Assembly: GCF_003675855.1 (NCBI RefSeq) | Contig: NZ_RCIH01000005.1 | Location: 186,001-250,000, forward strand | DNA length: 64,000 nucleotides | Source of the DNA: Halostella salina | GTDB lineage: Archaea > Halobacteriota > Halobacteria > Halobacteriales > Natronoarchaeaceae | Reading direction: 5' to 3' | Shown here: positions 1-64,000 of the stretch, one piece after another | How positions within the stretch are numbered: the first letter of the stretch is position 1 | How the letters are laid out: every line of letters starts with the position of its first letter | Notes under the pieces: generated by a model | The model's database searches: none | The model's input: only the letters and a program-made list of their open reading frames with translations | Told to the model about the DNA's origin: nothing | Program-made: the position numbers and the translations under genes

Positions 1-556
1 ACTCGAACACGCGGCTGGACGTTTCGAGCGACCGGTCGAGCGTTATCCCGCCGTAGAACGGCGCGGCGAAGTTCTCGACGAACGCCGCGGAGAAGCCGTA
101 GTCGCGGAGGTACTCGCGGATGGTCGTGTCGTCGCCCGCGAAGATGTCGCTGCTGGGTGTGTTCCCCAGTTCGCGCCGCAGTTTCAGCGTCAGCAGCTTG
201 TCCCGCGTCGTCACCTCGCGGTTGAACAGCGAGTCGGTGAACGCGCCGAGGTCGCGGAACGGGTCCGAGAGGATCGACCGCTCGCCGGGCCGGGCGATGC
301 AGGCCCCGGGCGTGAACCGCCGCAGCGAGAGCGCGTCGAAGTCGAGTTCGCGCTTCGCGGCCGGATAGGCAGTGAAGAGCACCTGGAACCCGCGGTCGAA
401 GACGAACCCGTCCTCGCGGGTCGTGCGGACCCGGCCGCCGACCGAGTCCTCGCGCTCGAACAGCTGCACGTCGACCCCGGCGTCGGCGAGGCGTCGTGCG
501 GCGACGAGTCCCGACAGGCCGCCGCCGACCACGGCGACGGTCGCGTCGTCTGACAT
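1..556 (-). CDS. NAD(P)/FAD-dependent oxidoreductase (amine oxidase / protoporphyrinogen oxidase-like), truncated by window edge
   Basis: The gene starts at the ATG complementary to 554-556 and runs off the left edge, so only the first 185 residues are seen. The N-terminus has a dinucleotide-binding fold with VAVVGGGLSGLVAARRLA at residues 7-24, then an acidic residue ending strand 2 (LFERE) and the GGRVRTT motif. This is the standard FAD-binding entry of the flavin amine oxidase / protoporphyrinogen oxidase / phytoene desaturase superfamily. Later text such as DRGFQVLFTAYP fits the haloarchaeal oxidoreductases usually annotated only as FAD-dependent. Substrate cannot be told from this part. 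It is transcribed away from the DUF7344 gene at 728. Confidence 0.85.
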   Translation of the reverse strand, partial: MSDDATVAVVGGGLSGLVAARRLADAGVDVQLFEREDSVGGRVRTTREDGFVFDRGFQVLFTAYPAAKRELDFDALSLRRFTPGACIARPGERSILSDPFRDLGAFTDSLFNREVTTRDKLLTLKLRRELGNTPSSDIFAGDDTTIREYLRDYGFSAAFVENFAAPFYGGITLDRSLETSSRVFE

Positions 557-727
557 GCCCGAACGGTGGGGCGCACGCCACAAAACGACTGCGAGACGCG
601 CCGCCTCCGCCCGCGGCGTCGGCCGGTGGGTGGGACTGGGATCCAGTCACATGGTGACGTCGGGGGAACGACCCAAAATGGTTTGGAGCGGGGGTTAACC
701 GGGTTCGGACGCTCGGTACGGGTGTCG

Positions 728-1090
728 ATGAACATCGCACGCGCAACGTCATGGGAGGGGTCGGCGGCGAACGCGGAGCGCGAGGACGGCACTCCCGGGT
801 CCACGCTCCGGAACGCCGTGTCGGAGCCGGAGCGGCGGTATCTGCTGCAGTACCTGCTGCTGAACAGGTACATGGTGACGCGGGCCGACGCCGCCGAAGA
901 GGTCGCCGCACGCACGCAGGACACGGGCCGCGAGGCGGTGAGCGACGACGACCGAACGCGGGCCGAGATCCGGCTCGAACACGACCACCTGCCTCGGCTC
1001 GAAGCCGCCGGGATCCTGGAGTACGACAGGGCGAGCACGATGGTCGCGCTCCGACCCGACGCAGAGTCGGCTGTCAGGGCGGCGCTGTAG
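728..1090 (+). CDS. DUF7344-type winged-helix protein, 120 aa
   Basis: A small acidic protein with the pattern of haloarchaeal DUF7344 winged helices: EPERRYLLQYLL, an alanine/glutamate-rich helix (AAEEVAAR), then HDHLPRLEAAGILEYD, the recognition helix and wing. I chose the ATG at 728 because the upstream in-frame extension (to 566) is basic and repetitive, and a TATA-like element (GTTAACC, 694-700) lies about 30 bases upstream, as expected for a leaderless haloarchaeal transcript. Proteins of this family are presumed DNA-binding regulators, often of surface or stress functions; the target is unknown. It stands alone between the divergent oxidoreductase and thrC. Family assignment is from memory of the motif. 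Confidence 0.75.
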   Translation: MNIARATSWEGSAANAEREDGTPGSTLRNAVSEPERRYLLQYLLLNRYMVTRADAAEEVAARTQDTGREAVSDDDRTRAEIRLEHDHLPRLEAAGILEYDRASTMVALRPDAESAVRAAL

Positions 1091-1152
1091 GACCGGCCGC
1101 CGTGCACCCGCGGAGAGACAGGCATTTGGTCGGCCCGGCCGGACTCCCGGCC

Positions 1153-2346
1153 ATGGACACGACGGAGGCGTTCGTCGGACTGGACTGCGTGGACTGTGGC
1201 GAACGACACGATGCGGCGACGGCGACACACCGCTGTCCGGACTGCGGCGGCATCCTCGACCCGGCGTACGACTACGACGCGGTCGACATCGACCGGGCGA
1301 CGCTCGCGGAGCGCCCGTTCGAGACGATGTGGCGCTACCACGAACTCCTCCCCTTCCCGCGCGATGCGGCCGTCTCGATGGACGAGGGGGCGACCCAGCT
1401 CGTCGACTGCCCGACGCTCGCGGACGAACTCGGCGTCGGGCGCGTGCTGATCAAGGACGAGGGGCGGAACCCGACAGGCACGTTCAAGGACCGCGGGCAG
1501 ACCGTCGCGGTGACCGCGGCGGTCCAGCACGGTGCCGACGAGGTGGCGCTCGCCTCCGCGGGCAACGCCGGGCAGGCCGCGTCGGCGTACGCCGCGCGGG
1601 CCGGGCTGGACTCGAACGTCTTCCTCCCCTCGCGGGCCGGCTTCACGAACAAGGCGATGGTGAACGTCCACGGCGGCGAGATGACCGTCGTCGGCGGGCG
1701 CATCGGCGACGCCGGGGCGGCCTACGAGGACGCGCTGGCGGAGCACGACGACTGGTACCCACTGCAGACGTTCGTCACGCCATACCGTCACGAGGGGAAG
1801 AAGACGATGCTGTACGAGATCGTCGAGCAGGAGGACTGGGAGGTTCCCGACGCCGTGGTTTACCCGACCGGGGGTGGCGTCGGCCTCGTGGGTATGCACA
1901 AGGCCGCGACGGAACTGCGGGACCTCGGGCTGACCGACGACCTCCCCGCGATGTACGCCGCGCAGGCCTCGGGCTGTGCGCCGATCGTCGAGGCGTTCGA
2001 GGCGGGCCGGGAGCGCCACGAACCGGTCGAGACGCCGGACACTATCTGCGGCGGGATCGAGATCCCCGACCCCGGAGCCAGCCCCCTGATCCTCGAGGCG
2101 CTCCGCGAGAGCGACGGCGGCGCTGTGGCGACCGACGACGACGAGATCCTCGCGAGCGCGATCACCGTCGCACAGGAGGAGGGGATCGAGATGGGCGCGA
2201 CCTGCGCCGCCGCGGCCAGCGGCGCGATGGAACTGGCAGAGCAAGGCGAGTTCGGTCCGAACGCCACCGTCGTCCTCCTGAACACCGGCGCGGGCAACAA
2301 GGACGACGACATCCTCCGGAGCCACCTGATGGGCCAGGGCGTGTAG
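1153..2346 (+). CDS. thrC: Threonine synthase
   Basis: Pyridoxal-phosphate enzyme converting O-phosphohomoserine to threonine. The 397-residue protein opens with a four-cysteine zinc ribbon (C12, C15, C28, C31) typical of archaeal ThrC, followed by the PLP lysine in NPTGTFKDRG (K112), the asparagine-serine loop ASAGNAGQAASAYAARAG and a glycine-rich phosphate-binding stretch YPTGGGVGLVGM. The C-terminus NTGAGNKD also fits the fold. The length is normal for the family. The ATG at 1153 directly precedes the zinc ribbon; the longer upstream frame has no family similarity. It is a single-gene unit between the DUF7344 gene and the metal-regulator operon. Cytoplasmic. Confidence 0.95.
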   Translation: MDTTEAFVGLDCVDCGERHDAATATHRCPDCGGILDPAYDYDAVDIDRATLAERPFETMWRYHELLPFPRDAAVSMDEGATQLVDCPTLADELGVGRVLIKDEGRNPTGTFKDRGQTVAVTAAVQHGADEVALASAGNAGQAASAYAARAGLDSNVFLPSRAGFTNKAMVNVHGGEMTVVGGRIGDAGAAYEDALAEHDDWYPLQTFVTPYRHEGKKTMLYEIVEQEDWEVPDAVVYPTGGGVGLVGMHKAATELRDLGLTDDLPAMYAAQASGCAPIVEAFEAGRERHEPVETPDTICGGIEIPDPGASPLILEALRESDGGAVATDDDEILASAITVAQEEGIEMGATCAAAASGAMELAEQGEFGPNATVVLLNTGAGNKDDDILRSHLMGQGV

Positions 2347-2427
2347 GGGGCTGAACGACCGTCGACTCGCCGCCGCAGTTACCGTCGAGGTTTGGACGCT
2401 CGTTCGATCTCGTCTTAGACGGGACAG

Positions 2428-2435
2428 ATATAAGC
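2428..2435 (+). promoter_or_regulatory. TATA element of the metal regulator operon
   Basis: An AT-rich ATATAAG-type box lies 27-34 bases before the ATG at 2462, the distance expected for a leaderless haloarchaeal transcript. The palindrome at 2437-2450 sits between it and the start. Confidence 0.65.
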
Positions 2436-2436
2436 G

Positions 2437-2450
2437 TTAGACTAGTCTAA
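2437..2450. promoter_or_regulatory. Perfect 14-bp palindrome, probable DtxR-type operator
   Basis: TTAGACTAGTCTAA is its own reverse complement and lies between the TATA element and the start codon of the DtxR-family gene. A half-site, TTAGAC, recurs at 2415-2420 upstream of the TATA box. The position and symmetry fit metal-dependent autoregulation by the encoded dimeric regulator. The centre contains a CTAG tetranucleotide. Confidence 0.65.
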
Positions 2451-2461
2451 ACCCGGGCGAG

Positions 2462-3154
2462 ATGTTGAGCGACGTGATGGAGGACTATCTGAAATCGATC
2501 TACTACCTCGAACGTCACGAGGGTGCGCCGGTCGGCACCTCCCGGATCGCGGAGTATCTGGACGTGACCGCGCCGACCGTCACGAGTATGCTCGACAGCC
2601 TGGAGGAACGTGGGCTCATCGAGCGCGAGAAGTACAAGGGCGTGGAGCTGACGGCCGAGGGCGAGACGGTCGCCGTCGAGGTGGTGCGCCACCACCGCCT
2701 GCTGGAGGCGTACCTCACCGAACATCTGGACTACAGCTGGAGCGAGGTCCACGACGAGGCCGACGCGCTCGAACACCACATCAGCGAGGAGTTCGAGCGC
2801 CGCGTCGCGGAGGCGCTCGGCGACCCCGACGTGGACCCACACGGCGACCCGATCCCGAGTGCCGACCTGACGCCGCCGGAGGAGGACGACACGACGCCGC
2901 TGGCCGAGCAGGAGGTCGGCGCGACCGTCGAAGTCGCACGCGTCTCCGACCGCGACGAGTCCGAACTCCAGTATCTGGAGGACGCCGGCATCACGCCGGG
3001 CGTCCGGCTGACGGTGGTCGACGTCGCCCCGTTCGGCATGGTGACCGTCGAAACCGAGGCCGCCGACGAGCAGAGCCTGCCGGAGTCCGTCGCACGCTCG
3101 ATCCGCGTGCGGGCGGCCAGCGACGAGTCCGTCGGCGAGGTGAGCCGTGCATGA
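2462..3154 (+). CDS. DtxR/MntR-family metal-dependent transcriptional regulator with C-terminal FeoA/SH3-like domain
   Basis: A 230-residue regulator. Residues 1-60 form a winged helix (SDVMEDYLKSIYYL, then TAPTVTSMLDSLEERGLI), residues 70-140 the metal-binding/dimerisation helices (HHRLLEAYLTEHL, HDEADALEHHIS, DPHGDPIP), and the last 75 residues an SH3-like FeoA domain (YLEDAGITPGVRL). This is the full three-domain layout of DtxR/IdeR/MntR. The stop overlaps the start of the cation exporter at 3151 in an ATGA junction, so the two genes are cotranscribed and probably translationally coupled. The partner suggests manganese homeostasis rather than iron, but the metal is inferred. The palindrome at 2437-2450 suggests autoregulation. 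Confidence 0.9.
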   Translation: MLSDVMEDYLKSIYYLERHEGAPVGTSRIAEYLDVTAPTVTSMLDSLEERGLIEREKYKGVELTAEGETVAVEVVRHHRLLEAYLTEHLDYSWSEVHDEADALEHHISEEFERRVAEALGDPDVDPHGDPIPSADLTPPEEDDTTPLAEQEVGATVEVARVSDRDESELQYLEDAGITPGVRLTVVDVAPFGMVTVETEAADEQSLPESVARSIRVRAASDESVGEVSRA

Positions 3155-3852
3155 CCGGCTGGTGGGAGCTTGCGGTGATCGCCTTCGTCGCACAGCTGAC
3201 GGTGCTGCCCGGCGAGAAGGTCCAGTTCATCATCGCCGGGCTGTCGACGCGGTACAACCCGCTCGTCGTCGTCGGGGCCGCCGGGACGGCGTTCGCCGGG
3301 TGGACGGCCGTCGAGATACTCTTCGGCCGCGCCGTCAGGACGGTCCTCCCGGGCGTCTACCTCGACGTCATCGCCGCCTCGCTGTTCCTCCTGTTCGCGT
3401 ACCTGCTGTACCGTTCGGCCCCGGACCCCGGCGAGGGGTTCCCGGAGGCCCAGACCGACGGCGGCGTGGCCGGGTTCTCCGGTGACACACCGACCGTCCT
3501 GGGCCGCGAGGTGCCCCAGGCGTTCGGCGGGTTCCTCCCCATCTTCTCGATGATGGCCGTCGGCGAGTTCGGCGACAAGACCCAGATCATCACGATCACC
3601 CTCGCGATCGAGTACGGCGCGAGTTCGGCCATCTGGGTCGGCGAGATGCTCGCGATCATCCCCGTCAGCCTCGCGAACGCGTACCTGTTCCACCGGTTCT
3701 CGCACAAGTTCAACCTCCGGAAGGCACACTACGCCGCGGCGGGCCTGTTCGCCTTCTTCGGGCTGGACGGCTTCCTCGCGGTGACGACGGACTTCTCCAT
3801 CTGGGAGACGGTGGTCGAGACCGTCTCGACGGCGCTGGTCGGCCTCGTCTGA
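3151..3852 (+). CDS. GDT1/TMEM165 (UPF0016) family cation transporter, probable Mn2+ exporter
   Basis: A 233-residue integral membrane protein with about six hydrophobic helices in two halves, as in the UPF0016 family (yeast Gdt1, cyanobacterial and Vibrio Mn exporters). The second half has the signature E-x-G-D-K-T at residue 139 (VGEFGDKTQ). The first half has a degenerate form, LPGEKVQF, where the family normally has another ExGDK(S/T). A hydrophilic loop with many Gly, Pro and Asp residues joins the halves. The start overlaps the stop of the DtxR-type regulator, which supports a manganese-responsive regulator-exporter operon. The transported ion is inferred from family and context. Confidence 0.85.
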   Translation: MTGWWELAVIAFVAQLTVLPGEKVQFIIAGLSTRYNPLVVVGAAGTAFAGWTAVEILFGRAVRTVLPGVYLDVIAASLFLLFAYLLYRSAPDPGEGFPEAQTDGGVAGFSGDTPTVLGREVPQAFGGFLPIFSMMAVGEFGDKTQIITITLAIEYGASSAIWVGEMLAIIPVSLANAYLFHRFSHKFNLRKAHYAAAGLFAFFGLDGFLAVTTDFSIWETVVETVSTALVGLV

Positions 3853-3902
3853 CCCTGCCGCAACCCGGCGGTTTTAGTTGCTCGGGGGCGACCCCTCCGT
3901 TC

Positions 3903-4580
3903 GTGACGAACCTCGTCGTGACGGCGCTGGCCGGGATCGTCTTCGGCCTCGCGCTCGCAGCCCCGCCCGGTCCGATGAACGCGATCATCGCCGAGGAGAG
4001 CGTGCTCCGCGGCTGGGGAGCCGGGTTCAAGGCGGGGCTGGGCGCGATGACCGCCGACGCCGTCTTCTTCGTGCTCGCGCTGTTCGGCGCGGTCACGGTC
4101 GTCGACCGTCTCCCGACGCTCCGGGCCGCGATGGTCGGGGTCGGCGGCGTGTTGATGCTGTACTTCGCCTACGGAGCCTTCACCGACGCGACCGACGGCT
4201 TCGTCGGCGACGCCGAGCTAGACGACGACCGCGGCTTCCGGAAGGCGTTCGTCCTCGCCCTGACGAACCCCTATCAGGTCGTCTTCTGGCTGACGCTCGG
4301 CGTCGGCATGCTCGAACCGGGCACGCTCGACGTGTTCGAACCGATGCCGTACCTCGGCCCGGCGCTCGCCGGCACGTTCGTCGTGGCGACGGGCACGCCG
4401 ACGCTGCTGGTCGGCTTCTTCGCCGGCATCCTCGTCTGGATCGTCGGCTTCCCGGCGACGCTGGTGCGTGTCGGCCGGCGGATCGACGCGTTCGCGCCCG
4501 CCGTGGCGTACGCAAGCGCCGGGGTGCTGGCCGCGTTCGGCGTCGTCTTCCTCTCCGACGCCGTCGAGACGCTGCTCTAG
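3903..4580 (+). CDS. LysE-family transporter
   Basis: A 225-residue membrane protein with about six transmembrane helices and the LysE/RhtB signature near the N-terminus: APPGPMNAIIAEE followed by GWGAGFKAGLGAMTADAVFF. The family exports amino acids or other small solutes; no substrate can be assigned. The GTG at 3903 is taken as start because it begins the first hydrophobic helix directly and a TTTTAG-like element lies about 30 bases upstream. It follows the exporter operon by 50 bases and may be separately transcribed. Its stop overlaps the stop of the HD-domain gene on the other strand in CTAG (4577-4580). Confidence 0.85.
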   Translation: MTNLVVTALAGIVFGLALAAPPGPMNAIIAEESVLRGWGAGFKAGLGAMTADAVFFVLALFGAVTVVDRLPTLRAAMVGVGGVLMLYFAYGAFTDATDGFVGDAELDDDRGFRKAFVLALTNPYQVVFWLTLGVGMLEPGTLDVFEPMPYLGPALAGTFVVATGTPTLLVGFFAGILVWIVGFPATLVRVGRRIDAFAPAVAYASAGVLAAFGVVFLSDAVETLL

Positions 4581-5260
4581 CCGTCGAACTCGTCTATCTC
4601 CGCGACCTCCTCGGTGAGCCACTCGCGGAACCACTTCACCCGCTTCAGCCGGCGATGCGCGATGCTCTCGGCGGTGTCGGACTGCACGCGGTCGGTCGCG
4701 TCGCGGCCCCGTTCGAGGACGCGCTCGACCATCTCGGCGGCGTCCATGTGGGTGCGGGCCTCGTACCCCATCCGGAGCAGCATCAGCGCCGTCCCGTTCG
4801 CGCCGACTTTGTCCAGCAGGTCGGCCTCGATGAGACACTGCGTCTCCAGCGGCAGGTCGGTCAGGTCGCCCTGATACGAGTGTTCGGCCACGGAGCTACA
4901 CACCGCGTCGACGAAGGAGTCGGGGTAGTCGCCCCGGGTCTGCAGGTACTCGCGGGCGACGCGAGCGCCCTCCTCGGCGTGGACGTCCTGCTCGGCGTCG
5001 AGTTTGGCGATGTCGTGAAACAGCGCTGCGACCCGGGTCACGTCGACGTCCGCGCCCTCGCGCTCGGCGATCTCCTCGGCGAGGTCGACGACGTTCAGGA
5101 TGTGGTTGTGGCGGTAGTCCGCGGAGTGCCACGGGTACCACCGCATCCGGCCGCCCTCGTCCTCGTTCTCGACGCTGGCCGCGAGATACTCGAAGACAAA
5201 GGCCGCCATCTCCTCGAACTCCTCGTCGGTGACGCGGGACTCCTTTATCTCAACCCCCAC
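4577..5260 (-). CDS. HD-domain phosphohydrolase
   Basis: A 227-residue cytoplasmic protein with an HD metal site: H51/H53 in HNHILNVVDL, H82-D83 in LFHDIAKLD, a later His in VAEHSYQ (about 127) and an Asp in EADLLDKVGANG. These are the ligands of the HD superfamily, which hydrolyses phosphomonoesters or nucleotides. The substrate is unknown. The GTG at 5260 is the longest start giving a sensible N-terminus; an internal valine start is possible. The gene faces the LysE gene and diverges from alaX, with a 107-base spacer that holds a 14-bp palindrome. Confidence 0.85.
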   Translation of the reverse strand: MGVEIKESRVTDEEFEEMAAFVFEYLAASVENEDEGGRMRWYPWHSADYRHNHILNVVDLAEEIAEREGADVDVTRVAALFHDIAKLDAEQDVHAEEGARVAREYLQTRGDYPDSFVDAVCSSVAEHSYQGDLTDLPLETQCLIEADLLDKVGANGTALMLLRMGYEARTHMDAAEMVERVLERGRDATDRVQSDTAESIAHRRLKRVKWFREWLTEEVAEIDEFDG

Positions 5261-5303
5261 ACCACCACCCCACAGGCGTAGATCCGATGTTCATTGCTAG
5301 GTC

Positions 5304-5317
5304 AACAAACGTTTGTT
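5304..5317. promoter_or_regulatory. 14-bp perfect palindrome in divergent promoter region
   Basis: AACAAACGTTTGTT equals its own reverse complement. It lies between the HD phosphohydrolase and alaX, which are divergently transcribed, so it could bind a dimeric regulator of either. No regulator is adjacent. Confidence 0.45.
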
Positions 5318-5367
5318 CGACTCTTTAGCGTTACGACACCGCGAATTAAGTTCCCACACGCTCACCT

Positions 5368-6081
5368 GTGACCGTGACCGAAGCGATCTATCTGGACCGG
5401 TCGGACGCACGGGAGTTCGAAGCGACGGTCGAACGCGTCGCCGACGACCGGGTCGTCCTCGACCGCACGCTGTTCTACCCGGAGGGCGGCGGGCAGCCCA
5501 ACGACACCGGGACGCTCGCCACCGGCGGCGACGGCTGGCGTGTCACGGACGTGCAGAAGACGGACACGATCTACCACACGCTCGACGGCGACCCACCCGA
5601 CCCTGGGACGACGGTGACCGGCGAACTCGACTGGGAGCGCCGCGAGGTACACATGCGCTACCACACGGCCCAGCATCTCCTGTCGGCGCTCCTGCTCGAC
5701 GAGTACGACGCCGAGACGACGGGGAACCAGCTGTACGCCGACCGGGCCCGCATCGACTGCGGCTACGACCGCTTCTCCGAGACGGATCTGGCCGATATCA
5801 CCGCCCGGATGAACGAACTGATCGAACGGTCGATCCCCGTGGAGTGGTACGAACTCGACCGCGAGACCGCCGAGGAGACGCTCGACCCGGACCGGACGCG
5901 GATCCACCTGCTGCCCGACAGCATCACCGAAGTTCGGATCGTCGAGGTCGGCGACTACGACCGCACGGCCTGTGCCGGCACGCACGTCTCGAACACCGAC
6001 GCGATCGGCGAGTTCACCGCGACCGGCCGGGAGACCAAGGGGCCGGAGGAAGAACGCCTTTCCTTCGAACTGTCACCATGA
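5368..6081 (+). CDS. alaX: Alanyl-tRNA editing protein AlaX
   Basis: A free-standing trans-editing enzyme that hydrolyses Ser- or Gly-tRNA(Ala). The 237-residue length matches AlaX-M. The N-terminal beta-barrel part begins TEAIYLDRSDAREFEATV and contains the glycine-rich GGGQPNDTG. The zinc and catalytic site is H99-x3-H103 (YHTAQHLLSALL) with C202-x3-H206 (CAGTHV). All four residues are present, so it should be active. The GTG at 5368 is used; a second GTG two codons later is also possible. The stop overlaps the start of the DUF3179 gene (ATGA), indicating an operon, although no functional link between the two is known to me. Confidence 0.92.
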   Translation: MTVTEAIYLDRSDAREFEATVERVADDRVVLDRTLFYPEGGGQPNDTGTLATGGDGWRVTDVQKTDTIYHTLDGDPPDPGTTVTGELDWERREVHMRYHTAQHLLSALLLDEYDAETTGNQLYADRARIDCGYDRFSETDLADITARMNELIERSIPVEWYELDRETAEETLDPDRTRIHLLPDSITEVRIVEVGDYDRTACAGTHVSNTDAIGEFTATGRETKGPEEERLSFELSP

Positions 6082-7061
6082 ACGTGCGACAGGTGGTTCC
6101 GCGGGACGCGATCCCGAGCGTCGACGACCCCGAGTTCGCCGACGAGTACGAGGGCGACCCGGACGACCGCGTGATCGCTCTGCCCGACGCCAGCCCGGCG
6201 CGGGCGTATCCGGTTCGCTACCTCCACTACCACGAGGTGGTCAACGACGCAGTCCCCCTCGGGTCGGACGACTCGACGGGCGGGCCGGAGCCCGAGCGCC
6301 CCGTAGCGGTCACTTGGTGTCCGCTCTGTGGCAGCGCGGTCGTCTACGACCGGCGGGTCGACGACCACACGCTGGAGTTCGGTGTCTCGGGCAAACTGGC
6401 CGACGACGACCTCGTGCTGTACGACCGCGAGACCGACACCGAGTGGAAGCAGTCCAGCGGCGAAGCGATCGAGGGCCCGCTGACCGGCGAGACCCTGTCG
6501 GCGCTGCCGGCGGCGCTGACGACCTGGGACGAGTTCCGGGCGTCCCACCCCGACGGGGTCGTGCTCGCGCCGCCCGGCGGGAAGAGCGAGGCCAGCGGCG
6601 CGGGCGACGAGCCGGAACCGATCGACTACGACGACGCGCCGTACGAGGCGTACTTCGAGACCGAGGGGTTCGGGCTGGCGGCTCACCGCGGCGAGGGCGA
6701 GTCCCGCGAGTGGTCCCACCCGGACCTGGCCCCGAAGGACGTGGTGGTCGGGATCGAGCGCGGCGGCGACGCGGTCGGCGTGCCGCTGGAGCGCGTCGAG
6801 GCGGCTGGTGGCGTCGTTCACGTCACGGTCGGCGGGGACGACTTCGTCGTGTTCGCGACGCCGGACGGCGTCCACGCGTTCGAAACCGACCACCGGTTCG
6901 AGCCGGTCGACGACGGCGTGTTCCGGGCCGACGGCGCGCGCTGGGACGGCGCGACCGGCCGGAGCGACGACGGGCGGACGCTCGACCGCGCTCCCGTCCG
7001 TCGGCTGTTCGCCTTCGCCTGGTACGACGACCACGGCGACGCGTTCCACGACCCGGCGTAG
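6078..7061 (+). CDS. DUF3179 domain protein
   Basis: A 327-residue protein with the DUF3179 hallmark: a beta-rich region reading ARAYPVRYLHYHEVVND, followed by VTWCPLCGSAVVYDR with a CPLC motif near residue 78, then FGVSGKLADDDLVLYDRET. The family is widespread in archaea and bacteria and has no settled biochemical role. There is no signal peptide, so it is probably cytoplasmic. The ATG at 6078 overlaps the alaX stop. Residues 155-190 form a Gly/Glu/Pro-rich loop (EASGAGDEPEPID) that looks like a lineage-specific insertion. Confidence 0.85.
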   Translation: MNVRQVVPRDAIPSVDDPEFADEYEGDPDDRVIALPDASPARAYPVRYLHYHEVVNDAVPLGSDDSTGGPEPERPVAVTWCPLCGSAVVYDRRVDDHTLEFGVSGKLADDDLVLYDRETDTEWKQSSGEAIEGPLTGETLSALPAALTTWDEFRASHPDGVVLAPPGGKSEASGAGDEPEPIDYDDAPYEAYFETEGFGLAAHRGEGESREWSHPDLAPKDVVVGIERGGDAVGVPLERVEAAGGVVHVTVGGDDFVVFATPDGVHAFETDHRFEPVDDGVFRADGARWDGATGRSDDGRTLDRAPVRRLFAFAWYDDHGDAFHDPA

Positions 7062-7146
7062 GTGGCCTGTCGTCCGCTGTAGCCGGCGCGTTCCCGGCCG
7101 GTAGCCGGCGTATTACTACCCCGGTCCCGACCCTCGACGGGAGTGT

Positions 7147-7228
7147 GCCGCGGCTGGGCACGAGCGCGAGCCCACCGGCTTCGGCCGGCCCCGGCGACGG
7201 GTTGTAGGTTCGACTCCTACCCGCGGCG
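7147..7228 (+). ncRNA. tRNA-like structure lacking an anticodon loop (type II cloverleaf)
   Basis: An 82-nt cloverleaf can be folded by hand. The acceptor is seven perfect pairs (GCCGCGG 7147-7153 with CCGCGGC 7221-7227), with G7228 as discriminator. The D-like arm is GGGC 7156-7159 / GCCC 7170-7173 with a 10-nt loop. The anticodon position holds CCGGC-TTCG-GCCGG (7175-7188), a five-pair stem capped by a UUCG tetraloop, so there is no anticodon. A variable arm CCCG-GCGA-CGGG (7190-7201) is capped by a GNRA loop. The T arm is canonical: GTAGG-TTCGACT-CCTAC (7204-7220). Position 8 is C instead of U and the D loop lacks GG. A TATA-like TATTACTA (7111-7118) lies 30-36 bases upstream. It could be a decayed tRNA-Ser or a functional tRNA mimic. 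Confidence 0.55.
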
Positions 7229-7323
7229 TTGCGCCGACGCGGACGGATCCCGAATTCCGACGGTCGTTTCCTGCTGCGATCCGACACCACAAGGGTTTCG
7301 TATCGTCTCTCCCCACTCGGGAT

Positions 7324-8766
7324 ATGGACTTCGACCCCGACTCGCTGCCGCCGCGCCGCTGGCTCCTCCGCGGCGGGCTCGCAGTGCTGATCTGCGTCCT
7401 CCTCGCCCCCGCGGCGTACGCCGCGATCAACCCTCAGACCGTGGGCCTGGGGCCGGGGACGGTCGAGGAACCGGCCGACAACGTGACGTACGTGACGAGT
7501 CAGGGCTTCCACTTCGACGGCTACGGCAACCCGAAGAAGCCGGCCCGGCTCGCGGCCGCCGACGCGAACGCCCAGCCGCGCTGGTCGTTCGACGGCGACG
7601 CCGTCGGCGCGCACTGGTTCTACGACGTGGACCCGATGGACAACGGCGACCTCTTCGTCACGGCGACGAACCCCGAGGGCACCATCGCCATGGAGTTCGA
7701 CCCGGAGACACAGGAGGCCGTCCGAACCGTGGAGTTCGACCTGACGGACACGCACAACATCGACCGGATCGACGAACACCGGATGCTGATCGCCAACATG
7801 CGGGCGTACGAGGACGGCGTCAGCAACGACCGGATCTACATCCGGAACGTCACCGCCGGCGAGACCGAGTGGGAGTGGGTCTTCCACGAGCACTACCCCA
7901 ACGGCACGGCCGGCGGCTTCAACGAGGACTGGACCCACGTCAACGACGCCGAGTTCGTCGGCGACGGCGAGCGCTACGTGCTCGCCTCGCCCCGGAACTT
8001 CGACCAGGCGATCGTGATCGACCGCCGGACCGACGACATCGTCATGCAACTCGGCGAGAACAGCGACCACGAGACGCTGTACGCCCAGCACAACCCGGAC
8101 TACATGGAGCGCGACGACGGGACGCCGGTGATGGTCGTCGCCGACAGCGAGAACGACCGCGTCGTCGAGTACGAACGGAACTGCGGGGACGCGGACCCCC
8201 GGCTCGGTGCCGGCACGCCGCCCTCCGAGTGCGAGTGGGAGCTGGTCTGGTCGGTCGACGGCTTCAACTGGCCCCGCGACGCCGACCGCCTCCCCAACGG
8301 CAACACGCTCGTCGCTGACACGCTCAACCATCGCGTCGTCGAGATCACCCCCGACGGCGAGGTCGTCTGGGAGTTCCACGCGCCGTGGGCACCGTACGAC
8401 GCGGAGCGCGGCGAGAAAGGTTCGAACGGCCCGACGATGGCCGACATGAACGCCGGCGGCAACGCCACCGTCCACGGCGGCGACGACTCCGGCCCGGCCA
8501 GCCGCTACACCGTCGCCGACGCCATCGCGGACGGCGGCAACGCGGTCGGGCTCGGGAACGCGGAGGAACTGGCGTCGCGCTGGGCGCACTTCGAACCCTG
8601 GATCCGGCCGGTGTGGATGGGGTCGTGGGCGATGGTGTCGGCGCTGTTTGCGGCTCTCATCGCACTCGTCTGGGGCGGCGCGGAACTCGTCGTCAACCGG
8701 CAGCGCGTCGCCGCGCGCGTCCGGAGCGGCGTCGACGGCGTCGGCAACCGGATCCGGGGCGACTGA
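7324..8766 (+). CDS. Arylsulfotransferase (ASST)-like beta-propeller surface protein, membrane-anchored
   Basis: A 480-residue protein with an N-terminal hydrophobic segment (residues 15-38) and a C-terminal transmembrane helix (about residues 433-458, GSWAMVSALFAALIALVWGG) followed by a basic tail. Between them are repeated blades such as DADRLPNGNTLVADTLNHRV, EITPDGEVVWEF and DWTHVNDAEFVGDG, the pattern of the arylsulfotransferase/ASST-like propeller. Bacterial ASST moves sulfate between phenols; whether this haloarchaeal branch is a sulfotransferase is not known. A paralogue lies convergently at 8887-10263. The active part should be outside the membrane. Confidence 0.75.
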   Translation: MDFDPDSLPPRRWLLRGGLAVLICVLLAPAAYAAINPQTVGLGPGTVEEPADNVTYVTSQGFHFDGYGNPKKPARLAAADANAQPRWSFDGDAVGAHWFYDVDPMDNGDLFVTATNPEGTIAMEFDPETQEAVRTVEFDLTDTHNIDRIDEHRMLIANMRAYEDGVSNDRIYIRNVTAGETEWEWVFHEHYPNGTAGGFNEDWTHVNDAEFVGDGERYVLASPRNFDQAIVIDRRTDDIVMQLGENSDHETLYAQHNPDYMERDDGTPVMVVADSENDRVVEYERNCGDADPRLGAGTPPSECEWELVWSVDGFNWPRDADRLPNGNTLVADTLNHRVVEITPDGEVVWEFHAPWAPYDAERGEKGSNGPTMADMNAGGNATVHGGDDSGPASRYTVADAIADGGNAVGLGNAEELASRWAHFEPWIRPVWMGSWAMVSALFAALIALVWGGAELVVNRQRVAARVRSGVDGVGNRIRGD

Positions 8767-8886
8767 GACGGTCCGCGATTCGGTCGTGGGCACCCCGGAC
8801 TGGACGGCGAGCCTCGAAAATTCCAGTAGTTCTCGCGACCGGAGCGCCCGAGCTGTGCCGCCCGGGACTTGCCTCCGACTGTCACG

Positions 8887-10263
8887 CTAGTTCCGCAGTC
8901 GGTACGCCAGTGCCGCCCCGCCGACGATGACAACCAGCGCGCCTGCGACGCCGGCGACGAACGCGAGCGAGCCGCCGCTGCCCCCGTTCCCGCCGTCGCC
9001 GTCGCCGCCGATGAGGCCGCCGCCACCGTCGCCGTCGTCACCGTCGCCGCCGTTTCCGTTCCCGTCGTCCGGCAGTTCCGACGGCGCGAAGTCGTACATC
9101 GCCGCGGCGCAGGTTTCGATCTCCTCGGTCGTGAAGTTGGCCGAGTTGTGAACCTCGTAGCTCCCGTTTATCCCCTGCTCGCGCATCGTGGGGCCTTCCG
9201 AACCGGGACCGCCGCGCTCGGCGTCGTACGTCTCGTAGGGCGTGTACACCTCCCAGACGATCCGGCCCTCGGGCGTGATCTCGACGGTCCGGTGGCCCAT
9301 CCGGTCGCTGACCAGCGTGTTGCCGTTGGGGAGGCGGTCGGCGTCACGGGGTTCGTTCAGCCCCGTAACCGCCCACACCTGCTCCCACTCGTTCGCCTCG
9401 GCGTCGTAGGCGTACTCGACGACGCGATCGTTCTCGCTGTCGCCGACCAGGATCGTGCGCTCCCCGTCGGGACCGCGGAGGTGGTCGGGGTTGTGCTGCT
9501 CGTACAGGATGTCGTAGTTGTCGTCCTCGCCGAGCGTGAGGTCCTCCTCGACGTCGCCCGTCGTCCGGTTGACGAAGACGACCTTGTCGAAGTTCCGCGG
9601 CGAGATCATGAAGAGGTGGTCGCCGACCGGGTCCACGTCGTTGACGTGCGTCCAGTCGCCCTCGGGACCGCCGCCGCTCTCGGGGAACTGCTCGGGGTGA
9701 TTCTCGAACCGCCACTCCCAGACTACCTCGTCGCTCGTGACGTTGTACACGAGCAGGCGCTCGTGGCCCTCGCCCTTGTCCGCAATGACGATCTCGTGTT
9801 CGTTGAGGCGGTCGGCGTCGTGGGCGTCGTCGATCTGCGGCGTGGACTCGTCGTCCGGGTCGCCGTCGAAGTCACGGACCCACTCGTACTCGTTTCGTTC
9901 GGGGTCCAGCTTCCCGATCTTGGTGTTTCCGCCCTCGGTGGTGACGAACAGCAGGTCACCGTCCGGCGTCCGGTCCACGTCGTACGCGAACCAGCGGTCC
10001 CGGAGCGAGGCGTTGTGCGCCCAGTCGAACGAGCCGTCCGGCTCGTAGGACATCAGCATCGCGGGCCACTTCTCGTACCCGTCATCTGTCAGCCGCGTCC
10101 CCTGGATGCTGACGACCGTGTTCTCGTCGGGCTGTTGCTCCATCGTCCCGACACACGGGTTCGTCCCGTTTTCCTCCGACTGTACGTCCCCGGCGACGAC
10201 GCCCGGCACTGCCAACGCCGGGAGCGTCAACGCCACGACGACCACGAGCAAGGACCGACGCAT
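8887..10263 (-). CDS. Arylsulfotransferase-like surface protein, paralogue of the upstream gene
   Basis: A 458-residue secreted protein with signal peptide (MRRSLLVVVVALTLPALAVPG), ASST-like blades (DADRLPNGNTLVSDRMGHR, EITPEGRIVWEVYTPYETYD, GDWTHVNDVDPVGDH) and a C-terminal anchor (AFVAGVAGALVVIVGGAALAY then RLRN) preceded by a Gly/Asp-rich low-complexity linker encoded around 8985-9060. The blade sequences match the 7324 gene nearly motif for motif, including SENDRVVEY and NFDxxxxxxRxTxD, so the two are paralogues arranged tail to tail. There is no PGF motif before the anchor. Function as for the other copy: unproven. Confidence 0.75.
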   Translation of the reverse strand: MRRSLLVVVVALTLPALAVPGVVAGDVQSEENGTNPCVGTMEQQPDENTVVSIQGTRLTDDGYEKWPAMLMSYEPDGSFDWAHNASLRDRWFAYDVDRTPDGDLLFVTTEGGNTKIGKLDPERNEYEWVRDFDGDPDDESTPQIDDAHDADRLNEHEIVIADKGEGHERLLVYNVTSDEVVWEWRFENHPEQFPESGGGPEGDWTHVNDVDPVGDHLFMISPRNFDKVVFVNRTTGDVEEDLTLGEDDNYDILYEQHNPDHLRGPDGERTILVGDSENDRVVEYAYDAEANEWEQVWAVTGLNEPRDADRLPNGNTLVSDRMGHRTVEITPEGRIVWEVYTPYETYDAERGGPGSEGPTMREQGINGSYEVHNSANFTTEEIETCAAAMYDFAPSELPDDGNGNGGDGDDGDGGGGLIGGDGDGGNGGSGGSLAFVAGVAGALVVIVGGAALAYRLRN

Positions 10264-10367
10264 ACGTCACTCCCTGTGGGTGGCCGCGTAATGAATCTTG
10301 TCAGGCCGGTTCGGTTTGCCTGATGCGAGACCGATCCGCTTTGGCCGACCGTCACGCCGCCCTGCCG

Positions 10368-11420
10368 CTACGCGTCCCCACCGTCGGCGGGTTCGTGGAC
10401 TGCCCGATAGCCGTCGGCTGTCGGCTCCACGTCGTCGATCGAGTACAGCCGGATCGCTCGCTCCTGTTTCGTCGTGACCGGGAAGTCGTAGTGCTCGGCC
10501 TCGTAGCCGAACTCCTTGCCTGCGTCGCGCCGCTCGCGCACGAACTCGCGGTGGTCGTCCAGTCGCCGTCGGGTCACGTCTCTGGAGAGTCGTGACACGT
10601 CCTCGATTCGGTCGTCGAACACCTCGGCGAACGCAGCCTCGCGCTCGTACCCGACCGAGTTGCGCCCGGCCACGAGCGCCGCCAGCGACGTGGTGCCCGT
10701 TCCCCAGAACGGGTCCAGCACCGTGTCGCCGTAGACGCTGTACATGTTGACGAGGCGGTACGGCACCTCGAACGGGAAGGCAGCCGACCGCTCCCGCAGG
10801 TCGCCGCCGTCGAGCGACTGGAACTCGCCGTTGATGTCGGTCCACACGTCCGAGAACCACCGGTTGCGCTCCTCCCAGAAGTAGGCGGCCTCGTACCGTC
10901 GCTCCGCCCCCGGTTCGAACCCCCGCGACTCCGTGCCGTTCCGGAACACCAGAACGTACTCGTGTTCCAGCGTCACGTACGCGTTCGGCGGCACCATCCC
11001 CGACCCCATGAACTTCGCCCCCGAGTTGGCCGGCTTGCGCCACAGCACCTCCGGCAGCGGCTCGAAGCCGAGCGCCTCGAAGGCGTCGACGACGCGCGAG
11101 TGGTTCTGGTACACCCGGAAGCTCCCGTCGACCGTCCGCGTCGCGTCGCCGACGTTGACGCAGGCGATACCGCCGTCGACGAGGACGCGTTCGACCTCCG
11201 CCCACACCCGGTCCAACTGCTTGTGCATCAGGTCGAACGCTTCCCGGCCGTCCTCGGCAGCCAGCGCGTCGCCGACCGCAGGGTCGAGGTCCGCGAACGC
11301 CTCGTCCCACATCTCGATCATCGGGTACGGCGGCGACGTGACGACGAGTTCGACGGAGTCGTCGGCGAGTTCGTCGAGTTCCCGCGAGTCGCCGACCACG
11401 ACGCGGTGCTGCGTCTCCAT
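10368..11420 (-). CDS. Orphan site-specific DNA methyltransferase, cytosine-N4 beta class, CTAG type
   Basis: A 350-residue methyltransferase with the catalytic motif first (VVTSPPYP, S29-P-P-Y) and the AdoMet-binding region after it (DPFWGTGTTSLAALVAGRN, residues 236 on). That order and SPPY mark beta-class N4-cytosine enzymes. The text WRKPANSGAKFMGSGMVPPNAYVTLEHEYVLVFR closely follows the haloarchaeal family I recall as the C(m4)TAG methylase of Haloferax volcanii (HVO_0794). No restriction gene is adjacent. I prefer the ATG at 11420, which has a GGGAGGGT Shine-Dalgarno-like run just upstream; a GTG at 11438 would add six residues. The recognition site is inferred from family, and CTAG is strongly depleted in this window. 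Confidence 0.8.
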   Translation of the reverse strand: METQHRVVVGDSRELDELADDSVELVVTSPPYPMIEMWDEAFADLDPAVGDALAAEDGREAFDLMHKQLDRVWAEVERVLVDGGIACVNVGDATRTVDGSFRVYQNHSRVVDAFEALGFEPLPEVLWRKPANSGAKFMGSGMVPPNAYVTLEHEYVLVFRNGTESRGFEPGAERRYEAAYFWEERNRWFSDVWTDINGEFQSLDGGDLRERSAAFPFEVPYRLVNMYSVYGDTVLDPFWGTGTTSLAALVAGRNSVGYEREAAFAEVFDDRIEDVSRLSRDVTRRRLDDHREFVRERRDAGKEFGYEAEHYDFPVTTKQERAIRLYSIDDVEPTADGYRAVHEPADGGDA

Positions 11421-11523
11421 TACCCTCCCTTCCCCCACGCTTCGTTATAGTGACTTTGCATGTCGCCTGTCGTCGGGGATCAGATCCGTCACGTGGCGGG
11501 CAGAAATGACAACTTATTTATAT

Positions 11524-11544
11524 TAGTCCCGGGCGGATTCGAAC
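11524..11544 (-). repeat. Duplicate of the tRNA-Gln 3' end (21 bp)
   Basis: The 21 bases 11524-11544 are identical to 11624-11644, which encode the discriminator, 3' acceptor strand and T-loop side of tRNA-Gln. The copies are exactly 100 bases apart in direct orientation. A tRNA 3'-end duplication is the usual footprint of integrase-mediated insertion. There is no integrase gene nearby. Confidence 0.75.
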
Positions 11545-11623
11545 TGCGAGGACTCGAATCCACTCGTCCTCTGGGTGTCGAATCCGCTGAACTATTCGCT
11601 CGTCACGTTCGTTCCTCGCAGAA
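11545..11623. repeat. 79-bp insert between tRNA 3' repeats, with terminal inverted repeats
   Basis: The segment starts with TGCGAGGA (11545-11552) and has its reverse complement TCCTCGCA at 11613-11620, three bases before the second direct repeat. Inside, GAGGAC (11548-11553) can pair with GTCCTC (11566-11571). It resembles a small non-coding insertion or the residue of an excised element. Confidence 0.5.
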
Positions 11624-11696
11624 TAGTCCCGGGCGGATTCGAACCGCCGTCGTGGGCTCCAAAGGCCCATATGATTGGCCACTACACCACGGGACT
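11624..11696 (-). tRNA. tRNA-Gln (anticodon UUG)
   Basis: On the minus strand the acceptor AGTCCCG (11696-11690) pairs with CGGGACT, followed by discriminator A. The anticodon arm is TGGGC-CTTTGGA-GCCCA with anticodon TTG, and the T arm is GGCGG-TTCGAAT-CCGCC. CCA is not encoded. The 3' end is duplicated at 11524-11544. Confidence 0.92.
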
Positions 11697-11716
11697 TCAC
11701 TCGCGTTGCTCGTTTC

Positions 11717-11765
11717 GTCCCGTGAGGCTCGCGATCCCGTCGGGATCGCTCACCACCACGGGGAC
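11717..11765. repeat. Imperfect hairpin beside tRNA-Gln
   Basis: GCGATCCCG (11731-11739) and CGGGATCGC (11741-11749) form a nine-pair inverted repeat about one base. It can be extended by GTGA/TCAC and by GTCCCGTG with CACGGGGAC. It lies 20-70 bases 5' of the tRNA on its own strand. Its role is unknown. Confidence 0.5.
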
Positions 11766-11860
11766 TTCGCTCGCGCTGCTTCCTCCCCTAAACGCGGTCG
11801 CACGTAATCGCCCGGCGGGCTTATGACTTATCGTTCAGCGTTGGGCGAACCGGGCCGCGG

Positions 11861-12292
11861 TCAGTCCGCGCCTTCGACGACCGGCTCCAGATACGCGCAC
11901 TTGTCCTCCTCGGCGTCGAAGCAGTCCGGGCACTCGTCGCGGCGGTCGATGATGGTGTCCAGCCGTTCCGCGACCGTGTCGTCGATGACGCTCTCCAGGG
12001 CGCGGGCTTCGTCGCGGTACTCCTGGACTTCGAGCACGTTGGCGAGGAACCGTTCGATGATGCAGTACGTCTGGAGGGCGTCCTCGGCGCGGATGATCCC
12101 CTCGTCGGTGAGGGTGACGCCCTTGTACTTCTCGTGGTCGGCGAGACCCCGGTCCTCCAGTTTGCCGATCATCTCGTTGACGCTCGCGGGGCTCACTTCG
12201 AGCATGTCCGCGAGTGTCCCGGTCGCCGCCGGGCCGTCCTCGAGGCGCTGTGCGAGGTAGATCGCCTTGAGGTACTGGTCGCCGGTGTTCAT
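11861..12292 (-). CDS. Short DtxR-family metal-dependent regulator
   Basis: A 143-residue regulator with a winged helix (MNTGDQYLKAIYLAQRL, then SPASVNEMIGKLEDRGLADH) and the dimerisation/metal helices. It has no SH3-like FeoA domain, unlike the first DtxR protein at 2462. The C-terminal tail has three cysteines in CPDCFDAEEDKC (C121, C124, C132), which could bind iron or zinc or a cluster. It follows a ferritin-like gene by 31 bases on the same strand, so iron is the likelier signal. The ATG at 12292 is chosen because the frame upstream of it overlaps the ferritin-like gene and has no family similarity. Confidence 0.88.
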   Translation of the reverse strand: MNTGDQYLKAIYLAQRLEDGPAATGTLADMLEVSPASVNEMIGKLEDRGLADHEKYKGVTLTDEGIIRAEDALQTYCIIERFLANVLEVQEYRDEARALESVIDDTVAERLDTIIDRRDECPDCFDAEEDKCAYLEPVVEGAD

Positions 12293-12323
12293 GCGATACC
12301 CCCCGTCGAGTGCGTGTGCCAGG

Positions 12324-12824
12324 TCATGATCGGCGCTCCATGATCGCGGTGACTTCCTCGACGCCCTCCTCCTCCTCCGCGCGGATCGTCCGCAGCGTGT
12401 CGAGCAGGCGGTCGCGGTCGATCGCGTAGTCGGCGTCGCTCGCTTCGACTGCCTCGATGAGGTCGTCGTAGAACTTGTACGCCGTCTCCTCGTTACACAG
12501 CGCGTCGTACAGCACGCCGTCGAAGTCGTCCGGGCTCGTCTGGGCGTACTGGGCCTCGACAAGCTGCTCTATCTCCTCGTACGCGACCGTGTCGGCGTCG
12601 AGTTCCGCGACGAGTGCCTCCAGACGCTCGCGGTGGTCCTCCGACTCCTCGGCGGCGTGTTCCAGCAGTTCAGCTATCTCGTCGTCGAGTGCCTCCCGCT
12701 CCGCCGCGGAGAGGGAGTCGAGGTGGCGGTAGGCGCGCGCCTCGACGACCTCCTCCAGCACGACCCCGATCTGCAGGAGCCGCGCGAGCTGGTGGTCGCT
12801 TGAGACGCGTTGACCCAGGCTCAT
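12324..12824 (-). CDS. Ferritin-like / rubrerythrin-type four-helix protein
   Basis: A 166-residue all-helical acidic protein. Ferritin-like iron ligands are visible in pairs: LEEVVEARAYRHL, EESEDHRERLEALV, CNEETAYKFYDDL and EEEEGVEEV, spaced like the four helices of rubrerythrin. There is no rubredoxin Cys4 tail. It probably binds a di-iron centre for iron storage or oxidative defence; this is inferred. It is the first gene of a two-gene unit with the DtxR regulator at 11861. A TATA-like TTAAGTG (minus strand, about 12848-12856) lies 25-30 bases before the ATG. Confidence 0.75.
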   Translation of the reverse strand: MSLGQRVSSDHQLARLLQIGVVLEEVVEARAYRHLDSLSAAEREALDDEIAELLEHAAEESEDHRERLEALVAELDADTVAYEEIEQLVEAQYAQTSPDDFDGVLYDALCNEETAYKFYDDLIEAVEASDADYAIDRDRLLDTLRTIRAEEEEGVEEVTAIMERRS

Positions 12825-12891
12825 ACCAACGGTTCCGGGCCGGGGTCACTTAACGGTCCCTACTCCGGCGGACAGCGAAAAGGTGTGTGCG

Positions 12892-14103
12892 TTACTCTCG
12901 GAGCCGCGCCGCGACGAGTTCCTGCAGGTCGTCGCGGAGTTCGTCGACGGCGACCTCTTCGAGCACCGGCACGAAGAAGCCCTCGACGAGCATGTTCTCT
13001 GCAGTCTGGGGGTCGGTACCCCGGGTCTCCATGTAGAACAGGTCCTCCTCGTCGACCTGTCCCACCGTGGCGCTGTGGGACGCCTCGGTGTCGTGGTTGT
13101 TGATGATCAGCTTCGGGGAGGCGTCGGCCTCGCTCTCGTCGGAGAGCATCAGCGTGTTCTCCCGCTGGTAGGAGTTGGTGTCCCACGCCCCGCTGCCGAC
13201 GTCCTGAACGCCCTCGTACACCGAGCGCGCCTCGTCGTCGAGCACGCCGCGCGTGACGAGGTCGGCCGTGGTGTGCTCGGCCTCGTGCCAGACGCGTGCG
13301 TTCACGTCGAAGTGCTGGTCCTCGTGGCCGAAGAACGCGCCGACGATCTGGCTCTCCGAGGAGTCGCCCTGGAGGTACGTCTCGACGGAACTCTTCGTCA
13401 GGCGCGAGCCGATGTTGCCCTCGATCCAGTTGATCGTGGCGTACGTGTCGGCGTGGCCGCGCTTCAGCGTGTAGTTGTACGTCTCCTCGCTCAGGTTCTG
13501 GAGCGAGCCGTACTGGACGTGGCTGTTCTCGGCGGCGGCGACCTCGACGATGCCGCTGTAGTAGCGCTCGCCCGACACGTCGTCGCCGGTGGACTGCCGT
13601 TCGAGGATCGTGACCGAGGACGACTCCTCGGTGACGACCAGCGTGTAGTTGAACAGCGACTGGCTGTTCATTTCGGTGCGGACTGTCACGTCCTCGGCGT
13701 CGACGCCCTCGGGGACGTAGACGACCGTCCCGGTGCTAAACAGCGCCGTCGACAGCGCCGTGAGGTAGTCCTCCTCCGGATCGACGACGGAGCCGAACTG
13801 CTCGCGCACGAGGTCCTCGTGCTCGTCGACCGCCTCCGCGAAGGGCAGGACCTCGACCTCGTCGGGGCCGACCTGGTCCTTGTCCTCGGCGGCGTTCAGC
13901 GGGTCGACGAAGCCCTCGAAGTCGAGGTCGTGGAGGTTCGTCCACTCGCGGCCGGGCGTCCGGATGACCGAGGGCATGTCGAGGCCGTCGAGGGCCTCCA
14001 GCGCCGACAGCCGTGTTTCGAGGAGCCACTCGGGCTCGTCGAGCGAGTCCGAGAGCTCCCGTACCGTCCCCTCGTCGATGGTTGCGTGTACCTGCGTGCT
14101 CAT
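12892..14103 (-). CDS. sufD: Fe-S cluster assembly protein SufD
   Basis: A 403-residue SufBD-family protein: an alpha-helical N-terminal region (EPEWLLETRLSALEAL) and a long beta-helix with the segments STGTVVYVPEGV, HVQYGSLQNLSEETYNY, and the conserved C-terminal AEASHSATVGQVDEEDLFYMETRG. SufD pairs with SufB as the scaffold half of the SufBC2D complex. It is the last gene of sufC-sufB-sufD, one base downstream of the sufB stop, so it is certainly cotranscribed. It is closer to SufD than to SufB in length and in lacking the long N-terminal extension. Confidence 0.93.
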   Translation of the reverse strand: MSTQVHATIDEGTVRELSDSLDEPEWLLETRLSALEALDGLDMPSVIRTPGREWTNLHDLDFEGFVDPLNAAEDKDQVGPDEVEVLPFAEAVDEHEDLVREQFGSVVDPEEDYLTALSTALFSTGTVVYVPEGVDAEDVTVRTEMNSQSLFNYTLVVTEESSSVTILERQSTGDDVSGERYYSGIVEVAAAENSHVQYGSLQNLSEETYNYTLKRGHADTYATINWIEGNIGSRLTKSSVETYLQGDSSESQIVGAFFGHEDQHFDVNARVWHEAEHTTADLVTRGVLDDEARSVYEGVQDVGSGAWDTNSYQRENTLMLSDESEADASPKLIINNHDTEASHSATVGQVDEEDLFYMETRGTDPQTAENMLVEGFFVPVLEEVAVDELRDDLQELVAARLRE

Positions 14104-14104
14104 G

Positions 14105-15535
14105 TTATCCGAGGCTCCCCTCCATCTCCAGCTCGATGAGGCGGTTCAGTTCGACCGCGTACTCGATAGGCAGTTCCTCCGTGATCGGCTCGATGAAGCC
14201 GGAGACGATCATCTGCTTCGCGTCGTCGTCGTCGAGGCCGCGGCTCTGGAGGTAGAACACGTCCTCGTCGCCGATCTTCCCGACGGTCGCCTCGTGGGCG
14301 ACGTCGACCTTCGACTCCTGGATCTCCATGTACGGCATGGTGTCGGAGGTCGACTCGTTGTCGAACATCAGCGCGTCGCACTCGACGGCGGTGGAGGAGC
14401 CCTCCGCGCCGTCGGCGATCTGGACGAGGCCGCGGTAGTTCGTGCGGCCGCCGTCCTTGGCGATGGACTTGGACTCGATGGTCGACTTCGTGTTCGGCGC
14501 GTTGTGGTACACCTTCGCGCCGGTGTCGATGTCCTGCCCTTCGCCCGCGAAGGCGATGGTGATGTGGTTGTCCGTCGCGCCGCGACCCTTGAGGATGGTC
14601 GAGGGGTACAGCATCGTGGCCTTCGAGCCCATGCTGCCGGACACCCACTCCATCGTGCCGCCCTTCTCCGCGATGGCGCGCTTGGTGTTCAGGTTGAACG
14701 TGTTCTTCGACCAGTTCTGGACGGTTGAGTACTGGACGTGGGCGTCCTCGCCGACGAACACCTCGACGCCGCCGGCGTGGAGGTTGTGCGTGCCGTACTT
14801 CGGGGCCGAACAGCCCTCGATGTAGTGGACCTCGGAGCCCTCCTCGGCGATGATGAGGGTGTGCTCGAACTGGCCCATCCCCTCGCTGTTCATGCGGAAG
14901 TACGCCTGGACGGGCATCTCGACGGTGACGCCCTCGGGGACGTACACGAACGAGCCGCCCGACCAGACCGCGCCGTGGAGCGCGGCGAACTTGTTGTCGC
15001 TCGGGGGGACGCACTTCGTCATGAAGTGCTCCTTGACGAGCTCCTCGTGTTCCTGGACGGCCTCGTCCATGTTGCAGAACACGACGCCCTTCTCCTCCCA
15101 CTGCTCCTGCATGTTCTGGTAGACGACCTCGGACTCGTACTGCGCGCCGACGCCCGAGAGCGCCTTCCGCTCGGCCTCCGGAATGCCGAGCTTCTCGAAC
15201 GTGTCCTGAATGTCTTCGGGGAGGTCGTCCCAGCTGTCCGCGCCCTCGCGCTTGTCGACGTCGGGGCGGATGTACGGGACGATCTCCTCGACGTCCAGCT
15301 CCGACAGGTCCGGCTGGCCGGGCCAGTCGGTCGGCATCGGCATCTGCTGGTACTGCTTGAGCGCGCGGAGGCGGCGCTCCAGCATCCACTCCGGTTCGTC
15401 CTTGTCGTCGCTTATCATTCGGACGACCTCCTCGGTCAGTCCTTTGTCGGATGTCACCGCAGCGCTCTCCTCTTTCTTGAACTCGAAGCGCTTCTCGGTG
15501 TCCGTCTCTTTCAGGTGGTCTTGATCTGAACTCAT
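14105..15535 (-). CDS. sufB: Fe-S cluster assembly protein SufB
   Basis: A 476-residue scaffold protein of the Suf system on which clusters are built with SufC and SufD. Family marks include VRMISDDKDEPEWMLERRLRAL near the start, FVYVPEGVTVEMPVQAYFR, the EGCSAPKY segment, and the C-terminal HEATVGKIGDEDVFYLQSRG. The length is normal. A TATA-like CTATAAGG (minus strand, about 15565-15572) lies some 30 bases before the ATG, so sufBD may have a promoter separate from sufC. A CTAG site is at 15580-15583, just upstream of that box. Confidence 0.95.
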   Translation of the reverse strand: MSSDQDHLKETDTEKRFEFKKEESAAVTSDKGLTEEVVRMISDDKDEPEWMLERRLRALKQYQQMPMPTDWPGQPDLSELDVEEIVPYIRPDVDKREGADSWDDLPEDIQDTFEKLGIPEAERKALSGVGAQYESEVVYQNMQEQWEEKGVVFCNMDEAVQEHEELVKEHFMTKCVPPSDNKFAALHGAVWSGGSFVYVPEGVTVEMPVQAYFRMNSEGMGQFEHTLIIAEEGSEVHYIEGCSAPKYGTHNLHAGGVEVFVGEDAHVQYSTVQNWSKNTFNLNTKRAIAEKGGTMEWVSGSMGSKATMLYPSTILKGRGATDNHITIAFAGEGQDIDTGAKVYHNAPNTKSTIESKSIAKDGGRTNYRGLVQIADGAEGSSTAVECDALMFDNESTSDTMPYMEIQESKVDVAHEATVGKIGDEDVFYLQSRGLDDDDAKQMIVSGFIEPITEELPIEYAVELNRLIELEMEGSLG

Positions 15536-15593
15536 TGTTGTTGTCCGTTGGTTACCGTTCTGGCCTTATAGCGTTGGTTCTAGTTAGGATCGG

Positions 15594-16505
15594 TTACGCG
15601 GTCTCGTAGACCTGCTCGCGGACCCAGTCGTACCCTTCGTCCTCGAGCTTCTCGGCCAGCTCCGCGCCGCCGCTTTCCGCGACCTCGCCGTCGAGCATGA
15701 CGTGGACGTGGTCCGGTTCGACGTAGTCGAGGATGCGCTGGTAGTGCGTGATCTGGAGGATGCCGGTGCCCTGCTCGTCGCGGAGGGCGTTGATCCCCTT
15801 GGAGACGTCCTGCAGGCGGTCGATGTCGAGCCCGGAGTCGATCTCGTCGAGCACGGCGACCGATGGCTCGAGGATGGCTGCCTGGAGCACCTCGTTCTGC
15901 TTCTTCTCGCCGCCGGAGAAGCCGGCGTTGAGGTAGCGCTGGGCGAACTTCTCGTCCATGTCCAACTGCTCCATCTTCTCGGAGAGGATCTGCTGGAACT
16001 CGGCGACGCCGACCTCGCCTTCGTCGGCGGGGCCCTCCATCGGGGAGGACTCGTAGCCGGCTTCCTCCTCTTCTTCCTCCTCGTCCTCGTCCTCGAACAG
16101 CTCCTCGCGCTCCTCGATCTTGGCGTTCAGCGCCGTGCGGAGGAAGTTCGTCATCGTGACGCCCTCGATCTCGGCGGGGTACTGGAAGCCGAGGAAGACG
16201 CCGAGCGCGGCGCGCTCGTTCGGTTCGAGGTCGAGCAGGTCCCAGGTACGCATATCCTCCGGGATCTCGAAGTCCTCGCCGAACTCGTCCTCGTCGAGGT
16301 GCAGCAGCACCTCGCCCTCGGTGACCTCGTAGGCGGGGTGACCGGCGATTACCTTCGCCGTCGTGGATTTCCCGCTCCCGTTCGGTCCCATCAGGGCGTG
16401 GATCTCGCCGGACTCGACCGTCAGGTCGACCCCCTTGAGAATCCGCTCGTCGACACCCTCTTCGGCGACTTCCGCGTGGAGATTGCTGAGTTCTAGTTGT
16501 GCCAT
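15594..16505 (-). CDS. sufC: Fe-S cluster assembly ATPase SufC
   Basis: ABC-type ATPase of the Suf complex, 303 residues. Walker A is GPNGSGKST (40-48), the signature FSGGEKK and Walker B VAVLDEIDSGLD. It is longer than bacterial SufC (about 250 residues) because of a strongly acidic insert around residues 130-165 (runs of Glu and Asp) in the helical domain, common in halophiles. The ATG at 16505 has a GAGGAG Shine-Dalgarno eight bases upstream; the longer frame adds an unrelated tail. First gene of sufCBD. Confidence 0.95.
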   Translation of the reverse strand: MAQLELSNLHAEVAEEGVDERILKGVDLTVESGEIHALMGPNGSGKSTTAKVIAGHPAYEVTEGEVLLHLDEDEFGEDFEIPEDMRTWDLLDLEPNERAALGVFLGFQYPAEIEGVTMTNFLRTALNAKIEEREELFEDEDEEEEEEEAGYESSPMEGPADEGEVGVAEFQQILSEKMEQLDMDEKFAQRYLNAGFSGGEKKQNEVLQAAILEPSVAVLDEIDSGLDIDRLQDVSKGINALRDEQGTGILQITHYQRILDYVEPDHVHVMLDGEVAESGGAELAEKLEDEGYDWVREQVYETA

Positions 16506-16701
16506 GCTGAGTACTCCTCTGGTGTCCCTAACAAGGCCCGTACCACGCATAATGCTTTCGCATTTCGCCGTAATCGATTTCGCTGTCGCGTAAATAGTTT
16601 TTTCAGAACGTGAAAACCACGGCGTGACAGCGGACGCGGATCCGGCCGATACTCACGACTTCGACGGCTCAAACGGCCGCCACAGCGGGGAGGCCCTCCT
16701 G

Positions 16702-19700
16702 TTACATGAAACTGCTCAGCCCGGTCTGCTCCTGCCCGGACTTGACCTCGTCCCACGAGATGTCCAGCGCTTCGAGGATGCGCGCGATCGGTCCTTTGAG
16801 CGTCTTGTCGAGCATCTTGTCCCAGTCAACCTCGAACTCCTCAGGGACCTGGTCGGCGAACTCGAAGCAGACGACGTCGGGGTCGCGTTTGAACTCGCCG
16901 TACAGCGGGTCCGTCTGCGGGTCGAACCCCTCTTCGTCCTCCATCCGGCGGAAGAAGGAGGGATGAACCTTCTTCAGGTAGAGCCGCTTTGGCTTGCTCC
17001 CCCGCGCGAAGTTCGTCCCGAGGAAGGCGTTGGCGTATTTCGCGCCGCGCACCTGGGCCGTGTCGGTGTCGTAGTTGTCCAGTCGCTTCCCGATGCCGCC
17101 GGGGATCCCCACGTCGTCCAGATCGACGTTGCCGTTCTGGAAGTCGTCGATCACGTCGTGGACGTACTCCTTGATCGCCTCCCTGTCCTCGCCGTGGACG
17201 ATCCGGTCGATGACCTCCTTCTGGACGCGCTTCGTGATCGGCGCGATGTCCGAGCGCTGGTACTCGAAGCCGGTGATGTCCACGTCGTCGACCTCCTTGC
17301 CCTCCTTCCAGACGATGTGGCCCGCGTAGCGCTTCTTCTTGCCCGCCTGGAAGAACCGCCGGTACAGCTTCTCGAACTCGATTTCGAACCGATGGAACTC
17401 CGCGTTGAGCTCTTCGAGCGCGAACTCGTCGTACGACTCGTTTATCGTCGTTTCCAGCTCGAACCCCTTCTGGATCGTTGCGGCGATCGTCTCTAGCTCC
17501 TCGTCGCTCATCTCCGAGTGCTTCTCGCGCATCTCGTCGGTGACCTCGACGTCCCCGTCGACGTCTTCCGGGGAGACGTTCCCGATCTCCAACATGACAC
17601 TATCGGTGTCACCGTATACGACCTCGTACCCCTCGTTTTCGACGACTTCGTCGGTGTACTCGATCACTTCCCGGCCGGTCGCAGTCACGGCTGCACCCAT
17701 CTCCTTATCGTAGAGACGGAATCGGTCCCAGCCCAGCACGCCGTAGAGCGACTGCCCGACGAACTGGAACGTCCCGTTTCGCCCCGCGAGAAGCGTGTGA
17801 TTGTCCTCGACGGTGACACAGTAGACGCCGTCCTCGGCGGTTCTCCGGGACCCGCTTCTGTGCATCCGGAGCGTGTTTTTGGCGTCTTCAGCCGCGTAAA
17901 TCCGCCATGTTCCGCTGTTACGCCCGTAGTTCGCGGTTATGCCGAGATGTGCACAGAGTCGCAGTACGTCGTCCCGTAACCGCTCGCTGGCGGTCGTGTA
18001 CCGCCAGGAGTTCGTCTGACGGTCGCCGTCGCCGTCGACGAGCGTGTCGAGGAATCGCCGCTTCTGCTGCTTGTTCAAGTCGAAGACGAACTCCGGGATC
18101 CGCTTCTCGAAGCTGTCGGGTCCACAGAGGTCCCGGAACAGGTCTCCCAGCAGCTTCGACGTGAACTGATAGCTCCGGTCGTCGACGTAGTAGTCGAAGC
18201 CCATCCTGTCGAGCAGTCGCCCGATCGTCGCGTGGGTCGACTCCCCGCCGTCCGCGATGGCCTGCTGGGCGATCTTGACGGTCGTCGCCGACCCCCGTGT
18301 TTTCCCGTCGAACTGTTTGGTCTCGGAGGTGTAGACGTTCCCCTCGGTAACGAACCAGGCGAGCAAGTCGAGGAAGTCGTCCCCGTCGAACGTTCGCGGG
18401 ATCCACTTTCGGCCGGGTTCGGCGTGGATGAACGTTTGCTCCGCAACTTCCTCGATGTACTCGCGGTGTTCCTCGAATTCGTCGGGGCCGAAGACGTACC
18501 CCTCCTCGCCGATGTCGTTTTTCAGCACCTTGTCCGGGTAGTAACCGATCTCCGACGCGAACGTGTGACCGTGGACCGACGGGCGGACCCACACCTGGTA
18601 GTCGTCGACGAACTCCGTCAGGTCGACTGTCTCCAGCGGTTCGCCGTCGGGTCCGTCCCAGTCGTGGGGCAGTTCGTAGTTCGTCGCGTCGTCGAGCTCG
18701 CCCGCCTCGACGAACCGGTACTCGTCCTCCGTGATGCCGTTCGTCTCGTTTTTCCTGACGAGCATCCGGTGGTTCGGCGTCACCGAGAAATCGATCTTGC
18801 TCGTCTCGATGTCGACGAGATCGCCCCGGTACTCCGGGTATTCCTGTGTCTCAACGACCGGCTTGACCTCCATCTCCTCCGTCTCCGGGTCCAGCGAGTA
18901 CACCTCATCACCAACGTCGAGGTCCCGGATGTTCCGGACGCCCGCGGGCGTCAGCACGTCGGTGTCCGGCGTGAAGCAGTTCATGATGACCTTTACGGCC
19001 GCCTGCTGCCGGTCGAACCGCTCGTACGCCTGGCTGTCGGGGTCGTGTTCGTTCCGGCGGGCCTTCTTCTGCTCGCGCTCGCCGAGCAGTTCGTCGACCA
19101 TCTCCCGGATGATGCCGTCCGGCTCCTTCCGGAAGTGGGTCCCGTTGGGCGCGACGTACGTGTCGCCGTCGTACGTCTCGGGGTCGACCTTCGTCTCGGG
19201 GCTGGCGTTGGTCGTCACCATGCACATCGGGTACAGCGACTTCAGGTCCAGCACCGTGACGTTCTCCCGGACGCCCGTGATGGGGTCGAACACAGCGCCG
19301 CCCTCGTAGTCCTCGCTCTCCTGCTGGCCCTTCGAGGGGAGCGCGAAGTCGCCGTGGACCTTGTGCAGGACGTACAGGTCGACGGCGTCGCCGGGCGTCG
19401 TCGCGTCCTCCAGCTTGCAGCCGACGAAGGAGCGCACCTCGTCCCAGAAGTCGACGATGTTCTGCTTGCGGTCGAGTTCGACGCAGAGTTCCACGTCCCT
19501 GACGTTGTACTCCAGCAGGCGCTCGGGGTCGTCCTCCCAGAGGTCGCCGATGTCGCCGGGGTAGCGCTCCTTGCCGACGCCGAGTTCCGTCTCGCCGACT
19601 GCGTCGAGGCGGTACGACTCCAGTTCGGTGAACTGCGTCCGCTTGTACGCGTACAGGAGGTCGAACACGACGCGACCCTTCACGTCCGGGCCGCCCCAGT

Positions 19701-20703
19701 CGCTGCGCCACACCTCGTCGACCCGCGAGAGGCGCTCGATCGAGAGGTCGTAGTCGTGGTCGTAGCTCTGGAGGACCTCGAGCCGGTCGAGGAAGTACGG
19801 CGCGTCGAAGTCCTCGAAGTTCCACCCCGTCAGCACGTCGGGGTCCGTCCGCTCGATGTACTCCACGAACGCGTCGAGCATGGCCTCCTCCTCGGCGAAC
19901 GTCCGCACCTCGATGTCGGCCCCCTCGCTGATCGGCTCGTAGCCCGACAGCGCCGCCGGGGCGTCGACGCCGCCGACCGGGGCGTCGTACAGCCACGCGA
20001 TGTACTGCTCGTCGTAGGAGTCGTAGCTCGTCAGGCAGACGATCGGTTCCTCGCCGTCCTCCGGGAAGCCGGAGCGGTCGTCGACCTCGATGTCGAACAC
20101 GTTCACCCGGGGCGTCGCGTCGCCATCGACGGGTTCGACCTCGTCGTGGGGGACGAGCAGGCTCCCGTCGTCGGCCCGGCGCTCGGGCACGCGGATCCCG
20201 CTGCCGATGTCCTTGTCGATGAGAAACCGGTTCGGGAAGAGGATGTCCGCCTCGTAGTGCTCGAACTGATCGCGGATGTTCCCCACGTCACGCGGGGTCC
20301 GGCCGAACACCTTCGTCAGCGCCTCGCCGCGGATGCTCTCGTGGCCGTTCTCGGTCCCCGTGATCCGGTCGTCGTCCAGTTTCTCGTCGTCCAGGTTCGC
20401 GGTGGGCGCGTAGAAGTACGGCCGGAAGCCGAGCACGCGTACGTGCTCCAGATCCGCGTCGGCCGTACGGCCGAACACGTGGATGATCGGCCGCTCGTCC
20501 TCGCCGCTGCCGGCGATGGTGTAGTCGACCTGCATCACGGTGAGGTCGACCGTCCCGTCGGCTTCCGGTACCGCCTCCTCCAGGGGGTTGACGACCTCGG
20601 CGGACCCCCCGCCGTTTCCGGCGACGGCGGCGGCCTCCTCGGCCGGGCGCTCGTCGCCGCCGTCCCCGAAGTCGCCGAGCCCTGCCTGGCCCGAATCAGT
20701 CAT
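16702..20703 (-). CDS. polB: Archaeal family-B DNA polymerase (PolB) with an in-frame intein
   Basis: Replicative polymerase, 1333 residues including a 409-residue intein, leaving a 924-residue mature enzyme. Exonuclease motifs are VFDIEVD, GWNFEDFDAPYF and YNVRDVEL. Polymerase motif A is DLKSLYPMC, motif B is KVIMN/SLYGVLG (split by the intein), motif C is YGDTDSV, and KKKRYAG follows. All catalytic residues are present, so it should be active after splicing. The N-terminus has an acidic Gly/Ala-rich tail typical of haloarchaea. The ATG at 20703 is preceded by a TATA-like run (minus strand of 20724-20734), suggesting a leaderless transcript. Confidence 0.95.
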   Translation of the reverse strand: MTDSGQAGLGDFGDGGDERPAEEAAAVAGNGGGSAEVVNPLEEAVPEADGTVDLTVMQVDYTIAGSGEDERPIIHVFGRTADADLEHVRVLGFRPYFYAPTANLDDEKLDDDRITGTENGHESIRGEALTKVFGRTPRDVGNIRDQFEHYEADILFPNRFLIDKDIGSGIRVPERRADDGSLLVPHDEVEPVDGDATPRVNVFDIEVDDRSGFPEDGEEPIVCLTSYDSYDEQYIAWLYDAPVGGVDAPAALSGYEPISEGADIEVRTFAEEEAMLDAFVEYIERTDPDVLTGWNFEDFDAPYFLDRLEVLQSYDHDYDLSIERLSRVDEVWRSDWGGPDVKGRVVFDLLYAYKRTQFTELESYRLDAVGETELGVGKERYPGDIGDLWEDDPERLLEYNVRDVELCVELDRKQNIVDFWDEVRSFVGCKLEDATTPGDAVDLYVLHKVHGDFALPSKGQQESEDYEGGAVFDPITGVRENVTVLDLKSLYPMCMVTTNASPETKVDPETYDGDTYVAPNGTHFRKEPDGIIREMVDELLGEREQKKARRNEHDPDSQAYERFDRQQAAVKVIMNCFTPDTDVLTPAGVRNIRDLDVGDEVYSLDPETEEMEVKPVVETQEYPEYRGDLVDIETSKIDFSVTPNHRMLVRKNETNGITEDEYRFVEAGELDDATNYELPHDWDGPDGEPLETVDLTEFVDDYQVWVRPSVHGHTFASEIGYYPDKVLKNDIGEEGYVFGPDEFEEHREYIEEVAEQTFIHAEPGRKWIPRTFDGDDFLDLLAWFVTEGNVYTSETKQFDGKTRGSATTVKIAQQAIADGGESTHATIGRLLDRMGFDYYVDDRSYQFTSKLLGDLFRDLCGPDSFEKRIPEFVFDLNKQQKRRFLDTLVDGDGDRQTNSWRYTTASERLRDDVLRLCAHLGITANYGRNSGTWRIYAAEDAKNTLRMHRSGSRRTAEDGVYCVTVEDNHTLLAGRNGTFQFVGQSLYGVLGWDRFRLYDKEMGAAVTATGREVIEYTDEVVENEGYEVVYGDTDSVMLEIGNVSPEDVDGDVEVTDEMREKHSEMSDEELETIAATIQKGFELETTINESYDEFALEELNAEFHRFEIEFEKLYRRFFQAGKKKRYAGHIVWKEGKEVDDVDITGFEYQRSDIAPITKRVQKEVIDRIVHGEDREAIKEYVHDVIDDFQNGNVDLDDVGIPGGIGKRLDNYDTDTAQVRGAKYANAFLGTNFARGSKPKRLYLKKVHPSFFRRMEDEEGFDPQTDPLYGEFKRDPDVVCFEFADQVPEEFEVDWDKMLDKTLKGPIARILEALDISWDEVKSGQEQTGLSSFM
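17752..18978 (-). other. Intein with LAGLIDADG homing endonuclease inside polB
   Basis: Residues 576-984 of the PolB precursor. It begins with Cys (CFTPDTDVLTP), contains splicing block B (FSVTPNHRMLV) and block F (VYCVTVEDNHTLLAG), and ends FQFVGQ just before Ser of the C-extein. The central part has two dodecapeptide motifs, LLAWFVTEGN and FLDTLVDGDG, of a LAGLIDADG endonuclease, so the element may still be mobile. The insertion point splits the polymerase motif B between Asn and Ser. The last two residues are Gly-Gln rather than the usual His-Asn. Confidence 0.92.
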
Positions 20704-20723
20704 GTACGCCGGTTCGCACCCGC

Positions 20724-20734
20724 CGATAAAAACG
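20724..20734 (-). promoter_or_regulatory. TATA element of polB
   Basis: Read on the minus strand this is CGTTTTTATCG, 21-31 bases before the polB ATG at 20703, the correct spacing for a leaderless transcript. Confidence 0.5.
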
Positions 20735-20790
20735 TCTGGGTATCCGCACAGAAAACGTGACACTGCGACGGCAACAAGACATTTAGTGTG

Positions 20791-20800
20791 TGAAGATATA
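20791..20800 (+). promoter_or_regulatory. TATA element of the 57-aa gene
   Basis: TGAAGATATA lies 21-30 bases before the ATG at 20821. A GGAGG sequence is also present between them. Confidence 0.5.
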
Positions 20801-20820
20801 CCATGGGCCGGAGGAAAACG

Positions 20821-20994
20821 ATGTCCGACCACGCGAGCGCTCATGGCGAGCACAGTCGGGACCGCCCCGAACCGGACGGTATCGACTCGGTCGAGGCCTA
20901 CGAGACCGAGGAGGGCGTCGTATTCTACGACGCGGAGAACCCGCTCGCGTGGCTCGAGACATCGAAGACGCTCTCGCTCCGCGAGCAGGTCTGA
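20821..20994 (+). CDS. Small conserved haloarchaeal protein (DUF7331-like), 57 aa
   Basis: A very acidic small protein whose second half, GIDSVEAYETEEGVVFYDAEN then PLAWLETSKTL, is a motif I remember from a family of tiny haloarchaeal proteins always found beside polB (I believe DUF7331). The ATG at 20821 is preferred over 20803 because GGAGG lies seven bases before it and the conserved part does not need the extension. It diverges from polB and precedes the winged-helix gene at 21040. Function unknown; a role in replication or repair is only suggested by position. Confidence 0.75.
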   Translation: MSDHASAHGEHSRDRPEPDGIDSVEAYETEEGVVFYDAENPLAWLETSKTLSLREQV

Positions 20995-21039
20995 ACGGCT
21001 CCCGCAACGCCTAACCGCGGGAACCGCCAACGGGTTTTC

Positions 21040-21465
21040 ATGCGAACCGTCCGCGACGAGTCCGGCGACCGCTATCTGCTGGTCAAGCAGTCGACGGAGA
21101 GCAGTCGCGTCCGCGACCCCGCCACCGGCGAGGAGCGGTACGTCGACAACGACGCCATCACGCCCGTCGACGGCGCGTCGCCGCTCGAAACGGCCGCCGC
21201 CGGAGTGCCGCCCGCCGTCCGGCGCGTGCTCGCGGCGACCCACGACGACCGGTCGCTCGGGCTGCTCGCGGAAGTCGTGGACCGGGGTCCCGTTGCCGTC
21301 CGCGACCTCCTGTCCGCCTACGACCTCTGTGAAAGCGACCTCCACGGCCTGCTCGCGGAGTTCCGCGCCGCCGGATTGATCGAAGAATCGGGCGTCGGCG
21401 GCGAACGCGGGTACGCCGCCACCGAAACAGCGACCGACGCCCTATCCCACCTCCGTCGCGATTAG
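21040..21465 (+). CDS. Conserved haloarchaeal winged-helix-like protein next to rad50 (DUF7346-like)
   Basis: A 141-residue protein. The first 50 residues form a compact beta-rich segment (MRTVRDESGDRYLLVKQSTE, SRVRDPATGEERYV) and residues 65-140 look like a helix-turn-helix: LLAEVVDRGPVAVRDLLSAY, then HGLLAEFRAAGLIEESGVGGERGYAAT, a recognition helix and wing. I recall homologues in the same polB-rad50 neighbourhood in other haloarchaea. It converges on rad50 with a four-base overlap of the 3' ends. It may be a regulator of DNA repair genes; this is inference from position. Confidence 0.7.
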   Translation: MRTVRDESGDRYLLVKQSTESSRVRDPATGEERYVDNDAITPVDGASPLETAAAGVPPAVRRVLAATHDDRSLGLLAEVVDRGPVAVRDLLSAYDLCESDLHGLLAEFRAAGLIEESGVGGERGYAATETATDALSHLRRD

Positions 21466-24128
21466 TCCGTCGGGAGCGCCCGCCGTTCCCGCGCCACGGA
21501 CGACCGGTTGCTCGTCGCGTCCTTCTCGACGCGCACCACGTCGTCGGCCGCCCCGACCAGTTCGTCGTCGTGGCTGACCACGATGATCTGCTCGACGCCC
21601 AGGTCACGCATCGACTCGACGAGGTCGACGAGCCGCGAGACGTGGCCCGAGTCGAGGAACACCGTCGGCTCGTCGAGGATGAGCGGCGGCATCGGTGCGG
21701 TCCCCTCGATCCCCTCCGAGAGCAGGCGGTAGATCGCACAGCGCAGGCTCAGGTTGAACAGCGCGCGCTCGCCGCCCGAGAGCTGTTCGGGTTCGAGCGC
21801 CTCGCCGTCCTTCTGGTACACCGTCAGTTCGTACCCGCCGTCCAGTTCGATCCGGGCGTAGGAGTCGTTCTGGTAGACGAGTTCGAACGTCTCGTTCAGC
21901 ATGCGTTCCAAGGTCTCGACGTTGCGCTGGCGGAGTTCGGCGCGGAGGTCGCCGTACATCTCCTGGAGTCGCTCGGCCTCGTCGTAGAGCCCGGCGAGCC
22001 GTTCCCGCCGCGCTTCCAGTTCCCCACGCGTCTCCCGCAGGTCGTCGAGTTCGTCGAGCTCGTTTTTCACGCCGCCGATCCGGTCGATCAGGTCGTCGCG
22101 GCGCTCGCGCAGCTCCGCGAGCTCCGACTCCACGTCTTCGAGGTAGTTCTCCGCACGTTCCTTCTCAGCCTTGGCCTCCTCGATGCGTTCCTCGTCGACG
22201 GTGTCCTCCAGCTCCGCCTTTCGGTCGCGCTTCTCCGCGAGTCGTTCCCGACGCTCGTCGTTGAGTTCCGCCTTGCTCTCGCGTTTCTCCCGGAGATCTT
22301 CGATGGTCTCCGTCGCGTCGGCGACCGTCTCGACGGCGTCCAGCAGCGACTCCAGTCGATCCTCCCGGTCGCGTAGGTCGCCGCGTTGCCGGTTGATCTC
22401 GGCGATCTCGGTCCGTTTCTCGTCTGCCGTCGCCTCCTTCTCGTCCGCCGTCTCGCGCTTCTCGGCGGCCTCGGTTTCGAGCTCGTCGGCCCGCTCGCGG
22501 AGTTCGTCGCGGCGGTCGCGCTTCTCCGCGGCTCGGTCCGCCTTGTCCGAGAGGAGCGTCTGTAGGTTCTCGCGGTCGCGTTCGAGCTGTTCGACGGCCG
22601 TCTCGGCGTCGGCCAGTTCCTCGGCGCGTTCGATGTCCGACCTGAGGTCCTCGATCTCCGCCTCCAGCTCGTCGCGTTCGTCCTCCAGAGTCTCGACCGC
22701 CTCGCGCAGGTCGTCGATCGACTCGACGTGGGGTGAGTCTTCGACCGGCTGGCCGCACTCCGGGCATTTCCCCTCGTCGAGCAGGCGTTCGGCCTCGGCG
22801 AGCTGGTCGCGTTTGGCCTCCAGCGTCGTCGCCACGTCCTGCCGCTGGTCGCGCAGGTCGTCGCGCTCGGCCTCGAGTTCGGCGAGGTGGTCCTCGGCGT
22901 CGCCGAACGCGACCGACGCGTCGTCGAAGGCGGTACGCTTCGTCTCGATCTCCGCCGCTAGCTCGTCGGCCTTCTCGCGCCGTTCGGCGACCGTCGCCTC
23001 GATCTCCTCTATCTCGTCGGCCAGTTCCTCGGCCTGCTCGCGCTTCTCGGCGGCCTCGCTTTCCAGTTCGTCGGCCCGCTCGCGGAGGTTTTCGGCCTCG
23101 TTCTCGTTGCTCTGGATCTCGACCTGTATCTCGCCGATCCGCTCGTGGAGTTCGTCGTCCTCGTCGTCGAGTTCGTCCAGTCGTGCCTCGATAGTCTCCG
23201 GGTCGGCGTCGTCGAGGTCGGTCCCGGTGAGGTGCTCGTCCCGTTCGGCTTCGGCCGTCTCGCGGCGCTCGCGCTGGTCGGCGATGCGATCGTTGAGCGC
23301 CTCGCGCTCGCGCTCGGTCTCGGAAATCGTCTCGCGCAGGTCCGCGATGTCGGCCGCCACGTCGTCGAGTTCCTCGCGCTTTGCCTCGTGCTCGGCGAGC
23401 AGGTCCTCCGCCTCGGAAAGCGACTCCTCGGCGCGCTCCTGCTGTTCCTCGAAGCGCTCTATCTCGGCGGTGACCTCGTTGCGCTCGGTCTCGAGTTCGT
23501 TGAGTCTGCCCGGCAGGTCCTTCGCCTCCTTTGATTCGATGCGCTCCTCCAGCCCGGAGAGTTCGCCGCGGAGTTCGCCCAGCACGTCGTCGACGCCCAG
23601 CCGCGCCTCGCTGGCTCGCTCGCGATACTCCTCTAGCTTGCCGAGCTGGAGCAGGTCGTCGATCATGTCCTGCCGGTCGCTCGGCGACGCGTGGATGAGC
23701 TTGTTCACCTCGCCCTGCCGGACGTACGCGCAGTTGACGAAGGCCTCGTGGTCCATCCGGAGCAGCGAGGCGACCCGTTCCCGCACGTCGGTCGCGCCCT
23801 CGACGGTGCCGTCCGGCGTTTCGAGCACGCAGTTCGCCGTCTTGGCGCGGTCGCCGGAGACCCTGACCCGGCGCTCGATCGAGAACTGCCCGCCGTCGTG
23901 GGTGAAGTCGAGTTCGACCTCGCACTCCTCCTCGCCGTTCGTGATCACGTCCTCCAGGTTTCGGTCGTCGAGCGCCTTCGAGCCGTACAGCGCGAAGAAG
24001 CAGGCCTCCAGCAGCGACGACTTCCCGCTGCCGTTGACGCCGTGGATCACCGTCACGCCGGGGTCGAGTCGGATCTCGGCGTCCCCGTAACACTTGAAGT
24101 TCCGGAGGCTGACGCGCTCGAACTTCAC
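21462..24128 (-). CDS. rad50: DNA double-strand break repair ATPase Rad50
   Basis: An SMC-like ATPase of 888 residues that pairs with Mre11 in end processing. Walker A is GVNGSGKSSLL (30-40). Coiled coils of Glu/Arg/Asp-rich heptads fill about residues 180-740, interrupted by the zinc hook KCPECGQPVE (C455, C458). The ABC signature is LSGGERALFNLSLR, followed by Walker B PLILDEPTVFLD and a D-loop. All key residues are there. The GTG at 24128 overlaps the mre11 stop by four bases, so mre11 and rad50 are coupled. The long coiled coil produces many false reading frames on the other strand. Confidence 0.95.
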   Translation of the reverse strand: MKFERVSLRNFKCYGDAEIRLDPGVTVIHGVNGSGKSSLLEACFFALYGSKALDDRNLEDVITNGEEECEVELDFTHDGGQFSIERRVRVSGDRAKTANCVLETPDGTVEGATDVRERVASLLRMDHEAFVNCAYVRQGEVNKLIHASPSDRQDMIDDLLQLGKLEEYRERASEARLGVDDVLGELRGELSGLEERIESKEAKDLPGRLNELETERNEVTAEIERFEEQQERAEESLSEAEDLLAEHEAKREELDDVAADIADLRETISETEREREALNDRIADQRERRETAEAERDEHLTGTDLDDADPETIEARLDELDDEDDELHERIGEIQVEIQSNENEAENLRERADELESEAAEKREQAEELADEIEEIEATVAERREKADELAAEIETKRTAFDDASVAFGDAEDHLAELEAERDDLRDQRQDVATTLEAKRDQLAEAERLLDEGKCPECGQPVEDSPHVESIDDLREAVETLEDERDELEAEIEDLRSDIERAEELADAETAVEQLERDRENLQTLLSDKADRAAEKRDRRDELRERADELETEAAEKRETADEKEATADEKRTEIAEINRQRGDLRDREDRLESLLDAVETVADATETIEDLREKRESKAELNDERRERLAEKRDRKAELEDTVDEERIEEAKAEKERAENYLEDVESELAELRERRDDLIDRIGGVKNELDELDDLRETRGELEARRERLAGLYDEAERLQEMYGDLRAELRQRNVETLERMLNETFELVYQNDSYARIELDGGYELTVYQKDGEALEPEQLSGGERALFNLSLRCAIYRLLSEGIEGTAPMPPLILDEPTVFLDSGHVSRLVDLVESMRDLGVEQIIVVSHDDELVGAADDVVRVEKDATSNRSSVARERRALPTD

Positions 24129-25483
24129 AGGTACTCCTCCATGGACGCCTGCCCGTCGTCGTCGGCACTCGCCGCCGGGTCGCCGTCGGTAGCGTCGCCC
24201 ACCGTCGGGTCGCCCTCGCCGTCGGCGACCGCTTCGTCGGCGTCCTCGGCAGTTCCTGTGGCGTCGTCGCCGGGGTCCTCGCCCGATTCCGTTCCGTCCG
24301 CCGCTGGGTCCGTATCGTCGGACTCGGCCTCGTCGTCCGCAGCCTCCACCGTCCGGTCGAACGCCTCGGGGTCGTCGTCGATCAGTTCCCGGACGCGGCG
24401 CGACGCCTCCTCGCGGACGTTCGAGTCCGCGACCTTGCTCGCCCGCACCGTCTCGTCGATGTCGTGGGCGGCCTCGCTGATGCCGAGTTCGCGGACGCGC
24501 TCGCGCACCGCGTCGTCGGGGTCGGCGAAGGAGACGGACGTCTCGGTCTCCTCGGTCTCGCGGTCCCGGCGGTCGTTGACCCGGGCGACGAGCGCGCCCT
24601 GGTCGGCGGCGAACTCCTCGACTGCGGCCGGGGTGATCGGCTCGCCGTCCCCGTCTATCGTGACGAGTGCGACGGCGTCCTCCAGGTCGTGCTGGCGCAC
24701 CTGCTCGCGGACGCGCTCGACGCCCTCGCCGTCGGCGAGGTCGACGTCGACGAAGGCGAAGTCCCGCGTCGCGTCGAGCCCGCGCCGGGTGATCGACACG
24801 TCGCCGTCGGCGGACGCGTCGTCGCCGAAGCGGACGATGTTGTAGCCGCGGTCCTCGCGCTCGCTGGCGCTGGCGCGCTCGGTCGACCCGCAGTAGGTGA
24901 CCCACGCCCCGGCAACCTCCGCGCGGTCGGGGTGGTGGTTGTCGCCGAGCAACATCGCATCGAAGTCGACGGACGCCTCGGTCAGCACGCGCTCGGTGTC
25001 CCAGTCGGCGTAGCCGAACGGCTCGAACAGGCCGTGGGCGACCAGCGCGGCGTGGTCGGCGTCGTGCGGTTCGAAGTCGTAGTCGAGGTCGTCGCGTCGG
25101 GACTCGGGCACGTAGTCCAGCCCGTAGAACGCCGTGTCGCCGACGACGTGGGGCGCGTCGTCGAGTCGCGTCGCCAGCCCGAGGTCCTCGAACAGGTCGA
25201 GCCACTGGCCGTCGCGCTTGCCCTCGTGGTTGCCGACGACGGCGAGGAAGGGGATTCCGGCGTCCCGGAGCGAGCGCAGCGCGGCGACGACCCCCTGGAG
25301 GTCCCGGAGGTCGGGGCGGCGGTCGTGGAAGAGGTCCCCCGCGTGGACGACTGCGTGGACGTCGTCCTCGCGGGCGTCGGCGAGCACCTGCTCGAACGCG
25401 CGGAGGAAGTCCCGGCGGCGCTCGGGCGAGTGGTACTGCTGGTACCCGATGTGGGTGTCGCCCGTGTGGATCACCCGTGTCAT
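24125..25483 (-). CDS. mre11: DNA double-strand break repair nuclease Mre11
   Basis: A 452-residue metallophosphoesterase nuclease. Phosphodiesterase motifs in order: GDTHIG (8-13), HAGDLFHD, VVGNHEGKRDG, a His in AHGLFEP and LLGDNHHPD. These give the two-manganese site. The C-terminal third is low complexity, rich in Asp, Glu, Ala and Gly, and ends ASMEEYL. It precedes rad50 with a four-base overlap and itself overlaps the small gene at 25480, so three genes form one operon. The acidic tail is typical for halophilic Mre11. Confidence 0.95.
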   Translation of the reverse strand: MTRVIHTGDTHIGYQQYHSPERRRDFLRAFEQVLADAREDDVHAVVHAGDLFHDRRPDLRDLQGVVAALRSLRDAGIPFLAVVGNHEGKRDGQWLDLFEDLGLATRLDDAPHVVGDTAFYGLDYVPESRRDDLDYDFEPHDADHAALVAHGLFEPFGYADWDTERVLTEASVDFDAMLLGDNHHPDRAEVAGAWVTYCGSTERASASEREDRGYNIVRFGDDASADGDVSITRRGLDATRDFAFVDVDLADGEGVERVREQVRQHDLEDAVALVTIDGDGEPITPAAVEEFAADQGALVARVNDRRDRETEETETSVSFADPDDAVRERVRELGISEAAHDIDETVRASKVADSNVREEASRRVRELIDDDPEAFDRTVEAADDEAESDDTDPAADGTESGEDPGDDATGTAEDADEAVADGEGDPTVGDATDGDPAASADDDGQASMEEYL

Positions 25484-25812
25484 GTGTCACGCCCTTGGCG
25501 ATCGGCTCTTATATCGGTTCCGCGAGCGCGGTCGCGGGCGTCGGATCCCGTCCCCGTGTCGCCACCGTCCGCTGCTCGTCGGAACCGGTCGAACTCGGCG
25601 AGCGCACGAGCACCGCGGCGGCGCGTGGCGGCGTCGGGCGTGTCCCGGACTGCCGCCCGGAGCCGTCCGAGACCACCCGACTCGACGAACGCCGCAGCGC
25701 GCGCCACGTCCTCGGTCGCGGCTGTCGCGCGCCGGACCACCTCGCGGTCACCGGGACGCTCTCCGCGGGCCAGTGCCGCTAGCGTCCGCTTCGCCGTTGG
25801 TACGTCGACCAC
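25480..25812 (-). CDS. Conserved small helical protein, first gene of the mre11-rad50 operon
   Basis: A 110-residue, mostly helical, arginine- and alanine-rich protein (VPTAKRTLAALARGERPGD, ARAAAFVESGGLGRLRAAV, RRRGARALAEFDRFRRAA). I do not recognise a named domain. Its stop overlaps the mre11 start by four bases, so it is translated with the nuclease. The GTG at 25812 is chosen because the motif begins there and an AT-rich stretch (25828-25850) precedes it; the frame open further upstream overlaps another gene and is a shadow. The repeated helices may be a small protein-binding scaffold. Function unknown. Confidence 0.65.
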   Translation of the reverse strand: MVDVPTAKRTLAALARGERPGDREVVRRATAATEDVARAAAFVESGGLGRLRAAVRDTPDAATRRRGARALAEFDRFRRAADGGDTGTGSDARDRARGTDIRADRQGRDT

Positions 25813-25862
25813 GCCGTGGGCTGGCCGCGGCTTCGAATATAAACACTCGGACCGTGCCCGAC

Positions 25863-26819
25863 TCAACGCACGGTCGCGCTCACCGCGTACGTGTCGCCGC
25901 GGTACCGGATCGGCGGCGCGTCGTCCTGGACGCCGAACGGCGGATGCGTCGCCGTCTTGGCCTCGATCCGGACCTCCCGAACGTACGGTTCGACGTGGGC
26001 CAGCGCGTCCGAGAGGGGCCACCGGCGGACGACCTGCTCGGGGATCAGCGGCCAGGCGTCCGCGAAGGCCCCCTCGACCCGGCGGAGGACGTACGTCGCT
26101 TCCCGGGCGTCCTCGCTGTCCTCGTTGTACCCTTCCGCCTGCACCGTCACCACGTCGCCGTCCCGGGAAACGCCCTCGACGGCGGCCGAGGGGGCGGGCC
26201 TGATCTCGTCGCCGTCGAGTTCGATCCGCGCGGCGAAGACGGTCTTGTGCTCGTAATCGGTGTCCTCGAACCAGCCGTCGATAGCGAAGGCGTAGATCCC
26301 GCCGCCGAGCCCGCTCACCGACACGTCCTCGGTGCCGCCCGAATGGGCTCGTATCGGGTCCGGATGCTCGCCGTCGGCCGAGAGGTTCCACTGGTGACGC
26401 TCGCCCGGCGGCAGCGTCATCAGCGGCTGGGGCACGTACCGCGGCGCGACGCGGTACCACCGGGCCCCGACCTGCTTGGCCAGCAGCCACGAGTGGAAGT
26501 TGGTGTTGAACGTCGTCTCCGTCTCGTTCGCCAGCGCGAACGAGAACTCGGCGGGGAGGCCCCCCTCCGTCGCGGAGGGTTCGAGGGACATCCGGGCGTC
26601 GCCGGCGTTGCTGTGCCAGACGACGCGGTCCACGTCGTCGGCTCCGCCGGGTGGGAACGCGCCGGGGTCCGTTTCCGACTCCGTCTTCGTGTCGTCTGTC
26701 GGAGGGCTCTCCGTCTGGTCAGTGGCCGGATCGTCACCGGACCTGCCCGCGGCACCACAGCCGGCGGTCGCGGTGACGGCGACTGCGGGGAGGGCACGCA
26801 GGAAGCGGCGTCGTCGCAT
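25863..26819 (-). CDS. Tat-exported lipoprotein of unknown function, 318 aa
   Basis: The N-terminus MRRRRFLRALPAVAVTATAGC is a twin-arginine signal with a lipobox cysteine. After it comes a Ser/Thr/Asp-rich linker (residues 24-55) and a beta-rich domain with FSFALANETETTFNTNFHSW, LLAKQVGARWYRVAPRYVPQ and PPGERHQWNLS, resembling an immunoglobulin-like fold. I do not recognise a family. It is likely anchored on the outer face of the membrane. The ATG at 26819 is chosen over upstream ATGs because it starts the signal peptide. It is not evidently linked to its neighbours. Confidence 0.75.
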   Translation of the reverse strand: MRRRRFLRALPAVAVTATAGCGAAGRSGDDPATDQTESPPTDDTKTESETDPGAFPPGGADDVDRVVWHSNAGDARMSLEPSATEGGLPAEFSFALANETETTFNTNFHSWLLAKQVGARWYRVAPRYVPQPLMTLPPGERHQWNLSADGEHPDPIRAHSGGTEDVSVSGLGGGIYAFAIDGWFEDTDYEHKTVFAARIELDGDEIRPAPSAAVEGVSRDGDVVTVQAEGYNEDSEDAREATYVLRRVEGAFADAWPLIPEQVVRRWPLSDALAHVEPYVREVRIEAKTATHPPFGVQDDAPPIRYRGDTYAVSATVR

Positions 26820-26909
26820 GGACGTGCGTTGAATGTTTCGGGGCATATACTTCGTGGAGAGTACGGCGGGCGTTTGAGTCACGGCAGCACCGTCAGCGTC
26901 CGTCCGCTG

Positions 26910-28232
26910 TCACCCAAGGTCCAGCGGGTCGCACTTCAGGAACTCCCGCAGGACCGCCGTCGCGTAGGACCCCTTCGGAAGGGTAAAGTCGAAGCGGAGC
27001 GGGTCGCGGTCGACGGACAGGTCCGTGTGGACCAGCACCGCTCGGCGCGTCCCGGTCGACCCGAACTCCCCGGGCAGCTCGAAATCGCCGGGCGAGAGGT
27101 CGAGGTCGTCGAGGACGCCCCGCTCGATCTCGCCCGGCTCGCCGTCGCCGGGTTCGGTGTCGGTGCCGACCAGCGGCGCGGTGACGAAGGCACGGCCGCG
27201 TTCGCAGTGGCGGGTCACGGTGTCGACCCGGTCCTCGGTGACGCGCTGGAGGCGGTCGGTGTCGGGCAGCGTGACCCCTTCGGGTGCGTCCGTATCGGCG
27301 AAACAGACCACGTCGCCGGCGACCGGGCGGTCGAACGGGAGGCCCCGCTCCAGCCGCTCGCTCAGGATCCGGTTGAACGCGTACGACTGCGCGGCGTGGA
27401 CGAACAGGCGCTGGAGGTTCGACGGAAGCTCCTCCAGCGCCGCCCGGAAGTCCGCCGGCTCCGTCCCCCCGTTCTCGACCAGCGCGTGGAGCATCGAGCG
27501 CTCGTAGCCGAGGCGGCGCGGGAACCGCTCCAGAGCCTCGGGCCAGTCGCGGGTCTCCTCGACGAACTCCCGGGCGTCCTGCGTTCCGTCGGGTTCGCTC
27601 TCGCGTGGGTTCCCGAGATAGGCCATCACCGCGCCCGCCCAGTCCTCGCGGACGATCCGCAGGCCGACCTCGTGGGTGACCGGGCGCTTGCTCCCGAACC
27701 GCTGCTGGCCGAAGAAGTTCGGCACCGCGGCCGTCCCGCCGCCGAACTCGCGGAGGTCGTCGGCGACCGCGTCCGCGTTGTCCGGGGCGTCCGGCTCCGT
27801 GACGGTTATCTCGAACTCGTTGCCCGCCAGGTCGCCGAACTCGATGGCGCGGCCGGCGCGACCGACGACCGACACGTCAGCGTCACGGACCTCCGGGAGG
27901 CCCTCAGGGGCGACGCCCCGGACGCTGAACAGCTGGGTCGTCACGGCGTACTTGTCCTTCGTCCCGGCCCAGGCGACGCGCTCGCGGCTGATCCCCAGCG
28001 CGTCCGAGAGGCGCTTCGCGAAGTCGTTCGTGTCCCACCCCGAGAGTGTGACGCGGAGCACCAGATGGTTGTACGCACCGGTGTCGGCGTCGACCGGATC
28101 CGCGTCGAACCGCTCCAGTTCGCGCACCCGAAAGTCGCCGTCGGCCGCCCGGAGTCGGCCACCGGTGCCGTCGGCGTCGCTGACGTAGTACTCCATCCCG
28201 ACCTCGCGCTCGCGGGGGTGTGCCGGGCGCAT
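26910..28232 (-). CDS. truD: tRNA pseudouridine synthase TruD
   Basis: A 440-residue pseudouridine synthase. The TruD catalytic motif [12 protein letters not shown] places the catalytic Asp at residue 93, and the later [20 protein letters not shown] and [13 protein letters not shown] segments are family signatures. It modifies tRNA position 13 (in archaea). The protein is interrupted by an insertion domain in the usual place (TRUD domain). The ATG at 28232 overlaps the pth2 stop by one base; MEYYV, 12 codons later, is a possible alternative start. Cotranscribed with pth2, a common archaeal pairing. Confidence 0.93.
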
Positions 28233-28570
28233 CAGAACAGCGAGAGGTCGCCGGTCACCTTGTCGACGACGCGCTCGTCGCCGGGACCGACGGCCAGCGT
28301 CGTGACGGTGCCCGGGTCCAGCTGCGTGTGCCCGGCGTCGCGGACGACGGCGTGGGGTAGCCCCTCGCGCTCCGCCACGTCGGCGAGCTCGAATATCTGC
28401 GACTCGCCGTCGGCTTTCAGCACGACCTTCTTTTGGCCGCCGCCTTTCCACTCCGTGCGCGTCCGCCTGTCGGCGTCCTCGTAGGCCGACAGCGACGCGT
28501 GGGCGACCTGCGCGGCGAGTTTCCCCTGGCCCATGCCGATGTCCGTGCGTGCGACGATGGCCTGCTTCAT
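28232..28570 (-). CDS. pth2: Peptidyl-tRNA hydrolase, archaeal type (Pth2)
   Basis: A 112-residue Pth2 that frees tRNA from stalled peptidyl-tRNA. It has the family line [20 protein letters not shown], then [42 protein letters not shown] and the C-terminal [20 protein letters not shown]. Length is normal. It is the first gene of a two-gene operon with truD. A TATA-like CTAAAGG (minus strand, about 28595-28602) lies about 25 bases upstream of the ATG. Confidence 0.95.
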
Positions 28571-28750
28571 GGTCGGAGATGTGCGGGGAGCGCCTTTAGC
28601 GCTGGCTATCGGGACCGCCGGAACGCTTAATCATCAGCGATGGTACAGTACGCGGTAGATCCGCATGGTGACCGTTCAGACCGCGGGAGAAGCGCCACGG
28701 CAAGTGGGCGTTCACCGCTGCCGTCGCCCCCCTCTCGGAGGTGACGGCGG

Positions 28751-29893
28751 ATGATCCGCCGACTCATCGCGCTCCCGTACGACGCGTACCTCTGGGTTCC
28801 CCGGAAGCTGTATCAGGACTTCGGGAACTGGGGGCTGGTGCTGTCGCTGCTTCCGATGATGCTTATAAACACCATTCTGGTCGCGGCCGTCGTCTTCGGC
28901 GGCGATCCCAACCGGGCAACGGCCGGGAATCTGCCGCTGCTGTGGTTCGCGCTCACGGTGGTCACCGCCGTCCTCGCCCGCCGCCGCGAGGAGAACGCCG
29001 ACCGGCCGGCGTGGACCGAACTCGACGAACCGCTGGAGATCAGCTACGCGATCCGGGACGGGAGCGGGGACGCGTCAGCCCTCGGTAGCGATATGTTGCG
29101 GCTGGTCGACGACACGGACCTCGGCGACACGCCTGACGAGGGGCTCAAACGGATCAAGCGGTCCCTGGAACTGGGCGTCGTCGACCCCGGCGATCAGGAA
29201 CTGGCCCTCGACGCCGTCGACTACACGCCCGAGGAGGTCGCGTCGCTCTGCTTCGACCTGGTCGACCAGGGGTACCCGCCGTGGCGCGCGATAGAGCGCT
29301 TCGCCTTCGCGGACCCCGAGGCGTACGAGCCGTACTGGGACCGGCTGTTCGGCGACCCCGGCGAGATGGATTTCCACCGTCTGATGGCGCTCTCCCACAT
29401 TGCACGGAACAACCGCGACTACGTCCCCGAACTCGTCGAGGTACTCGAATCGGCGGCCGAGACCGACGACGCGAAACACCGCAAGCGCGTCGCGGTCGCG
29501 CTCGCGGAACTGTCGACCGTTCACTCCGCGCCCGACGAGACGCTCCGCAAGCTCGGCAAGGAACGGAACCCCAACGTGCGGAAAGCCGCTGCCGCCGCGA
29601 AGAGCTTCTACGACGAGAACCCCCACGGCCGGTTCGACCTAGTAGACGAGAGCCGCGCCGCGGGGCCGGGCAACACCGAGCAAGCGGGCGTCGTCGCGCC
29701 GAGCACGCGGACGGCCCCCGAGGACGACGACTCCGGCGGGCTGATCGGACACTCGATCTACGAGTGCGAGGACTGTGGGTCACAGCTACTGGACGACCTC
29801 GACATCGTCGCCGGGAGTTCGTACACCTGCAGCTTCTGCGGGCACGAACTCGACGACCAGGACGGCGCGCGGCAGATCTACCTCCACGGCTGA
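28751..29893 (+). CDS. Membrane protein with helical-repeat domain and C-terminal zinc ribbon, 380 aa
   Basis: Residues 28-85 hold two transmembrane helices (WGLVLSLLPMMLINTILVAA, then LPLLWFALTVVTAVLA) followed by a basic stretch. The middle is helical with repeated elements around residues 195-290 (MALSHIARNNRDYVPELVEV, VAVALAELSTVHSAPDET, NPNVRKAAAAAKSFYD) that look like HEAT-type repeats. The last 45 residues are a zinc ribbon, CEDCGSQLL and CSFCGHEL (CxxC-x(n)-CxxC). I do not know a family for this combination. The ATG at 28751 follows a TGAC-rich spacer; a CTCGGAGGTGACGG run upstream may serve as ribosome site. Stands alone before dcd. Confidence 0.7.
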   Translation: MIRRLIALPYDAYLWVPRKLYQDFGNWGLVLSLLPMMLINTILVAAVVFGGDPNRATAGNLPLLWFALTVVTAVLARRREENADRPAWTELDEPLEISYAIRDGSGDASALGSDMLRLVDDTDLGDTPDEGLKRIKRSLELGVVDPGDQELALDAVDYTPEEVASLCFDLVDQGYPPWRAIERFAFADPEAYEPYWDRLFGDPGEMDFHRLMALSHIARNNRDYVPELVEVLESAAETDDAKHRKRVAVALAELSTVHSAPDETLRKLGKERNPNVRKAAAAAKSFYDENPHGRFDLVDESRAAGPGNTEQAGVVAPSTRTAPEDDDSGGLIGHSIYECEDCGSQLLDDLDIVAGSSYTCSFCGHELDDQDGARQIYLHG

Positions 29894-29968
29894 GGCGGTG
29901 GCTCGCTGGGCCCGACGCGCCGACCCCGGACCGGGGGCTTTAGGCCCCTCCGTTCGCTCCTACTGCGT

Positions 29969-30556
29969 ATGATCCTCTCGGACGCGGACATCCTGCGGCG
30001 GCTCGACGAGGGCGACCTCGTCGTCGAGCCAATAGACGACCTCGACCTGCAGATACAGCCGGCGAGCGTCGACCTCCGACTCGGCCGCGAGTTCCTGGAG
30101 TTCCAGCGCACGAACATCCCCTGCATCCACCCCGACGCCGAGGCCGAGGTCGACGAGTACGTCGACGAGACGGTCGTCGACGAGGGCGACGAGTTCGTCC
30201 TCCACCCCGGCGATTTCGTGCTCGGGACGACGAAGGAGCGCGTGGAGATCCCGCCGGACCTGCTCGCGCACGTCCAGGGGCGCTCGTCGCTCGGCCGGCT
30301 CGCCGTCGTCGTCCACGCGACCGCGGGCGTCGTCGACCCGGGGTACCGCGGCCAGATCACGCTCGAACTGTCGAACCTCGGCACCGCGCCCGTCGCGCTG
30401 ACGCCGGACATGCGGATCTCGCAGCTCATCTTTACCGAGATGAAGTCGCCCGCGGAGCGCCCGTACGGGAGCGACCGCGGCTCGAAGTACCAGGACCAGG
30501 ACGGCCCGCAGGCCTCCCGCATCGGCGGCGACAGCGAGTTCGGAGGGGAGCAATGA
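29969..30556 (+). CDS. dcd: dCTP deaminase
   Basis: A 195-residue trimeric nucleotide hydrolase. The family core is [13 protein letters not shown] near residue 30, then [20 protein letters not shown] and [14 protein letters not shown], including the catalytic Glu in TLEL and the nucleotide-binding GRSSLGRL. It converts dCTP to dUTP; archaeal enzymes may be bifunctional and go on to dUMP, which cannot be told here. It overlaps thiR by four bases (ATGA), so it is the first gene of an operon dcd-thiR-methyltransferase. Promoter: a TTTAGGC-like box about 30 bases upstream. Confidence 0.93.
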
Positions 30557-31449
30557 GGTTCGTCGAGGAGATCGTCGTCGAGGAGTTCCTCCCGACGTTC
30601 CGGTCGATGCTGGCCGAGGACCTCCGGGAGCGCGGGCTGACCCAGAGCGAGGTGGCCGAGGCGCTCGGGATCAGCCAGTCGGCCGTCTCGAAGTACGCCC
30701 ACGGCGATGTGGCGCGCCGCGAGGAGTTTCTCGGGGACGAGCGCGTGCAGGAGCTCGTCGAGCGCGTCGGCGAGGGGCTGACCGAGGGCGGGATGTCGCC
30801 GGTGCAGGCGCTCGTCGAGGCGGAGGTGCTGATCCGGCGGCTGGAGGACGGCGACGTGCTCGCCCGGCTCCACGAGGACGCGATGCCCGAACTCGCCGAG
30901 TACGACGGCTCGTTCCGGGTCCACGACCCCGAGAGCGAACTGCGGACGACCGAGCGGGTGCTCTCGTCGGTCCGGCGCGGCCTCCGGCGGCTGGAGAACA
31001 CGTCCGGCTTCGCCACGCTGATCCCGGCGGTCGGGTCGAACCTCGTCGTCTGCACGCCCGACGCCGAGGGGCTGGACGACGTGGCCGGCGTCCCGGGCCG
31101 GATCTTCGACGTGAAAGGACGGGCGACCGTGCCGAGCGAGCCCGAGTTCGGCGTCAGCGAGCACGTCGCGACGGTCCTCCTCTCGGCACGGCGGGCCGGC
31201 AGCGACGCGCGGGCGGCGCTGAACGTCCGGTACTCGCCGGCGATCGTCGAACGGCTGACGGACGCCGGCCTGACGACCGCGGAGTTCGACGGCGACCGGC
31301 CGACCGAGGAGGCCGTGCCCGCGGCGCTGGCGACTGATCCGGACGCGGACGTGCTGTACCAGACCGGCGGCTACGGCGTCGAGCCGATCGTCTACCTCCT
31401 CGGGCCGGACGCCGAGACGGTCGCCGAGCGCGTCGGGGAGCTGGTGTAG
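30553..31449 (+). CDS. Helix-turn-helix regulator with ThiN-like domain (ThiR type)
   Basis: A 298-residue protein. Residues 18-60 form an HTH of the Cro/XRE kind ([29 protein letters not shown]). The C-terminal 180 residues match the ThiN domain of thiamine-phosphate synthase ([66 protein letters not shown]). HTH-ThiN fusions are described as the archaeal thiamine-responsive repressor ThiR, where ThiN senses thiamine phosphate. It overlaps dcd and is immediately followed by the methyltransferase. A thi4 gene lies at 37191, which such a regulator could control. Confidence 0.85.
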
Positions 31450-32133
31450 ATGGGCCGGGCGACGACGGCACAGGCGTTCTACGGACGCTGGGCGGCGCTG
31501 TACGACGCCATCGCGCGATACACGCCCGGCGTCGCCCGCCTCCGGGCACGAGCAGCCGACGCGCTCGAACTCTCGCCCGGCGACACCGTCGTCGAGATGG
31601 GCTGTGGCACCGGCGCGAACCTGCCGTACCTCCGTGACCGGGTCGGTCCCGGAGGGACCGTCGTCGGCGTCGACTTCACCGGGCCGGTCCTCGGCCGTGC
31701 CCGCCGGCTGGCCGAGCGGCGGGGGTGGGACAACGTCCACGTCGTGCGCGGCGACGCGGCGCGGCCGCCCGTGGTCGAGCGCGTCGACGGCGTGCTGGCG
31801 TCGTTCGTGGTCGGAATGCTCGACGACCCGGCCGCGACGGTCGATCGCTGGTGTGACCTCGTCGGCGCAGGCGGCAACGTCGTCCTGCTCGACGCGGCGC
31901 TCTCCGACCGGGCGGTCGCCGCCCCGGTGAACGCGGCGTTCCGGGCCGTGACGGTCCTCTCGACGCCGCCGACGCTCAAACTCCGCTACGTCGACTCGCC
32001 CCACGAACGCCTGCGTCAGCGAGTGGCCGAGGCGCGCGAGGCCCTCCGCGGTCGGGCGAGCGCGGTCGCCCACGAGGACCACTGGCTCGGCATCGTCCGC
32101 CTCACGGGCGGTCGGATCGACGGCGGCCGATAA
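31450..32133 (+). CDS. Class I SAM-dependent methyltransferase
   Basis: A 227-residue methyltransferase. The glycine-rich AdoMet loop is VVEMGCGTGANLPYL (about residues 47-61), followed by VVGVDFTGPVL with the acidic residue and VRGDAARPPV, then a Rossmann core. The N-terminal AQAFYGRWAALYDAIARYTP resembles UbiE/phosphatidylethanolamine methyltransferase-like enzymes. Its ATG comes one base after the thiR stop, so it belongs to the dcd operon. Substrate unknown; a small-molecule methylase is likely from the length. Confidence 0.85.
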   Translation: MGRATTAQAFYGRWAALYDAIARYTPGVARLRARAADALELSPGDTVVEMGCGTGANLPYLRDRVGPGGTVVGVDFTGPVLGRARRLAERRGWDNVHVVRGDAARPPVVERVDGVLASFVVGMLDDPAATVDRWCDLVGAGGNVVLLDAALSDRAVAAPVNAAFRAVTVLSTPPTLKLRYVDSPHERLRQRVAEAREALRGRASAVAHEDHWLGIVRLTGGRIDGGR

Positions 32134-32179
32134 CCACACGCAGCGGTACTATTTTGGTCGTTCTCGCCTAGTTCGTACT

Positions 32180-33481
32180 ATGGCGACCCGCCGCCGTCTC
32201 GCCGCCCTGGCGCTCGTGCTCTCCCTCGTGCTCGCAGGCTGTGCAGGCGACTCCGGCGCGTTCCGGACGACTGAGCCGGAGACCGGGACGACGACCGTCG
32301 GGACGGCGACCGAACCTCCGACACGGACCACCACTACCGCCGAGGTCACCGGGGAGTACTCGGTGCCGGTGACCGGGAACGCACTCCCGGTCGATGCGGA
32401 CCGGACGTTCGCCCGGGTACAGTCGCTCGTGGGGAGCGATGTCGAGCCACAGACGGTCAGGGTCAGGGAGGGGTCGACGCGGACGGGCGAGGCGGAGTAC
32501 TACTCGCAGCGGCCGTTCTTCAGGGTCATGGGCCTCTCCGAGGCGAACTACTCGACCGTCGGCGCGAGCGGCGTGACCTACTCCGACGGCGAGGTGCAGA
32601 TAACGACCCGCGACGCGCCGCCGGCGGAGGTGGAGCGCGTCCTCGCACACGAGTTCGCCCACACCGTCCAGATGCGCACCTCGATGACCGCCGACCTCGA
32701 TTCGGGGGTGTTCGGAAACCCCACCACCGACTACGCGATGACCCGGCGGGCGCTCGTGGAGGGCGGCGCGGTGTACGTCACGGACGTGTACGCCGAGCGG
32801 TTCCAGAACCGGACCGTCTACCAGTCCAACGTCGTCGAGCGGCAGTACGAGCGCGGCCCGGGCGGCAACCGCTACCTCTGGGCACCGTACCACTTCGGCT
32901 ACCGCTACGTCGCCGACACCATCGACTCGCCCGCCGAACTGGCGACGGTGTACGACAACCACCCGGAGACGACCGAACAGCTGCTTCACGGCTACGCGCC
33001 CGACGAGGAGCCCGTCGCTGACCTCGTGTTGCGGGACACGGTCGAGGACTGGTATCGGACCGACACCGACACGAAAGGCGAACTCGTCACCCGGATCGTT
33101 CTGCGCGGCGAACTCACGAAGGAGCGCGCGGCCGCGGCCGCCGCGGGCTGGGGGAACGACCGCGCGGCCGTCTACGAGCAGGCCAGCGGCGACGCGGCGG
33201 GGGTCGCCTGGGCGCTCCGGATGGACGACAGGGGCGAGGCGACCGAGGCGGTCGACGCGTTCGAAGCGTTCGCTGACCGGCAGACCGAGTCGTCGTTCCG
33301 GGTCGAACGGGTGACTGCCCGGACGCTCGTGGTGATCGGCGGCGACGGCGCGTTCGTCGACAACGCCCGCGTGAGCGCCCAGGGTGCCAGGGTGACCGTC
33401 GGGATCGACGACCCGCGAGCGTCCCTGACACCGCCCGGTCCCACCGGTGCGGTCGACGCGCCGCCCGCGACCGTCGCCTGA
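32180..33481 (+). CDS. Surface lipoprotein of the Hvo_1808 family, metallopeptidase-like (HEFAH), first paralogue
   Basis: A 433-residue secreted lipoprotein: signal peptide and lipobox MATRRRLAALALVLSLVLAGC, a Thr/Glu linker, then a catalytic-looking domain with H157-E-F-A-H in LAHEFAHTVQMR and a downstream conserved Glu region GGAVYVTDVYAERF. HExxH is the zinc-peptidase signature. I recall this family as Hvo_1808 family surface proteins, with no proven activity. It is followed by a paralogue of similar length 48 bases away. A CTAG (32168-32171) lies between the TATA-like TATTTTGG and the ATG. Confidence 0.8.
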   Translation: MATRRRLAALALVLSLVLAGCAGDSGAFRTTEPETGTTTVGTATEPPTRTTTTAEVTGEYSVPVTGNALPVDADRTFARVQSLVGSDVEPQTVRVREGSTRTGEAEYYSQRPFFRVMGLSEANYSTVGASGVTYSDGEVQITTRDAPPAEVERVLAHEFAHTVQMRTSMTADLDSGVFGNPTTDYAMTRRALVEGGAVYVTDVYAERFQNRTVYQSNVVERQYERGPGGNRYLWAPYHFGYRYVADTIDSPAELATVYDNHPETTEQLLHGYAPDEEPVADLVLRDTVEDWYRTDTDTKGELVTRIVLRGELTKERAAAAAAGWGNDRAAVYEQASGDAAGVAWALRMDDRGEATEAVDAFEAFADRQTESSFRVERVTARTLVVIGGDGAFVDNARVSAQGARVTVGIDDPRASLTPPGPTGAVDAPPATVA

Positions 33482-33529
33482 TCGGCTCCCGCCAGCGTTT
33501 TGGTCGCCGCGTCGTGACGTACGACCGAC

Positions 33530-34765
33530 ATGCGAGCCGGCCCCGTCCTCGTCGCCGCCCTTCTGGTGCTCGCTGGCTGTTCCACGCCCTTTACCGGCGG
33601 CGACGCCACGACGCCACGACCCGAGGCGACGACCGACGAACGGTCCTCCGACGAGGCCGCGACGGTGGACTCGTCGACAACGGCGTCGCCGACGACACAG
33701 CCGTCCACGGACGGCACCGTCTACGACGTGTCCGTCCGGAACGGGACACTCCCGGTCGACGAGGACCGGGCGTACACCCGGGTTCAGGGACTACTCGGGA
33801 CGGACGTGGAGCCACGCCCCGTGGAGGTCCGAAACCTGACCGAGTACCAGGGGTACGCGCCCGCGACGTTCCCGTTCTTCGACCTGCTCGGCGTCGGTAA
33901 CGCCTCGTTCGACGACGGTCGACCGGGCGGACTGACCACCCAGAGCGGCGCGGTGTACATCCATCCCGGGAACGGGTCTGCCGGGGCGGTCGAGCAGGTG
34001 CTCGTCCACGAGTTCGTCCACACGACGCAGTTCGGCGCGAACATGATCCCCTGGCTCGACGCCATCGACGGGCCGCGGCTGACCTACGACCTGCTCCAGA
34101 CCCGCCTCGCGCTGCTGGAGGGCGGTGCGGTGTACGCCTCGGACGCCTACACCGAGCGGTATCTGAACGTCACGCCCGAGTCCGAGCGCATCGCCGCCGA
34201 GTACGAGGACGCCGGGACGGCGAAACGGCTGTTCCTCGCCCGCTACCACTTCGGGAGCGACTACGTCGCGGACCGGATCGACGACCCGGCGAACCTGGCG
34301 GGCGTCTACGAGAACTACCCGCGGACCACCGAACAGGTGATCCACGGGTACGCGCCCGACGAGGAGCCGGAACGCGACCTCGCGCTCTCGGTCCGCGGCG
34401 GGAACTGGACCGTCGGCGGGAACGACACGCTCGGCGAACTGACGACCCGGGTCCTGCTCTGCGGTGAACTCGAACGCGCGACCGCCGTGGCCGCTGCCGC
34501 GGGGTGGGGCACCGACGAGGTCGTAACCCTCCGGCGTGGCGGCGAGCAGGCCTACGTCTGGGCGCTCCGGATGGACAACGCGACCGAGACCGACGAACTC
34601 GCCCGTGCGCTGGAGGCGTTCGCGGCCGAGCGCGAGGCGGCCGCCGACGCGTCGTTCGCGGTCCAGCGGCCGACCGACGAGACGGTCCTGCTGACGGTCG
34701 GCCCGGACTCGCTTGACGTGCGGGCCGAGGGCAGCGCGGGGAACGTGACCGTCACCGTCGGGTAG
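33530..34765 (+). CDS. Surface lipoprotein of the Hvo_1808 family, metallopeptidase-like (HEFVH), second paralogue
   Basis: A 411-residue paralogue of the preceding gene in tandem. Lipobox MRAGPVLVAALLVLAGC, Thr/Ser/Asp linker, then VHEFVHTTQFGANM with H160-E-F-V-H, and the same flanking motifs: ALLEGGAVYASDAYTERYL, LFLARYHFGSDYVADRIDD, HGYAPDEEPERDLAL, LCGELERATAVAAAAGWG. Spacing and sequence show a gene duplication. Both copies keep HExxH. Substrate unknown. Confidence 0.8.
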   Translation: MRAGPVLVAALLVLAGCSTPFTGGDATTPRPEATTDERSSDEAATVDSSTTASPTTQPSTDGTVYDVSVRNGTLPVDEDRAYTRVQGLLGTDVEPRPVEVRNLTEYQGYAPATFPFFDLLGVGNASFDDGRPGGLTTQSGAVYIHPGNGSAGAVEQVLVHEFVHTTQFGANMIPWLDAIDGPRLTYDLLQTRLALLEGGAVYASDAYTERYLNVTPESERIAAEYEDAGTAKRLFLARYHFGSDYVADRIDDPANLAGVYENYPRTTEQVIHGYAPDEEPERDLALSVRGGNWTVGGNDTLGELTTRVLLCGELERATAVAAAAGWGTDEVVTLRRGGEQAYVWALRMDNATETDELARALEAFAAEREAAADASFAVQRPTDETVLLTVGPDSLDVRAEGSAGNVTVTVG

Positions 34766-34805
34766 GTGGCCGGGCGGGCCGACCGGCCGCAAGCGGCCGG
34801 CTGGC

Positions 34806-35579
34806 TCACCCGTACCGGTCGGCGTGCGCCTCGCAGAACGCCGGCTCGCGTAGCTGCGCGCGAACGACGCCGGGCTGGCGGTGCGGGTTCGAGAGCCGGC
34901 AGTCGGGGTCGTCGCAGAACCCCTCGCCGGTCGCCGCGAGGTGGACGGCGCTCAGGACGTACCCCTTCAGCGCCTCGGTGGTTCTGGGGTCGTCCTCGAC
35001 GAGGAACTCACCGTCGACGCGGTTCTCCAGCACCTCCCGCGGTGGTGCGTCGCCGGACAGCAAAGCGTGACGCTGCTGCTCGCGGTAGTACGACTCGGGC
35101 TTGGCCGGGGCCTCGTACAGCCCCGGCACGGACACCAGCGCCGGCTGTCCGAGGGCGCTCACGCGCTTGTGCCAGCGGCCGTCGTGGTCGCCCCAGGTGC
35201 CGAACGCCCGGTCCAGCAGCGCGACGTGGAGGTGGTCCAGACCGCGCTCATCGGACGGAAGTGCGGCGTTGAGCGCACGCTGGACTGCGACGCCGTCGTA
35301 CAGCACGCCCCCCTCGCGCGCCGGGTCGTCCAGCGCCCGTTCCTCGTAGCGGACGACCCCGAGCATCGTGTTGCCGGTGTCGCGTTCGTTCGGGTCGAGC
35401 ACCCGCGCTGCCGCGAACCGCTCCGCGAGGTCCTCGGTGCGGTGCTCGTCGAGGAACCGACCGCGGACCGCGACGGTTGCGTCGACGCGGTCCCGGAGCC
35501 AGTCGGCGATCGCGCTGGCGTCGACCGGCGGCGCGCCGTCGTAGTCGGGCGGCTCGTAGAGCGTGACGGTGTCGGGCAT
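34806..35579 (-). CDS. Conserved haloarchaeal protein (DUF6775/DUF7001-like putative metallopeptidase), 257 aa
   Basis: A cytoplasmic 257-residue protein that opens TVTLYEPPDYDGAPPVDASA and has HLHVALLDRAFGTW in the middle. The end carries a cysteine-histidine cluster, GFCDDPDCRLSNPHRQ and EPAFCEAHADRYG, which looks like a metal site. I remember a haloarchaeal family with this layout annotated as putative metallopeptidase (DUF6775 or DUF7001), but no HExxH is present, so an enzymatic role is uncertain. It converges on the second surface protease. An AT-rich tract (35583-35610) precedes the ATG. Confidence 0.6.
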   Translation of the reverse strand: MPDTVTLYEPPDYDGAPPVDASAIADWLRDRVDATVAVRGRFLDEHRTEDLAERFAAARVLDPNERDTGNTMLGVVRYEERALDDPAREGGVLYDGVAVQRALNAALPSDERGLDHLHVALLDRAFGTWGDHDGRWHKRVSALGQPALVSVPGLYEAPAKPESYYREQQRHALLSGDAPPREVLENRVDGEFLVEDDPRTTEALKGYVLSAVHLAATGEGFCDDPDCRLSNPHRQPGVVRAQLREPAFCEAHADRYG

Positions 35580-35663
35580 ATCATCCAGTCATACCACCAG
35601 ATAAAAACGGATTGTGGTCGCCGCCTCCGGGCGGCTACGCGGGCCGACGACAGCCGGCGGCAG

Positions 35664-37121
35664 TCACCGCCAGACGCGGACGCCGTCGCCGACGTGTTCG
35701 TACAGGGCGCCGTCGGCGACCCCGAAGGCGCGGCGCCCCCCGTCCGCGGCGGAGCCCGATCCGAACCGTCCGGCGACCTCACCCGACGCCTTCTCGACAG
35801 CGACCCACTGTCTGCGTTCGGGGTCGGCGTCCGGGAGCCGCTTTGCGTAGACGTAGTCGTCGTCGACCACGAGGTACGAGTACACCTGTGCGCCATTGCC
35901 GAGGTCGGCGGTCCACACGACGGACCCGTCGGCCCGGTCGAGCGCGACCATGCTTGCACCCGTGTAGGCTTCCCGCTCGAAGCGCTCGTAGTCCGCTTCG
36001 CTCGCCTGTCTGCCCAGTGCCTGCGCTGCCGTGGGGTACAACAGCCCGTAGTAGACCCGACTCCCGTCGACCGCGACTGAGGTGGTCCCGCCCGCCATCA
36101 TCCAGTGGTCCGTCCGGTCCTTGTAGGTGTGTGACCAGCCTTCGCTGCCGTCGGCGGCGTCCAGGGCCCGAATCGAGAACGGCGGCAGTTCCTCCGCCAC
36201 GGCACCGACGGTGATCGTGATCCCCTCGGCGAGGTACACCGTCCCGTCGACGACGCTCGGGGCCCGGTGCAGTCCGTTCCGGATCCCGGTCGGCTCCGAC
36301 CACCGAACGCTCCCGTCCGCACGGTCGAACGCGGTCACCTGTCGGCTCGCCTCCTCGTCGGCGAACCCCCGGTTGGCCACGACGACGGCGTCCGCCCCGA
36401 CGCTCGGAACCGTCTGGTCGTACCGGAACTCGTCGGACGCCCATTCGCGGGAGCCGTCCGCCGTCGAGAGCGCCAACAGCCGCGCCGCGCCGAGCAGGTA
36501 GAGGGTGCCGTCGTCGACGACCGGTTCGAGCGCGGACGCCGCGCCCGGAAACGCGTTCCGCCACTGCCGGCTCCCGTCGTCCCGTGCGTGGGCCTGTACG
36601 ACGAGGTCCTGCGACGACTCGCCGCGACGGATCCACGTCACGTACAGCCCGTCGGGCCCGAGACACGTCTTCGGGGAGTTCGGGAAGAAGTTGAGGTTGT
36701 CCTCTCCCTCCCGGAGTTCGACCGGGACCCGCCATTCCTCGGATCCGGCCTCTCGGGAGAGCCTGAACGCGTAGCCGCCGAACGTCCGCGGTTCCATCTC
36801 GTACGGCGTGGCGACCCTGCCGACGCCGTAGATGGCATCCTCGCCGACCGTCGGTGCGCCGTAACCGAGGTTGATGCCGTTTCGGAACTCGGCGGTGAAC
36901 GCCGCGTCGGCGTCGCCGCCGGGACCACCGGAACTGCTCACGCCCGCGTTCCCGGGACCGCCCCGGCGCATCCGCCAGTTATCCGCAGCGTCCGCTTCCG
37001 GCGTCTCCGTGTTGAACCCCCCGCCGTCGGAGGACGAGCCGGAGTCGGTACACCCGGCCGCCGAAACCACGCCGGCCGCAGCGGCGGCTGTGAGGAACTC
37101 CCGTCTCGCGTACCGGACCAT
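35664..37121 (-). CDS. Tat lipoprotein with PQQ-like beta-propeller
   Basis: A 485-residue secreted lipoprotein with a Tat signal and lipobox (RREFLTAAAAAGVVSAAGC), a short Ser/Gly linker and repeated blades: AIYGVGRVATPY, GLYVTWIRRGES, TLYLLGAARLLALSTADGSR then EW, VTAFDRADGSVRWSEPTG, ALDAADGSEGWSHTYKD, MVALDRADGSVVWTAD. The blades follow the xDGSxxW pattern of PQQ-type propellers, but PQQ-enzyme catalytic residues are not evident, so it may be a binding or scaffold protein. An AT-rich TATA (minus strand of 37141-37150) sits 20-29 bases upstream of the ATG. It is separate from thi4, which follows. Confidence 0.8.
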   Translation of the reverse strand: MVRYARREFLTAAAAAGVVSAAGCTDSGSSSDGGGFNTETPEADAADNWRMRRGGPGNAGVSSSGGPGGDADAAFTAEFRNGINLGYGAPTVGEDAIYGVGRVATPYEMEPRTFGGYAFRLSREAGSEEWRVPVELREGEDNLNFFPNSPKTCLGPDGLYVTWIRRGESSQDLVVQAHARDDGSRQWRNAFPGAASALEPVVDDGTLYLLGAARLLALSTADGSREWASDEFRYDQTVPSVGADAVVVANRGFADEEASRQVTAFDRADGSVRWSEPTGIRNGLHRAPSVVDGTVYLAEGITITVGAVAEELPPFSIRALDAADGSEGWSHTYKDRTDHWMMAGGTTSVAVDGSRVYYGLLYPTAAQALGRQASEADYERFEREAYTGASMVALDRADGSVVWTADLGNGAQVYSYLVVDDDYVYAKRLPDADPERRQWVAVEKASGEVAGRFGSGSAADGGRRAFGVADGALYEHVGDGVRVWR

Positions 37122-37190
37122 ATCCGGGGTTCAGACATCGGGTAAATAAATTCTCGGGCCAGGGAGGGCTGAACTGCCGGTCGACGCCGG

Positions 37191-38297
<1,107 letters not shown>

Positions 38298-39659
38298 CTA
38301 CTCGACCCAGAGCGTCTTGCGATTGACGAACTCCCGGATCCCCGCCCCCGACAGCTCGCGGCCGTAGCCCGAGATGCCGACGCCGCCGAAGGGCACGCGC
38401 GGGTCGGATTTCACCAGCTGATTCACGTACGTGCAGCCCGCGTCGATCTCGCGGGCGACCCGGCGGCCGCGGTCGCGGTCCTCGGTCCAGACGCTGGCAC
38501 CGAGTCCGAACGGGGTCTCGTTGGCTTTCTCGACCGCGGCCTCCTCGTCGGCCACCTCGAAGACGGCGGCCACGGGACCGAACAGTTCCTCGCTGTCGGC
38601 CGGGCAGCCCTCGGGGACGTCGGCGAGGACGGTCGGTTCGTAGTACGCCCCGTCGCGGTCCATCGGTCCTCCGCCGGTCAGCACGGTCGCGCCGGCGTCG
38701 ATGGAGGCCTCGACCTGTTCGTGGAGGTCGGCCATCAGGTCCGCGCTGGCCTGAGGACCGACGTCGGTCGCCTCGTCGGTCGGGTCGCCGACGGTGAGCG
38801 CCTCGACCTCGTCGACGAGCCGGTCCACGAACTCGTCGTAGACGGCCGTGTGCACGACGAACCGCTTGGCGGCGATGCAGGACTGGCCGCCGTTGAGGTT
38901 GCGCGCCCACGCGCCGGTTTCGGCCGCGTCGTCGAGGTCGGCGTCGTCGAGCACGACGAAGGGGTCGCTCCCGCCGAGTTCGAGCACGGTCTTCTTGATG
39001 TGTTCCCCGGCCGTCGACGCGACCGCGCTCCCCGCCGGCCCGCTGCCGGTCAGCGTCGCCGCACGCACGCGGTCGTCGGCGAGCACGTCGTCGACGGCGT
39101 CGGACCCGACGAGCAGCGTCTGGAAGACTCCTTCGGGGTAGCCCGCCTCGCGGAGCACGTCCTCGATCGCCCTGGCACAGCCGGGGACGTTCGAGGCGTG
39201 TTTCAGCAGGCCGACGTTGCCCGCCGTCAGGTACGGCGCGGCAAAGCGGAACACCTGCCAGAACGGGAAGTTCCACGGCATCACGGCCAGGACGGCACCC
39301 AGCGGCTGGTAGACGGTCTCGACGTTCGACCCCGCCGGGCTGGGGTGCCCCTCGGGCTGGAGGTAGGCGCTGGCGTGCTCGGCGTAGTGGTCACAGACCC
39401 ACGCGCACTTCTCGACCTCCGAGATGGCCTGCGACACCGGCTTTCCCATCTCCTCGGTCATCAGCTCCGCGTACTCGCGCTTGTTCTCGCGGAGCACGTC
39501 GGCGGCCGACGCGATCAACTCCTCGCGCTCGCGGAGCGGTCGGTCGCTCCACTCCTCGAACGCGGCGTCGGCGCTGCTCAGTGCCTCCTCGACGTCCGCG
39601 GCCGTGTCGGACTCGTACGTAGCGATGCGCTCGCCCGTGGCGGGATTGATAGCATCCAT
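38298..39659 (-). CDS. Succinate-semialdehyde-type aldehyde dehydrogenase
   Basis: An NAD(P)-dependent aldehyde dehydrogenase, 453 residues. Family marks: GAVLAVMPWNFPFWQVFRF, the GSxPAGS loop LTGSGPAGSAV, the catalytic Glu in LELGGSDPF, the catalytic Cys in NGGQSCIAAKR, and the C-terminal PFGGVGISGYGRELS. It is short at the N-terminus compared with betaine-type dehydrogenases, as succinate-semialdehyde dehydrogenases (GabD/Sad) are. The ATG at 39659 begins MDAINPATGE, the natural start. Substrate is inferred from resemblance only. Single gene, between thi4 and the nucleotidase. Confidence 0.9.
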   Translation of the reverse strand: MDAINPATGERIATYESDTAADVEEALSSADAAFEEWSDRPLREREELIASAADVLRENKREYAELMTEEMGKPVSQAISEVEKCAWVCDHYAEHASAYLQPEGHPSPAGSNVETVYQPLGAVLAVMPWNFPFWQVFRFAAPYLTAGNVGLLKHASNVPGCARAIEDVLREAGYPEGVFQTLLVGSDAVDDVLADDRVRAATLTGSGPAGSAVASTAGEHIKKTVLELGGSDPFVVLDDADLDDAAETGAWARNLNGGQSCIAAKRFVVHTAVYDEFVDRLVDEVEALTVGDPTDEATDVGPQASADLMADLHEQVEASIDAGATVLTGGGPMDRDGAYYEPTVLADVPEGCPADSEELFGPVAAVFEVADEEAAVEKANETPFGLGASVWTEDRDRGRRVAREIDAGCTYVNQLVKSDPRVPFGGVGISGYGRELSGAGIREFVNRKTLWVE

Positions 39660-39783
39660 GGTTATCGTGTATGGGGTTCTCATATTTCAAGTATGCGGCT
39701 CCCGGAGCGCGATACCGAGACGACTCCACTGGACACGTCGGAGTTCTCGACCGGCACCGCGAAAAAAGCTCCCCCGATAGTCG

Positions 39784-41931
39784 TTACTCGCGGCGACCGA
39801 CGGCAAGCCCCGCGAGGGTCAGCGCCAGCGCGACGACAGCGACCGCCGGCCCGAAGCCGGGCTGACTGGTCGAGGACTCGTCGGTGGTCGTTCCGTCGTC
39901 CGAGCCGCCGGAGTCGTCGCTGTCCGAACCGTCCGACGTGTCGCCGTCGTCGGACCCGTCCGAACCACCGTCGTCGCTGTCCGAACCGTCGTCGTTCTCC
40001 GAGCCGTCACTCCCGTCACCGTCGTCGGACCCGCCGTCCGCGGCGGTCGTGTTGATCTCGACGTTCAGGACGGAGGCGTCGAAGTACGAGCGGTTGTACT
40101 CGGCGTCCTCGTAGGACGCGTACACCTCGACGTTGCCGCCGTACTCCGACAGCGAGCGCAGGTCGCCGTCGGCGAAGGTGAGCTCCATCGTCCCGTCGGC
40201 GACGCTCACGTCCGTCGGTTCGACCGTCGCGTTGGCGGCGGTCGTCGCGCGAACGGTGCTCGCGTTGACCGACTCGACCGCGTCGGGCAGGTCGTAGCTG
40301 ACCGTCACCTCGCCCTCGCCGTCGAGCGTCGCTTCGGCGGTGCCGAGTTCGCGGTCGACGCGGCGGATGCGGTCGTTCCCCTCGGGCGCGACGGTGCCCT
40401 GCGCCTGCACGTACTCCGCGGTCGCCGTGCCGTAGAGGGTCTGGGTCTCCTCGACGACCGTCGCGTTCTCCAGTACGGACCCCTCCCAGCCGGCCATGTA
40501 GGAGTTGACGGTCACGGTGTACGTCTCGTCCTCGTCCAGCGGCTCCCCGTTGATCCGCGCGTCCCGGATCTGCGGGCTGGCGTTCTCGTGGCCGACCCAC
40601 TCGTAGGTGACGCCGCTGACCTGGAGCTGGGCCTCAGCGCCGTACTGCTGGCCCGTCTCGCTCTCCAGCGTGACGACCTGGCTGGCGAGCAACTGCTTTA
40701 TCTCCGCGCCGGTCAGTTCGACCTCGACCAGCGTGTTGCCGAATGGCAGGACGCTGTACACGTCGCCGGCGGTGAGGTTACCCGGCCCGTACACCGAGTT
40801 CGAGCGGATGCCGCCGGCGTTCGTGATGGCGACCTCCGACCCCGTCTTCCAGCGGAACGCGTCGGTGATCAGGTTGCCGTAGTTCGTCTCGTCGTGGTAG
40901 TTCGAGGAGAACCGCGCGTCGAGCGCGACGTCGGTCTCCCCGAGAACTGTCGACAGCTGGTCGGAGCGGGCCGCCTCGATGACTGCGGCCGTTTCCTCGT
41001 CGTAGCTCACGTTCCCGGTCACGTCGAGCAGGCGGCCGTTCCACCCGACCACCTCGCCGTCGCTGACGGTGAAGTTGATCTCCCCGACGTGTGCCGCGCG
41101 GGCCTCGGCCTCGACGATCACCGAGCCGCCGACTTCCCGGGGCGGGTACTCGACCTCGTCGTCGCCGACGACGATGGCGTCGACCTCGTCGGTCCCGTTT
41201 GCTATCTCCTTTGCCTCGGGGATTCCGACGTGGGCCGCCACGACGACCACGTCAACGTTCTCCTCGTCGCGCAGCGTCGTCGCGTACTCGCTGGACGCCT
41301 CGACGTGGTCGCGCAGTTCGTACCCCTGCTCGTCGAAGTCGACCGCGGTCTTGCCCCGGATCGCGCCGTCGGCGATCCCGACAACGCCGACGCGAACGCC
41401 GCCGCGCTCGACGACGGTGTACGGCTCCGTGCCGGGGATCGGTTCGCCGGTGTCCTCCTGGACGATGTTGGCCATCAGCCACGGGAACTCCGAGGCGTTG
41501 GCGAACTCCGAGACGGTCCCGAAGCCGAAGTCGAGGTCGTGGTTGCCGATCACCTCGGCGTCCGGGTCGAGGACGTTCAGCACGTCGACCGGCGTCCGCC
41601 ACTGGCTGATCGGGGACAGCGAGTGCGGGCTGACCTGGTCGCCGCCGCCGACCAGCACGGTCGGGTTGTCGATCGCCGCGCGGCGCTGCTCGATCAGCGA
41701 CACCATCCGCGGCGTCGTCCCGTTCTGGACCACCGCGGTCTGGATGTCGTTGTACGTCAGCAGCGTCACCGTGGTGTTGTTGGCAGCGACACCTGTACTC
41801 CCGACGGAGATGCCGGTGGTGTCTCCAGTCGCCGTTTGGTCCGGCGCGACCGGTACCGTCGCCGCCGCCGCGGGCGCGGCCCCCGCGACGACGAGAAGCG
41901 TTACTACCGCGAGCACTGACAGTTGGCGCAT
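39784..41931 (-). CDS. Secreted 5'-nucleotidase-like metallophosphatase with PGF-CTERM
   Basis: A 715-residue surface protein. Signal peptide (MRQLSVLAVVTLLVVAGAAP), a metallophosphoesterase domain with LTYNDIQTAV, VLVGGGDQVSPHS and EVIGNHDLDFGF, then a C-terminal substrate domain (DETNYGNLITDAFRW, AITNAGGIRSNSVYGPG, SVLPFGNTLV) as in UshA/5'-nucleotidase. After it comes a long Ser/Asp/Gly-rich stalk (about 39870-40040) and finally STSQPGFGPAVAVVALALTL, a PGF-CTERM: the signal for archaeosortase-mediated lipid anchoring. Metal-binding GNHD is intact. An extracellular nucleotidase is likely. Confidence 0.9.
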   Translation of the reverse strand: MRQLSVLAVVTLLVVAGAAPAAAATVPVAPDQTATGDTTGISVGSTGVAANNTTVTLLTYNDIQTAVVQNGTTPRMVSLIEQRRAAIDNPTVLVGGGDQVSPHSLSPISQWRTPVDVLNVLDPDAEVIGNHDLDFGFGTVSEFANASEFPWLMANIVQEDTGEPIPGTEPYTVVERGGVRVGVVGIADGAIRGKTAVDFDEQGYELRDHVEASSEYATTLRDEENVDVVVVAAHVGIPEAKEIANGTDEVDAIVVGDDEVEYPPREVGGSVIVEAEARAAHVGEINFTVSDGEVVGWNGRLLDVTGNVSYDEETAAVIEAARSDQLSTVLGETDVALDARFSSNYHDETNYGNLITDAFRWKTGSEVAITNAGGIRSNSVYGPGNLTAGDVYSVLPFGNTLVEVELTGAEIKQLLASQVVTLESETGQQYGAEAQLQVSGVTYEWVGHENASPQIRDARINGEPLDEDETYTVTVNSYMAGWEGSVLENATVVEETQTLYGTATAEYVQAQGTVAPEGNDRIRRVDRELGTAEATLDGEGEVTVSYDLPDAVESVNASTVRATTAANATVEPTDVSVADGTMELTFADGDLRSLSEYGGNVEVYASYEDAEYNRSYFDASVLNVEINTTAADGGSDDGDGSDGSENDDGSDSDDGGSDGSDDGDTSDGSDSDDSGGSDDGTTTDESSTSQPGFGPAVAVVALALTLAGLAVGRRE

Positions 41932-42118
41932 GCGAGCGTGAGGTGAAAGGGTCACCTGATAAACGCTACTATTATGCGACCGTTCTTCCGATAACACTAT
42001 TGACCAGTATATAGCAACCAACCGGAGAAACCACCGGAGAACGGTCCTGCGTTCCCCGGTTTCCCGGGCCCGTCGAAACGGCAAAGAATTAGTTGCGTAG
42101 CCGACAATCTGCCGGCCG

Positions 42119-42319
42119 ATGACGGACGCCTCCGCCCTCCCCGCGGACGAACGCACCGGGATGTCCCTCGTCGTCGTCGTCGGGACGATGCTCACGACCG
42201 TCGGGCTCGTCCTCTCGGACGGGCTCGGCACGGTCGCGAGCTACGGGTTCCTGCTCGGCGGCGTCGTCTTCGCCTCGGCGGGCCTGCTCAAGACGTGGAA
42301 CACGTCGGGGGACGCGTAA
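42119..42319 (+). CDS. Small membrane protein, 66 aa
   Basis: Two hydrophobic segments, MSLVVVVGTMLTTVGLVLS and VASYGFLLGGVVFASAGLL, make this a small two-helix membrane protein with short acidic ends. An AT-rich AAAGAATTAG (42081-42090) precedes the ATG by about 30 bases, giving a leaderless transcript. It faces the phosphopantothenate synthetase gene, with three bases between stops. No family is recognised; its small size makes it a hypothetical call, but start, composition and promoter support it. Confidence 0.6.
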   Translation: MTDASALPADERTGMSLVVVVGTMLTTVGLVLSDGLGTVASYGFLLGGVVFASAGLLKTWNTSGDA

Positions 42320-42322
42320 CGG

Positions 42323-43102
42323 TCACTTCAGGTCGCCCGACCGGATCCGCTCCTCGGCCGCCTGCAGCGCCTCGTCGGCGTCGAACTCCGCGACTACCGC
42401 CCGCAGTTCCGCCTCGTCGGCGTCGGCCAGTTCGCGCGCGTGGGCCGCGATGTTGGGCACCGCCCGCAGCACGTTGTCGACGACCGGGACGGCAGCGACC
42501 TGCGGCGACCGCGACAGCGGGTTGAGGTCGATCACGACCTCGGTCTTGCCCATCTCGCCCAGCGCCTCGGCGCGGTCGCCGTCCTCCAGCGGCACGAGCA
42601 CCACGTCGGCGGCGGCGATGCCGTCGGCGTCGACCTTCGCGCGCTCGTGGTCCAGCCCCGGGATCCGTGCGTCGGCGGTCAGCCCCTTGACGTCCTCGGC
42701 CCCGTGGTCGCACAGGTGGTCGGCGATCGCCGCGACGCGCTGTTCGGTGCGGTTGAACAGGTTCACTTCGAGGTCGGCGTCGACAGCCTCGGCGAGGTCG
42801 ACCATCCCCTCGGGCACCAGCGCCGCGACGTTGCCGTTCACCGACAGCACGGGGTGGTCGGCCAGCAGGAGGTGGGCCGCGGCGGCGCGCTCGGCCGCGT
42901 CGGCGCTCGGGATCGTCTCCTCGCCGAGCAGGTAGTCGAAGGCGCTCCCGCGCCCCTCGGCGTGCATCCCCTGGAGGTGGGTGATGCCCTGCTCGACGCC
43001 GCGCTCGATGCGGTGGCGGCTGATCAGGTCCTCGTACCGCGGGTGGTCGGTCGGGATCTCGCCTTCACCCTCCACCTCCGCGGGAACGGTGTCGTCGCTC
43101 AC
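42323..43102 (-). CDS. 4-phosphopantoate--beta-alanine ligase (phosphopantothenate synthetase)
   Basis: A 259-residue enzyme of the archaeal CoA pathway that joins 4-phosphopantoate to beta-alanine. The N-terminal text PTDHPRYEDLISRHRIERGV, GITHLQGMHAEGRG and the ATP-binding NGNVAALVPEGMVDL with DLEVNLFNRTEQR are typical. The end has VIDLNPLSRSPQVA and VVDNVLRAVPN. Together with pantoate kinase (46048) it replaces the bacterial PanC/PanB route to pantothenate. Start is GTG at 43102. It ends the unit PoK / 933-aa protein / PPS, about 50 bases downstream of the 933-aa gene. Confidence 0.93.
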   Translation of the reverse strand: MSDDTVPAEVEGEGEIPTDHPRYEDLISRHRIERGVEQGITHLQGMHAEGRGSAFDYLLGEETIPSADAAERAAAAHLLLADHPVLSVNGNVAALVPEGMVDLAEAVDADLEVNLFNRTEQRVAAIADHLCDHGAEDVKGLTADARIPGLDHERAKVDADGIAAADVVLVPLEDGDRAEALGEMGKTEVVIDLNPLSRSPQVAAVPVVDNVLRAVPNIAAHARELADADEAELRAVVAEFDADEALQAAEERIRSGDLK

Positions 43103-43148
43103 GCGCGAACGTGTGCGACGATCGGAGAAAAGCCCCGCGATCCGCCCG

Positions 43149-45950
43149 CTACTGCGCGACCGTGACGTGGCCGTCGGGGGCCTGGTCCTTCAGCGTCTGC
43201 ATTGCCTCGCGGGCCTCCTCGCGGGTCGGATACGTCTCGATGCTGCTGGCCAGCGCGTCGCCGTCGGCGTCGACGAGCCGCCAGATCCAGCCGTCGTCCT
43301 TGAAGTGTAGTTCGAAGGCCGGGTCGTCGATCTCCAGCACGCTCGCGCCGGCGACGAGGTCGCGGACCTCCTCGATCCGGTCGACCGCGGCGGCGCGGTC
43401 GTCGTACGGCGTCGAGCCGACGGCGACAGCGCGCTCCTGGTCGTCCAGCAGCCGCCAGCGCCAGCCGTCGTCGTCGCGGAACGGCTCGAAGCCGGCGTCG
43501 TCGAAGTTGACGGACTTGGCATCGGGCGCGAGTTCCTGCAGTCGCTCGACGGCGTCGATGACCGCCGCCCGGGTCTCGTAGCGCCGTCCGCTCCGGGCGT
43601 ACGTCTCGCGATCGCCGTCGATGAGCACCCAGCCGTAGCCGTCGTCCGCCCGCGTGACCCTGACGGCGGCGGTCTCGATCTCGAAGATCGGCGCGGCCTC
43701 CGCGCCGCGGCGGACGGTCTCCACGTCCGCGACGGCGTCCTCGCGGCGCTCGTACCGTTTCGTCCCCGTCGCGACCTCGTCGCGCGAGGCGTCGACGACG
43801 TGCCACGTCCACGTCTCGCCGTCCTCGTCGAGTTCGACGGCGTAGTCGTCGACCTCGTGGACCGGTGCCGACGCCGCCGCCTCGCGCACGTCCTCGACGT
43901 GGTCGGCGGCGTCGTCGCGGGTGCCCCGTGACTCGGCCGCGTCCGCGACGATCCGGTTGTCGACGGTGACGTACCGCCACAGCCAGTCGTCGCCGTCGGC
44001 GTACAGCTGGAAGACGGGGTCGGCCATCTCCCGGACGGCGGCGTCGGGCGACAGCTCCGTGAGGAGGTCCATCGCCTCGCGGGCGGCCTGCCGGCTGGGG
44101 TGCGTCGACGCCCCCTCGGCGATCAGGTAGCCGCCCTCGTCGACGAGCCGCCAGCGCCACCCGCCGTCGTCGGTGCGGATCAGCTCGAACGCCGCGGTCT
44201 CTATCTCCAGGATCTCGGCGTCGGGGGCGGTGTCCTTGAGCGTCTGCATCGCGTCGCCCGCGCCGGCCTTGGAGTCGTACGCCTGCCCGCTGTCGGCCAG
44301 CACCGCGCCGCCCTCGTCGATGAGCCGCCAGCGCCACTGGTCGTCGTCCGTCTGGTACTGCTGGAACGCGGCGGTCTCGAACTCGATGAGGTCGGCCTCG
44401 GAGGCCTGTTCGCGGACCGTCTCGATCACCTCCCGGGCCTCCTCGGGCGTCTCGTAGCCGCCCTCGCGGTCGGCGACGACCGTGCGGTCCTCGGTGACGA
44501 AGCGCCAGTGCCAGCCGTCGTCGCCGGGGTACACCTCGTAGTCCGCGCCGTCTATCGTCACCACGTCGGCGTCGGCCGCCGTGGCCGCCATCGTCTCGGC
44601 CCGGGCGGACAGCGCCCCGGCGTCGTCGGCGCGCTCGTGGTTGCGGGCGACGACCGCGTCGTCCGCGTCGAGCAGCCGCCACGCCCAGGCGTTGCCGTCG
44701 GCGTACACCTCGTAGCCGGCGCGGCCGCGCTCGACCAGCGTCGCGTCGGCGACGCCGTCGAGCAGGCTATCGACCGACGACTCCGCCAGACGACGGGCGT
44801 CGAACGCGCCTGCGCTCTCGGCGACCGCCTCGTCCGCGTCGTCGACGATCTGCCAGCGCCAGTCGTCGCCGTCGGCGTACAGTTCCGCGCCGACACCCTC
44901 CAGCGCGAGGACCCTCGCGTCTGGGAGCAGGGACTGCATCTCGTCGACCGCCGACTCGGCGGCGTCGCGGTCGGCGTGCGGTCCCACGTCCGTCGCCAGG
45001 TCGTTGCGGTCCTCGTCGACCAGTCGCCAGTGCCAGTCCTCGCCCTCGCGCCGGTAGTCGACCGCCGCGCCGTCGATCTCGATGAGCGGCGCGTCCGGCG
45101 CGCTGTCCTTGGTGAAGCTGACGGACTGCTCGACGCCGTCGCGAGCGCCGTACGTCGTGCCGCTCTCGGCGACGACGCCGCCGTCCTCGCTCATCAGCAC
45201 CCAGCGCCACTCGTCGTCGTTCTCGTACAGCCGGAACGCGGCGGTCGTGATCTCCAGCAGCCCCGCCCGTCCGACGAGTTCGCGCACTTCCTGGACCGAC
45301 TCGCGGGCCGCCGTCCGACTGCTCGCGCGGCGCGTACTGTCGGCGACCGCGTCCTGCTGGATCGCGCGCCATGTCCAGTCCTTCTCGGGCGTGCGAAACA
45401 CGCTGAACAGCGTGCCGCCGGTCGCCTCGCCGACCATCACGGGGGGCTGGTCCGCGAGGTTCAGCAGTTCGTCCTCGACGAACATCCCCTGCTTGCCGGT
45501 GACGACCGGTACCAGCACCGCCACGCCAGCCATGATGGCGATCCCGACGGTGTAGACGGCGACGATCTCGCTGGTGTAGTCCATCCCGCTCCGCCAGTGT
45601 TGCGGGTAGGCCCACACGAACCCGAGCACCCCGAGGATCGAGATGGCCGCGCCGCCGAGGGTCACCTCGACGCCGCGCCAGCGCACGGGCAACAGCAACA
45701 CGATCCCGAGCATCGCCAGGGGCAGCCCGAACGCCGCCAGCGAGATCGAGAGCCGCCAGTAGAAGATGTTGACGCCCCCCGCACCCTGGTTCGGCAGGCC
45801 GGACAGGAACAGCCCGATCCCGGCGAAACTGACCAGATAGCCCGCGATGAACAGCCAGTAGCCGTACACGTCTTTTTCCGAATCCGGTTCCCCCACGTAC
45901 CGCTCGTACAGCCGGAACAGTCGTCCCGGGCGAACGTCAGCCTGTGCCAC
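43149..45950 (-). CDS. Membrane protein with 13 tandem DUF1508/HVO_2922-like repeats
   Basis: A 933-residue protein. Residues 28-150 carry four transmembrane helices (YWLFIAGYLVSFAGIGLFL, LAAFGLPLAMLGIVLLL and two more). After residue 175 come 13 copies of a 50-60-residue unit built on the core W-x-W-R-L-[VIL]-D-E, each with a leading Phe/Val-rich strand, a central aromatic turn and a trailing Asp/Ala-rich helix. Copy cores are WTWRAIQQ, WRWVLMSE, WHWRLVDE, WRWQIVDD, WAWRLLDA, WHWRFVTE, WRWRLIDE, WRWRLVDE, WLWRYVTV, WTWHVVDA, YGWVLIDG, WRWRLLDD and WIWRLVDA. The unit is the DUF1508 (YegP-like) fold. The start is GTG at 45950. It lies between pantoate kinase and phosphopantothenate synthetase. 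Confidence 0.8.
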   Translation of the reverse strand: MAQADVRPGRLFRLYERYVGEPDSEKDVYGYWLFIAGYLVSFAGIGLFLSGLPNQGAGGVNIFYWRLSISLAAFGLPLAMLGIVLLLPVRWRGVEVTLGGAAISILGVLGFVWAYPQHWRSGMDYTSEIVAVYTVGIAIMAGVAVLVPVVTGKQGMFVEDELLNLADQPPVMVGEATGGTLFSVFRTPEKDWTWRAIQQDAVADSTRRASSRTAARESVQEVRELVGRAGLLEITTAAFRLYENDDEWRWVLMSEDGGVVAESGTTYGARDGVEQSVSFTKDSAPDAPLIEIDGAAVDYRREGEDWHWRLVDEDRNDLATDVGPHADRDAAESAVDEMQSLLPDARVLALEGVGAELYADGDDWRWQIVDDADEAVAESAGAFDARRLAESSVDSLLDGVADATLVERGRAGYEVYADGNAWAWRLLDADDAVVARNHERADDAGALSARAETMAATAADADVVTIDGADYEVYPGDDGWHWRFVTEDRTVVADREGGYETPEEAREVIETVREQASEADLIEFETAAFQQYQTDDDQWRWRLIDEGGAVLADSGQAYDSKAGAGDAMQTLKDTAPDAEILEIETAAFELIRTDDGGWRWRLVDEGGYLIAEGASTHPSRQAAREAMDLLTELSPDAAVREMADPVFQLYADGDDWLWRYVTVDNRIVADAAESRGTRDDAADHVEDVREAAASAPVHEVDDYAVELDEDGETWTWHVVDASRDEVATGTKRYERREDAVADVETVRRGAEAAPIFEIETAAVRVTRADDGYGWVLIDGDRETYARSGRRYETRAAVIDAVERLQELAPDAKSVNFDDAGFEPFRDDDGWRWRLLDDQERAVAVGSTPYDDRAAAVDRIEEVRDLVAGASVLEIDDPAFELHFKDDGWIWRLVDADGDALASSIETYPTREEAREAMQTLKDQAPDGHVTVAQ

Positions 45951-45980
45951 GATGACTCACGGCTGATGCCACTCAGCTAG

Positions 45981-45990
45981 GTGTATTAAT
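45981..45990 (-). promoter_or_regulatory. TATA element of the 933-aa repeat protein
   Basis: Read on the minus strand this is ATTAATACAC, 31-40 bases before the GTG at 45950. It shows that the gene can be expressed apart from pantoate kinase. A CTAG (45977-45980) lies between the box and the start. Confidence 0.5.
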
Positions 45991-46047
45991 TCCCGTTGAT
46001 AATTCAAATAACAGGTTTTCAAAAGTAAAACGGAACCCGGCAGCGGT

Positions 46048-46878
46048 TCACTGCAGGGTCGCGCCGGCCGGATGCGTCCCGCAGACCTCGGGCTCGAACC
46101 CGGCGTCGGAGAGCCCGGTCCCCAGCGAGAACACCGTCTCCCCGAGCATCGCCATCGACGCCTCGCCGCCGGCGTCGCTCACGTCCTCGATGGCGTCCCG
46201 GACGGTCTTCGTCAGCAGGCCGGCCTCGCGGGCGAACCGCCGTGAGGCGTAGATGAAACTCGTCAGCGTCGGCTCGCGGACGACCCGCGAGAGCGCCCGC
46301 TCGCCCGCCGCGCCGAGCGCCTCGGTGTTCCCCCCGATCACCTCCTCGGTCGGGAGTTCGCCGAACGTGACGTACTCCACCCGCGCCTGCCGCGGGATGC
46401 CGTCCAGCAGGTTCTCCGCCGGCGCGCCGGGTTCGAGCCGGATCGGCACGCCGCCGCGGGCCTGCGCCACCACGTCGCCCAGTCCCGTCCCCGACTGGAC
46501 CTCCGCGCCGTGAGCGACCGTGATCAGCTCGTTCTCCGAGAGCTGGCGCGAGAACGCCCGGTTCGCCGCCAGCGCCGTGCCGAGCGCCATCGCGCCGGAG
46601 ACGCCGAAGCCCGACCCGAGCGGCACCTCCGACTCGGCCGACACCTGCGCCGTCACCTCTAGCGCGTCCAGCACGCGCTCGACGGGCTCCATCTCGATGC
46701 TCGCGTCGTCCAGGTACACTTCCGTCCGGTCGGCGGGACGGACCTGCACCGTCACGCCGTCCGACAGCGTCAGCCCCGCGCCCTGCGACCCGGCCTTCGT
46801 CGGGTCCTCGTGCTCGTGGGGCGTGAAAAAGCCCGTAATGTGGCCCGGCACGAAGGCGGTCGCCGCGTCGTCGCTCAT
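46048..46878 (-). CDS. Pantoate kinase (GHMP superfamily)
   Basis: The archaeal pantoate kinase, 276 residues, which makes 4-phosphopantoate for the CoA pathway. GHMP family features: FVPGHITGFFTPHEHEDP at the N-terminus, VPLGSGFGVSGAMALGTALA as the ATP-binding glycine-rich motif, and HGAEVQSGTGLGDVVAQARG. The length is normal. The ATG at 46878 begins the conserved MSDDAATAFVPGH; a start three codons earlier is possible. It is upstream of the 933-aa gene on the same strand with a 97-base gap holding a separate promoter. Works with the ligase at 42323. Confidence 0.93.
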   Translation of the reverse strand: MSDDAATAFVPGHITGFFTPHEHEDPTKAGSQGAGLTLSDGVTVQVRPADRTEVYLDDASIEMEPVERVLDALEVTAQVSAESEVPLGSGFGVSGAMALGTALAANRAFSRQLSENELITVAHGAEVQSGTGLGDVVAQARGGVPIRLEPGAPAENLLDGIPRQARVEYVTFGELPTEEVIGGNTEALGAAGERALSRVVREPTLTSFIYASRRFAREAGLLTKTVRDAIEDVSDAGGEASMAMLGETVFSLGTGLSDAGFEPEVCGTHPAGATLQ

Positions 46879-46986
46879 TACCCCCACCTGCGGGCGACCG
46901 TCGTTAACCGTTTTCCATTCGGTGCGGTCGGATCCGGGACGGTTTCCGCTGTCTTCGTCAGGGACTCAGACGTTGAGGATCGCGCG

Positions 46987-47006
46987 GGAACGCCGGAAGA
47001 CGTTCC
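46987..47006. repeat. Hairpin between aspS and pantoate kinase
   Basis: GGAACG (46987-46992) pairs with CGTTCC (47001-47006) around an eight-base loop, in the 174-base spacer downstream of aspS. It may be a transcript end or a processing element. There is no obvious T-tract. Confidence 0.35.
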
Positions 47007-47052
47007 TGCTCACTTCGTTCGCGGGCTGCGACTTCCGAGCCCCCACCCGACT

Positions 47053-48354
47053 CTACGGAGAGAGTCGCTGCCGGTCGCGCGGGAACAGCACCGCTTCCCT
47101 GATGTTGTCGAGGCCGAGCATCGTCATGATGAGGCGCTCGCCGCCGAGCCCCCAGCCGGCGTGGGGCGGCATGCCGTACTTGAACATCTTGGTGTAGTAC
47201 TCGAAGGCGTCGGGGTCGAGGCCCTGCTGCTCGAAGCCCTCGACGAGGTGGTCGAAGCGGTGCTCACGCTGGCCGCCCGAGACGAGCTCCATCGACGGGT
47301 GCATCAGGTCGAAGCCGGTCGACAGCTCGGGGTCGTCGTCGTGGTCCTTGATGTAGAACGGCTTGATCTCGCTCGGCCAGTCCGTGATGAAGTAGTGCTC
47401 GCCGACCTCGTTCCCGAGCGCGTGCTCGCCCTCGGTCGGCAGGTCGTCGCCCCAGACGAGCTGCTCGTCGAGTTCGCCGGTGGCGTTGATGCGCTCGATG
47501 GCCTCCTCGTAGGTGAGCCGCGGGAAGTCGCCCGAGGGAGCCTCGAAGTCGTCGTAGCCGAGCGTTTCGAGTTCTTCCTGACAGTTCTCGGCGACGCCCT
47601 CGTAGGCGGCGCGGACGACCGCCTCGCAGGCGTCCATCGCGTCCTCGTGGTCGTAGAACGCGCTCTCGAAGTCGATCGAGGTCGCCTCGTTCAGGTGCCG
47701 GGGCGTGTTGTGCTCCTCGGCGCGGAAGATCGGGCCGATCTCGAAGACGCGTTCGAGGCCCGAACCGACCATCAGCTGCTTGAACAGCTGGGGCGACTGG
47801 TTCATGAACGCCTCCTCGCCGAAGTAGGTGATCGGGAACAGCTCGGTGCCGCCCTCGGTCCCCGTGGCGACGATCTTCGGCGTGTTGATCTCCGTACAGC
47901 GCAGGTCGCGGAACTGCTCGCGGACCGAGCGCAGCACCTCCGCGCGGATCTCGAAGATCGCCTTCGACTCCTCCATCCGGAGGTCCAGCGTGCGGTTGTC
48001 AAGCCGCGTCGAGAGGTCGGCGTCGACCTTGCCCGACGGGTCCAGCGGCAGTTCGGGGTCGGCCTGGGCGACGACCTCGACCGACTCGGGGACGACCTCG
48101 ACGCCGGTCGGGGCGCGCTCCTCCGCCTCGACCGCGCCGGTGACGCTGACGACGCTCTCGCGGTTGACGTTCACGCCGGTCTCGACGAGGTCGTCGTCCA
48201 TCTCCTCCTTCTCGAATTTCACCTGAATCTTGCCGGTGGTGTCCCGGACGATGAGGAAGGCGATGCCGCCCAGATCGCGGATCTCGTGGGCCCAGCCGGC
48301 GACCGTGACGTGGTCGCCCGGTTCGGCCTCCGCGGTGTAGGTTCTGTTCTCCAT
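47053..48354 (-). CDS. aspS: Aspartyl-tRNA synthetase
   Basis: A 433-residue class IIb synthetase. OB-fold anticodon domain first ([20 protein letters not shown]), then the class II core: [32 protein letters not shown], motif 2 [20 protein letters not shown] and motif 3 [16 protein letters not shown]. The size fits the archaeal type. Whether it is discriminating or also charges tRNA-Asn cannot be judged here. A TATA-like GTTTTTAAG (minus strand, about 48380-48388) and a GGGGAGG site precede the ATG. Confidence 0.95.
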
Positions 48355-48427
48355 ACCTCCCCGTTCTGGGGGGCGAGTCTTAAAAACCGTCTTTTCGCCC
48401 GCTCGGGGGAGTCCTACCCGGCGAGGT

Positions 48428-48778
48428 TCACTCCGATGGTTCAACGACCGGGCCGACGAACGTCCAGTGGTAGTGTGTCCCTCCGTCCGCGTGTGCCTCC
48501 TCGGTCACGTGGTAGAGGTACGGGCCGTGCGGGCAGTCGGAACAGCCCTCCGCACAGGGTTGGCGCTTCGTCACGGCGAGATAGCCGTCTCGATCCTCCA
48601 TGCTGACTATCTCCTCGCCGGGCTGTGGCTCGATGCGGGGCGTCGTGTCGCCCCGCTGCTGAAGCAGTTCCTGCCCGTAGGCGACCGCCTCTCGCAGTTC
48701 GTGATCGGTCAGGTCCCGGAGCGTGGCGGTGGCGTCGTCCGGCAGATCCGCCGGCGGCGTCGGGTCGGGAGCCGTCAT
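48428..48778 (-). CDS. Hypothetical protein with Cys cluster, 116 aa
   Basis: An acidic protein with an N-terminal helix ([20 protein letters not shown]) and a C-terminal domain [18 protein letters not shown], where three Cys and a His near a GPYLY turn may bind metal. The turn recalls small haloarchaeal DUF6788-like proteins (GPYWY), but the resemblance is weak and from memory. It diverges from the Lrp gene at 48859; AT-poor spacer. Function unknown. Confidence 0.6.
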
Positions 48779-48858
48779 GTGTCGGGCTACGCAGCCCCGA
48801 GACTTGTACCTCGGGTCCGTGGGAAAGAACTACTGTCCCCCGCCCGGTCACCCGGGGT

Positions 48859-49326
48859 ATGAGCGAGGACCCGATGGACGATCTCGACAGGCGGATCGTC
48901 CACGCCCTGCAGTCGGACGCGCGGAAGACGTCGGCCAGCGACATCGCGGACGAGGCGGGCGTCTCGGCCAGCACGGTCCGGAACCGCATCCGCAACCTGG
49001 AGGAACAGGGGATCCTCTCCGGCTACACGCCGGAGGTCAACTACGAGGAGGCGGGCTATCAGCTGCTGACGCTCATCGTCTGTACCGCGCCGATCCCCGA
49101 CCGAGAGGAACTCGCCCGCGAGGCGCTGGAGGTGCCCGGTGTCGTCGCAGTCCGGGAGATCATGACCGGGACCGAGAACGTCCACGTCGAGGCGATCGGC
49201 ACGGACGGCGACGACCTGAGCCGGATCGGACAGGACCTCAACGCGCTCGGCCTGGAGATCGTCGACGAGGACCTGATCCGCAACGAGTACGAGCACCCGT
49301 TCCACGAGTTCGACGTGGACGCGTAG
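48859..49326 (+). CDS. Lrp/AsnC-family transcriptional regulator
   Basis: A 155-residue regulator. The HTH is LDRRIVHALQSDARKTSASD then IADEAGVSASTVRNRIRNLE, followed by the turn EQGILSGYTPEVNYEEAGYQ, and a C-terminal RAM-like ligand domain (TLIVCTAPIPDREELAREA, VVAVREIMTGTENVHVEAIG). It likely binds an amino acid or related ligand. The ATG at 48859 is the natural start; the frame upstream of it is a shadow. The linked targets are not known; divergent from the Cys-cluster gene. Confidence 0.88.
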   Translation: MSEDPMDDLDRRIVHALQSDARKTSASDIADEAGVSASTVRNRIRNLEEQGILSGYTPEVNYEEAGYQLLTLIVCTAPIPDREELAREALEVPGVVAVREIMTGTENVHVEAIGTDGDDLSRIGQDLNALGLEIVDEDLIRNEYEHPFHEFDVDA

Positions 49327-49420
49327 CCCACCGCCGTCGCGGTCCCGTATCCGTCGACTTCCTCGCCGAGCCCTTGCCAGTCTGATCAGCTGTTCCGATC
49401 CGGCCTATAGGACGATTAGG

Positions 49421-49430
49421 CAATATATAG
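49421..49430 (+). promoter_or_regulatory. TATA-like element upstream of the TrkA-N gene
   Basis: CAATATATAG is the most AT-rich element in the spacer and points to a transcript start near 49453, well before the favoured start at 49590. The leader would be about 140 bases unless translation begins at 49470. Confidence 0.4.
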
Positions 49431-49589
49431 ACTATTCATTATCGAAACCGGATTCGAACCGGGCTGTTTATGCGGTTCCGGGAACAAACGAAGATATGGA
49501 TCCGAGTCACAACGCACGCGGTTCACGTCAGTATCTCTCCGCACTCTCCGAGCCGGCTGGTCGAACGCTCGCGACCCCCGACAGGGACC

Positions 49590-50015
49590 ATGGCTGAGGC
49601 CGTCAGCCGGACCGAAGACCGTGACGCGATGACCTGCGTCGTGGGGGACGACGCCGTCGCGGTCGGGCTCGTCGACCGCCTCGCCGAGCGCGGGTCGGCC
49701 GTCCTCGTCAGCCCCGACACGGACGTCGTCGCGGAGGCGGAACGCCGCGGCATCGACGCCCGGGTGACTGACGTGACGGACCCGTGGGCCCTCGAGGCCG
49801 CCGGGGCGGGCGACGCGGACACGCTCGTGGCGGCGTTCACCCGAGACGAGCGGAACATCCTCCTCGCACAGATCGCCCGCACGCGGTTCGAGACTCCGAG
49901 GATCGTCGTCCGGCTCGCCGACCCGGAGCTGCGGGACGCGTTCGACGACATCGGCGTCGAAACCGTCTGCGTGACCTCGGTGCTGGCCGAGGAGCTCGCC
50001 GGACGGGTGGTCTAA
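49590..50015 (+). CDS. TrkA-N (NAD-binding) domain protein
   Basis: A 141-residue Rossmann protein: CVVGDDAVAVGLVDRLAERG, an acidic residue after strand 2 (LVSPDTDVVAEAE), ADTLVAAFTRDERNILLAQI and IVVRLADPELRDAFDDIGVE. This is a KTN/TrkA-N-like fold used as a regulatory subunit of transporters. The next gene, an APC permease, begins two bases after its stop, so this protein probably gates or regulates that permease. The ATG at 49590 is favoured because the residues before it (from 49470) are basic, unlike haloarchaeal proteins; the longer form cannot be excluded. Confidence 0.8.
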   Translation: MAEAVSRTEDRDAMTCVVGDDAVAVGLVDRLAERGSAVLVSPDTDVVAEAERRGIDARVTDVTDPWALEAAGAGDADTLVAAFTRDERNILLAQIARTRFETPRIVVRLADPELRDAFDDIGVETVCVTSVLAEELAGRVV

Positions 50016-50016
50016 C

Positions 50017-52227
50017 GTGGGGAAGGAACTCGAACGCGACCTCGGCCTGTTCGCGGTGATCGCGATCAGCATCGGCGCGATGGTCGGGAGCGGTATCTTC
50101 ATCCTGCCGGGGCTGGCGCTCAAGACGGCCGGCCCGGCCGTCATCCTCGCGTACCTGCTCGCCGGGGTGCTCGTCCTGCCGGCCGCGCTGAGCAAGGCGG
50201 AGATGGCGACGGCGATGCCGGAGGCCGGCGGCACGTACATCTACATCGAGCGCGGGATGGGACCGCTGCTCGGCACGGTCGCCGGCGTCGGCACCTGGTT
50301 CTCGCTGTCGTTCAAGGGGGCGCTGGCGCTGGTCGGCGGCGTGCCGTACCTGCTGTACCTGTTCGACCTGCCGGTGAAGCCGGTCGCGCTGGCGCTCGCC
50401 GCCCTGCTCGTGGGCGTCAACCTCGTCGGCGCGAAGCAGACCGGACGGCTCCAGGTCGGCATCGTCGTGGTCATGCTCGCCGCGATGGTGTGGTTCGTCG
50501 TCGGGGGGCTTCCCTCCACGACCGGCGGCTACTACAGCGGTTTCTTCGCGAAGGGAAGCAACGGGCTGCTCGCCGCGACCGGACTCGTGTTCGTCTCCTA
50601 CGCGGGCGTGACGAAGATCGCGAGCGTCGCCGAGGAGGTCGAGGACCCGGACCGGAACATCCCGCTCGGCATCCTCGTCTCGCTCACGTTCACCACGCTG
50701 CTGTACGTCCTGATCGTCGTCGTGATGGTGGGCGTGACGCCGCCGGACCTCCTGAGCGACTCGAACGTGCCGATGATCCACGCGGCCGAGGCGACGCTCG
50801 CGTTCCCGGGCGTCGTCGCCATCATCGCCGCGGCGATGCTCGCGCTCGTCAGCACCGCGAACGCCGGGATCCTCTCGTCGTCGCGCTACCCCTTCGCGAT
50901 GGCTCGCGACCAGCTCGCGCCGGCCAGTCTGACCGAGATCCACGAGGAGTGGGGGACCCCGGTGCGGGCGATCACGCTCACGGGCGGCGTGATGCTTCTG
51001 CTCATCGCGTTCGTCCCGATCCTCCAGATCGCCAAGCTCGCGAGCGCGTTCCAGATCGTCGTGTTCGCCCTGGTCAACGGGGCCGTGATCGCGTTCCGCG
51101 AGGGCAACGTCGGCGAGTACGACCCGAGCTTCGAGTCGCCGTTCTATCCGTGGACCCAGATCGCCGGGATGATCGGCGGGGTCGTGCTCATCGGCTACAT
51201 GGGGATGGTCCCGCTCATCGGGGCGGCCGTGATCACGGTCGGGTCCGTGCTCTGGTATCTCTACTTCGCCCGCGGGAAAGTCGAGCGGGAGGGTGCGGCG
51301 ACCGACGTGGTTCGCCGCTCGGTCGGCAAGGGGGCCGTCGAACGAACTCGGTCGACCTTCGAGGACGTCGACGGCTACGAGGTGCTCGTCGCCGTCACCG
51401 AGGACACGGGCGAGCGTCGCGAGCGCGCGCTGCTCCGGATCGCCGCCGACATCGCCCGGGAGAACGACGGCAGCGTCACGGTCGTCCAGTTCGACTCGAT
51501 CCCGGACCAGGCCCCCCTCGAACAGGCCTCCGAGGTGCAGTCCCCCGCCGACGTGGAGTTCGAGGAGCGGACCGAGGACCTCTCCGCGGAGTTCGACGTG
51601 CCCGTGTACTACGGGGAGGTCGTCAGCCACGACACGAAGCGGGCGGTGGTCAACTTCGCGGAGCACGAGGACGCCGACTTCCTCGTCATGGAGCGCACCG
51701 GCGAGCCGCTGTACGCCTCGGTCTTCGGGACCGGCATCGAGTGGGTCGCCCGCAACGCGCCCTGTGAACTCCTGCTCATCGAGGACCGCGACCTCCGGGC
51801 GCTGGACCGGATCACCGTGGTCACGAACCGGGGGCCGTTCGACCCGCAGAAGATCGCCGTCGCGAACGCGCTCGCCAGCGAGGCGGACGCGTCGATCGAA
51901 CTCCTCTACTCCGTCGAGCCGAGCGCGACCGATGCCCGGCGAGAGACGCTCGACGACTACCTCTCGGAGCTAGAGGCGCTCTGCTCGGTGCCGGTCGACC
52001 GCGCGGTGATCGAGACCGACGACCCCGAGGGCGACTTCGTCGAGGCCGCCGGGTCGTCCGACGTGCTCATCATCGGGAGCGACGGCGGGCGCATCCGCGG
52101 GAGCGTGTTCGGCCGACCGGCCGACTGGATCGTCGACGCCGTCGACTGCACCGCGATCCAGGTCAAGCCGTCCGGGTCCGGCGGGCCGGGACTCCTGCGG
52201 CGGACGGTCGAGCGGTTCGCCTTCTAG
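50017..52227 (+). CDS. APC-family amino acid permease with two C-terminal UspA domains
   Basis: A 736-residue protein. The first 430 residues have about 12 helices and the APC signature [20 protein letters not shown] plus [12 protein letters not shown]. Residues 445-735 are two universal-stress-protein domains in tandem: [20 protein letters not shown] then [18 protein letters not shown] with [14 protein letters not shown], and [20 protein letters not shown] then [20 protein letters not shown] with [15 protein letters not shown]. The GTG at 50017 is two bases after the TrkA-N stop. The Usp domains may bind nucleotide and regulate transport; substrate not determined. Its stop meets the GGGP synthase stop. 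Confidence 0.9.
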
Positions 52228-52922
52228 GCGTCCCGCGCGCCCTCGACCGTCTTCCTGACCGCGTCGACGCCCTCGTCGTGGACCAGATCGCCGACGACGA
52301 CGGCGTCGGCGTGCTGTCCCATCGTGTACGCGGAGTCGTAGTCGTGGATGCCGCCGCCGTAGAACAGCGTCGCCTCGTCGAGCGCGCCGGCGGCGGCCTC
52401 GACTTTCCGGGGGTCGCCCAGCGTGCCCGAGTACTCCACGTAGACGATCTCCTGACCGTACATCTGTTCGGCGATCTCGGCGTAGGCGGCCACGTCTTCA
52501 GCCGTCTGCTCGCAGTCGGCCTGCGTCAGCTGTGCGGCGCTGGCCTCCGGGTTGAGGATGATGTACGCCTCCGTCGTCGTCCGCGCCCAGTCAACGTCGT
52601 CGGCTTTCACCCACTCCTTGTGCGCGCCGGTGATCCACGCAACGTCGCCCGCGTTCAGGACGACCGGGACGAGAAACCCGTCGACGGCGTCGTCGTGGAC
52701 GACGACGCCCGGGTTGCTCGGCTCCTGATACAGCGGCACGTCGTACTTCCCGCAGGCGTCGATGACCCGTTTCATCTTCTCGCTGGTCACGTCCAGCGTG
52801 CCGCCGATCTCCAGAGCGTCCGTGCCGGTCTCGCAGACGTCCTCGAACGTCTCGCCCGGCGCGAGCTCCTTGTCCGGGTCGATCTTCACGATGTGGTCCC
52901 AGTCGTCCCACGGGGCAGTCAT
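52224..52922 (-). CDS. Geranylgeranylglyceryl phosphate synthase
   Basis: A 232-residue TIM-barrel prenyltransferase that joins geranylgeranyl-PP to glycerol-1-phosphate, the first step of archaeal ether lipids. Marks: [53 protein letters not shown] and [16 protein letters not shown], the last with the phosphate-binding glycines. The ATG at 52922 gives normal length; the upstream frame is a shadow. It converges with the permease: the stops overlap in a CTAG at 52224-52227. Essential housekeeping gene. Confidence 0.93.
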
Positions 52923-53021
52923 ACCAGTTCGATCAGAAAGGGCGGTCAAGAACCCTTCGAAAGGGGTGGTCGTGCGGGACACGCCCCCAAGAGCTTCGGT
53001 CGCGCGCGGCGAGGGTGGCGT

Positions 53022-53405
53022 ATGGACCGACAGGACATCGCGTCGGGCACGGAGTGGGAGGACGCCGTCGGCTACTCGCGGGCGGTTCGAACCGGCGACG
53101 AGGTCCACGTCTCGGGCACGACCGCGACCGAGGACGGGACTATCATCGGCGTCGGCGACCCCTACGAACAGACCACGCAGGCGCTCTCGAACGTTGCCGA
53201 CGCGCTGGACGACGCCGGTGCGAGCATGGCGGACGTGGTCCGGACGCGCCTCTACGTCGTCGACATCGACCAGTGGGCGGCGGTCGGCCGCGCGCACCGC
53301 GAGGCGTTCGGCGACGCCCGCCCCGCGACCAGCATGGTGCAGGTCGACCGGCTGATAGCCCCCGAGATGCTCGTCGAAGTAGAGGCCGTGGCGAAGGTCG
53401 GCTAA
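53022..53405 (+). CDS. RidA-family protein (enamine/imine deaminase)
   Basis: A 127-residue RidA/YjgF protein. Signatures: [77 protein letters not shown]. The family scavenges reactive 2-aminoacrylate-like intermediates; the Arg in RPATSMVQV is the substrate-carboxylate contact. The ATG at 53022 follows GAGGGTGGC, which may serve as a ribosome site. Divergent from GGGP synthase by a 100-base spacer. Confidence 0.9.
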
Positions 53406-53453
53406 GTGCCCGGGACCGCCGGCGGCGGACGCCGCGGCGTGGCCGGACGGTCG

Positions 53454-55442
53454 TTACTCGTCGTTCCGGTTCAGTTCCGCGTGCGCGATGTGGTCGCCGT
53501 CGTACAGCACGACCACGTACCGGGCGTCCTCGGGCGCGTCGACGGTCGTCGAGTCGCCGGGCGCGACGGTCTCCCCCTGCTCGCCCCACGCCACCGGGTC
53601 GCCGGAACCGCCGTGGAACCGGACGGTAAGCTTCCCGGCGGCCACGGGTTCGCCGCCGGCGTGCGTGAGCGTCAGCTTGCCGTCGTCGGTCTCCTCGACG
53701 GACAGTTCGAACTCGGGGGCGACGGTGTTCTCCGCCACCGTCACCGGGTCGTCGCCGCCCGTCCACTCGACGGTCACCGTGTCGCCCGGCTCGGCGGCAA
53801 GTTCGAGGCGGTCCTCCTCGGCGAGTTCGTCGTACCGGTCGGCCCACTGGGTCGCTGCGGGCTCGCCGTCGACCAGGACGCGGAAGTCGTTCACGTCGGC
53901 CGCCACGACCGGGTCGTGGCCCTGGCCGTAGTACACGAGGTGGGTCGTTCCGTCCTCGCGCACGACGCTGAATCGGCCCGGCGGCGACGCCGAGAAGTGG
54001 TAGAAGCTCGACGACATGCTCCAGTTGTCGCCCTCGACCTCGACGACGAGGTGGGCCCGGTCGCCCATGCTGAAGTCGTCGACGACGATCTCGTCGCCCG
54101 CGCTCAGGCGGTCGTGTCGCTCCGAGACCGCGATCTCCCGCCGGTCGCTGCTCTCACCGCCCGGTTCGGCGGACCGGTGGTGGACCGAGAGCGGTTCGGC
54201 GTCGGCGGGCTGGTCGCCGCGGTAGGTGAGCGTGAGCCGCTCGGCCGATCGGTCGAACGACGCCTCGAACAGTTCGGGGGAGGCGGCCACCTCGTTCCCG
54301 AGGTAGTCGAACACCTCGTCCTCCTCGGGGTCGTCCCACCGGACGCGGACGTGCGTGAAGGGGTCGACCGACAGCGTCAGCACGTCCTCCTCGGTGACCG
54401 TGTCGTACTGGTCGGCCCACTGCGTCGCCGCCGGTTCGCCGTCGACGAGCACCGTGAGGGTGTCCGCCGGCACGGACTCGCCGGTGTGCGTCAGCGCCGC
54501 TTCGCCGGCTTCGGCGTCGTACTCGACCCTGAACCGGGCGTCGGGCGACGCCTCGCGGTTCGGCTGCGGAGGGCGCTCGTACACGACCGACGCGATCCCG
54601 CGGCGGCCATCCCGCTCGACGCTGCGCTCGGACAGGGTCTCGTCGCCCCACGTCTCGTCGACCAGGGCTTCGAGCGCCGCCGTGTCGACGGCCGACTCGT
54701 CCTCGAACAGGAACACGTAGGAGATCCGGCGGGTCCGCTCCGCTACCCGGGACGAGGCGAAGGCGGCCGACTCGATCGTTTCCGTGTCGAACTCGTCCGG
54801 GAGGCTGTTCGCGCTCTCGGGCGGGAACGCGGGGAGGTAGTTGATCCACACCCGGTCGGCGATCGGCGACAGCACCGCCGCGACGTTGTCGCCGTCCGAC
54901 AGCCCCGCGTCGTCCGACTCCATGGCCGTCTCGGCGGCGTCGAGGCCCGCGGCCCAGGCCGCGTAGCCCCCCTGCTCGGACGGGGTGCGCGCGGCGACGA
55001 GGCGGCCGTCCGCGACGGTCGACGCGACCTCGTCGGACGCGTCGACCGCGCCCGCGTCGAACGACCCGGTGATGCAGATGACTGCGTTCCCGTCGCTGTA
55101 CGTGGCCGTCGCCGTGCGCTCGACGGCGGACCGGTCGAGGCCAAACTGTCCAGCGACGTTGGCGGGGTAGCCGATACGCTCCTCGTCGGTGGACTGGTTG
55201 GTGATCGTCACCCTCGTGGGCGAGTCGCCGTCCACCGTCGCGGGGAGGGGTTCGAGCGCCCGCAGGAGACCCTCCGGGAGGCTGGGGTCGGTCTCCTCGG
55301 TCGTGGTCGTCGTCTCCGTCTCGGTATCGGTGTCGGTGTCCGTGTCGTCCGCTGCCCGGTCGTCGGGTGCGGTCGACATACAGCCCGAAACCGCTGCGAT
55401 GCCGCTGGCCGCGAGAAGCTTCCGTCTGCTGATGGGGACCAT
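53454..55442 (-). CDS. Secreted lipoprotein with repeated IgG-like/pilin-like domains, 662 aa
   Basis: Tat-like signal and lipobox (SRRKLLAASGIAAVSGC), then a Thr/Glu/Asp-rich linker and a long beta-rich region. At least two repeats share LVDGEPAATQWADQYD and LVDGEPAATQWADRYD about 210 residues apart, each preceded by a strand like LTHTGESVPADTL and followed by a DTVTVEW-type strand. This alternation of LTHxGG and TVxVDG strands is like archaeal pilin C-domains. An earlier region (residues 90-330) has no recognisable fold. Surface protein of unknown function. Confidence 0.75.
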   Translation of the reverse strand: MVPISRRKLLAASGIAAVSGCMSTAPDDRAADDTDTDTDTETETTTTTEETDPSLPEGLLRALEPLPATVDGDSPTRVTITNQSTDEERIGYPANVAGQFGLDRSAVERTATATYSDGNAVICITGSFDAGAVDASDEVASTVADGRLVAARTPSEQGGYAAWAAGLDAAETAMESDDAGLSDGDNVAAVLSPIADRVWINYLPAFPPESANSLPDEFDTETIESAAFASSRVAERTRRISYVFLFEDESAVDTAALEALVDETWGDETLSERSVERDGRRGIASVVYERPPQPNREASPDARFRVEYDAEAGEAALTHTGESVPADTLTVLVDGEPAATQWADQYDTVTEEDVLTLSVDPFTHVRVRWDDPEEDEVFDYLGNEVAASPELFEASFDRSAERLTLTYRGDQPADAEPLSVHHRSAEPGGESSDRREIAVSERHDRLSAGDEIVVDDFSMGDRAHLVVEVEGDNWSMSSSFYHFSASPPGRFSVVREDGTTHLVYYGQGHDPVVAADVNDFRVLVDGEPAATQWADRYDELAEEDRLELAAEPGDTVTVEWTGGDDPVTVAENTVAPEFELSVEETDDGKLTLTHAGGEPVAAGKLTVRFHGGSGDPVAWGEQGETVAPGDSTTVDAPEDARYVVVLYDGDHIAHAELNRNDE

Positions 55443-55554
55443 TCCCTCGTTGTTTCTACGTCTCGGGTGAAAAAACTAATCGTACGCGGTAATGCGGCGT
55501 CCGTCGAGAGCGTGCGGCCGGACCACCCCCGTCCGGCGGCGTCCGTTTCTCCGG

Positions 55555-56982
55555 CTATTGTGAGAACGAGTGGTTCCGATCGACGACGGCGTCGACGCCG
55601 TCCGCGACCGATATCGACGCGTCGTACAGCACGTTCCCCGACACGACGCCGGTACTGCACTCCTTGACTTCCAGCCGTCCGTCGCCGGTTCCGGTACACT
55701 CGAACAGGTTGTCGCGGACGAGCAGTCGCTCGGCGCTCGCCAGCAGCCCGATCTCCCGGGGGATCCCCTCGAACGTGTTGTGTTCGACGACGAACGTCCC
55801 GATGTGGCGACCCGTCTCGGTGAACGACGTCAGCGCGTTCCGTCCGCCGCCCTCGAAGTGGTTGTTCCGGACGTGCACGCTCCCGATCGACCCGTCGGTG
55901 TCGACCAGCAGGTGTGCCGAGGTTTCCTCGGCGTCGATTTCGGGGAGCACGAACGTGTTGTCGGTTATCGAGACGGACCGGACCGTCGAATCCACGAGTT
56001 CGACCTGGCCCGACGCGATGTCCGGGAGGTAGTTGTCGACGAAGACGTTCCCGGTGATGGTGATGTGGCCCTCGTTCGGCCGGCTTCCCGAGTCGTCGAT
56101 CTTCACCCCGTGGCCGTTGTTCTCGAAGTGGTTGTTCGCGACGACGGCGTTCGTCGCCGACAGGTCGAACACGTCGCCGGTCCGCTGTGCGTTGTCGATG
56201 AACGTCGAGTTGACGATCCGGTGGTTCGCGGCGGAGGGGTGGTAGGCGTGCCGGTCGCTGTCCCGGATGACGCAGTTGTCGATGGTGACGTAGTCCGCGT
56301 CGTCGTCCTCGCCGATCCCGTATCCGCCGTCGCCGTCGACGCTCTTGCCGCCGAAGATGACGCAGTTGCGGTACGTCACGTGGGAGCTTTCGCCCCAGAT
56401 GTCCGCCGTCCGCGTCGGCGTCGTCCGGTTCGCCTTGTTCGCGTCGAGGACCAGCCCGTTCACCTCGACGTGCTGGAGCGGCGACCCCGCGCCGTCCACG
56501 AGGAAATCGACCTGCGCGCCGCCGTCGTCGTCGGTCGGATGGTCCTGAAACGTGAACCGGGCGAAGTCCGAGTAGACGGTCGTGTGGCTCGATTCGACGG
56601 TCAGCCGACGGTCCGGCGTGTACTCCGCCCGACGGACGAATATCCGGCCGCCGTCGACCGCATCGAGCGTCTCCTGCAGGACGCGCCAGTCCTCCTCGCC
56701 GGCCGTACCACTGAACTCGACGGCGAGCGTGTCGCCGTTGTAGCTCCGTATCTCGCCGTCCGCTTTGGTCACGACGTAGCGCGCCGGGAGGACCCCACCG
56801 CCGTCCGCCACCGCCGGCTCTTCGGCCGTCGTCTCGGTCGCCGTGTCGGGTTCGGTCGGCGTCTCGTCACTCTCGTCCGTGTCGGTCGAGTCGTTCGACT
56901 GGTCCGCACAGCCCGCGATGGCGCCAACCCCGATCGTTGCGCCCGCCCCCAGCACGCGTCGTCGGGTCGGGGTTCGTGTCAT
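55555..56982 (-). CDS. Tat lipoprotein with right-handed parallel beta-helix
   Basis: A 475-residue lipoprotein: Tat signal RRRVLGAGATIGVGAIAGC, Asp/Thr/Glu linker (residues 25-60), then about 13 coils of a beta-helix with repeated N-x-x-[FV]-x-x-N units such as VVANNHFENNG, ITGNVFVDNYLP, SITDNTFVLPE, VHVRNNHFEGGG, VVEHNTFEGIP and LVRDNLFECTG. This is the pectate-lyase/NosD-like fold; catalytic residues of polysaccharide lyases are not evident. The ATG at 56982 is preferred over the GTG two codons upstream. Probably a cell-surface polysaccharide-binding protein. Confidence 0.8.
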   Translation of the reverse strand: MTRTPTRRRVLGAGATIGVGAIAGCADQSNDSTDTDESDETPTEPDTATETTAEEPAVADGGGVLPARYVVTKADGEIRSYNGDTLAVEFSGTAGEEDWRVLQETLDAVDGGRIFVRRAEYTPDRRLTVESSHTTVYSDFARFTFQDHPTDDDGGAQVDFLVDGAGSPLQHVEVNGLVLDANKANRTTPTRTADIWGESSHVTYRNCVIFGGKSVDGDGGYGIGEDDDADYVTIDNCVIRDSDRHAYHPSAANHRIVNSTFIDNAQRTGDVFDLSATNAVVANNHFENNGHGVKIDDSGSRPNEGHITITGNVFVDNYLPDIASGQVELVDSTVRSVSITDNTFVLPEIDAEETSAHLLVDTDGSIGSVHVRNNHFEGGGRNALTSFTETGRHIGTFVVEHNTFEGIPREIGLLASAERLLVRDNLFECTGTGDGRLEVKECSTGVVSGNVLYDASISVADGVDAVVDRNHSFSQ

Positions 56983-57144
56983 ATCCACAGCTATTCACCG
57001 GCGATAATGAAGGTACTGGCAGGTGAGGATGGGGACAGTGACTGGGGCGGACGGTCCGACGAACCGTTCGACCGTCGGCGGGTAGCGCTGCTCGAAACAG
57101 CGCACCGGGGTTTTTGTCCCGGCTCCGACAAGCGCCCCTAAACG

Positions 57145-57930
57145 ATGGTTCAGGGAATGGTCGAAAAGCTCGCGATCTCCGGGTTCAGCGCCGTCTTCGT
57201 TGTCGTCGGTCTCTACGTGCTGAACAGGGGTCGAGTAGCGCGTGCACGGAGCCAGCGGATCGCCGAGACCGAGACGACGCCGGTTCGGGAACTCCAGCCG
57301 GGGACGGCCGAGGTGAAAGGCGTCGCACAGCCGGCCGAGGACGGGAACACACTGGAGTCGCCGATCACGAACCAGGAGGCGGTCGCCACCTACGTCGAGA
57401 CCGAGGAGTGGGAGAGCAGCGGCGAGGGTGGCGGCAACTGGCGGACGAAACACGAGCGGTCGAGCGCCGTCCCGATGCTCGTCGACGACGGGACCGGGGA
57501 GGTGCTGGTCGAACTGCCCGCGGACGGCGACCTGGACGTCGAGGAGCAGCAGTGGAAGGTCGGCAGCGGCGACGAACCGCCCGAGCAGATCAAACGGTAT
57601 CTCGAAACCGAGGCCGAAGTCGACGAGGCATCGCGGAAGGAGTTCGGGCCGCTGAGCTTCGGCGAACGCCGGCGCTACTCCGAGGGAGTGATCGAACCGG
57701 GCGAGGAGGTGTACGTGCTAGGGACCGCGCGTGAGGAGCAGGGCGACTGGGGTGAGCGCAACTTCGCGATCGATGCGCCGACCGAATCCGGCGACTTCAT
57801 CCTCTCGGACAAGTCCGAGGCGGAACTGATCAAGGAGGGCAAGCGGGGTGGCCTCGTCTATCTCCTGTTCGGCGGGGTTCTCACGGCCGTCGGACTCTTC
57901 GTGATGGCCATTCCGTGGGTGGGTGCCTGA
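57145..57930 (+). CDS. GIDE/MULAN-like membrane protein, 261 aa
   Basis: Two membrane helices, near residues 9-27 (ISGFSAVFVVVGLYVLNRG) and 235-258 (GLVYLLFGGVLTAVGLFVMA), enclose a soluble domain. The soluble part has GTAEVKGVAQPAEDGNTLES, RTKHERSSAVPMLVDDGTGE and YSEGVIEPGEEVYVLGTARE, the pattern of the GIDE domain found in mitochondrial E3 ligase MULAN and in prokaryotic relatives. There is no RING here, so it is not a ligase. Its role is unknown. It is the only non-lipoprotein in a run of surface genes. Confidence 0.7.
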   Translation: MVQGMVEKLAISGFSAVFVVVGLYVLNRGRVARARSQRIAETETTPVRELQPGTAEVKGVAQPAEDGNTLESPITNQEAVATYVETEEWESSGEGGGNWRTKHERSSAVPMLVDDGTGEVLVELPADGDLDVEEQQWKVGSGDEPPEQIKRYLETEAEVDEASRKEFGPLSFGERRRYSEGVIEPGEEVYVLGTAREEQGDWGERNFAIDAPTESGDFILSDKSEAELIKEGKRGGLVYLLFGGVLTAVGLFVMAIPWVGA

Positions 57931-57988
57931 GCGTGGGCAGGCGGAATCGCTGCGGTCGCCGCCGACATCGCGGTCGGCCCCGGAAATC

Positions 57989-58846
57989 TCACCACTCCGC
58001 GTAGGTGAGATACTCGCCGCCGTCGTACGCCACGAGCCACGTTCCGTGAAAATCGGCCTCGTGCAGCCCCTCGTGGTCCCGGATGCGGTCGACCACCGAC
58101 CGGAACGCATCGCTGTCCTCGAAATGGCCGCCGTCGATCGCTTCCTCGACGACGGACCGCTCGGCGTCGGACAGGCCCGTGAGTTCGAACCGGTACCGGT
58201 CCCGCATCTGGTCGGCGAACGTCTCCAGGTCGGGTGCGACCTGCGTCACCTCGTAGCGATACTCGGCCTCGTTCGCTTCCCGGGAGTCGACGCCGATCCG
58301 GTATCGCTCCCCGTCGTGAACGACGATGTCGTACTGCTGGTCCGGGACGAACACCGACTCGTTCCCCACCTCCTCGGCGGTTCCATACGTGACGCCGACG
58401 TCGTACTCCCCGCCGCTCGACGGGGGATCCTCCGAAAACACGATGTCGAGGCGCTCCCGGTCCACGGCCGGGAGGTCATCGTACCGGACCTCGCCGCGGT
58501 CCGGCGTGGTGTCGTCCGGGTCGACGTCGACGAGCACCTCGTACACCGTCACCTCCCCGCTCCGGAGTCGGGTCTCCGTAACGGTGTAGACGGCGTCGTC
58601 GATCCGGACGGTGTCCGTGCGGTCGAACAGTTCGTACCGCCCGCTCCGTGTCGCCGAGCCGTTCTCGATGGCGGCCGTGACGACGGTGTGCTCCTCGGAC
58701 CCCGGATCCGGGGAGGTCGACACCTCGTCGGCGATGTCGGCCGACGACGCCTCGTCCATGTCGAGCACGACTTCGGGGTGGGCACAGCCGGCGACGGTGA
58801 GGGAGCAGAGGGCGGCTCCGGCCGCGAGGAACTGGCGGCGTCGCAT
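57989..58846 (-). CDS. Tat lipoprotein of unknown function, 285 aa
   Basis: Tat signal and lipobox MRRRQFLAAGAALCSLTVAGC, then a beta-rich domain (TVVTAAIENGSATRSGRYEL, VYTVTETRLRSGEVTVYEVL), followed by a helical region (DLETFADQMRDRYRFELTGL, then SDAERSVVEEAIDGG). I do not recognise a family. It is on the same strand as halocyanin (58903), 56 bases downstream of it, so the two could be cotranscribed; a link to the copper protein is only positional. Confidence 0.7.
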   Translation of the reverse strand: MRRRQFLAAGAALCSLTVAGCAHPEVVLDMDEASSADIADEVSTSPDPGSEEHTVVTAAIENGSATRSGRYELFDRTDTVRIDDAVYTVTETRLRSGEVTVYEVLVDVDPDDTTPDRGEVRYDDLPAVDRERLDIVFSEDPPSSGGEYDVGVTYGTAEEVGNESVFVPDQQYDIVVHDGERYRIGVDSREANEAEYRYEVTQVAPDLETFADQMRDRYRFELTGLSDAERSVVEEAIDGGHFEDSDAFRSVVDRIRDHEGLHEADFHGTWLVAYDGGEYLTYAEW

Positions 58847-58902
58847 GGTCGGTTCGCCGGCGCGTCGGCATGAATGCTTTCTGTCTCGCGCGGGTCGGAG
58901 GC

Positions 58903-59430
58903 TCACTCGACGACGATAGCCCCCTTCATCCCGATCCCCTCGTGCGGAGCACAGACGTACAGGACGGTCCCGGCGTCGTCGAAGGTCTGCTCGAACGTGT
59001 GTCCCTCCTCGCTCGTCTGTTCGCTCTCGAACTCGGCACCGTGTCTGGCGACGACGTTGTGGGTGCTGCCCTGCCCGGTCCAGGTCCACGTGACCGTCGT
59101 GCCCTGGTCGACGCGGACCGCGGCGGGGCCGAACCCGTAGTAGGCACCGTTCGCCTCGACGCCGACGCTGACATCGACGGCGTCGGTCCCCGTCCGGTCC
59201 ACGACGCCGTCGAAGTTGTCCGTCCCCGAGAGGAACTCCTCGACCGTCGGTCGGTCGTCGCCGCCCGCCTCGGTCGTCGGCGTCGCCGTCGTATCCGGTG
59301 ACTCCGTCGTCGTCTCGGACGCCGCCGTGTCGTCGTCGCCCGACCCGTTGCCGAGACAGCCGGCGACGCTCCCGGCGAGCACGGCGCTTGCGGTCCGAAC
59401 GACGGTGCGGCGACTGCGGAGTTTGCGCAT
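58903..59430 (-). CDS. hcy: Halocyanin (blue copper lipoprotein)
   Basis: A 175-residue plastocyanin-like electron carrier on the outer membrane face. The N-terminus RRTVVRTASAVLAGSVAGC is a Tat signal with lipobox, followed by a Thr/Asp linker. The copper ligands are His in GQGSTHNVVARHG, then Cys, His and Met in VLYVCAPHEGIGMKGAIVVE, the complete type 1 set. A minus-strand TATA (59456-59465) lies about 30 bases upstream of the ATG, so the transcript is probably leaderless. It could pass electrons to a terminal oxidase or from a periplasmic-side enzyme such as the amine-oxidase-like protein divergent to it. Confidence 0.93.
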   Translation of the reverse strand: MRKLRSRRTVVRTASAVLAGSVAGCLGNGSGDDDTAASETTTESPDTTATPTTEAGGDDRPTVEEFLSGTDNFDGVVDRTGTDAVDVSVGVEANGAYYGFGPAAVRVDQGTTVTWTWTGQGSTHNVVARHGAEFESEQTSEEGHTFEQTFDDAGTVLYVCAPHEGIGMKGAIVVE

Positions 59431-59455
59431 CGTGGTAGCTCCGTGTCGGAGCACT

Positions 59456-59465
59456 CTAATATAAG
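59456..59465 (-). promoter_or_regulatory. TATA element of halocyanin
   Basis: Minus-strand reading CTTATATTAG, 26-35 bases before the ATG at 59430: leaderless promoter spacing. Confidence 0.6.
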
Positions 59466-59702
59466 TTGGGGGAGTTAGATGATAGTATGAGATCCGCCGG
59501 CTCCGCCGCGTTGAACGATGAAGCGGCGAGCGACGGAGCCACACGGTCCCGGAGTCACGACGACAGGACCCTGCGAGGACGGTCGATCCGCCGGACGGCT
59601 GGCTCGGCCGGGCGACGGGCGGCCGCACGGTCGCGACACCCTCGGTCCCGAACGGGGCGTCAGCACCGAACTCCGTTCGGAGTCGGATTTACATCTCTCC
59701 CA

Positions 59703-59712
59703 AATTTATAAG
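59703..59712 (+). promoter_or_regulatory. TATA element of the amine-oxidase-like gene
   Basis: AATTTATAAG-type sequence 30-39 bases before the ATG at 59742, in an otherwise GC-rich spacer. Confidence 0.55.
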
Positions 59713-59741
59713 TCGGAGGTTATTCCATAATGTGGTAAGTC

Positions 59742-61655
59742 ATGACAAACCAGAAGCTGCGGGAGCGGATCAGGGAGACGAGCAGGCGACGGTTCATCGC
59801 GGCGATGGGCGCGGCCGCAGGGACATCGCTCGCGGGCTGCAACTCGCCGGCGGGCGACGGGACGGACACGGCGACGGACACGAACACGACGGCGCCCCCG
59901 ACGACGGACTCGACCACGACGAGCCAGCCCGAGCAGCAGGAGGACCCGCCGGAGCCGGGCGAACGGATCACGTCCGCCCGGCGCATCGGGCCGCGCGACG
60001 TCAGCGACTTCGGGTTCAAGGAGCTGTGGACCTACCGGAAGCGGCAGGCGGTCGAGGCGCTCGTCGCCGACCCCGAGGTCAACGACCTCGCCAGCGACTG
60101 GGTCGCCTCGTTCGAGGCGTACGACCCGCTGACGAACCGGCTCGACGCCATCAGCGTTCAGGGGACGACGGGGATGACCGTCGACGGCGGGCGCGAGTCG
60201 GGGACCTTCGAGGTGACGGCGACGGACCGGCAGGTGGCCTACGGGCTCGTCGACCGCCGGACGGACGAACTGATCGGCCTCCACATCACCGAACCGACCG
60301 ACGTGACGTGGCAGCGGGGGGACTGGAACGAGACCCAGCGCGCCCGCCACGAGTTCGTCCTGAACAAGGACGAGGTGTGGCAGCATCTGGAGGGGAACGA
60401 GTGGTATCCGATGGTCAAGGCGGCCGAGATCATCACCGCGTACGAGGACTACCCGCACGGGGAGGTGTCGAACGTCATCTACTACGTGATGGACGGCGAC
60501 CAGCTGAACGTCGTCAGCGGCTTCATCCACGTCGCCGGGGAGGAGCTCGAACTCCTCGACCTCAACGTCGTCGAGGACTTCGTCGAGCATCCGATCATGG
60601 AGATGGCCCGGGACACCGACCCGCCGGGGGAGTCCGTGCTCGGCGAGGTACCGATCCCGCCGATGCAACAGCGCCCGCAGATCACGGCCCCCAACGGCTA
60701 CCACCGCATCGAGGAGCCGTCCGAGACCATCGAGCAGGACGGCTGGACGGTCGAGTGGTCGGGCCCCCGGACCGTCGGGGCCGAGGTGAGCGCCAGCTTC
60801 AACGGAACGCCGGTGTTCTCCCTCACCGCGCCCTTTAGCACGTCGACGGGGTACGACCTGCCCGAGCGGAACGGCCGCAACACCCGGGAGTTCATGTTCC
60901 CGACCGACGAGCCGGTGTTCAGCGGCGAACTGCTGTTCTGGGACATCCACAGCCTCAACCTCGGCGGCCCGGGGATCCTCGGGAAGACGGAGTACCCGTC
61001 CGAGGCGGGCCGGCCCGGCGGGTTCAACCTCCGCACCCACTACCACACCGGCGCGGTCCAGAACGCCCGGGACTTCCACTCCGGGCACCGCTTCGCGCCG
61101 TACAACTACTACATCAACTACCAGTTCTACGAGGACGGCGTGTTCATGCCGGTCTGGATGCGTCAGGGGCCGGGGTACGTGACCGAGTTCTACTCCTACC
61201 GCGAGCGGGAGCACGACGGGCCCGCCCAGTACTACCTCGAGAACTGGGTGACGATGCCGACGCCCGGGACGACCGACGGCGTCGAGACGCGGGTGTTCGA
61301 CGGCGACGAGTGGCAGACGCCCGAGTCCGAGTTCTACCTGCAGGGCGACGAGGAGACCGTCCTCCGGTTCACCAACCCCGACGGCCCCGAAACGATCGAC
61401 GTGCCGCTCGACGACATGAAGGAGGCCGTCGTCGTCCGGCCGAAGGAGGGTGAGATCGGCGAGGCGCTGCGCGTCCTCGACCCGGAGGCGGAACTAGCGT
61501 TTTACCATCCTGCGCAGTACGTCGACGGCGGGTCCATCCAGGGCGAGAACGTCGTGTTCTGGCTGCTGATGGAGGGCCGGACCGACGAAGTCCCCCACTC
61601 CGCCGGCATGACGACGTACACCCAGATGGCGGAGTTCAACCTCAGCGGGTACTGA
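59742..61655 (+). CDS. Tat lipoprotein with copper-amine-oxidase-like fold, apparently lacking the cofactor and copper residues
   Basis: A 637-residue secreted lipoprotein (Tat motif SRRRFIAAMGAAAGTSLAGC, then a Thr-rich linker). The body resembles copper amine oxidases: the strand WTVEWSGPRTVGAEVSASFN, the segment FAPYNYYINYQFYEDGVF aligned to the NYDY topaquinone region of amine oxidases, and the C-terminal VFWLLMEGRTDEVPH aligned to the W-x(n)-G-T-T-H-x-P-x-x-E-D end. In active enzymes copper is held by HxH and the last His; here they seem to be Tyr-Tyr (QYYL, about 496-499) and Asp (D615), and the quinone Tyr is in an unusual P-Y454-N-Y context. So it may be a binding or inactive homologue. 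The alignment is by eye. Confidence 0.55.
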   Translation: MTNQKLRERIRETSRRRFIAAMGAAAGTSLAGCNSPAGDGTDTATDTNTTAPPTTDSTTTSQPEQQEDPPEPGERITSARRIGPRDVSDFGFKELWTYRKRQAVEALVADPEVNDLASDWVASFEAYDPLTNRLDAISVQGTTGMTVDGGRESGTFEVTATDRQVAYGLVDRRTDELIGLHITEPTDVTWQRGDWNETQRARHEFVLNKDEVWQHLEGNEWYPMVKAAEIITAYEDYPHGEVSNVIYYVMDGDQLNVVSGFIHVAGEELELLDLNVVEDFVEHPIMEMARDTDPPGESVLGEVPIPPMQQRPQITAPNGYHRIEEPSETIEQDGWTVEWSGPRTVGAEVSASFNGTPVFSLTAPFSTSTGYDLPERNGRNTREFMFPTDEPVFSGELLFWDIHSLNLGGPGILGKTEYPSEAGRPGGFNLRTHYHTGAVQNARDFHSGHRFAPYNYYINYQFYEDGVFMPVWMRQGPGYVTEFYSYREREHDGPAQYYLENWVTMPTPGTTDGVETRVFDGDEWQTPESEFYLQGDEETVLRFTNPDGPETIDVPLDDMKEAVVVRPKEGEIGEALRVLDPEAELAFYHPAQYVDGGSIQGENVVFWLLMEGRTDEVPHSAGMTTYTQMAEFNLSGY

Positions 61656-61666
61656 CCCCGCGCCGG

Positions 61667-63181
61667 TCACCCGTCCAGGTCCATCGTGATCGTCTTGGTC
61701 TGGGTGTACTCGTGGAGCGTCTCCATCGCTCCCTCCCGACCGGTGCCCGACTGCTTGTAGCCGCCGAACGGCTGCCCCGGCGGGAGCCGGTTGAACGTGT
61801 TCACCCAGACGTTCCCGGCCTCCACGTCCCGGGCGATGCGGTTGGCGAAGGACAGGTCGTCTGTCACGACGCCCGCCGCGAGCCCGTAGTCCACGTCGTT
61901 GGCGCGTTCCACCATCGCGTCGTAGTCGTCCCACTCGACGACGACCTCGACGGGGCCGAATATCTCCTGCGTGACGACCGGGTTGTCCGGGTCCACGTCC
62001 GTGAGGACCGTCGGCTCAACGAAACAGCCCGACCCGAGCAGGCCCCCTTCGGGCGTGTTGCCGCCCCGGAGCACCGTCGCGTCCGACTCCCGTGCGAGTG
62101 CGATGTAGTGGAGTGTCTTCTCGACCTCGGCGCGGCTGACCTGCGGACCGAGGTCGGTCGACTCGTCGAGCGGGTCGCCCATCGTGAGGTCGTCGACCGC
62201 GTCGAGGAACGCGGGCACGAACGTCTCCGCGACCGACTCGTGGACGAACAGCCGCGTGCCGGCGCTGCAACACTCTCCGCCGTTGAAGAACATCGCGTCG
62301 ACGGCGACCTCGGCGGCGCTCCCGGGGTCGGCGTCCGGCGCGATGACCAGCGGGCTCTTCCCGCCCAGTTCCAGCGTCAGGTCGGTGATCGAGTCCGCGG
62401 CCGCCCGCATGACGCCCTGACCGACCTCCGTCGAGCCGGTGAAGGCGACCTTCGGCACGTCCGGATGCGAGACGAGCGGCGCGCCCGTCTCCGGGCCGAA
62501 CCCGAGGACGACGTTGACGACGCCGTCCGGGAGCAGGTCCTCGACCTCGTGGAGGTAGGTGACGACCGACGCCGGGGTCTGTTCGGCCGGCTTCAGCACG
62601 ACGGCGTTGCCGGTCGCCAGCGCCGGCGCGAGCTTCCAGACCGCCAGCAACAGCGGGAAGTTCCACGGGACGACCTGCCCGACGACGCCGTACGGCTCCC
62701 GGATCGTCCGGACGTGTAGCTCGCCGTGGGGCACCGTCTTCCCCTCCAGGTTCCGGGCGGCCGCGGCGAAGTACCGCAGGTGCTCGACGGCGAGGTCGAT
62801 GTCCTGGCGTGCCTCCGTGATGGGTTTCCCGTTGTCGAGCACCTCGATGCGGGCGAACATCTCGGCCCGCGCTTCGAGGCGGTCGGCCATCGCTCCGAGA
62901 AGCGCCTGTCTGTCGCCCGGCGTCGCCTCCCCCCACTCGCCCTCGAAGGCGGTCCACGCGGCGTCGACGGCGCGGTCGATATCGGCTTTCGTCCCCTCGT
63001 GTACGTCGACGAGTTCCTCGCCGGTCGTCGGGTTTATCGAGGGGAACGTGTCGTCGCCGTCCCCGCCGGTCCACTCCCCGCCGATCAGGTGTTCGAGCGG
63101 GCCGTCGGGCAGCAGTTCGGCCGCGAGGTCAGCGTGTCGCGTTTTCGTCCGCTCGCGTTCCGGGATCGGCTGTGATGTCAT
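61667..63181 (-). CDS. Aldehyde dehydrogenase (betaine/aminobutyraldehyde-type)
   Basis: An NAD-dependent dehydrogenase of 504 residues. Marks: GVVGQVVPWNFPLLLAVWKL, FTGSTEVGQGVMRAAADS, catalytic Glu in LELGGKSPLV, catalytic Cys in NGGECCSAGTR, and the end QPFGGYKQSGTGREGAMETL. The length and N-terminus (HLIGGEWTGGDG) are those of the betaine-aldehyde or aminobutyraldehyde dehydrogenase branch. It converges with the amine-oxidase-like gene (12 bases between stops). A link (amine to aldehyde to acid) is suggestive but depends on that neighbour having activity. Confidence 0.92.
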   Translation of the reverse strand: MTSQPIPERERTKTRHADLAAELLPDGPLEHLIGGEWTGGDGDDTFPSINPTTGEELVDVHEGTKADIDRAVDAAWTAFEGEWGEATPGDRQALLGAMADRLEARAEMFARIEVLDNGKPITEARQDIDLAVEHLRYFAAAARNLEGKTVPHGELHVRTIREPYGVVGQVVPWNFPLLLAVWKLAPALATGNAVVLKPAEQTPASVVTYLHEVEDLLPDGVVNVVLGFGPETGAPLVSHPDVPKVAFTGSTEVGQGVMRAAADSITDLTLELGGKSPLVIAPDADPGSAAEVAVDAMFFNGGECCSAGTRLFVHESVAETFVPAFLDAVDDLTMGDPLDESTDLGPQVSRAEVEKTLHYIALARESDATVLRGGNTPEGGLLGSGCFVEPTVLTDVDPDNPVVTQEIFGPVEVVVEWDDYDAMVERANDVDYGLAAGVVTDDLSFANRIARDVEAGNVWVNTFNRLPPGQPFGGYKQSGTGREGAMETLHEYTQTKTITMDLDG

Positions 63182-63228
63182 CCTGGGTGGTCGGTCACGG
63201 GTGGGGTCTCAGTTCGTGCCCCGTGCCG

Positions 63229-63825
63229 TCACTGGTTGACGGAGATCCAGTCGCCGTCCTGGACTTCCTTTGCTTCCTGTTCGCCTTCGTCGACGTACTG
63301 CTCGCCGCCCATGTCCGACAGCAGGTCGTCGAACACGGCCGCCGCCGTCTCGAACTTGTGGACCGTTGGAAACGCCGTCTTGTCTATCTGTGCGACGAAG
63401 TTCCCGTACTCCTTGACGAACTCGTGTCGCCACTCCTCGCTCTCCTCGGCCGACGCGAACTGCGCGACGAACTGCCACTCGTGGTAGTCGTCGGCGCTAC
63501 AGAACAGCACGACGTGAGGGTCGTCGAGCAGCCGTTTGTAGCAGCCCTCCCAGTTCTCCTCGAAGTTCGAGTAGTGGAAGGCCACCTGGAACAGGTAGTA
63601 CTCGAAGATGTTCCGGTTCGGGACCGCCTGCATCGAGAAGACGCCCTCGGCTCGCATCTCGTTCAGGATCTCGTTGACGCGGTTGTGGGAGAGCGAGATG
63701 TCGAACTCGGACTCCAGGATGTCCCGGAGCTCGCTGACAGGCTTCTCCGGGTACTTGACGCGCGCCTTCAGAATGGCGACGTCCCGGGGTGAGAGATCGA
63801 AGTCGAAGTCGTTTCCGCTGAACAT
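63229..63825 (-). CDS. Winged-helix transcriptional regulator, 198 aa
   Basis: An acidic protein with a winged helix at residues 10-75 (LSPRDVAILKARVKYPEKPV, SELRDILESEFDISLSHNRV, NEILNEMRAEGVF), then a C-terminal domain of about 110 residues (VAFHYSNFEENWEGCYKRLL, FCSADDYHEWQFVAQFASAE) of unknown fold. The HTH type is that of the Lrp/winged-helix group common in haloarchaea. It is on the same strand as the aldehyde dehydrogenase and upstream of it by 47 bases, so it could regulate that gene. The start at 63825 follows an AT-rich spacer. Confidence 0.75.
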   Translation of the reverse strand: MFSGNDFDFDLSPRDVAILKARVKYPEKPVSELRDILESEFDISLSHNRVNEILNEMRAEGVFSMQAVPNRNIFEYYLFQVAFHYSNFEENWEGCYKRLLDDPHVVLFCSADDYHEWQFVAQFASAEESEEWRHEFVKEYGNFVAQIDKTAFPTVHKFETAAAVFDDLLSDMGGEQYVDEGEQEAKEVQDGDWISVNQ

Positions 63826-64000
63826 CGTAATACGTTGCTTTCATCGTATGCTCGGTACTGATATAAAAGTTCCCAACGGGGCCGGATACCGCCGTCACGA
63901 CGGCTCTCCGGCGCGTTGTCGGCCGGGGCGCGGCGATCGTGGCCGCCGATCCCACCGCCGCCTGCCGACTTTCGGGTGAGTGTTTCCCCTCGCCACGGCG

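Follow-up and report, generated by a model that had tools for sequence, protein, structure and literature searches.

An anticodon-less, seryl-type tRNA-like RNA gene kept across the genus Halostella and probably derived from an island tRNA-Ser

Introduction

Can a serine tRNA lose its decoding end and still be kept as a gene? The question is raised by a locus of Halostella salina, within a 64,000-nt stretch of contig NZ_RCIH01000005.1 that was analysed as a whole (the window), where a predicted cloverleaf carries a tetraloop at the place of the anticodon loop. SerRS recognises G73 and the variable arm, not the anticodon. Since the synthetase does not read the anticodon, loss of the decoding end is tolerable in principle, and a serine tRNA could undergo it yet stay chargeable. 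Selection appears to maintain such an RNA throughout the genus, probably for a role outside ordinary protein synthesis. We found no description of an anticodon-less, genus-conserved seryl tRNA-like gene in the literature.

Results

The element folds as a complete cloverleaf without an anticodon

The element lies on the + strand at 7147..7228, as delimited by ARAGORN, folding and conservation in five species, and has a predicted mature length of 82 nt. CCA is not encoded, and is likewise absent from the host tRNA genes whose 3' ends were listed. ARAGORN placed a 'tRNA-???' at 7146-7229 and assigned it an 'anticodon (tc)' of only 2 nt. The MFE fold of 7147-7228 is a complete cloverleaf of -47.3 kcal/mol (z = -2.4 relative to dinucleotide-shuffled sequences; of 200 such shuffles, 5 folded as well). 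Both agree with the original prediction of a cloverleaf with a UUCG tetraloop in place of the anticodon loop.

Fold and alignment place the 5' strand of a 7-bp acceptor stem (GCCGCGG/CCGCGGC) at 7147..7153, paired with 7221-7227, and the discriminator G73 at 7228..7228. Acceptor position 5 is C in the window copy and U in the four relatives, where it forms a U5.G68 wobble. C8 (7154) replaces U8 and is invariant in all five species. The D-like arm (7155..7174, UGGGC-ACGAGCGCGA-GCCCA) has 5 bp and a 10-nt loop, and the D-loop GG is absent from every copy; the loss of both U8 and this GG had been pointed out at the outset. The equivalent of the anticodon arm (7175..7188, CCGGC-UUCG-GCCGG) keeps G30-C40 and contains no anticodon. 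It is followed by a 15-nt type II variable region (7189..7203), made of C, a 4-bp arm with a GNRA cap (CCCG-GCGA-CGGG) and UU, and by a T arm (7204..7220, GUAGG-UUCGACU-CCUAC) that is invariant in all five species. All these features are on the + strand.

The element is confined to Halostella within its family and is under selection

We compared the source genome of the window (G000) with four relatives in the genus (G001-G004). A nucleotide search found the element in all five Halostella species and in none of the other genera of the family. A covariance model whose sole input was the element was run across the order (392 genomes) and the phylum (393 genomes); the five Halostella copies scored 104-112 bits and nothing elsewhere exceeded 72.5 bits. 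The carriers include Halostella pelagica DL-M4 (G004) and the MAG Halobacteriales archaeon QS_9_68_17 (G003). No copy was found in the phage, plasmid and viral-contig collections searched.

Between species the element is 90-100% identical, with 0-8 of its 82 positions differing, whilst the same species diverge at 4-fold sites by 32-50% for alaX and 26-46% for the neighbouring HD-domain gene. In G001 and G002 the element is identical over 82 nt although 45% of their alaX 4-fold sites differ. The 80 nt downstream are unalignable, with identity at background (about 50%). The element is present in all five species and diverges by 0-10%, compared with 26-50% for the 4-fold sites, which indicates that it is not there by chance; purifying selection on it is well supported by these comparisons.

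The shape is also preserved. All 26 base pairs form in each of the four distinct sequences, and a GNRA loop caps the variable arm in every copy (GCGA in the window copy, GAGA in G001-G003, GGAA in G004). The changes in stems include two that are wobble-compatible, in the acceptor and D stems, and one that is compensatory, C-G to U-A at the closing pair of the capped hairpin in G003. Covariation is thin: a formal test was underpowered with only four distinct sequences, and 135 of 500 shuffles reached the observed value. The hairpin cap is UUCG in four species, including G003 with its U-A closing pair, and a UUU triloop in G004. With these caps and all pairs retained, no copy can hold an anticodon and the shape is nonetheless kept. 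A functional decoding tRNA-Ser, which requires a 7-nt loop with a serine anticodon, was rejected, since the cap measures 3-4 nt in each of the five species. Among the observations that the original prediction named as counting against it were stems not conserved in close relatives and a conserved protein read through the region. The stems are kept in all five species, and a 1-nt deletion in G004 rules out the protein.

The element may also have its own promoter. The original prediction pointed to a TATA-like element upstream, and a TATA-like box (ATTACTAC, 7112..7119, + strand) ends 27 nt upstream of the predicted mature 5' terminus. In all five species an AT-rich box ending ACTA(A/C) sits exactly 27 nt upstream of nucleotide 1, in upstream sequence that is otherwise divergent, and AT-rich boxes of host tRNA genes lie at about the same distance. 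This constant spacing suggests a dedicated promoter with a very short leader.

Serine identity elements are retained

Serine identity was assessed by G73, a long variable region, G1-C72 and G30-C40 (PMC9976931). The element has G73, G1-C72, G30-C40 and a 15-nt variable region, and so the whole set tested. In the host, tRNA-Ser genes combine G73 with a variable region of 14-15 nt, whilst tRNA-Leu genes have 14 nt and no G73; G30-C40 occurs in three of the four host tRNA-Ser genes, the Ser(GCU) gene having G30.U40. The proposed seryl type is upheld by G73 and the 15-nt variable region, set against tRNA-Leu, by G30-C40 and G1-C72, and by the fact that the strongest matches to the model outside the genus are tRNA-Ser only. 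Charging by SerRS is plausible because these identity elements are retained (PMC9976931; PMC7609411). The U8 and G18-G19 elbow contacts general to tRNAs are lacking in all five species, and the missing U8 and G18/G19-Psi55/C56 contacts might lower recognition by SerRS or the CCA enzyme.

An Rfam scan gave nothing above threshold. Its only sub-threshold match was tRNA-Sec (RF01852), which at 24.4 bits fell short of the gathering score (47) and was rejected; tRNA-Sec has a long acceptor/T helix and a UCA anticodon, whereas the element has 7/5 arms and no anticodon. The source genome encodes one canonical SerRS and 44 ordinary tRNA genes, distinct from the element and including all four tRNA-Ser genes needed, so that the element is not required for decoding. 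In G003, serS (L103/L104, C20:163029-164254) appears split into two overlapping frames, probably through a sequencing error in this MAG.

The element probably descends from tRNA-Ser of haloarchaeal tRNA islands

The best matches outside the genus are tRNA-Ser(GCU) genes in dense tRNA clusters of many genera (66-72 bits), some of the clusters being plasmid-borne and adjoining a TROVE (Ro60-type) gene. Host tRNAs score at most 35.6 bits, and the phylum-wide matches in distant, small-genome archaea are ordinary tRNA-Ser(UGA). In a FastTree phylogeny the element and the island Ser(GCU) genes form a clade with local support of 0.999, which is indicative only, given an alignment of ~85 nt.

Haloarchaeal tRNA clusters and their TROVE genes have been described (PMC6333295). 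Their tRNA-Ser(GCU) genes (L067-L077, L135-L137) are homologous to the element over its whole length, and the position-by-position match is interrupted only at the D loop and by a 3-4 nt deletion. As to a possible intron-containing, split or permuted tRNA, whose anticodon would lie elsewhere or be restored by splicing, the element is a contiguous 82-nt cloverleaf without inserted sequence. Both have C8-U9, the same D-stem plan, the GNRA variable arm CCCCGGCGACGGGUU, UUCGACUCC, the T loop and G73. The island genes, however, carry anticodon GCU in a normal loop of 7 nt (CUGCUAC) and have the D-loop GG, whilst the element has a 3-4 nt cap and a longer D loop without GG. The element is also solitary, in a genus without a TROVE gene, unlike the island genes in their TROVE-linked clusters. 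Descent of the element from an island tRNA-Ser by loss of the anticodon loop is well supported by this homology, by which C8 is ancestral and common to the island tRNA-Ser genes.

Several features of the islands were recorded in passing. They (L061:7666-11668 in G024, L067-L076, L135-L137) hold 8-16 tRNA genes, often unannotated, in a conserved order (Gln-Asp-Pro-Ser-Ser-Ser-Leu-Leu-Tyr...) with a TROVE/Ro60-type gene adjoining, on both chromosomes and plasmids. A shrunken island in G118 (L077:1500-1659) has an intact tRNA-Ser(GCU) after a tRNA-Pro-like gene that ARAGORN reports as tRNA-??? with a 2-nt anticodon, possibly a decay intermediate. An island tRNA with a UCA anticodon in G215 (L068:2522-2592), tRNA-SeC according to ARAGORN, could be opal-reading or defective.

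The proximity to alaX is probably incidental

The position of the element just downstream of alaX, noted from the start, is syntenic in all five species. Upstream lie the HD gene, alaX (5368..6081, +), which encodes an AlaX-M-like alanyl-tRNA editing protein, and, in three of the five, a DUF3179 gene between alaX and the element (6078..7061, +). The genes downstream differ between species. In the window these are an arylsulfotransferase-like gene (PF05935; 7324-8766, +) and, convergent with it, a gene at 8887-10263 (-) that looks similar by eye.

It is tempting to link a seryl tRNA mimic with a neighbouring enzyme that edits mischarged Ser-tRNA(Ala), but the link is unproven. tRNA-Ala carries G3.U70, which underlies AlaX/AlaRS specificity; position 3-70 of the element is C3-G70. 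AlaX-M of this type is found in Halostella only within the family but in 148 of 392 genomes of the order, and 25 alaX loci examined in other genera had no such element. We therefore rejected joint gain of alaX and the element; their proximity is probably incidental and reflects inheritance of a single insertion.

Discussion

The analysis shows that the element can form the structure, is conserved, lacks an anticodon, is related by descent to the island tRNA-Ser genes and has a promoter-like box at constant spacing. From this we infer that the element is transcribed, processed and charged, and that it has a role off the ribosome. The reading we favour, with a probability of about 0.45, is that an island tRNA-Ser without its anticodon loop has been domesticated as a promoter-driven, tRNA-processed and serylated RNA that acts outside decoding. 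A tRNA-Ser(GCU) of a mobile island would have come to lie beside alaX in the ancestral Halostella chromosome, either by staying behind there or by being copied to this place. Its anticodon loop would have lost 3-4 nt to give a hairpin capped by UUCG or UUU, its D loop would have been remodelled, and the RNA gene would then have been kept. Transcription would start at a promoter of the element's own. RNase P and tRNase Z would recognise the intact acceptor and T arms and trim the transcript there, CCA would be added, and the ordinary SerRS would attach serine, reading G73 and the variable arm. As it cannot decode, the charged RNA would act away from decoding: it would either donate serine or bind, and so occupy, SerRS, EF1A or another tRNA-binding protein. 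If charged, it would be a clean natural case of an aminoacyl-RNA used away from the ribosome, with a traceable route from mobile tRNA island to domesticated RNA.

We regard as unlikely the more specific proposal that this anticodon-less RNA is charged by SerRS across the genus and passes its serine to a peptide, a lipid or the cell envelope as an acceptor outside the ribosome, which would possibly make it the first natural free-standing tRNA with a tetraloop for an anticodon loop. Nor did a genus-specific partner emerge that would back the favoured reading: searches across the genus for CDPS and LanB-like families gave nothing consistent, with the control genomes also silent, so that both families may yet be present, and FemAB gave a weak match in G000 only. 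Bacterial Y RNA (YrlA) is a tRNA mimic. It and the element both mimic tRNA, and a TROVE protein is encoded in the related islands, but the element has no Ro60-binding stem and TROVE/Ro60 was found in none of nine genomes of the family, the Deinobacterium control being positive. Membership of a Y RNA/Ro60 RNP, which would need Ro60 in the same genome, was rejected.

Among the alternatives to a charged RNA, the most serious is an uncharged tRNA mimic with a regulatory role, which is possible but less probable. It would serve as a sponge or decoy for SerRS, tRNase Z, RNase P or a modification enzyme, or its cloverleaf would stabilise or deliver a small RNA or a longer transcript, as in tRNA-Other of Bacillus cereus. 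That precedent (PMC3399842), the loss of the D-loop elbow motif and the retention of stems under a freely varying cap, as expected if shape is what matters, argue for such a regulator. The retention of every serine identity element examined argues against it, and a larger conserved RNA is unlikely given flanks that are poorly conserved save for the promoter-like box. A t-element, a cis signal at which RNase P and tRNase Z would cut an alaX-DUF3179 read-through transcript, we consider improbable. In each of the five species the element does follow alaX or DUF3179 directly on the same strand, and such signals are known in haloarchaea, upstream of 5S rRNA in Haloferax volcanii (PMC4326828). However, the gene on its 5' side varies between these two, the 25 alaX loci examined in other genera do without it, it has a conserved promoter-like box of its own, and a processing signal would need neither the serine identity set nor the variable arm.

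Still less probable is a leftover of defence or counter-defence, a seryl mimic proof against anticodon nucleases and inhibiting or absorbing a tRNA-cleaving enzyme, in keeping with a presumed anti-defence role of the island. The ancestor did reside in mobile tRNA islands, and mutations in the anticodon loop have been proposed as a means by which phage tRNAs escape anticodon nucleases (PMC10264068). Unlike typical arms-race genes, though, the element is fixed and nearly invariant across the genus, and no nuclease was recognised at its locus. Least probable, and in our view very doubtful, is a decaying tRNA pseudogene or functionless island remnant. The element does stem from a decoding tRNA and lacks anticodon, U8 and GG, and the original prediction allowed that it might be a decayed tRNA. 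A pseudogene should show neutral drift and broken stems, and neither is seen: it is kept in all species, its divergence is far below that of neutral sites, its changes preserve the stems, and C8 is ancestral.

The favoured reading, a domesticated and serylated RNA, would add to tRNA-like RNAs already known outside translation, namely tRNA-Other (PMC3399842), t-elements and allo-tRNAs. tRNA-Other is thought to have been recruited after inactivation of a tRNA (PMC3399842) and, like the element, is a tRNA-like RNA outside translation; it differs in being bacterial and of other sequence, in its linkage to a genomic island and in forming part of larger regulatory RNAs. Allo-tRNAs (reviewed in PMC7609411) resemble the element as Ser-type RNAs of unorthodox structure with SerRS identity elements, but are bacterial, with 8/4 or 9/3 acceptor/T arms and intact, diverse anticodons. 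The t-element of H. volcanii (PMC4326828) is likewise a haloarchaeal tRNA-like structure and potential RNase P/tRNase Z substrate. It is a cis processing signal upstream of 5S rRNA, whereas the element is an isolated gene with its own promoter-like box; assignment to the t-element class was rejected, the downstream genes not being conserved and no rRNA neighbour being recognised at the locus. The favoured reading is directly testable, since the gene is single-copy and at least one carrier, the strain Halostella pelagica DL-M4, has been completely sequenced.
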